Shown: positions 1 to 20,445 of the stretch, one piece after another | Layout of the letters: every line of letters begins with the position of its first letter | Numbering within the stretch: position 1 is the stretch's first letter | The notes under the pieces: model-generated | The model's database searches: none | Told to the model about the DNA's origin: nothing | What the model saw: only the letters and a program-made list of their open reading frames with translations | Translations under genes and position numbers: made by a program | Virus record (IMG/VR): IMGVR_UViG_3300020448_000054 | Coordinates: 1-20,445 of that record | DNA length: 20,445 nt | Strand: one strand, 5' to 3' | Source: a virus

Positions 1-316
1 TACGATCTACACCTAAGTTATCTATATGTTCTTTAGTATTACCTGTTATTTTTCTAAGCTGTAAAGGTAGTACACCAGTTTCACGAAAACGATCATACTT
101 GTCTGCATATAAACTTACCACTTGTTTAATACTTTTATGAACAAGATCATTTAATTCTGTACGTTGTTGTAATATAATTTCTTTACCAAGAACATTTTGA
201 CCATAGCTGTGTGTAAGATCAACAGCATCATCTAGGTTATTTTCTAAATAATTAATTAATAAATCACAAGTTTCAGAATTTATAACATTTTTAAATTTTT
301 CTATACCTGTTTTCAT
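1..316 (-). CDS. 2OG-Fe(II) oxygenase-like protein, C-terminus cut by window edge
   Basis: An open frame starts at an ATG (316-314) and runs without a stop off the left edge; 105 residues are visible. The segment QLRKITGNTKEHIDN, near residues 86-100, carries an H-x-D pair (H97, D99) in the setting typical of the first two iron ligands of prolyl-4-hydroxylase-like 2OG-Fe(II) dioxygenases common in cyanophages. The distal histidine and the 2-oxoglutarate-binding arginine would lie outside the window. If active it would hydroxylate a protein or small molecule using 2-oxoglutarate, O2 and iron; the substrate is unknown. The start overlaps the end of the upstream gene by 26 bases, so translation is probably coupled. 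No good ribosome binding site is visible. The family call is inferred from the HxD context and from the neighbour being of the same type. Confidence 0.6.
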   Translation of the reverse strand, partial: MKTGIEKFKNVINSETCDLLINYLENNLDDAVDLTHSYGQNVLGKEIILQQRTELNDLVHKSIKQVVSLYADKYDRFRETGVLPLQLRKITGNTKEHIDNLGVDR

Positions 317-884
317 TTTCTATATAAGTCATGTTTAATACAAAACGAAGCTTTGCATCAGTAGCCCATACGCCTGCATGCATTGTTGAAGTAGGAAATT
401 TAAGTAATCTATTTTTTTCAGATTTAATTAATGTATCAGTATCTTGAACTATAGTTCCACCATTGTTGCTATTTAAGTATAAAATACAAGTTTTATAATT
501 TTTAGAATTAGGAAATACAAAATCAACATGATAACCACCAACGTGTTGTGTAGGCTGACCAGTAGTACAGTTAGCTCTTAATTGCACCCAACTTTCAACA
601 TTCAACAAGTTTTTAAGGTTTTTAAAAACATCTAAATTACTTAACCAAAAATCTGATTCATAATTTTCGTTTTGTGTTTTTAAATATATTAATGCTTGAA
701 ATTGTATTTCTGCAAAATTTGTATTCTTTTTTAATTTTTGCCCAAACAATGAAATACTACCATCTGCTTCTTCTTCGTTTGCAGTATAATCAAATGGTTT
801 ATACATAGCATTTTTCATACATGAAGATGCAAATGGATAGAAAATGTTGTTTGGTAAAAAATTATCAATAACTTCAATGTTCAT
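291..884 (-). CDS. 2OG-Fe(II) oxygenase family protein
   Basis: A 197-residue protein with the layout of a double-stranded beta-helix 2OG-Fe(II) dioxygenase. The H-x-D pair is H119 and D121 in GGYHVDF, a strand follows (KTCILYLN), the distal histidine is H169 in STMHAGV, and the 2-oxoglutarate arginine is probably R180 in KLRFVLNMTYI. Such small oxygenases are frequent in marine cyanophages, where their substrates are mostly unknown; modification of a virion or host protein is one option. The gene starts three bases after the stop of the tail-assembly-chaperone-like gene and overlaps the next oxygenase-like gene, so it sits in the same late operon as the fibre genes. The catalytic residues are read from the sequence; activity is inferred. 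Confidence 0.75.
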   Translation of the reverse strand: MNIEVIDNFLPNNIFYPFASSCMKNAMYKPFDYTANEEEADGSISLFGQKLKKNTNFAEIQFQALIYLKTQNENYESDFWLSNLDVFKNLKNLLNVESWVQLRANCTTGQPTQHVGGYHVDFVFPNSKNYKTCILYLNSNNGGTIVQDTDTLIKSEKNRLLKFPTSTMHAGVWATDAKLRFVLNMTYIENENRYRKI

Positions 885-887
885 AAA

Positions 888-1250
888 TTAACTAGGTTCT
901 GTTGGAAAAGTAACTGATGACATATCTAAGTCACCTTTAGAATCAACTTTTGGCGTTGCACTAGCTGGTAAATCTCTTAATGCTTGTCTATATGTTTTCC
1001 AAGAATCTGCAAGTGTCAAATCAGAACTAGCTCGCCAATCACAGGCTGCTAGTTTTGCATCTCTTTCCGCTCTAAGAAGTTTCATAGGTTCTGCATTAGT
1101 TAATCTTGTAACCTCTGCATCTATTTCAGCTTCAGTTGGTTTTGTATCAGAACTAAGCCATCTAAGATCAGAATAAACTTCTCCGTCTTTCCAACGCCAT
1201 CCGCTTGTAGGTTTTAAAGAATCTAATGCTGCGTATTTGTCGTATTTCAT
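888..1250 (-). CDS. Tail fibre assembly chaperone-like protein
   Basis: A 120-residue protein. Its middle (about residues 58-95) has LLRAERDAKLAACDW followed by SWKTYRQALRDLP, the hallmark of the phage tail assembly chaperone family (the RxxRDxxLxxxDW...YRQALRDLP pattern seen in many tailed phages). Such proteins help fold or trimerise fibre proteins and are usually encoded directly after the fibre they serve. Here the gene starts immediately after the stop of the 262-residue fibre-like gene, and its ribosome binding site lies inside the last codons of that gene, which supports pairing with it. The N-terminal half (GWRWKDGEVYSDLRW, then KPTEAEID) is specific to this phage type. The 105-residue gene at 2808-3125 shares the KPTE element and the same position after a fibre gene. 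Confidence 0.75.
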   Translation of the reverse strand: MKYDKYAALDSLKPTSGWRWKDGEVYSDLRWLSSDTKPTEAEIDAEVTRLTNAEPMKLLRAERDAKLAACDWRASSDLTLADSWKTYRQALRDLPASATPKVDSKGDLDMSSVTFPTEPS

Positions 1251-2039
1251 TTAAGTGTCTCCTAATTTTGTAACAGTAAAACCTGTTCTTTGTGCTGCTG
1301 TTAAACCCATAAGAGTAATATTTTGATGAGGTTCTATTTCAAATCTCATTCTAAATGTACTTGCATTAGTAACATCAATCGTTACCTCACAACAGTTATG
1401 CCAGTTATACCATGCTCCACTATTTTGTATGCCTGCACCTTCTGCAATAGCTACATGTGACCAATTACTACCACTATCAGTTGAAAGTCCAACAAACATA
1501 GCAATCCATTGAGAGTCTTGGTTATTTGAACGACCACCAAGAGTATACCTAACATTGTATATTCCAGTTGAAGGGAAAGTAAATACACCACTAGATTCAG
1601 TCATTCCTGTACCTATCTTGTCAAAATTATTATCATTTCTTTCCCAATAATTATCAAGTATAAGGTTAGCATTACCCCAGTTATAACCTTGATGTGCAGA
1701 CATTGTTTCGCCATTTGTAAGTCTCCATTGATCATGTTCTGCTATACCTTCTGGTTTGTTTACAAATGACAATGCTGAACCATTGGTTTCTAAAATTTTA
1801 CCTGAGTTACCAGATTGACTTGGTATAGGGTCTGCTACACCTTTTGCCATGTAGTTCCAGCTTGCGTGTGCTGAACCACCACTCGAAGGTGCATTACCTG
1901 TTGAGTTTGCTACGCATATATACGTAGATGTTATTCCAGTGTCTGTGTACTCAACTAAATCGTCAACTGTATAAGCTGTTCCGTTGTTGTAAGTACCTCG
2001 CCAGACCTGTTTGATTTTTCCTAAATCAATAGTTGCCAT
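1251..2039 (-). CDS. Short tail-fibre-like protein with C1q-like C-terminal domain
   Basis: A 262-residue protein. Residues about 11-45 (VWRGTYNNGTAYTVDDLVEY, then TYICVAN) resemble a small carbohydrate-binding-type module common in phage fibres. Residues 73-100 carry the linker SQSGNSGKILETNGSALSFV, a version of the GSANQ-LLKTDGSG-LSW element shared with the neighbouring fibre genes. The C-terminal part, from about residue 105, has GVFTFPSTGIYNVRYTL, reminiscent of C1q/TNF-like jelly-roll trimers, and ends in LGDT. It is clearly related to the product at 3127-3801, which has WERDD, GVWTFPSTGIYYI and the same LGDT end. A role in receptor binding at the fibre tip is inferred from fold and context. 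It directly abuts both neighbours. Confidence 0.7.
   Translation of the reverse strand: MATIDLGKIKQVWRGTYNNGTAYTVDDLVEYTDTGITSTYICVANSTGNAPSSGGSAHASWNYMAKGVADPIPSQSGNSGKILETNGSALSFVNKPEGIAEHDQWRLTNGETMSAHQGYNWGNANLILDNYWERNDNNFDKIGTGMTESSGVFTFPSTGIYNVRYTLGGRSNNQDSQWIAMFVGLSTDSGSNWSHVAIAEGAGIQNSGAWYNWHNCCEVTIDVTNASTFRMRFEIEPHQNITLMGLTAAQRTGFTVTKLGDT
1258..1263 (-). promoter_or_regulatory. Shine-Dalgarno site inside the end of the 262-aa fibre gene
   Basis: AGGAGA lies 7 bases before the ATG of the 120-residue chaperone-like gene, inside the codons for the final LGDT of the upstream fibre-like protein. It stands out because many neighbouring genes have no recognisable site. An equivalent site lies at 3134-3139. 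Confidence 0.7.
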
Positions 2040-2040
2040 T

Positions 2041-2808
2041 TTAAATTGTTGCGATTAGTTTACCGTTTGCATTTACAGAAAATGTAAATCCTGTAGCTGC
2101 GAAAATAACATCATCAAACGCATCAAACGCTGCACTTGCAATATTATCTGCACCACCGTTTGTAGTAGTGACTATTAAGTTTCCGCTTGAGTTGGTATTA
2201 AAACCATACACTTCTGGAGAGGAAGCTTGTGCCCACCTCATACCGCCTGCATCTCCAGCTTGTGCTGATAAGAAGTAACCGTTTTGTGGTGCGTTACTAA
2301 CGTGTAATTTAGATTCGTTTACAGCTTCGTTTGCAAGTTTAGCTGTAGTTATACCTAAATCGGCTGTAGCTCCTACTATTTCAAATATACCACCCATAGA
2401 ACCATGAGCTGTACATTGGTAGTACAAGCGATCTGGAGCTGAATGTGGTACTTCAAATATTATTGTAGATCCACCAGCTCCTCCGTTATTTGTGACTCCT
2501 GTGTTGTACTCTGTACCAGCCGAGCCATTGACTGTTGTTTGTATACGAAACGGGTGTGCTCCACCACTATTACCGTTTACAAATCTATATGTTTTACCAC
2601 GTACAAGATACAAGGTAGGGTCATTGACTGCACCAGTTAAACCTTCTCCTGTAAATGTATAGTGGCTACTACCATCTGCTCCTAGTGTATAGGTGCGATC
2701 TAGAGCATCGGCATGTAGTTTAGCGGCTGTAATTTGAGCATCTGCCAGATCAACTGTATTTATCTGACCGTCTTTTATACCGCCGGTGCTTACTTGTGTT
2801 AATGCCAT
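2041..2808 (-). CDS. Fibre-like virion protein with cupredoxin domain
   Basis: A 255-residue protein built of three parts. Residues 1-35 are a fibre-type leader with VDLADAQITAAKLHADAL, like the repeats of the main fibre. Residues about 38-146 are a cupredoxin (plastocyanin-like) domain: PTLYLVRGKTYRFVN, then AHPFRI with H85, then YYQCTAHGSMGGIF with C132, H135 and M138. These are the four positions expected for a type 1 copper site, with C-x2-H-x2-M spacing as in amicyanin. The C-terminal part has the element SNAPQNGYFLSAQAGDAGGM-RW, also found in the 749-residue fibre. Domains of this kind occur in other cyanophage structural proteins. Whether it binds copper, carries electrons or is only a structural fold is not known. 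The gene overlaps the previous stop by one base (TAATG). Confidence 0.75.
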   Translation of the reverse strand: MALTQVSTGGIKDGQINTVDLADAQITAAKLHADALDRTYTLGADGSSHYTFTGEGLTGAVNDPTLYLVRGKTYRFVNGNSGGAHPFRIQTTVNGSAGTEYNTGVTNNGGAGGSTIIFEVPHSAPDRLYYQCTAHGSMGGIFEIVGATADLGITTAKLANEAVNESKLHVSNAPQNGYFLSAQAGDAGGMRWAQASSPEVYGFNTNSSGNLIVTTTNGGADNIASAAFDAFDDVIFAATGFTFSVNANGKLIATI

Positions 2809-3125
2809 TATGGTTTAGGATATTTGTCTTTGATTGCTTTAATAGTAGCTTTCCAAGCATCTATACCATTATGGTATATGTCATCTAACTGATCGACCAC
2901 GTTAGGGTATTCGGCTCTTCTTTGAGATTTGTAACTATTATTTTCTAAATCCCAAGTTGCCTGTAAAGCTGCTAATCCGTCAGTACATTCTTTTTCTGTT
3001 GGCTTTATACTGCCGTCATTAATTATAAGATTTTCATAAGTTTTGTTTTTATAATCAGTAAAACCAAACCATGTACCGTCTTTAACAGTTGAAAGATAAT
3101 TTTCTATGTTATCGGGTCTTCCCAT
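2808..3125 (-). CDS. Probable tail-assembly-chaperone-like protein
   Basis: A 105-residue protein with a charged C-terminal half: residues 69-105 include RRAEYPNVVDQLDDIYHNGI and end in lysine-rich helix. The R-x-x-YP-x-x-x-DQLD-x-x element recurs in small proteins beside fibre genes of cyanophages and other marine phages and is often placed with tail assembly chaperones. The N-terminal half contains GTWFGFTDYKNKTYENLII and SIKPTEKE, echoing the KPTEAE element of the 120-residue gene at 888-1250. It directly follows a fibre-like gene (one base gap) and has an AGGAGA ribosome binding site within that gene's last codons. Its function is inferred from these parallels. Confidence 0.6.
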   Translation of the reverse strand: MGRPDNIENYLSTVKDGTWFGFTDYKNKTYENLIINDGSIKPTEKECTDGLAALQATWDLENNSYKSQRRAEYPNVVDQLDDIYHNGIDAWKATIKAIKDKYPKP

Positions 3126-3126
3126 T

Positions 3127-3801
3127 TTATGTATCTCCTAATTTCAAAAATATGGCAGAATTATAATTTGTGGTACTACCAACTTCCCAAGTCATAGGAT
3201 CTGCACTATAATTTGATAGTTTAGCTTTGACATTAGATATATCTGTTACATCTATAATTGCTTGAGTTGACCCCCAACCGTAGTTCCAAAAATGTGGAGC
3301 TCCAAAATTAACGTAATTTATTGAAATTTGAGAATAAGAACTATTATTGCCAGTTGCATATATGCCATGAGCAAACAAAGAAACATTACTATTAGCACCA
3401 CCATATCCATATCCTTGCCATTGAATATAATATATACCTGTTGAAGGAAACGTCCAGACACCACCACTTTGTGACATTCCACTAGAACCAATATTACCGG
3501 CTAGAGCAGTATCGTCTCTCTCCCAAGTCGTAGGATATACAGTATTACCACCACTAGTTGAATATGCAGTAGGAACTCTCCAAATTTCTGCCATTGATAT
3601 TCCACCAGAAGGTTGAGCTACAAATGAAAGAGCACCAGATCCATCTGTTTTGATAACTTGATTAGCTGAACCATCTGATGTAGGAAAAGTTAAGCTGTTA
3701 ATTGTTGTTGCATTGATAGCACACTTACCGCTGCTATCTAATGTTATAGCGTCTCCTGACGCACTGTTTGATCGTACTTGATCGACTAAAATTCTGCTCA
3801 T
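3127..3801 (-). CDS. Short tail-fibre-like protein, paralogue of the 262-aa protein
   Basis: I take the ATG at 3801-3799 as the start, giving 224 residues beginning MSRILVDQVRSN. It overlaps the TGA of the upstream gene as ATGA, and MSRILVDQ-type starts are usual for cyanophage fibre proteins. An in-frame ATG 48 bases further upstream (3849) would give 240 residues but requires a 52-base overlap. Residues about 36-60 carry the shared element TSDGSANQVIKTDGSGALSF. The C-terminal domain has TTWERDD, GVWTFPSTGIYYIQW and an LGDT end, matching the product at 1251-2039 and suggesting a duplicated C1q-like receptor-binding head. It is rich in Gly, Ser, Asn and Tyr, as expected of a surface fibre. 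Confidence 0.7.
   Translation of the reverse strand: MSRILVDQVRSNSASGDAITLDSSGKCAINATTINSLTFPTSDGSANQVIKTDGSGALSFVAQPSGGISMAEIWRVPTAYSTSGGNTVYPTTWERDDTALAGNIGSSGMSQSGGVWTFPSTGIYYIQWQGYGYGGANSNVSLFAHGIYATGNNSSYSQISINYVNFGAPHFWNYGWGSTQAIIDVTDISNVKAKLSNYSADPMTWEVGSTTNYNSAIFLKLGDT
3134..3139 (-). promoter_or_regulatory. Shine-Dalgarno site inside the end of the 224-aa fibre gene
   Basis: AGGAGA lies 8 bases before the ATG of the 105-residue gene, within the codons of the terminal LGDT of the preceding fibre-like protein. It matches the arrangement at 1258-1263. Confidence 0.7.
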
Positions 3802-4481
3802 GCTGCTACCTCTTGTACTGTTATGTAACTCGCTAATCTTTCGTGCCAACGACCAGAACTATCGTTATGACTTCTACTGAGATAGAAATTTACATTGGCA
3901 TGCAGAGTACAAACAGAACTAACTTTATATTTTATTGTTGTACCGGCTGCTTGATTTGGAGAATCTAAAAAAGGAGGAATACTATTACTACTCGGTGTTG
4001 AGTCGTTGTTACTACCATCAATACCTTGATTCATTTGTCTAGTAGCTTGTCTTTGTCCTGAGCTGCCTGCTGGTCCAACTGCAATTTCAGTATTGCTACC
4101 TCCTATTTCTCTTCTTAAAATAAAAAATACATCATTGTCGGCTACGTTAGCTTCACCACCAATTAATGCAGATACAAGAAATCTAGAATTTAAAGCAGTT
4201 GATGTAATATTTACAAAAAAGTCAGTAAGGTCATATACTTGGTTTTCAGTAGACATTGAAGTTGTAGTTACTGATGTTATAAGAGTTTGTTTAACTTGAA
4301 GAATTTGACCACCTTGATCTGTAGCCCATCCAAGATTACCAGAACCATCTGTTTTTAAAAGTTGGTTTGCACTACCATCAGCATTAGGTAACTTAAAAGC
4401 TACGTCACTAGATGTAGGTGCGGATGTAGGTGGGTTAAGCGATACGCTGTTACCACCCGAATGTTTTAATTTTATGCTCAT
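3798..4481 (-). CDS. Short tail-fibre-like protein
   Basis: A 227-residue protein. The N-terminus MSIKLKHSGGNSVSLNPPTS and the following DVAFKLPNADGSANQLLKTD, with GNLGW after it, are the typical opening of cyanophage fibre-associated proteins. The same GSANQ-x-x-KTDGSG linker occurs in the next gene. From about residue 60 the protein becomes a beta-rich domain with many Ser, Asn and Thr and no recognised motif; I read it as a globular receptor-binding or decoration head. The gene begins two bases after the preceding stop and ends in an ATGA overlap with the next gene, so the fibre genes form one translational chain. The exact virion position cannot be judged from sequence. Confidence 0.65.
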   Translation of the reverse strand: MSIKLKHSGGNSVSLNPPTSAPTSSDVAFKLPNADGSANQLLKTDGSGNLGWATDQGGQILQVKQTLITSVTTTSMSTENQVYDLTDFFVNITSTALNSRFLVSALIGGEANVADNDVFFILRREIGGSNTEIAVGPAGSSGQRQATRQMNQGIDGSNNDSTPSSNSIPPFLDSPNQAAGTTIKYKVSSVCTLHANVNFYLSRSHNDSSGRWHERLASYITVQEVAA

Positions 4482-4483
4482 AA

Positions 4484-5098
4484 TTAATCCGAATAAGTAA
4501 CAAGTCGAAGTTCGCCAGAATCAAAAGTTCCAGCTATCGGTAAAACTCTTATAATATCTAATGCTCCTGATAAAGTTCTATAACCCTTTACGTAGAAAGT
4601 ATAATTTGTTGTGGAATATTCTGTTATAATTGCGTCACAATACCATTTTGAACCTGTTTGATGGTGTACATTAACAAAACGAAAAATTCCATTATTAGAA
4701 TAATTTGAATCTGCTAATCCTTTAGTAAAAAATCCTCCAGAATTAGCGTCAGCAATATTGCTATTGGATAATAAATAACCACATTGAACTCTATATCCAC
4801 TTGAATCAACGCTACCACCTGTGCCTATTTTTATACCCCAGTTTGTACTATTAGAACAAGATACAGCATTAAGCATAATATCAAATCTTTTTATCGTTCC
4901 AAAACCTGTAAAATCAACATTAGATTGATTTGACAATGTAATTGCACTTCCTACTGTTCTTGTGCTTGTTCCTAAACCGCTTGATTTAGCTGTAGTAACC
5001 GCACTATTTGCGATCATATCGGTATCTACTATACCGTCGGGTAAACCACCAACAGAAATTCCTGTGATAGTACCATTACCATTAATTTGTATTGCCAT
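4484..5098 (-). CDS. Short tail-fibre-like protein
   Basis: A 204-residue protein opening with MAIQINGNGTITGISVGGLP and then DGIVDTDMIANSAVTTAKSS. The latter matches the ten-residue DxxVTTAKIA repeats of the 749-residue fibre just upstream, and this opening is widespread in cyanophage fibre proteins. The remainder (about 55-204) is beta-rich and looks like a single globular head; SNQSNVDFTGFGTIKRFDIM and SGELRLVTYSD mark its two ends. It lies two bases after the stop of the main fibre gene. The role, as an accessory fibre or an exchangeable tip, is inferred from position and leader only. Confidence 0.65.
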   Translation of the reverse strand: MAIQINGNGTITGISVGGLPDGIVDTDMIANSAVTTAKSSGLGTSTRTVGSAITLSNQSNVDFTGFGTIKRFDIMLNAVSCSNSTNWGIKIGTGGSVDSSGYRVQCGYLLSNSNIADANSGGFFTKGLADSNYSNNGIFRFVNVHHQTGSKWYCDAIITEYSTTNYTFYVKGYRTLSGALDIIRVLPIAGTFDSGELRLVTYSD

Positions 5099-5100
5099 AA

Positions 5101-7350
5101 TTATACTATTGTGTAAACACTACCACTAGGTATTGTCAATGTAACGCCGTTTGCTATAGTGATCGGACCCGCACTAAGAGCGTTTTTGTTTGTTGAAATT
5201 GTGTAGTTGCTAGATATAGTCTGTGCGTTTTCATAAATACATCCGTCAGCTACTGTTGATGCTAAACCTGTAAGGTTTGATCCGTCTAAAGCTGGTAATG
5301 CACTAGGAAATCTTGCATCAGGTATTGTTCCAGATGTTAAGTTACTTGCACTTAAATTAGTTAAGTCTGGGTTAGGAACAGCAGCCCAAGTTAAACCACC
5401 TGTGTTACCAGATTGTGCGGATAAGAAGTATCCATTTACCGGAGAGTTAGATACTTTAAGATTGTCTTCGTCTACTACATCGCTTGAAATAGTCAAAGTT
5501 GTGCTACCTGTAACCTCTCCTGTGTGCGTAGCGTTAGTTACTTTAGCTGTGTTGGCTGCTATTTCTGTATTTATAGAGTTGGCAAGCTTTGTAGCGTCAA
5601 CTGCATCATCTGCAATTTTTGCTGTTGTAACTGCACCACTAGCAATAGTTGATGTTGTTACTGTTCCTGCACTAGGAGTATTTAAGTTTACTGTTGATCC
5701 GATTGTAATGATGAAGAAATCAACACCACTAGCAGGAGCGGAAGAAAATATAATATCCCCACCGTCGAGAGCAAAGCCTTCACTTGGCTGACTGGTTCCT
5801 GTGTTAGGTTTCTGAATGACTCCATTAATAGAAACAATGTGCTGCTCGGCAACTGTGCCTGCATTGCTAAGTGTAAATCTATAAGCTGATCCATTAAATG
5901 TTGCACTGCCTCCACCAGTTGCTGATGAACTAGATATTGTATTTATAAAGAATTGTCCAACTGACTGTGTTTCTTCAAACGCACTGGTTGAACTATTATA
6001 TACAAGTAATTTATTTGTGCCAGTATTAAAGAATAAATCACCAGCGTCGTTATTACTTGAAGGGTTTGACGAACCTACTCTATATCTTTCTGAAAAATCA
6101 TTTATCTGTCCACTAAGACCTACAAGGTCACTTTCTGCAAGTGTAGCTTTATGGTAATTATATACCTGTCCAGATCCTGTAGAAGTTACAATAAAACGTA
6201 CACCTGTAGTCACAGTTGAGCTGTGAAAATTAGATGGTATATTGTTTATAGTTACTGTAGATCCACCTACGGTTCTACCTGTTGTACTACTACCACTAGC
6301 ACTTACTACAATACCCGCTGCGTCTGCTATAGAAATAGCGACACCCGATACTGGTTGTGTGTTAGGAAATGATACTTCGTTAGCTATAGCTTCAAAACCA
6401 CCAAAAGGTTCTAATTGTGCAGCTACATAATCGACAACAGCTCCTGATGTAGGTAATTGAGTATCACTATCAGATATAGTTGTTTGTTTTAAGTCACTAG
6501 CTAACTTAGCAAGTGTTACATTGCTGTCAGCTATTTTGACTGTTGTTACGTTTGCATCTGTAATCTTAGATGATGTAACAGAGTTGGATGCTAGTTTGCC
6601 GTCTGTAATAGTTGTACTAGCTATTTTTGCTCCAGTAACTTGACTGTCTGCTATGTGAGCAGTATCAATAGAACCATCAACATAATGCTCTGAATTAATA
6701 GAGTCATCTGCTATCTTTGCTCCTGTAACTGCATCATTTGCTAGGTCCGCTGTTGCTACTGTAAGATCTGTAATGTTAGCACTTGCTACAGTTATATCTG
6801 TAGGTAATGTGCCTCCAGCTAACTTTGCCATTGTCACAGCATTGTCAGATATTTTGTCTGTCGTAACATTAGCGTCGGCTATCTTAGCTGTAGTTACACC
6901 AGCATCGGCTATCTTAGCTGTAGTTACAGAACCATCACCTAAATCAGCATTTGTTATTGGTTGGTCTTGTAACTCATGTATTGCATATAATGCTTGTTCT
7001 TGGTTAGCGTTTAGATCAACAGCACGGATAGAAGAACCAGAAGCATATATAGCTTTAGGGTCATCATCACCACTTGTTTTACCAACAGTTGTTTGTCTAA
7101 ACACTCTTACAGTTACACCAGTTTTAGGTGCACCTGAACTTTCTTGTAAAGTACTATCAACACTTGTGTTGTTAAATTCTATATGAGTAGGGTTGCTGAC
7201 ATTGTCAACAGTATATTTAGTTGTCGCTTGCACCACGTTATTCAGTGCAACTTTAACGTCTTCAGTTTGTAGGACAGGGAAGGTGTAAGTAAATTCTAAA
7301 TCAGAACCATTAGGTGCACCTCCACCATTGTCGGTGTATGTAATTGCCAT
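5101..7350 (-). CDS. Main tail fibre protein, T7 gp17-like
   Basis: A 749-residue fibre. Residues 1-130 form a T7 gp17-type N-terminal adaptor: NGSDLEFTYTFPVLQTEDVKV, VRVFRQT, and SIRAVDLNANQEQALYAIHELQD, the helical end that docks on the tail. Residues about 140-290 are degenerate ten-residue repeats of the form DxxVTTAKIA. A central beta-rich region follows (PTSGAVVDYVAAQLEPFGGF and on), then a second repeat patch with SGAVTTAKIADDAVDATKLA and TAKVTNATHTGEVTGSTTLT, a motif common in trimeric phage fibres. The C-terminus has NSPVNGYFLSAQSGNTGGLTW, shared with the 255-residue cupredoxin protein, and ends in a short beta-helix-like segment. It follows gp16 by 25 bases without a clear ribosome binding site. 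It is shorter on receptor-head sequence than typical fibres, consistent with the separate heads encoded downstream. Confidence 0.9.
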   Translation of the reverse strand: MAITYTDNGGGAPNGSDLEFTYTFPVLQTEDVKVALNNVVQATTKYTVDNVSNPTHIEFNNTSVDSTLQESSGAPKTGVTVRVFRQTTVGKTSGDDDPKAIYASGSSIRAVDLNANQEQALYAIHELQDQPITNADLGDGSVTTAKIADAGVTTAKIADANVTTDKISDNAVTMAKLAGGTLPTDITVASANITDLTVATADLANDAVTGAKIADDSINSEHYVDGSIDTAHIADSQVTGAKIASTTITDGKLASNSVTSSKITDANVTTVKIADSNVTLAKLASDLKQTTISDSDTQLPTSGAVVDYVAAQLEPFGGFEAIANEVSFPNTQPVSGVAISIADAAGIVVSASGSSTTGRTVGGSTVTINNIPSNFHSSTVTTGVRFIVTSTGSGQVYNYHKATLAESDLVGLSGQINDFSERYRVGSSNPSSNNDAGDLFFNTGTNKLLVYNSSTSAFEETQSVGQFFINTISSSSATGGGSATFNGSAYRFTLSNAGTVAEQHIVSINGVIQKPNTGTSQPSEGFALDGGDIIFSSAPASGVDFFIITIGSTVNLNTPSAGTVTTSTIASGAVTTAKIADDAVDATKLANSINTEIAANTAKVTNATHTGEVTGSTTLTISSDVVDEDNLKVSNSPVNGYFLSAQSGNTGGLTWAAVPNPDLTNLSASNLTSGTIPDARFPSALPALDGSNLTGLASTVADGCIYENAQTISSNYTISTNKNALSAGPITIANGVTLTIPSGSVYTIV
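6481..6933 (-). repeat. Degenerate 30-base tandem repeats coding ten-residue fibre repeats
   Basis: Within the main fibre gene, about fifteen tandem units of 30 bases encode variants of DAGVTTAKIA, NVTTDKISDN, AVTMAKLAGG and similar. Two adjacent units near 6870-6935 are almost identical at the DNA level (both contain ggctatcttagctgtagtta), which points to recent unit duplication or gene conversion; the others have drifted. The repeats probably form the elongated shaft of the fibre. Confidence 0.8.
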
Positions 7351-7375
7351 TTTAATTTAATTGTTTGGCGGTGGA

Positions 7376-10300
7376 TTATTTATCTATATTTATTAAAGCT
7401 TCTATACTTTCTTTTCTATTGTTAACACCTTTAACTTTTTGTTTCTGTTCTTCTTGTATTAACTTTAAAACCTCTGGTTCACTTTTAATTTTTGCCCATG
7501 CTCTAGTTTTAGCTGTATTAAATATTTTAGCAATAACTTTATAATGAGCAAAATCTTTAGGTTCAGTGTCTCTTTCACCTTTATTACGTTTATAATGCAT
7601 TAAGGCTATCGATTCTTGAATACCCGGGTCATTAGCTAATCTGTCTAGCTGTAGTAAAATCTTTTGATCTCCTATAGCTTTTTGAAACAATGATCTAACT
7701 CTAGGATTATTAGTTAAATTTGTACCATCTGGTCCATAATATGTAGATTGTCTTAAATCATATCCACTATCAAATAACATTTGTCGTCCGGGACTATAAT
7801 CCATATTTAATTGAACAGGAGAAAACGCATTAAACATACGAGTTACAAAATCGTGATCTTTAATAGGTTGTCCAGTTAACATATCATATTTAATAGGAAG
7901 TTGATTAGAAGCTAATTTTTCAGTTATTAAGTTTCTATTTCTAATAGAACTAGCTATGTCAGAACCTAACTCTCTTGTATATGGTGTTAATACTTTACCC
8001 ATTTCATTTCTAAGACTTGATAAAGGTAGTGTATTATTCATTAATGAAGCTAAGATTCTATTTGCTTGTCCGGGTTGTCCTGCAAATAAATCTACAAATT
8101 GCTGTAATCCAGCTAAATAAGACTTACTTGTAATACCTTGACCAATAACTAAACCTAATTTAAGAAGATGATCTTCAGCCCACTCTTCACCCATAAGTTC
8201 CATGTGGTCTCCAATATCACCAACGATTGCAAGTATTTGGTTAAAAGGTTCAAAAGCATCATAGCTAACCCATGTATCTCCAATCTTAATAGATCTTGGT
8301 TTCCATCCAGCATCTAACCATGTTTGTCTTTTAGTTCTATCAGTAGGTCCATTACCATGTAACTCTCCACCTAAAAACTTTTGACCAGCCATAAATATAG
8401 CTGTAGAACCAAGTGCTAATCGCCCTGCTTGCAAGGCTTTTGCGTTTACTAAATCTTGGGGGGTCTCTATTCCATACTTAGCAAGAGGTGTTAAGTCACC
8501 ACCAACTTGTGTAAATGCAATATCATTCCATTCTTTAACAAGAAAGTTAAATCCGGGAGTATGCTTAGCAGTTAAAGTTAGTCCGTTTACTCCAGTTCTA
8601 GCAAACAAAAAGAAAGGTTTAGCCCATGGTGTTTTATTAAACACTTCTTCTAATCCTTTTGCAAAACCATTTAAGTCTTGAGTTAATGTTGCTTCTTTCT
8701 TTGCAAACTTTGCAGCTTCGTCAACTAGATTACCCTCTGCATCAAATACAGTTGATGTAAATTCATCTTCATACTTACGTAAAAGTTTAGCGTCAATGTT
8801 TGTAAAGTCTCCAGTATTAGCATCGCCCATAGCTTTGAACATTGCTTTTTCTCTTAATCTTGCTCTACCTAATATATAACCAAAAGCATCATCAGTAGCT
8901 GCCATTAGTTTTGTAGAGTAAGTAAGAAACTTATTATCATTAGCAGATCTTGCTAAGTTAGCCATACGATATACAGCTTTATCTGCTGTAGTACCTCTAG
9001 TTTCTGCCCAATGACCAAACATATTCCACTGTTCGTCACCTCTAGTTGTTTCTGCAAATCTACTTCTTACAGTAGTTATATCACCAGACCAATAAGAATT
9101 AAGTCTTTCTCTAAATAATTGGAAAGATTCTGGTATTGCCTGACGCATTGCATTTAATGAAGAAAGAGAAGCACGTAATGTTTGACCATCTCCACGTAAT
9201 CCTGCTCCTATTGCCATAGACATAGGACGTAAGAATGTTGCACTAGATGTACCCATTATTGCTCGAACTGGTGTTTTAGGTCCAGACAATACACTATTAA
9301 TCATAACTCCTTCAAGTTCTTTAATTAATAAACCAGTGTCTTTTGAACCATTTAGTTCACCACCTCTCATCTTTGCTCTCATAAAAGCATCAAAGTCTTC
9401 TACATTTTGCACAGTTTTAGACATAGAAACTGCTTCAAATATTGCTTTAAATAAATCATCATTTTCAGACTCTCCTGCTAATTTCATAGCAAGCTTGAAT
9501 GCTTCAATAGATTCACCTACTTGCTGATTTACAGCTTGGTCAATATTTTTTGTAGCAGCTCTTTTACCTATTTTTCCTGCACCAAACTCTCTTAATATCT
9601 GTGAGCTTTCCATTCTGGATTGCTTTGTTAAAGTCAAACCAGCTACAATTTTTTCAAACAAATGCTGAGCTGGACCATCAATATCACCTAAGTCATATAG
9701 ATCTCCTACCTCTCTACCTAATACACCCATATCTCTTATTTCTCTAAACAGAGAACCTATGACCATATCGGCAGCGGCAGTCATTTGTGGGTCAATAATT
9801 GTAATTGTACTTTTAGTTTTTTTATTCTTTCTAGTAATAGTACGTTGGTGTAGTGCTTTCCAGAATTGTTTAGGTGTTAAATCAGAAGTATTCCTACCTT
9901 CATGTATTTCTTTTGCAAGTACTACAGTATCAGCCCAGTATTCTTCTAATGGTTGTCTAGCTTTTTTAGCTGCTGCTATTTCTTTTTGGATTCTAGCATC
10001 AGACATAAAAGACTTAGCAACTTTAATTAGTTCCTTTCTTGCCATGCCTGCATCTTTACCCATGTTATCTAATGCAGTGTTAGTTACAAGTGAGTCCATA
10101 GAACCATCTTCAGCTCCATATTCTTCTTGCATTCTTTTCTTTTGTTTTCTTACTTCGTAAGCTTGACCATTAGATGTAGCATTACCTTGAGTAGGGTCAG
10201 CTACTGGTTTATTTTTAGCACCTCTAAATCCGGGTTCTTTCTTTTGTGTTTTACCTTGTTCAATTATCTGAGAGTTAACACTATCTTGTCTAGCTGTAAT

Positions 10301-11290
10301 TATTTCTTTTTCTGGTACAACTGTTTTTTTACCATCGGTTGCTGTTAACAATGCCTTACCAGCACCTCTAGCACCACCCATCATAGCGTGTAGTACACCG
10401 TCAGCAACTATACCAATACCCATTCCTTCTACTATGTTTTTCATAGTTTTCATTAATGGATGATCGTAGTCGTTAGTTGTTAGTGGTGTATCCATCCAAC
10501 CATATCTATCTCTAAGTAATTGTAGTGCGTTTTCTTGTTGTGAATATACTGATAAAGCGTCAGCCTTAGCACCAACTGCTGCTGACTTAATTAATTGACG
10601 TCCAGTAAGTGCAGGAACTTTTGCACCTAACACTTTAAACGAAGGAATTACTTTAGTTTTTTGCGTAGCTATTCTAGCTGCACGAGCTGCCGTAGCAGCT
10701 TTAGCAACTGCCGCTCTGGGCACTTGACCTTTTCCTATACCAGCCTTAACTAATCCAGCAGCTCTTGCCGCTTTACTAGAGCCAGTTAGTCCTTTGACTA
10801 ATGCACCACCGGGAAGAGGTACAGCAGCTAAAGTTCCAAAGTGTGTCAGACCTCTAATAAGTCCTCCCCACCATGTTTTTGTTTCTATAGGGTTTTCATC
10901 ATTTACAAAAAAATCGTCCCACTCTGGTTTATATCCTCCTGCTTTATTCTCTCTTTCCATTTCTCCAGTAAAGAAATCAATAATTCTTTCTGGAGCTGTG
11001 ATTAAGGAAGATGCTGTATCTTGTAATCCACCGCCGATAGCTGAAGTAGTTTCTTTTATAACTTCTCCAACTCCCCATTTCTTTTTATTTCTAGGGTCTT
11101 CGACTTCCGCTGCGGCTTGTGCCTGTGTAGCTTTACGTTCTTCTTGTTCGGCTACTCTGTTTGCATCAAGTTGTGTTCTGTCTGCTTCAAGCTCTAAAGC
11201 TAGTTCTCTTTCCTGTTCAGCTTCCGCTTTAGTCAAAGCGTTTGGATTATCTACAGTAACCTCCATGAAGGGGTCATAACTGTTTGTCAT
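7376..11290 (-). CDS. Internal virion (core) protein, T7 gp16-like
   Basis: A 1304-residue protein, close to the 1318 of T7 gp16 and in the same place, between the gp15-like gene and the fibre. It opens with a Glu/Ala-rich, probably coiled helix (about residues 18-65), followed by amphipathic basic helices rich in Ala, Arg and Lys (about 150-230, with AAVAKAATAARAARIA) that could interact with membrane or DNA. The long remainder is mostly helical. In T7, gp16 leaves the capsid during infection and forms part of the trans-envelope channel that draws in DNA. T7 gp16 has an N-terminal lytic transglycosylase domain; I see no such catalytic motif here, so cell-wall opening may depend on another protein. 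An AAGG ribosome binding site lies 7 bases before the ATG. Confidence 0.85.
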   Translation of the reverse strand: MTNSYDPFMEVTVDNPNALTKAEAEQERELALELEADRTQLDANRVAEQEERKATQAQAAAEVEDPRNKKKWGVGEVIKETTSAIGGGLQDTASSLITAPERIIDFFTGEMERENKAGGYKPEWDDFFVNDENPIETKTWWGGLIRGLTHFGTLAAVPLPGGALVKGLTGSSKAARAAGLVKAGIGKGQVPRAAVAKAATAARAARIATQKTKVIPSFKVLGAKVPALTGRQLIKSAAVGAKADALSVYSQQENALQLLRDRYGWMDTPLTTNDYDHPLMKTMKNIVEGMGIGIVADGVLHAMMGGARGAGKALLTATDGKKTVVPEKEIITARQDSVNSQIIEQGKTQKKEPGFRGAKNKPVADPTQGNATSNGQAYEVRKQKKRMQEEYGAEDGSMDSLVTNTALDNMGKDAGMARKELIKVAKSFMSDARIQKEIAAAKKARQPLEEYWADTVVLAKEIHEGRNTSDLTPKQFWKALHQRTITRKNKKTKSTITIIDPQMTAAADMVIGSLFREIRDMGVLGREVGDLYDLGDIDGPAQHLFEKIVAGLTLTKQSRMESSQILREFGAGKIGKRAATKNIDQAVNQQVGESIEAFKLAMKLAGESENDDLFKAIFEAVSMSKTVQNVEDFDAFMRAKMRGGELNGSKDTGLLIKELEGVMINSVLSGPKTPVRAIMGTSSATFLRPMSMAIGAGLRGDGQTLRASLSSLNAMRQAIPESFQLFRERLNSYWSGDITTVRSRFAETTRGDEQWNMFGHWAETRGTTADKAVYRMANLARSANDNKFLTYSTKLMAATDDAFGYILGRARLREKAMFKAMGDANTGDFTNIDAKLLRKYEDEFTSTVFDAEGNLVDEAAKFAKKEATLTQDLNGFAKGLEEVFNKTPWAKPFFLFARTGVNGLTLTAKHTPGFNFLVKEWNDIAFTQVGGDLTPLAKYGIETPQDLVNAKALQAGRLALGSTAIFMAGQKFLGGELHGNGPTDRTKRQTWLDAGWKPRSIKIGDTWVSYDAFEPFNQILAIVGDIGDHMELMGEEWAEDHLLKLGLVIGQGITSKSYLAGLQQFVDLFAGQPGQANRILASLMNNTLPLSSLRNEMGKVLTPYTRELGSDIASSIRNRNLITEKLASNQLPIKYDMLTGQPIKDHDFVTRMFNAFSPVQLNMDYSPGRQMLFDSGYDLRQSTYYGPDGTNLTNNPRVRSLFQKAIGDQKILLQLDRLANDPGIQESIALMHYKRNKGERDTEPKDFAHYKVIAKIFNTAKTRAWAKIKSEPEVLKLIQEEQKQKVKGVNNRKESIEALINIDK

Positions 11291-11293
11291 TAA

Positions 11294-11307
11294 ATTACCT
11301 TGGTAAT
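11294..11307 (-). promoter_or_regulatory. Inverted repeat around the gp16 ribosome binding site
   Basis: In the 46-base gap between the gp15-like and gp16-like genes, the minus strand reads ATTACC-AA-GGTAAT, an inverted repeat. It contains the AAGG site (11298-11301) of gp16. A short hairpin here could modulate initiation, but it is small and may be chance. Confidence 0.35.
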
Positions 11308-11336
11308 AGCACCATGATTAAAGGTGTAAACCTCAG

Positions 11337-13400
11337 TTACACACCCGGCATCATTGTTGCTTTTTTGTTAAACACAGAAGTTTTAGCATTTGCTTTTTCT
11401 CCTGACTTTTCTTCGTTTGTTAGAACCTCAGCTCTAAACGCACGAGATTTGGACGATTTGTAAAATACTAAATTTTGAATAAGTTTATTATTAGAACCAT
11501 ATTTACTTTCATCAACCTCATCATCTATATCTAAATTCATTTGTTTAGCTTGTGATTTAGCTAAAGCTAATGGATTTACTTTTAGTTGAGAAGCAAGGTT
11601 GCGATAGTATTCTGGTATGTCCTCTATAGACATTGAACTTTTTGTCCATTTAATTAAATCTTGTTCATCTTTAGTATCGGCTGCGAGACGAGATGTTTTC
11701 CAACCTCCACCGGCACCCTGAGTTTTTGCTGTAATAGTGTTTGTTTTTCTTGAAATATCTAACTCGTCCATAGCTAGATTTCTGCTAAACATTTTTTTAT
11801 ACACACCCGGTTTAGCTTGAACATCATTTAATGCTTGCAATCCTGCTTTATGTGCAGCACTGGGCTGGAACCCTTCTTTAATAGCTGTAGCGTATGCAGT
11901 ATTGTATGTAGCTTTTAAACCAATGTTTAAGTTTTTCCATCTAAGTGTTTTAGCATCTGACTCACCTAAATCTGTTTCTAGGATTTCGTTTGTGTAAATT
12001 TGTACATATTCATCAGCCTCTTTAGATTCTGCTGTACCTAATTCTAATGCTCCTCCAGCTTTTACATAACTTGAGTAAGCATTTTTTATAGTTGGGCTGA
12101 CATTATTTAGTTGATAGTCAAATAGAATACCACCATTCGCAGCTCTAGCAGTGTTTAATCGGATTTTAGCAGCATCATCATCTTCGTATTCAGCTAATAG
12201 ATTGCTAACTTTTTCAGGAACATAACCATAATTCTCTTTAAACTTGTCAGCTATTTGTAGCTTTTGTTCTAAAGTGTAGTCGTCTGATGATTTTAACTGT
12301 TCTACTAAACCGTCGATCTCTGCTTCTTGTCGTTCTTCTTCTAGATTCATAGCATCACTATGAGCATCTAATAGTCGACCATCTAAATCTCTCCATTGTG
12401 TCCAAGAAGTAAGACTCTTAATAGAACCATCATTACCTTTAAATTCATGTCCAACAATAGATTGAGCTTCTCCTAAAGATATTCTGCCTTCTTTAACTAA
12501 TTTTTCTAGGTGATCTGCAAATGCAGTTCTTGCACCAGCTCTACCACCATATTGAAATCTATGTTCTTCTACCCAGTCAAGAGCATACTGACTACCTCTA
12601 GCAGGGTCAGCAGTGACAAAATTAGTTTCTATGTCAAACTCTTCGTCATCTTTTCTTGCTTGAAGAACAGCCTCTTGTCTTTTTCTATTAGCTTCTTGTC
12701 TATCTGATTCGTCTACTTTATCTATTTCTGGTTTGACAACATCAGCTATCAAAACATCATTCATACCATTAAATCTTTTACCAAAATTAAATTTGATTTT
12801 TGCATTAATAGCATCTTGTTCTGCTTGGTTTTGAGCGTCATCATACTTAATCTCTACAAGCTCACCATTTCGGTTAATCTTTACTGTCGTAGTTTGTTGA
12901 GCATCATATTTATATTGTTGCCATTTTTTAGCTTCGTCTTTTGCATATCTTTTAGCAAAAGCATATTGAGCATAACCAGATAATTTTTTAAATTCTTCAC
13001 CACCTACAAAGTCTCCTGTAGAGTTTTCGTAGTTATGTGCAAATTCAGTAGTTTTTACATGTCCATCAAATAAAGCTTTTTCTTCTCCTCTAAACTTAGC
13101 TATTAGTTCAGGACTTGCACCACGTTCCATGGCAAGCATAACACCTCTAGCTTCCTCTTCTTCTCTATATTTTTTATTTTTTATTTGTAATAAATCACCT
13201 ACTTTACCTGATAAACCAGATAATGCAGCTAAATTCTTACCGGCTGCATCGGTTATTCTTCTATCATTTTCTCTAAGAGATTGGAAGAACTCGTTTTCTG
13301 ACCGTTCTATGTTAGCATAGTCAGCTTCCATTTCTGGTACTAGATTAGTCTGTTCAACTGGATCGTAGGTACCACCTTGGAAATCATATGAGCTAGTCAT
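11337..13400 (-). CDS. Internal virion (core) protein, T7 gp15-like
   Basis: A 687-residue protein, near the 747 of T7 gp15, located between gp14- and gp16-like genes. It is rich in Ala, Glu, Lys and Gln and predicted by eye to be mostly alpha-helical: long charged stretches such as KNKKYREEEEARGVMLAMER (about 75-95), AKRYAKDEAKKWQQYKYDAQ (about 150-168) and SDRQEANRKRQEAVLQARKD (about 232-252) look like coiled coils. No enzyme motif is visible. In T7, gp15 is part of the internal core and assembles with gp16 into the DNA-translocation apparatus. It starts two bases after the gp14 stop. The call is based mainly on gene order, length and composition. Confidence 0.8.
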   Translation of the reverse strand: MTSSYDFQGGTYDPVEQTNLVPEMEADYANIERSENEFFQSLRENDRRITDAAGKNLAALSGLSGKVGDLLQIKNKKYREEEEARGVMLAMERGASPELIAKFRGEEKALFDGHVKTTEFAHNYENSTGDFVGGEEFKKLSGYAQYAFAKRYAKDEAKKWQQYKYDAQQTTTVKINRNGELVEIKYDDAQNQAEQDAINAKIKFNFGKRFNGMNDVLIADVVKPEIDKVDESDRQEANRKRQEAVLQARKDDEEFDIETNFVTADPARGSQYALDWVEEHRFQYGGRAGARTAFADHLEKLVKEGRISLGEAQSIVGHEFKGNDGSIKSLTSWTQWRDLDGRLLDAHSDAMNLEEERQEAEIDGLVEQLKSSDDYTLEQKLQIADKFKENYGYVPEKVSNLLAEYEDDDAAKIRLNTARAANGGILFDYQLNNVSPTIKNAYSSYVKAGGALELGTAESKEADEYVQIYTNEILETDLGESDAKTLRWKNLNIGLKATYNTAYATAIKEGFQPSAAHKAGLQALNDVQAKPGVYKKMFSRNLAMDELDISRKTNTITAKTQGAGGGWKTSRLAADTKDEQDLIKWTKSSMSIEDIPEYYRNLASQLKVNPLALAKSQAKQMNLDIDDEVDESKYGSNNKLIQNLVFYKSSKSRAFRAEVLTNEEKSGEKANAKTSVFNKKATMMPGV

Positions 13401-13402
13401 TG

Positions 13403-14203
13403 TTAAAATCCATAATAATTTATTGACCCTCCAGTATAATCAACAGGAGTTGTCATCATGTAACTTTGGTTAGATTTTTTACCTTCTCCAGATCCATCAT
13501 CTTTTCCAGAACCGTCATCAGAACTGTCATCGTCACCACCACCAAACGGATTAATAGCTTTAAATTCTGAGTAAGTATTGATGCCACTTATTCCTGCTCC
13601 TATTAATCCAGCCGCTAATGCAAAATTTGGATTTTGTAGTTCTGGTTTTGGAATTGGTAAATCAGGTGTAGGTTGAATTGCTACTTTACTAAACAATCTG
13701 TTTTGGTCACTCTTAAGTTTACGCATTGTAGCTTCATCAGCTTCTCTCATTCTATATTGTGTTTCTGTTAAAGCTCTTGCTCTTTGTCTGTTAGCCATAC
13801 CCATAGTTTGTAAGTTAAAGTTTAATTGTCTTCTAACACTTTTACCTCTAACTCCTCTTTCGGCTGCTTGAGCTTCAATCATACCTTCTGACTTAAGCAT
13901 CTCTCTAAAATCTTTTTGCTGATCGAACAGTGCTTGAGTTCTTATTCTATTGTAATTAATTTGAGATTGAGTATAAGCTCTTTGAGCTGCAATGTTTGAT
14001 TCATCAATACTTTTTTCAAATTGAACTTTTTTAGTTCCATAGATGCTAAGTTCTCGCATCCATCTATTTTTACGAATAGCGTTTTTGTATTCGTAATCTC
14101 TTTTAGCTGCTCTGTTAGCTGCTTTTGTTTGTTCAGCTTGACCTATCGCAGATGCAGCACCTTGAGCCACTGCTGCGACACCCATTGCTATTGGACTACA
14201 CAC
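13403..14203 (-). CDS. Internal virion protein, T7 gp14-like
   Basis: A 266-residue protein with a small, hydrophobic, Ala/Gly-rich N-terminus (MCSPIAMGVAAVAQGAASAI), then a long helical, Arg/Gln/Lys-rich body (about 25-175), a second hydrophobic stretch at 194-208 (FALAAGLIGAGISGI), and an acidic Gly/Ser/Asp tail (about 221-247). T7 gp14 (196 aa) forms the outer-membrane part of the ejection channel and likewise begins with a hydrophobic segment. The longest frame begins with GTG (14203-14201), inside the end of the gp13-like gene with an 8-base overlap; an ATG at residue 7 (14185) is an alternative. Neither has a clear ribosome binding site. The overlap and the MCSP-type opening favour the GTG. 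Confidence 0.8.
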   Translation of the reverse strand: MCSPIAMGVAAVAQGAASAIGQAEQTKAANRAAKRDYEYKNAIRKNRWMRELSIYGTKKVQFEKSIDESNIAAQRAYTQSQINYNRIRTQALFDQQKDFREMLKSEGMIEAQAAERGVRGKSVRRQLNFNLQTMGMANRQRARALTETQYRMREADEATMRKLKSDQNRLFSKVAIQPTPDLPIPKPELQNPNFALAAGLIGAGISGINTYSEFKAINPFGGGDDDSSDDGSGKDDGSGEGKKSNQSYMMTTPVDYTGGSINYYGF

Positions 14204-14627
14204 GGCAAAATTCTATAAAGGATAAATTGTTTGGTCCGTAGGAAAATTTTCTAAGAAATTTAAAACCTAAAAACCTAAGTAACTTAATATGGACTTTGTT
14301 TCTTGCGTCAACAATGTTCCACAGTAACTTTTCTTTTCTTGACTTCACATATCGTCTTGCTTCTCTAGCAAACGTATGAGGATATTCGTAGATAGCTGGG
14401 GTGCAAAGCATCCAGATTTGTCCATTACTATGGACTCCTGCCATGCCTGCTATCTCGCCATTTGGCACTTCAAAATACACTGAGTCGCAGTTATGTAAAC
14501 CTACGACTAGAGCATTTAAAGGGTCATGTCCATGACCTTCAGTTACCTCCCGATAATCGTCGGGTAATAAATTAGAAGCCACTCGAAGAGCAGCTTCTAC
14601 GGTTGCTGGGTGAATGTATTTAGACAC
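14196..14627 (-). CDS. T7 gp13-like internal virion protein, GNAT-like fold
   Basis: A 143-residue protein, close in length to T7 gp13 (138 aa) and in the same position, between tail tube B and gp14. The centre and end look acetyltransferase-like: GEIAGMAGVHSNGQIWMLCT gives paired strands, and WNIVDARNKVHIKLLRFLGF followed by a FIEF strand resembles the C-terminal helix and strand of the GNAT fold. T7 gp13 is required for virion assembly rather than known as an enzyme; whether this protein binds acetyl-CoA is open. Its ATG overlaps the end of the tail tube B gene by 8 bases and its stop overlaps the gp14 start by 8 bases. Confidence 0.75.
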   Translation of the reverse strand: MSKYIHPATVEAALRVASNLLPDDYREVTEGHGHDPLNALVVGLHNCDSVYFEVPNGEIAGMAGVHSNGQIWMLCTPAIYEYPHTFAREARRYVKSRKEKLLWNIVDARNKVHIKLLRFLGFKFLRKFSYGPNNLSFIEFCRV

Positions 14628-17556
14628 GCTGATAATTATTATTTGTATAAACTCCTTCCCATGTCATGTGATGGACTGTGGCTGGAGCTGGGTGTGTTGA
14701 TTTTAGCGTTAGTTGTGCATTTATATTTCTATCATATATAGGTATTGATCTTAAAATATTATCATCAATAATTCCTGCTGCGTTTGCTTTATATATGTCA
14801 GCAGCAGTTAACTCAAATGTCTCTGTATAATCAACCCTACCTGTTCTACTTAAAGTTGTTTCATATATACCTAAAGGACCAAAGCCAAATTTAACTCTAT
14901 GTATTATAGTAGATGCTCTAGTATCAGATCTGAAAGATTCACCGTCTTTAGTTACATAGTAAATAGTAGGCAGTTTAACTTCCATAGTAAACTGATGACC
15001 AATTAAAAATGTTTGACTAGACCAGTTTCCATCAATTTCTAAATTACTTCCATTGATAGTTATAAGACCATATCTACCTAATTCAGTTCCTGAGTCAACA
15101 TCATAAGCTGCCATTTGACTTGTACTTTCTATACCAGTCGGTTTAGGAAATGTTGTTTTATTTGTTGTAGCATTGTAAGTATTAGATGCTGTTGTTACGG
15201 ACATCAAATGATCTAGATGTACTCTGTTTTCTGCAATAGCAAAAGTATTAGCATCCATCTTAATACTATATTTAAGTAGTTGATCTTTGTTATTATTTCT
15301 AACTACTACAAACAAGTTATCGTCTTGCATGCAATGGTATTGAATTGTACCTGTTAATGTCCATCTAAACCATGCAGCTAGTTTACGTTGTCTTATATTA
15401 TCAAAATATCTATAACCATACAAGGTAGATGTTCCTTCTTCACTAAAAAAGACTACTGAGTTTTCTCTAGAATTAGAAATAAGTTTTAAATCTTTTTCAA
15501 ATAATCTAGAAACTACTGCACTTTGTTCAAGTACTTCTGGTTCACCTTCTCTTTGAATCTGTGTCATTTCAAAAAACCTTGAGAACTTACCGGCATTATC
15601 TAAGAAGCCGACTGTAGTACCAAGAGAGATAGGGTTAGTTGCAAAGTTAAAGTTGTAAGTAGAAAGAGCATTAATCTTAGCTGTAGTTGGGCTGAATACG
15701 TCACTATCTGTAGTGAGCATAAACTGTTGGTTTTTGGAAAATAAAAGTAAACCTGTGTTTACTTGTATGCCATCAAATAAAATTGCTGGATATTCTGAAC
15801 TAGCTGAAATATCTATAGGATCACTAGCTACAAGTTGTATAGCTGACTTACCAAAAAAGTTAGTAAAGTCTCCGGGACGCGACATTACAATATTTTCATC
15901 AGCAAGTATTCCAAATCTATTTCTAAAGAACAACATTTTATTTATGCTCTTACCTATAAATGATGGTTCTGGGTTAGTAACATCATCACCTACTATTGCA
16001 TCATCCCATTGAGGGACTGCTGGTTGGGTTACTCCTCCAATACTATATGTGGATCCATCAAGTTCAGTTAACCTAAAATTACCATCAGCAGTTCTAATAA
16101 GAAGCACTGGCATCTTAGATCTTTTAAGTCTTATAAGTCTACCCGGCTTAGCACATTCTTCCCATGTACCCTCACCATCTTTATCATTATTACCAAAAAA
16201 TTTAACGTAATGGTTGTCTTCCTCGGCAACACTATTGACAACTTCTACAACCATCCCGTGCTTGCACTGAGAGGGCAAGTCACCTACATCGTTAACTTTA
16301 CTAGCAACAACGTTTAACAGCTCTCCTACGGGCGTAGAGGCGTTGAATACAGCAGATCTAGTTACATGTAATCCTGTACCAATTTGTGTAACAGTAAATC
16401 CATTACCTGTAGTAGCTGTAGCACTACCAGTTAAACCTTTTCTAATATCACCAAGAATACTTTCAGCAGTAATAGTTGTTTCTGTGTCAAATGGTGTAGG
16501 TTGTGGTCTGACTAAAGCTAAGTTAGCTTGGACTACGGATGTACTTATAGAATCAACAGTGATGTTATAAATAGCATCTTTCATAAATACTGTAAAGTTA
16601 TCTCCTTCTTGCCAACCTTCTCCACCATGTAGTAAATCATGGGTAGTTGTATATCTAGCTTGATATGTAGTTGTTTGCGAGGTACCAGATCCAGTAGTAA
16701 AAGGTACTGACTGTCCAGTTGTAGCTATACGAAAGTATAAGTTTACTCCTCTATTAACAGAGTTACCACCAGAATCTTTAACGTCAACTGTGTAAGTATG
16801 AGAACCAGAAACTGCATCATCTGTAAGTGAAGCACCATCTGTAATACTAAAGATTCTTGTTCCTACGTTAGGAGCAAAAGCATCTCTACCATCACCAGCA
16901 GATTCATCACATCTAGTTGATTGACTAGCTCTTGAGTTTCTAGCAACCATAGCACCATTACTATCACAATAGTTATTACTAGACTTTTGTAAATCTACAC
17001 TGATACGAGTAACAGTGCTAACTGTAGAGGTACTGGTATCGTCAAAAACATTTACCGCATACTGTTTTGCATAAGACAAACTTTTTAACTCAATAAAAAT
17101 TTCTTTCTGAAAATTTCCAAGAGGTTCTGTAGTAGTGTCCATCTCTGTAGTGATGGATCTGTTGTTAAGATAAGTAAAGTCATTAAGAGTTAATGTCTGG
17201 ATATCTTCATCATTTGTGTGTGTTAAATATGTGTTATTTCCTATTGCATTAACAACTGTTTTTTCTGCTCCTGTTAAACAATCCCACATTTTAATAACAC
17301 CATTCTGTGCTATCTGTCCTATGTATTGTTCATTCTCATCACGATAGTAGTGAAACCATCTACCGTTAGTTGTGGAATTATTTGAACCATCAGATAAAGA
17401 TGCCACAAACTTTCCAGCCGGTCTTTTTAATAATCCTTGTGTAACGTCAGGGATGGCGTTCACCATGTCTTTCACCTGACCGGGTATTTTTTTTTCGTCA
17501 GGTTGTTGTGAAATGCCAGCCGTTAACGCTGGAATAGTTTGTGTAATGTTTGCCAT
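14620..17556 (-). CDS. Tail tubular protein B (nozzle), T7 gp12-like
   Basis: A 978-residue protein, longer than T7 gp12 (794). Its N-terminus is diagnostic of the family: IPALTAGISQQPDEKKIPGQ, then MVNAIPDVTQGLLKRPAG, which corresponds to the gp12 pattern G-x-SQQPD...PG...N..P....GL..RP. The rest is beta-rich, as expected for the beta-propeller nozzle. FGKSAIQLVASDPIDISASS and NTGLLLFSKNQQFMLTTDSD (about 560-630) are typical of the conserved core. Six copies form the conical end of the tail and hold in the DNA. The ATG overlaps the tail tube A stop by one base (TAATG). An internal stretch of about 150-330 that looks weakly conserved may account for the additional length. Confidence 0.92.
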   Translation of the reverse strand: MANITQTIPALTAGISQQPDEKKIPGQVKDMVNAIPDVTQGLLKRPAGKFVASLSDGSNNSTTNGRWFHYYRDENEQYIGQIAQNGVIKMWDCLTGAEKTVVNAIGNNTYLTHTNDEDIQTLTLNDFTYLNNRSITTEMDTTTEPLGNFQKEIFIELKSLSYAKQYAVNVFDDTSTSTVSTVTRISVDLQKSSNNYCDSNGAMVARNSRASQSTRCDESAGDGRDAFAPNVGTRIFSITDGASLTDDAVSGSHTYTVDVKDSGGNSVNRGVNLYFRIATTGQSVPFTTGSGTSQTTTYQARYTTTHDLLHGGEGWQEGDNFTVFMKDAIYNITVDSISTSVVQANLALVRPQPTPFDTETTITAESILGDIRKGLTGSATATTGNGFTVTQIGTGLHVTRSAVFNASTPVGELLNVVASKVNDVGDLPSQCKHGMVVEVVNSVAEEDNHYVKFFGNNDKDGEGTWEECAKPGRLIRLKRSKMPVLLIRTADGNFRLTELDGSTYSIGGVTQPAVPQWDDAIVGDDVTNPEPSFIGKSINKMLFFRNRFGILADENIVMSRPGDFTNFFGKSAIQLVASDPIDISASSEYPAILFDGIQVNTGLLLFSKNQQFMLTTDSDVFSPTTAKINALSTYNFNFATNPISLGTTVGFLDNAGKFSRFFEMTQIQREGEPEVLEQSAVVSRLFEKDLKLISNSRENSVVFFSEEGTSTLYGYRYFDNIRQRKLAAWFRWTLTGTIQYHCMQDDNLFVVVRNNNKDQLLKYSIKMDANTFAIAENRVHLDHLMSVTTASNTYNATTNKTTFPKPTGIESTSQMAAYDVDSGTELGRYGLITINGSNLEIDGNWSSQTFLIGHQFTMEVKLPTIYYVTKDGESFRSDTRASTIIHRVKFGFGPLGIYETTLSRTGRVDYTETFELTAADIYKANAAGIIDDNILRSIPIYDRNINAQLTLKSTHPAPATVHHMTWEGVYTNNNYQRV

Positions 17557-18212
17557 TATCTAATAAGTGCTTTGTAAGGTTGGTAAGGTCTATAATTACT
17601 TTCATGTGGAAAGCCAAAGAAAGTATGGTCTCCCTGTTCACAATCGTACTCTAGTGCTGTTGCTTTAGTTTGTGCTTCCTCTAACTGAAGTAACTTAACT
17701 AAGTCTGCATTAGAAACTAATTGTGTTGCAGCTCTTACGGAAGCTCTAGCAATTATATATCTCTGTATAGCTGGAGGTACATCATTGAAAGCTAGTAAGT
17801 ATGTTATGTCAAAATAATGATCTCCAGTAAATACAAATGTATGATTAACATTGTCATATAACTTTCCATCTTTTCTAACTACATCTTTGGTTTTATCAGA
17901 CAAGCCTTCATGTACGTCGTACCTAAGATAGTTAGTAGGAATTATGTAGTTACCATTAGTATCTGGAGATATTAATACGTGGTCTTCTTTGTTAAAATGC
18001 CAGCCTTCGTTTTGTACATCTTTTGTAACTTCCATTAAAAGTCCATGTATCATTGCAATTTGTGGGTTGGCAAATGTGTTTGCTATTTCTTGCCCTGTGT
18101 TAGTGGCATCTGTTGTCACCGTTCCTAATGTAGTAACAGGTGATTGACCAATGCTACCCAAGATAGAATTAACTGCGGATAGTTCGGTATCGGTTGCTAT
18201 TTGAGTAGTCAT
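17556..18212 (-). CDS. Tail tubular protein A (adaptor), T7 gp11-like
   Basis: A 218-residue protein (T7 gp11 has 196). The N-terminus TELSAVNSILGSIGQSPVTT is the family signature (L-x-AVN-x-x-L-x-x-IGE/Q-x-PV). LMEVTKDVQNEGWHFNKED (about 58-78) and ISPDTNGNYIIPTNYLRYDV (about 82-102) follow as in other members. Twelve copies form the ring joining portal and nozzle. The gene lies right after the intrinsic terminator of the capsid gene: the T-run of the terminator ends at the ATG, so there is no room for a normal ribosome binding site. Its expression therefore depends on read-through of the terminator, which would set a capsid-to-tail ratio as in T7. Confidence 0.92.
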   Translation of the reverse strand: MTTQIATDTELSAVNSILGSIGQSPVTTLGTVTTDATNTGQEIANTFANPQIAMIHGLLMEVTKDVQNEGWHFNKEDHVLISPDTNGNYIIPTNYLRYDVHEGLSDKTKDVVRKDGKLYDNVNHTFVFTGDHYFDITYLLAFNDVPPAIQRYIIARASVRAATQLVSNADLVKLLQLEEAQTKATALEYDCEQGDHTFFGFPHESNYRPYQPYKALIR

Positions 18213-18240
18213 AAATAAAAAAAAGGGAGCCGAAGCTCCC
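18213..18240 (-). terminator. Intrinsic terminator after the capsid gene
   Basis: The minus strand has GGGAGC-TTCG-GCTCCC followed by TTTTTTTTATTTAT: a 6-bp GC-rich stem closed by a stable UUCG tetraloop, then a long U-run. It lies 16 bases after the capsid stop and directly before the tail tube A start. It corresponds in position to the T7 late terminator after gene 10. Confidence 0.93.
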
Positions 18241-18256
18241 GTATAAAGAATAAAAA

Positions 18257-19441
18257 TTAAGCGTTTGCAGGGTATGAAGTACCGAATGCAGCGTTACCAG
18301 TTGAACCAGTAGCAGCTCCAGCGATAAGTTCTACACATGCAGCAGGATTCAAGAAGTCTGCACCCATAGCCATGCGACCTAAGATCACATCACCTTGGTA
18401 GACAACTGAAACGTCGCCAGAAGTTACCTGAACCTGTGGTCCAATAGCTTCTACAACACCAGCAGCTTCTTTCTGGAAGATCAAACCACATGAGTTAGCA
18501 AAGTCAGAACCATTACCATAGTTACCGTTAATACCAGTAACTGAAGCTCTAGCATCTTCTGCTCCTTCACCTATGAATGAACCTGTGTTTCCGGGATCTG
18601 CGATACCGGGGTTAGTTGCTGAGGCAGTACCGTACTTAGTACCATAGTTTCCAAAGAACGGAATGTTCATGGACTTGTAGATCTTGATACCAGCAATCTC
18701 AACTACGCCTTGTCCAGACTGTAAAGCTGTTCCTTGTGCGTCACGGTTGATTAGACCAGATGTGATTACACCAGAACTTACAGTGTTTATAAGACTGTAG
18801 TATTGACGAGGGTTTAGAACGGCTACTCTGCCGTCAGAGCTGACTCCTTTTTCGTCAAGAGCAGCAGCAGCATCATAGAAAGCATCTACTAATTTAGCAG
18901 CATCGTAAGCTTCTGTAGCGTTACCTGTACCTACTCTGATCTGTGTACCGCCGGGCTCGACGAAGTTTGTTTTAGAAACTGGAGAAGCTTGACGTGCTCC
19001 CTTCGCAATTTGACGGAAGATAAGTCTGTCGTACTTCTGAGCAAGAGCATATCCAATCTTCTTAGATATTTCTCCTCTCAATTCATAGTGTGCTAGTGTT
19101 TCATCTAGCTCATAAACGAACGCTGAACTGATTAATAGGTCATCGCAAGTTATGGTTTTTTCAGCAACTGGAGGTGCTCCGTCGGAGTTACCCATGATGC
19201 TGTTGCCGGGTGTATGGAACTCGGCTTTTGTGTGTCCAGTGTAAACGAACTGTAAAGATTTTCCATTTTTAAGAGTTCTCTTCATAACGAGATCCCTTGC
19301 TATCGCATTGTGTTGGAAGCCTTTAAACATTTCTCCACTGAACAATTTAAGGTAGAGTGCTCTAGGGTCAGTACCACCATTCAGCGAACCCGGACGGGTT
19401 AACTGGGCTAACTGAGAGCTACCTGTATTTTGTTGTGCCAT
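18257..19441 (-). CDS. Major capsid protein, T7 gp10-like
   Basis: A 394-residue HK97-fold capsid protein of the T7 type. Recognisable parts are the N-terminal SLNGGTDPRALYLKLFSGEM and FKGFQHNAIARDLVMKRTLK with GKSLQF after it (the N-arm and E-loop region), LISSAFVYELDETLAHYELR, and GRVAVLNPRQYYSLI in the P-domain/A-domain core. It lies between psbA on one side and the tail tube genes on the other, the arrangement of marine cyanopodoviruses. A long structured leader precedes it, and a strong terminator follows. No Shine-Dalgarno sequence precedes the ATG (the upstream bases are TTTAACCATAAACA), surprising for what should be the most abundant virion protein. There is no sign in the sequence of a 10A/10B-type extension before the terminator. 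Confidence 0.95.
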   Translation of the reverse strand: MAQQNTGSSQLAQLTRPGSLNGGTDPRALYLKLFSGEMFKGFQHNAIARDLVMKRTLKNGKSLQFVYTGHTKAEFHTPGNSIMGNSDGAPPVAEKTITCDDLLISSAFVYELDETLAHYELRGEISKKIGYALAQKYDRLIFRQIAKGARQASPVSKTNFVEPGGTQIRVGTGNATEAYDAAKLVDAFYDAAAALDEKGVSSDGRVAVLNPRQYYSLINTVSSGVITSGLINRDAQGTALQSGQGVVEIAGIKIYKSMNIPFFGNYGTKYGTASATNPGIADPGNTGSFIGEGAEDARASVTGINGNYGNGSDFANSCGLIFQKEAAGVVEAIGPQVQVTSGDVSVVYQGDVILGRMAMGADFLNPAACVELIAGAATGSTGNAAFGTSYPANA

Positions 19442-19478
19442 TGTTTATGGTTAAATTTAAGGGTATATTGTATCGTTC

Positions 19479-19629
19479 CTAACGTTAGAATTGTTGCAGT
19501 CTTAATTAGTCTAACCTGAGACTGACAGGTTTTGTGGTCTTTTCCCACCGTCGACGGGTAAAAGGTATCCTCCTCAGAGGGCTTTTCCCAAATTGAGTAG
19601 AGAGGAATTGCACCTCTCCTATGGTCAAA
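19479..19629 (-). promoter_or_regulatory. Structured 5' leader of the capsid gene
   Basis: Between the 17-residue peptide ORF and the capsid gene the minus strand contains several adjacent inverted repeats. These are GAGAGG/CCTCTC with a 7-base loop (19618-19600), GGGAAAAG/CTTTT-A-CCC enclosing CCTC-TGAG-GAGG (19589-19556), the palindrome CCGTCGACGG (19557-19548), GTGG/CCAC around GAAAAGA (19548-19534), AGTCT/AGACT (19523-19508) and the palindrome CTAACGTTAG (19488-19479). GGGAAAAG occurs twice. The stretch is less AT-rich than the genes around it. In T7 the strongest late promoter precedes gene 10, so a phage RNA polymerase promoter may be embedded here, but I cannot identify one. No long ORF is present. 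Confidence 0.5.
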
Positions 19630-19643
19630 CTACTTGACTACTC
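19594..19643 (-). ncRNA. Candidate three-way-junction RNA overlapping the peptide stop
   Basis: A closing stem GAGTAG (19643-19638) with CTACTC (19600-19595) encloses two hairpins: GTCAA-GTAGT-TTGAC (19638-19624) and GAGAGG-TGCAATT-CCTCTC (19618-19600), the second resembling a tRNA T-arm with its 7-base loop. The 5' closing strand is part of the last codons of the 17-residue peptide ORF (CGA GTA GTC AAG TAG), so translating ribosomes would open it. It is too short for a tRNA and has no anticodon arm. It is a proposed structure only; I do not recognise a named family. Confidence 0.4.
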
Positions 19644-19683
19644 GTGTGTAAGACACGCCACGATATACGAAAGTAACTTTCAT
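19630..19683 (-). CDS. 17-residue YRGVSY peptide downstream of the glutamine riboswitch
   Basis: A short frame, ATG (19683-19681) to TAG (19632-19630), encodes MKVTFVYRGVSYTRVVK. GGAG (19693-19690) stands 6 bases before the ATG, one of the few good ribosome binding sites in the window. The peptide MK-x-T-x-x-YRGVSY matches what I recall of the small proteins encoded after Downstream-peptide RNAs in marine picocyanobacteria, and resembles the opening of the cyanobacterial DUF4278 family. It is too short for normal ORF calling. Its function is unknown; a regulator of nitrogen metabolism, such as a small inhibitor of glutamine synthetase or a related enzyme, is one possibility but is inference. 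Alternatively only the act of translating it matters, through the RNA fold that overlaps its stop. Confidence 0.75.
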   Translation of the reverse strand: MKVTFVYRGVSYTRVVK

Positions 19684-19698
19684 CGCTATCTCCATATA

Positions 19699-19750
19699 CC
19701 TAGACCCCGTTCCATGCCTAGGATTCATGCGTCCCGGTTGGGATGAACGG
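19699..19750 (-). promoter_or_regulatory. Glutamine riboswitch, Downstream-peptide (DP) type
   Basis: On the minus strand CCGTTC (19750-19745) pairs with GAACGG (19712-19707) as P1. It encloses the hairpin TCCC-AACC-GGGA and the conserved-looking single strand GACGCATGAATCC. CCTAG (19722-19718), inside P1, pairs with CTAGG (19703-19699) outside it, giving a pseudoknot. The words CGTTCA-CC, GGGACG, TAGG and GGAACG in this order match my memory of the glnA/Downstream-peptide glutamine aptamers described in marine cyanobacteria. The pseudoknot strand ends 5 bases before the GGAG of a 17-residue peptide ORF, so control of translation initiation is likely. The structure is seen; glutamine binding is inferred from the class. 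Confidence 0.82.
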
Positions 19751-19759
19751 ACGTGGTTG

Positions 19760-19779
19760 CCAGTGTCGGGTGACACCGG
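19760..19779 (-). other. Strong hairpin between the 42-aa ORF and the riboswitch
   Basis: CCGGTGTC-ACCC-GACACTGG on the minus strand is an 8-bp stem with one G-U pair and a 4-base loop, 14 bases after the stop of the 42-residue ORF. No U-run follows, so it is not a standard terminator. It could be an RNA processing site, a 3'-end stabiliser for psbA mRNA, or part of a promoter region. Confidence 0.55.
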
Positions 19780-19793
19780 AGATGATAAAGATA

Positions 19794-19922
19794 TTAGTTA
19801 TCAGAGTTATCAGAGTCAGAAAGTTCTTTATCAGTTTCTTTCTTTTTTTCCTCTTCTTCATAAAAGCCATAACGGGTGACGCTTGCTTTACCGAAGCAAC
19901 CTCCTTCAGATTGCTGTGACAT
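19794..19922 (-). CDS. 42-residue ORF coupled to psbA, unknown function
   Basis: ATG (19922-19920) overlaps the psbA TAA as TAATG and the frame runs 42 residues to a TAA. The protein opens [20 protein letters not shown], then has a strongly charged run YEEEEKKKETDKE, and ends in an acidic Ser/Asp/Asn tail (SDSDNSDN). It is hydrophilic throughout, with no membrane segment and a single cysteine (C9), so it is not a high-light-inducible protein, the usual psbA companion in cyanophages. The stop/start overlap is the same device used by several genes in this operon, which supports its reality. I do not recognise a family. AGGA precedes the ATG by only two bases, so translation probably depends on re-initiation after psbA. 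Confidence 0.6.
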   Translation of the reverse strand: MSQQSEGGCFGKASVTRYGFYEEEEKKKETDKELSDSDNSDN

Positions 19923-20445
19923 TATCCTATTGCAGGAGCAGTCAAAGCTACTGTTGTAGACTCAGTAGAAGCTAAGTCAAGTGGGAAGTTATGTGCATTT
20001 CTTTCGTGCATTACTTCCATACCTAAAGACTGTCTGTTAAGAACATCAGCCCATGTAGGAATTACATTTCCACTAGCATCAACAACTGATTGGTTAAAGT
20101 TAAAACCATTTAAGTTGAATGCCATTGTGCAGATTCCCATTGAAGTTAGCCATATGCCAATAACCGGGAAAGCACCAAGAAAGAAATGTAAAGAACGAGA
20201 ATTATTGAAAGACGCATATTGAAATATTAGTCTACCGAAATAGCCGTGAGCTGCAACGATGTTATAAGTCTCTTCTTCCTGACCAAATTTATAGCCATAA
20301 TTCTGTGACTCCTGTTCAGTTGTTTCTTTAATGATTGAAGATGTAACCAAACTTCCGTGCATAGCAGCGAAAAGAGATCCACCGAATACCCCAGCAACAC
20401 CGAGCATGTGGAACGGATGCATAAGGATATTGTGTTCTGCTTGGA
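19922..20445 (-). CDS. psbA: Photosystem II D1 protein, C-terminal half (start beyond the right edge)
   Basis: The frame enters from the right edge at ...[20 protein letters not shown] and ends at ...LTAPAIG, covering about residues 187-359 of D1 in standard numbering. Visible key residues are H190 (partner of TyrZ), H198 (P680 chlorophyll ligand), H215 and H272 (non-haem iron), S264 (QB site), and the manganese-cluster ligands E189, H332, E333, D342 and A344, with H337. Cleavage after A344 would remove the tail [15 protein letters not shown]. All are intact, so the protein should be functional. It replaces host D1, which turns over rapidly in light, keeping energy supply going during infection. 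The DE-loop [16 protein letters not shown] is of the cyanophage/marine picocyanobacterial kind. The gene lies just before the capsid region, as in other cyanopodoviruses. Confidence 0.97.

Follow-up and report, generated by a model that had tools for sequence, protein, structure and literature searches.

Type 2 glutamine switches activate expression when they bind glutamine; in marine picocyanobacteria they are located upstream of DUF4278 genes (PMC6316151). The switch of these host homologues is of the ON type and probably translational (PMC6316151, PMC6698751). In the published fold, P1 is the inner hairpin, the pseudoknot is CGUU/AACG and P2 is the outer helix (PMC6698751). DUF4278 is similar to the N-terminal part of IF17, an inactivating factor of glutamine synthetase, and IF17 can function without this part (PMC6316151). 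The taxon entry for the Downstream-peptide motif in the table of the 2010 paper is "Cyanobacteria, marine". In the present analysis, the Rfam family of this aptamer (RF01704, Glutamine-II) was present in 41/41 Prochlorococcus genomes sampled, with 1–6 matches each. Among the ORFs behind these matches were MTLIYRGQKYVQNKEAAKKQHNELTYRGKAYTS and one of 57 aa with three YR-type repeats, both of which passed Pfam DUF4278, and some other host ORFs behind RF01704 were without YRG.

In marine phages, published glutamine riboswitches include those of the Glutamine-I class (glnA, RF01739) in cyanomyoviruses and pelagiphages (PMC9964418, PMC9004378), and glutamine riboswitches of T4-like cyanophages are mentioned in paper introductions. 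The Glutamine-I switches are likewise glutamine-sensing RNAs, but their aptamer class and downstream genes differ from those of the T7-like cyanophage Glutamine-II element described here. A riboswitch putatively controlling psbA is stated to be known in a cyanophage (PMC9004378), for which the cited reference 71 is a review of T4 late transcription. Neither the micropeptide nor a Glutamine-II element of T7-like cyanophages was described in the literature searched; an earlier mention is possible, as the 2011 and 2018 primary papers lay outside the search.

Further glutamine-type aptamers were observed in other viral sequences. A type-I-like aptamer, CGTTCA..CGCAAGTAAGTCGCGGAACGG, was located just 5′ of a 50–55 aa ORF of phrog_504 (313 phage records) in S-SM2 (L453), S-RIM2 (L454) and many of the loci L002–L121. 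At the start codon of this ORF, GGAACGGAGCGTTC could fold into a competing hairpin, and L453 and L454 had no Rfam match at cut-off. Tandem glutamine aptamers preceded two-YRG ORFs in the viral contigs L041, L113, L107, L037 and similar ones; some of these aptamers matched RF01739, and one two-YRG ORF passed Pfam DUF4278. Contig L037 also contained a PhotoRC-II RNA (RF01717) at 1021–1116.

Source region and identity of the aptamer

The window is the whole 20,445-nt stretch of DNA that was analysed (IMG/VR record IMGVR_UViG_3300020448_000054). Its psbA–capsid stretch (2246-base query) was closest to Prochlorococcus phage P-GSP1, with 81.5% identity over the whole query, followed by P-SSP7. On the basis of these matches, the stretch was assigned to the late region of a T7-like cyanophage, read on the minus strand. 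According to the ORF list, psbA was followed on this strand by a 42-aa ORF and the aptamer, and then by a 17-aa ORF and the capsid gene. The 3′ part of psbA (D1; 19922..20443, minus strand) was recognized from its translation and from blastn matches to the annotated psbA of P-GSP1 and P-SSP7. The major capsid protein gene (18257..19441, minus strand) was an ORF matched by annotated capsid genes, among them P-SSP7 gp10. The ORF separating psbA from the aptamer had a phrog_23119 match (E 1.2e-4), the function of which is unassigned. A strong hairpin, CCGGTGTC-ACCC-GACACTGG, was found 5′ of the aptamer at 19779–19760 on the minus strand, and several close relatives have the same hairpin. The preliminary description had placed the element between psbA and the capsid gene. 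It does lie in that interval, but its immediate neighbours are the 42-aa ORF before it (19922–19794) and the 17-aa ORF directly after it (19683–19630).

All 4227 Rfam families were searched against the window with cmscan, and the sole match at E ≤ 1 was RF01704 at 19752–19698 on the minus strand. The match covered model positions 1–60 of 60 and scored 50.4 bits against a gathering cut-off of 33 (E 9e-10); the E value was 2.1e-13 when RF01704 was searched alone. The probable glutamine riboswitch that had been proposed at 19699–19750 was thereby recovered as a full-length family member, and the sequence strings named in that proposal are present in the window. A covariance model, R1, was built from the 22 distinct phage aptamers of alignment A1. 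R1 scored the window, itself one of its training sequences, at 69.6 bits (19749–19697).

The fold followed the published structure. The P1 hairpin, TCCC-AACC-GGGA, occupied 19732..19743 (minus strand), and compensatory changes were found in 4/4 pairs, with 100% of cells paired among the 22 phage aptamers. P2 was formed by CCTAGGC (19722–19716) and GTCTAGG (19705–19699); it spanned 19699..19722 (minus strand), enclosed the 3′ strand of the pseudoknot and had compensatory changes in 6/7 pairs, with 95.5% paired. CGTTCA (19744..19749, minus strand) was the 5′ strand of the pseudoknot, assigned from structure 6QN3 (PMC6698751), and its CGTT paired with AACG at 19711–19708. The helix labels of the preliminary description were therefore interchanged: the strands it called P1 belong to the pseudoknot (CGTT/AACG), and its pseudoknot is P2 (CCTAGGC/GTCTAGG).

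Over the whole of A1, 98% of cells were paired, and compensatory changes occurred in 10/16 pairs. The observed covariation score was reached by 0/500 shuffles, and changes on both sides were present in 10/11 pairs of P1 and P2. The pseudoknot CGUU/AACG and the long-range C19:G41 pair were present, 100% paired and invariant. Because it is invariant in A1, whose seeds were picked by a pattern including CGTTCA and GGAACG (i.e., both of its strands), the pseudoknot yields no covariation evidence. The bases contacting the ligand in 6QN3 (C1, G18, C39, G40 and their neighbours) were identical in the window wherever they could be mapped by hand on PMC6698751. A covariance-model match above the cut-off and compensatory changes in relatives were two of the checks that the preliminary description had named for a Downstream-peptide aptamer inside a cyanophage late region, and both came out in its favour. 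Judged from its sequence and fold, the window element is a Glutamine-II (Downstream-peptide) aptamer, a new phage member of a known family.

The phage copies share with the picocyanobacterial RF01704 elements the full-length model match, P1, P2, the pseudoknot, the ligand-contact bases and a short downstream YRG ORF. Unlike these elements, the phage copy lies in a late operon, and it has a two-base deletion in the CGCA-UG linker relative to the Rfam consensus. Moreover, the phage aptamers differ from the picocyanobacterial ones by CGTC directly upstream, which abuts the 5′ end of the aptamer at 19750..19753 (minus strand), and by an ORF reduced in many phages to one YRG repeat of ~17 aa. CGTC was near-invariant: of the 74 distinct phage upstream sequences, 73 had C at −4, 73 had G at −3 and all 74 had T at −2, and the motif was not seen among the host loci listed. 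CGTC could pair with GACG on the 3′ side of P1.

The micro-ORF as constant partner of the aptamer

The 17-aa ORF, MKVTFVYRGVSYTRVVK, encodes a DUF4278-like micropeptide at 19630..19683 on the minus strand, and its length falls within the 17–100 aa of the short ORFs that Glutamine-II aptamers precede. Its Shine-Dalgarno sequence, GGAG, was located at 19690..19693 (minus strand), and the relatives show the same position class. A micro-ORF with the YRGxxY motif was found close behind the aptamer in 84/84 phage loci with an aptamer upstream of the capsid gene, and its start was mostly 23–29 nt past GGAACG. ATG, GTG or TTG starts were accepted in this search and YRG was required; the requirement cost no locus. 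The distance from the aptamer to the capsid start varied from ~230 to 1390 nt in these loci, with several genes intervening in 9515-10a and NATL1A-7. The distance from the psbA end to the aptamer varied from ~12 to 1380 nt, and one locus overlapped its estimated psbA end. Because the micro-ORF was present in every locus while the capsid and psbA distances varied, the constant partner of the aptamer is the micro-ORF, neither psbA nor capsid.

The preliminary description had overlooked this ORF and suggested that infection was coupled to host glutamine by a sensor between psbA and the capsid gene. Read in this way, the riboswitch would gate the capsid gene or psbA via a polycistronic late mRNA, and the micro-ORF would be incidental. 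The psbA–aptamer–capsid order is indeed common, and in many phages the aptamer starts 12–13 nt past the psbA stop. This explanation is nevertheless improbable in view of the fixed micro-ORF with its conserved protein sequence and of the variable distance and whole genes inserted before the capsid gene. In addition, no terminator-like site was found near the aptamer in the window, and the capsid gene has its own conserved leader RNA, including in phages without a full aptamer. A sigma-70 scan of the window gave no informative site, and a direct-repeat search showed no obvious phage promoter among the repeat families listed.

The capsid leader, a second covarying RNA, was located between the micropeptide and the capsid gene, at ~19643–19533 on the minus strand of the window, and also formed the capsid leaders of L122–L214. 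Its layout was a hairpin, GGGAGCACCTCAGAGTCGGACTCCC, or a T-arm, followed by TTGGC..., a UACG-loop hairpin, GATACC, CCGTCTAGACGG and a GATAGA-loop hairpin. Among 27 aligned leaders, the first hairpin had compensatory changes in 7/7 pairs, with 94.7% paired, and the second helix in 2/4, with 97.2% paired. Hairpins with UNNG-type loops were found in 40 of 41 sequences and hairpins with GAUAGA-type loops in all 41, in a search that looked for these hairpins. A pattern search for the leader returned 80 stretches. Of these, 77 immediately preceded a capsid gene, and a contig end truncated the remaining three. The leader matched no Rfam family, either at the family cut-offs in the scanned isolates or in the window, where the threshold was E ≤ 1. 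As a guess, the leader may take part in the processing or stabilisation of the capsid mRNA. In a simple scan, the first hairpin was a tRNA-type T-arm in 28 loci and a CACCTCAG hairpin in 67. The T-arm element of the window clade (19643–19595, minus strand) had acceptor-like GAGTAG/CTACTC and no anticodon arm, and ARAGORN found no tRNA in the window. A complete tRNA-Gly was observed at the T-arm position in NATL1A-7, and similar T-arm sequences preceded the capsid gene in Syn5 (L457) and P60 (L458).

The reading frame of the micro-ORF is conserved as protein. The YRG motif and the Y three residues on were invariant in 61/61 distinct cores, and their codons varied synonymously. The pN/pS ratio was 0.45 in frame, against 0.98 and 1.37 in the two alternative frames (61 cores; counts uncorrected for relatedness). 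The micro-ORF is under purifying selection. These results bear on the alternative that the micro-ORF encodes a regulatory leader peptide, the translation of which, rather than the product, controls a downstream RNA such as the tRNA-like element or the capsid leader. A length of 17 aa is leader-like, the end of the micro-ORF overlaps the tRNA-like element in the window clade, and in some phages that element or the capsid leader starts at the micro-ORF stop codon. A leader peptide is still unlikely, given that the motif is retained despite synonymous change, that other phages have an ORF of 34–38 aa far from the capsid leader and that the hosts retain the YRG motif in proteins of 33–57 aa. A peptide that functions as a product is the preferred reading.

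The lengths of the phage micro-ORFs were ~17 aa with one YRG repeat in many phages and 34–38 aa in others. The 17-aa peptide resembles one repeat of the Prochlorococcus DUF4278 proteins behind RF01704. It had no Pfam match and was shorter than the length limit for DUF4278 scoring. The 34–38 aa forms matching Pfam DUF4278 (PF14105) scored 15.1–24.5 bits against a gathering cut-off of 25.3, and some had no match. Because the longer phage forms match DUF4278 mostly below the cut-off, the phage peptide is classed by sequence as DUF4278-like, not as a DUF4278 member. A match to phrog_5049 (E 0.018) was not counted, since it arose only with a lysine-padded form of the short peptide. The Prochlorococcus DUF4278 genes (e.g., PMM1846; PMC6316151) share with the phage cassette the riboswitch class, the YRGxxY-type motif and a comparable spacing to the start codon. 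Their proteins of 33–57 aa have two or three repeats and pass the Pfam cut-off, whereas the phage peptides have one repeat and fail.

Proposed mechanism of the switch

It is quite likely that the Glutamine-II riboswitch is a translational ON switch for the DUF4278-like micropeptide, and that the peptide is a minimal mimic or competitor of host DUF4278 proteins. Glutamine binding and the ON direction of the phage copies are taken by analogy from the literature on the host homologues, and an ON switch acting on translation would fit both the position of the aptamer and the host precedent. A plentiful supply of L-glutamine would stabilise the pseudoknot and P2. This stabilisation would make the Shine-Dalgarno sequence usable, so that the 17-aa peptide would be made. 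In nitrogen metabolism, the peptide would most likely imitate, in minimal form, the glutamine-responsive DUF4278 proteins of the host or compete with them.

The exposure of the Shine-Dalgarno sequence was explored by folding. A possible sequestering hairpin, GGTATATGGAG (19700–19690) with TTTCGTATATC (19672–19662), spans 19662..19700 on the minus strand and shares two G with P2. In this candidate hairpin, 85.5% of cells were paired, and 27 double-change cells were observed versus 7.2 in shuffles; RNAalifold gave no consensus for it. In the short-peptide phages, the Shine-Dalgarno sequence can pair with the VYRG codons. In a comparison with synonymously recoded sequences, which gave a mixed result, the native Shine-Dalgarno sequence was less exposed than the resampled mean in 55/73 loci, mostly of short-peptide phages, which are mutually related. 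When the aptamer was enforced in folding, the mean unpaired probability of the Shine-Dalgarno sequence was 0.276 versus 0.267 for free folding, with no clear release.

Occurrence among cyanophages and biological meaning

R1 was applied to 73 loci, some of which had supplied training sequences; these loci had been chosen as isolates or through their capsid gene, and not through the aptamer. Scores of 49–75 bits were obtained in 63/73 loci. Another six (L198, L208, L185, L200, L213 and L195, with S-SBP1 and S-CBP3 among them) had partial aptamers of 21–35 bits. Nothing was found at E ≤ 1 in L160, L189, L196 and L210, and L160 and L189 have <1 kb of upstream sequence. The cut-off of Rfam RF01704 was passed in 10/13 psbA-bearing cyanopodovirus isolate regions, namely P-GSP1, P-SSP7, P-SSP3, 9515-10a, NATL2A-133, P-SSP10, S-RIP2, S-TIP37, S-CBP1 and NATL1A-7, and was not reached in S-SBP1, 7B11-B and S-CBP3. 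The psbA-bearing S-CBP4 had an aptamer by R1 (48.5 bits). No R1 match was found in the whole genomes of Syn5 and P60, which have no annotated psbA, or within the 9.4 kb searched of P-RSP2. Nearly all psbA-bearing T7-like cyanophages have the cassette, across many podovirus genera. The cassette may be tied to the presence of psbA; the psbA-less phages may instead represent a separate lineage.

In L195, L200, L198, L185 and L208, other sequence replaces the 5′ half of the aptamer; its 3′ half is kept, as is the YRG ORF. The sequences of these replaced halves suggest recombination inside the aptamer. The six partial aptamers would agree with a decaying host-derived remnant that has no current role. 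Such a remnant is highly improbable and disfavoured in view of the many compensatory changes in P1 and P2, the near-universal aptamer and the purifying selection on the micro-ORF; a functioning switch is the reading retained here.

The aptamer family itself was already known; the conserved viral cassette is the more interesting feature. A family of ocean cyanophages carries, beside psbA, an RNA glutamine sensor of host type, which most likely turns on a ~17-residue protein resembling proteins of the nitrogen-replete host. As a more tentative proposal, somewhat less probable than its opposite, a metabolite-gated module is near-universal in psbA-bearing T7-like cyanophages, in which the glutamine sensor switches on a minimal one-repeat micropeptide; depending on how much glutamine the infected cell contains, this effector would act in trans on the nitrogen metabolism of the host, or on its photosynthetic metabolism. 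The psbA-bearing T7-like cyanophages, P-SSP7 included, serve in the laboratory as models of auxiliary metabolic genes. The fixed micro-ORF is a candidate output of the glutamine sensor, and the phage peptide would be a natural, minimal form of the Prochlorococcus DUF4278 proteins, which are uncharacterised. The presence of such a sensor next to psbA in nearly all of these phages would imply that they monitor the nitrogen status of the host during infection.
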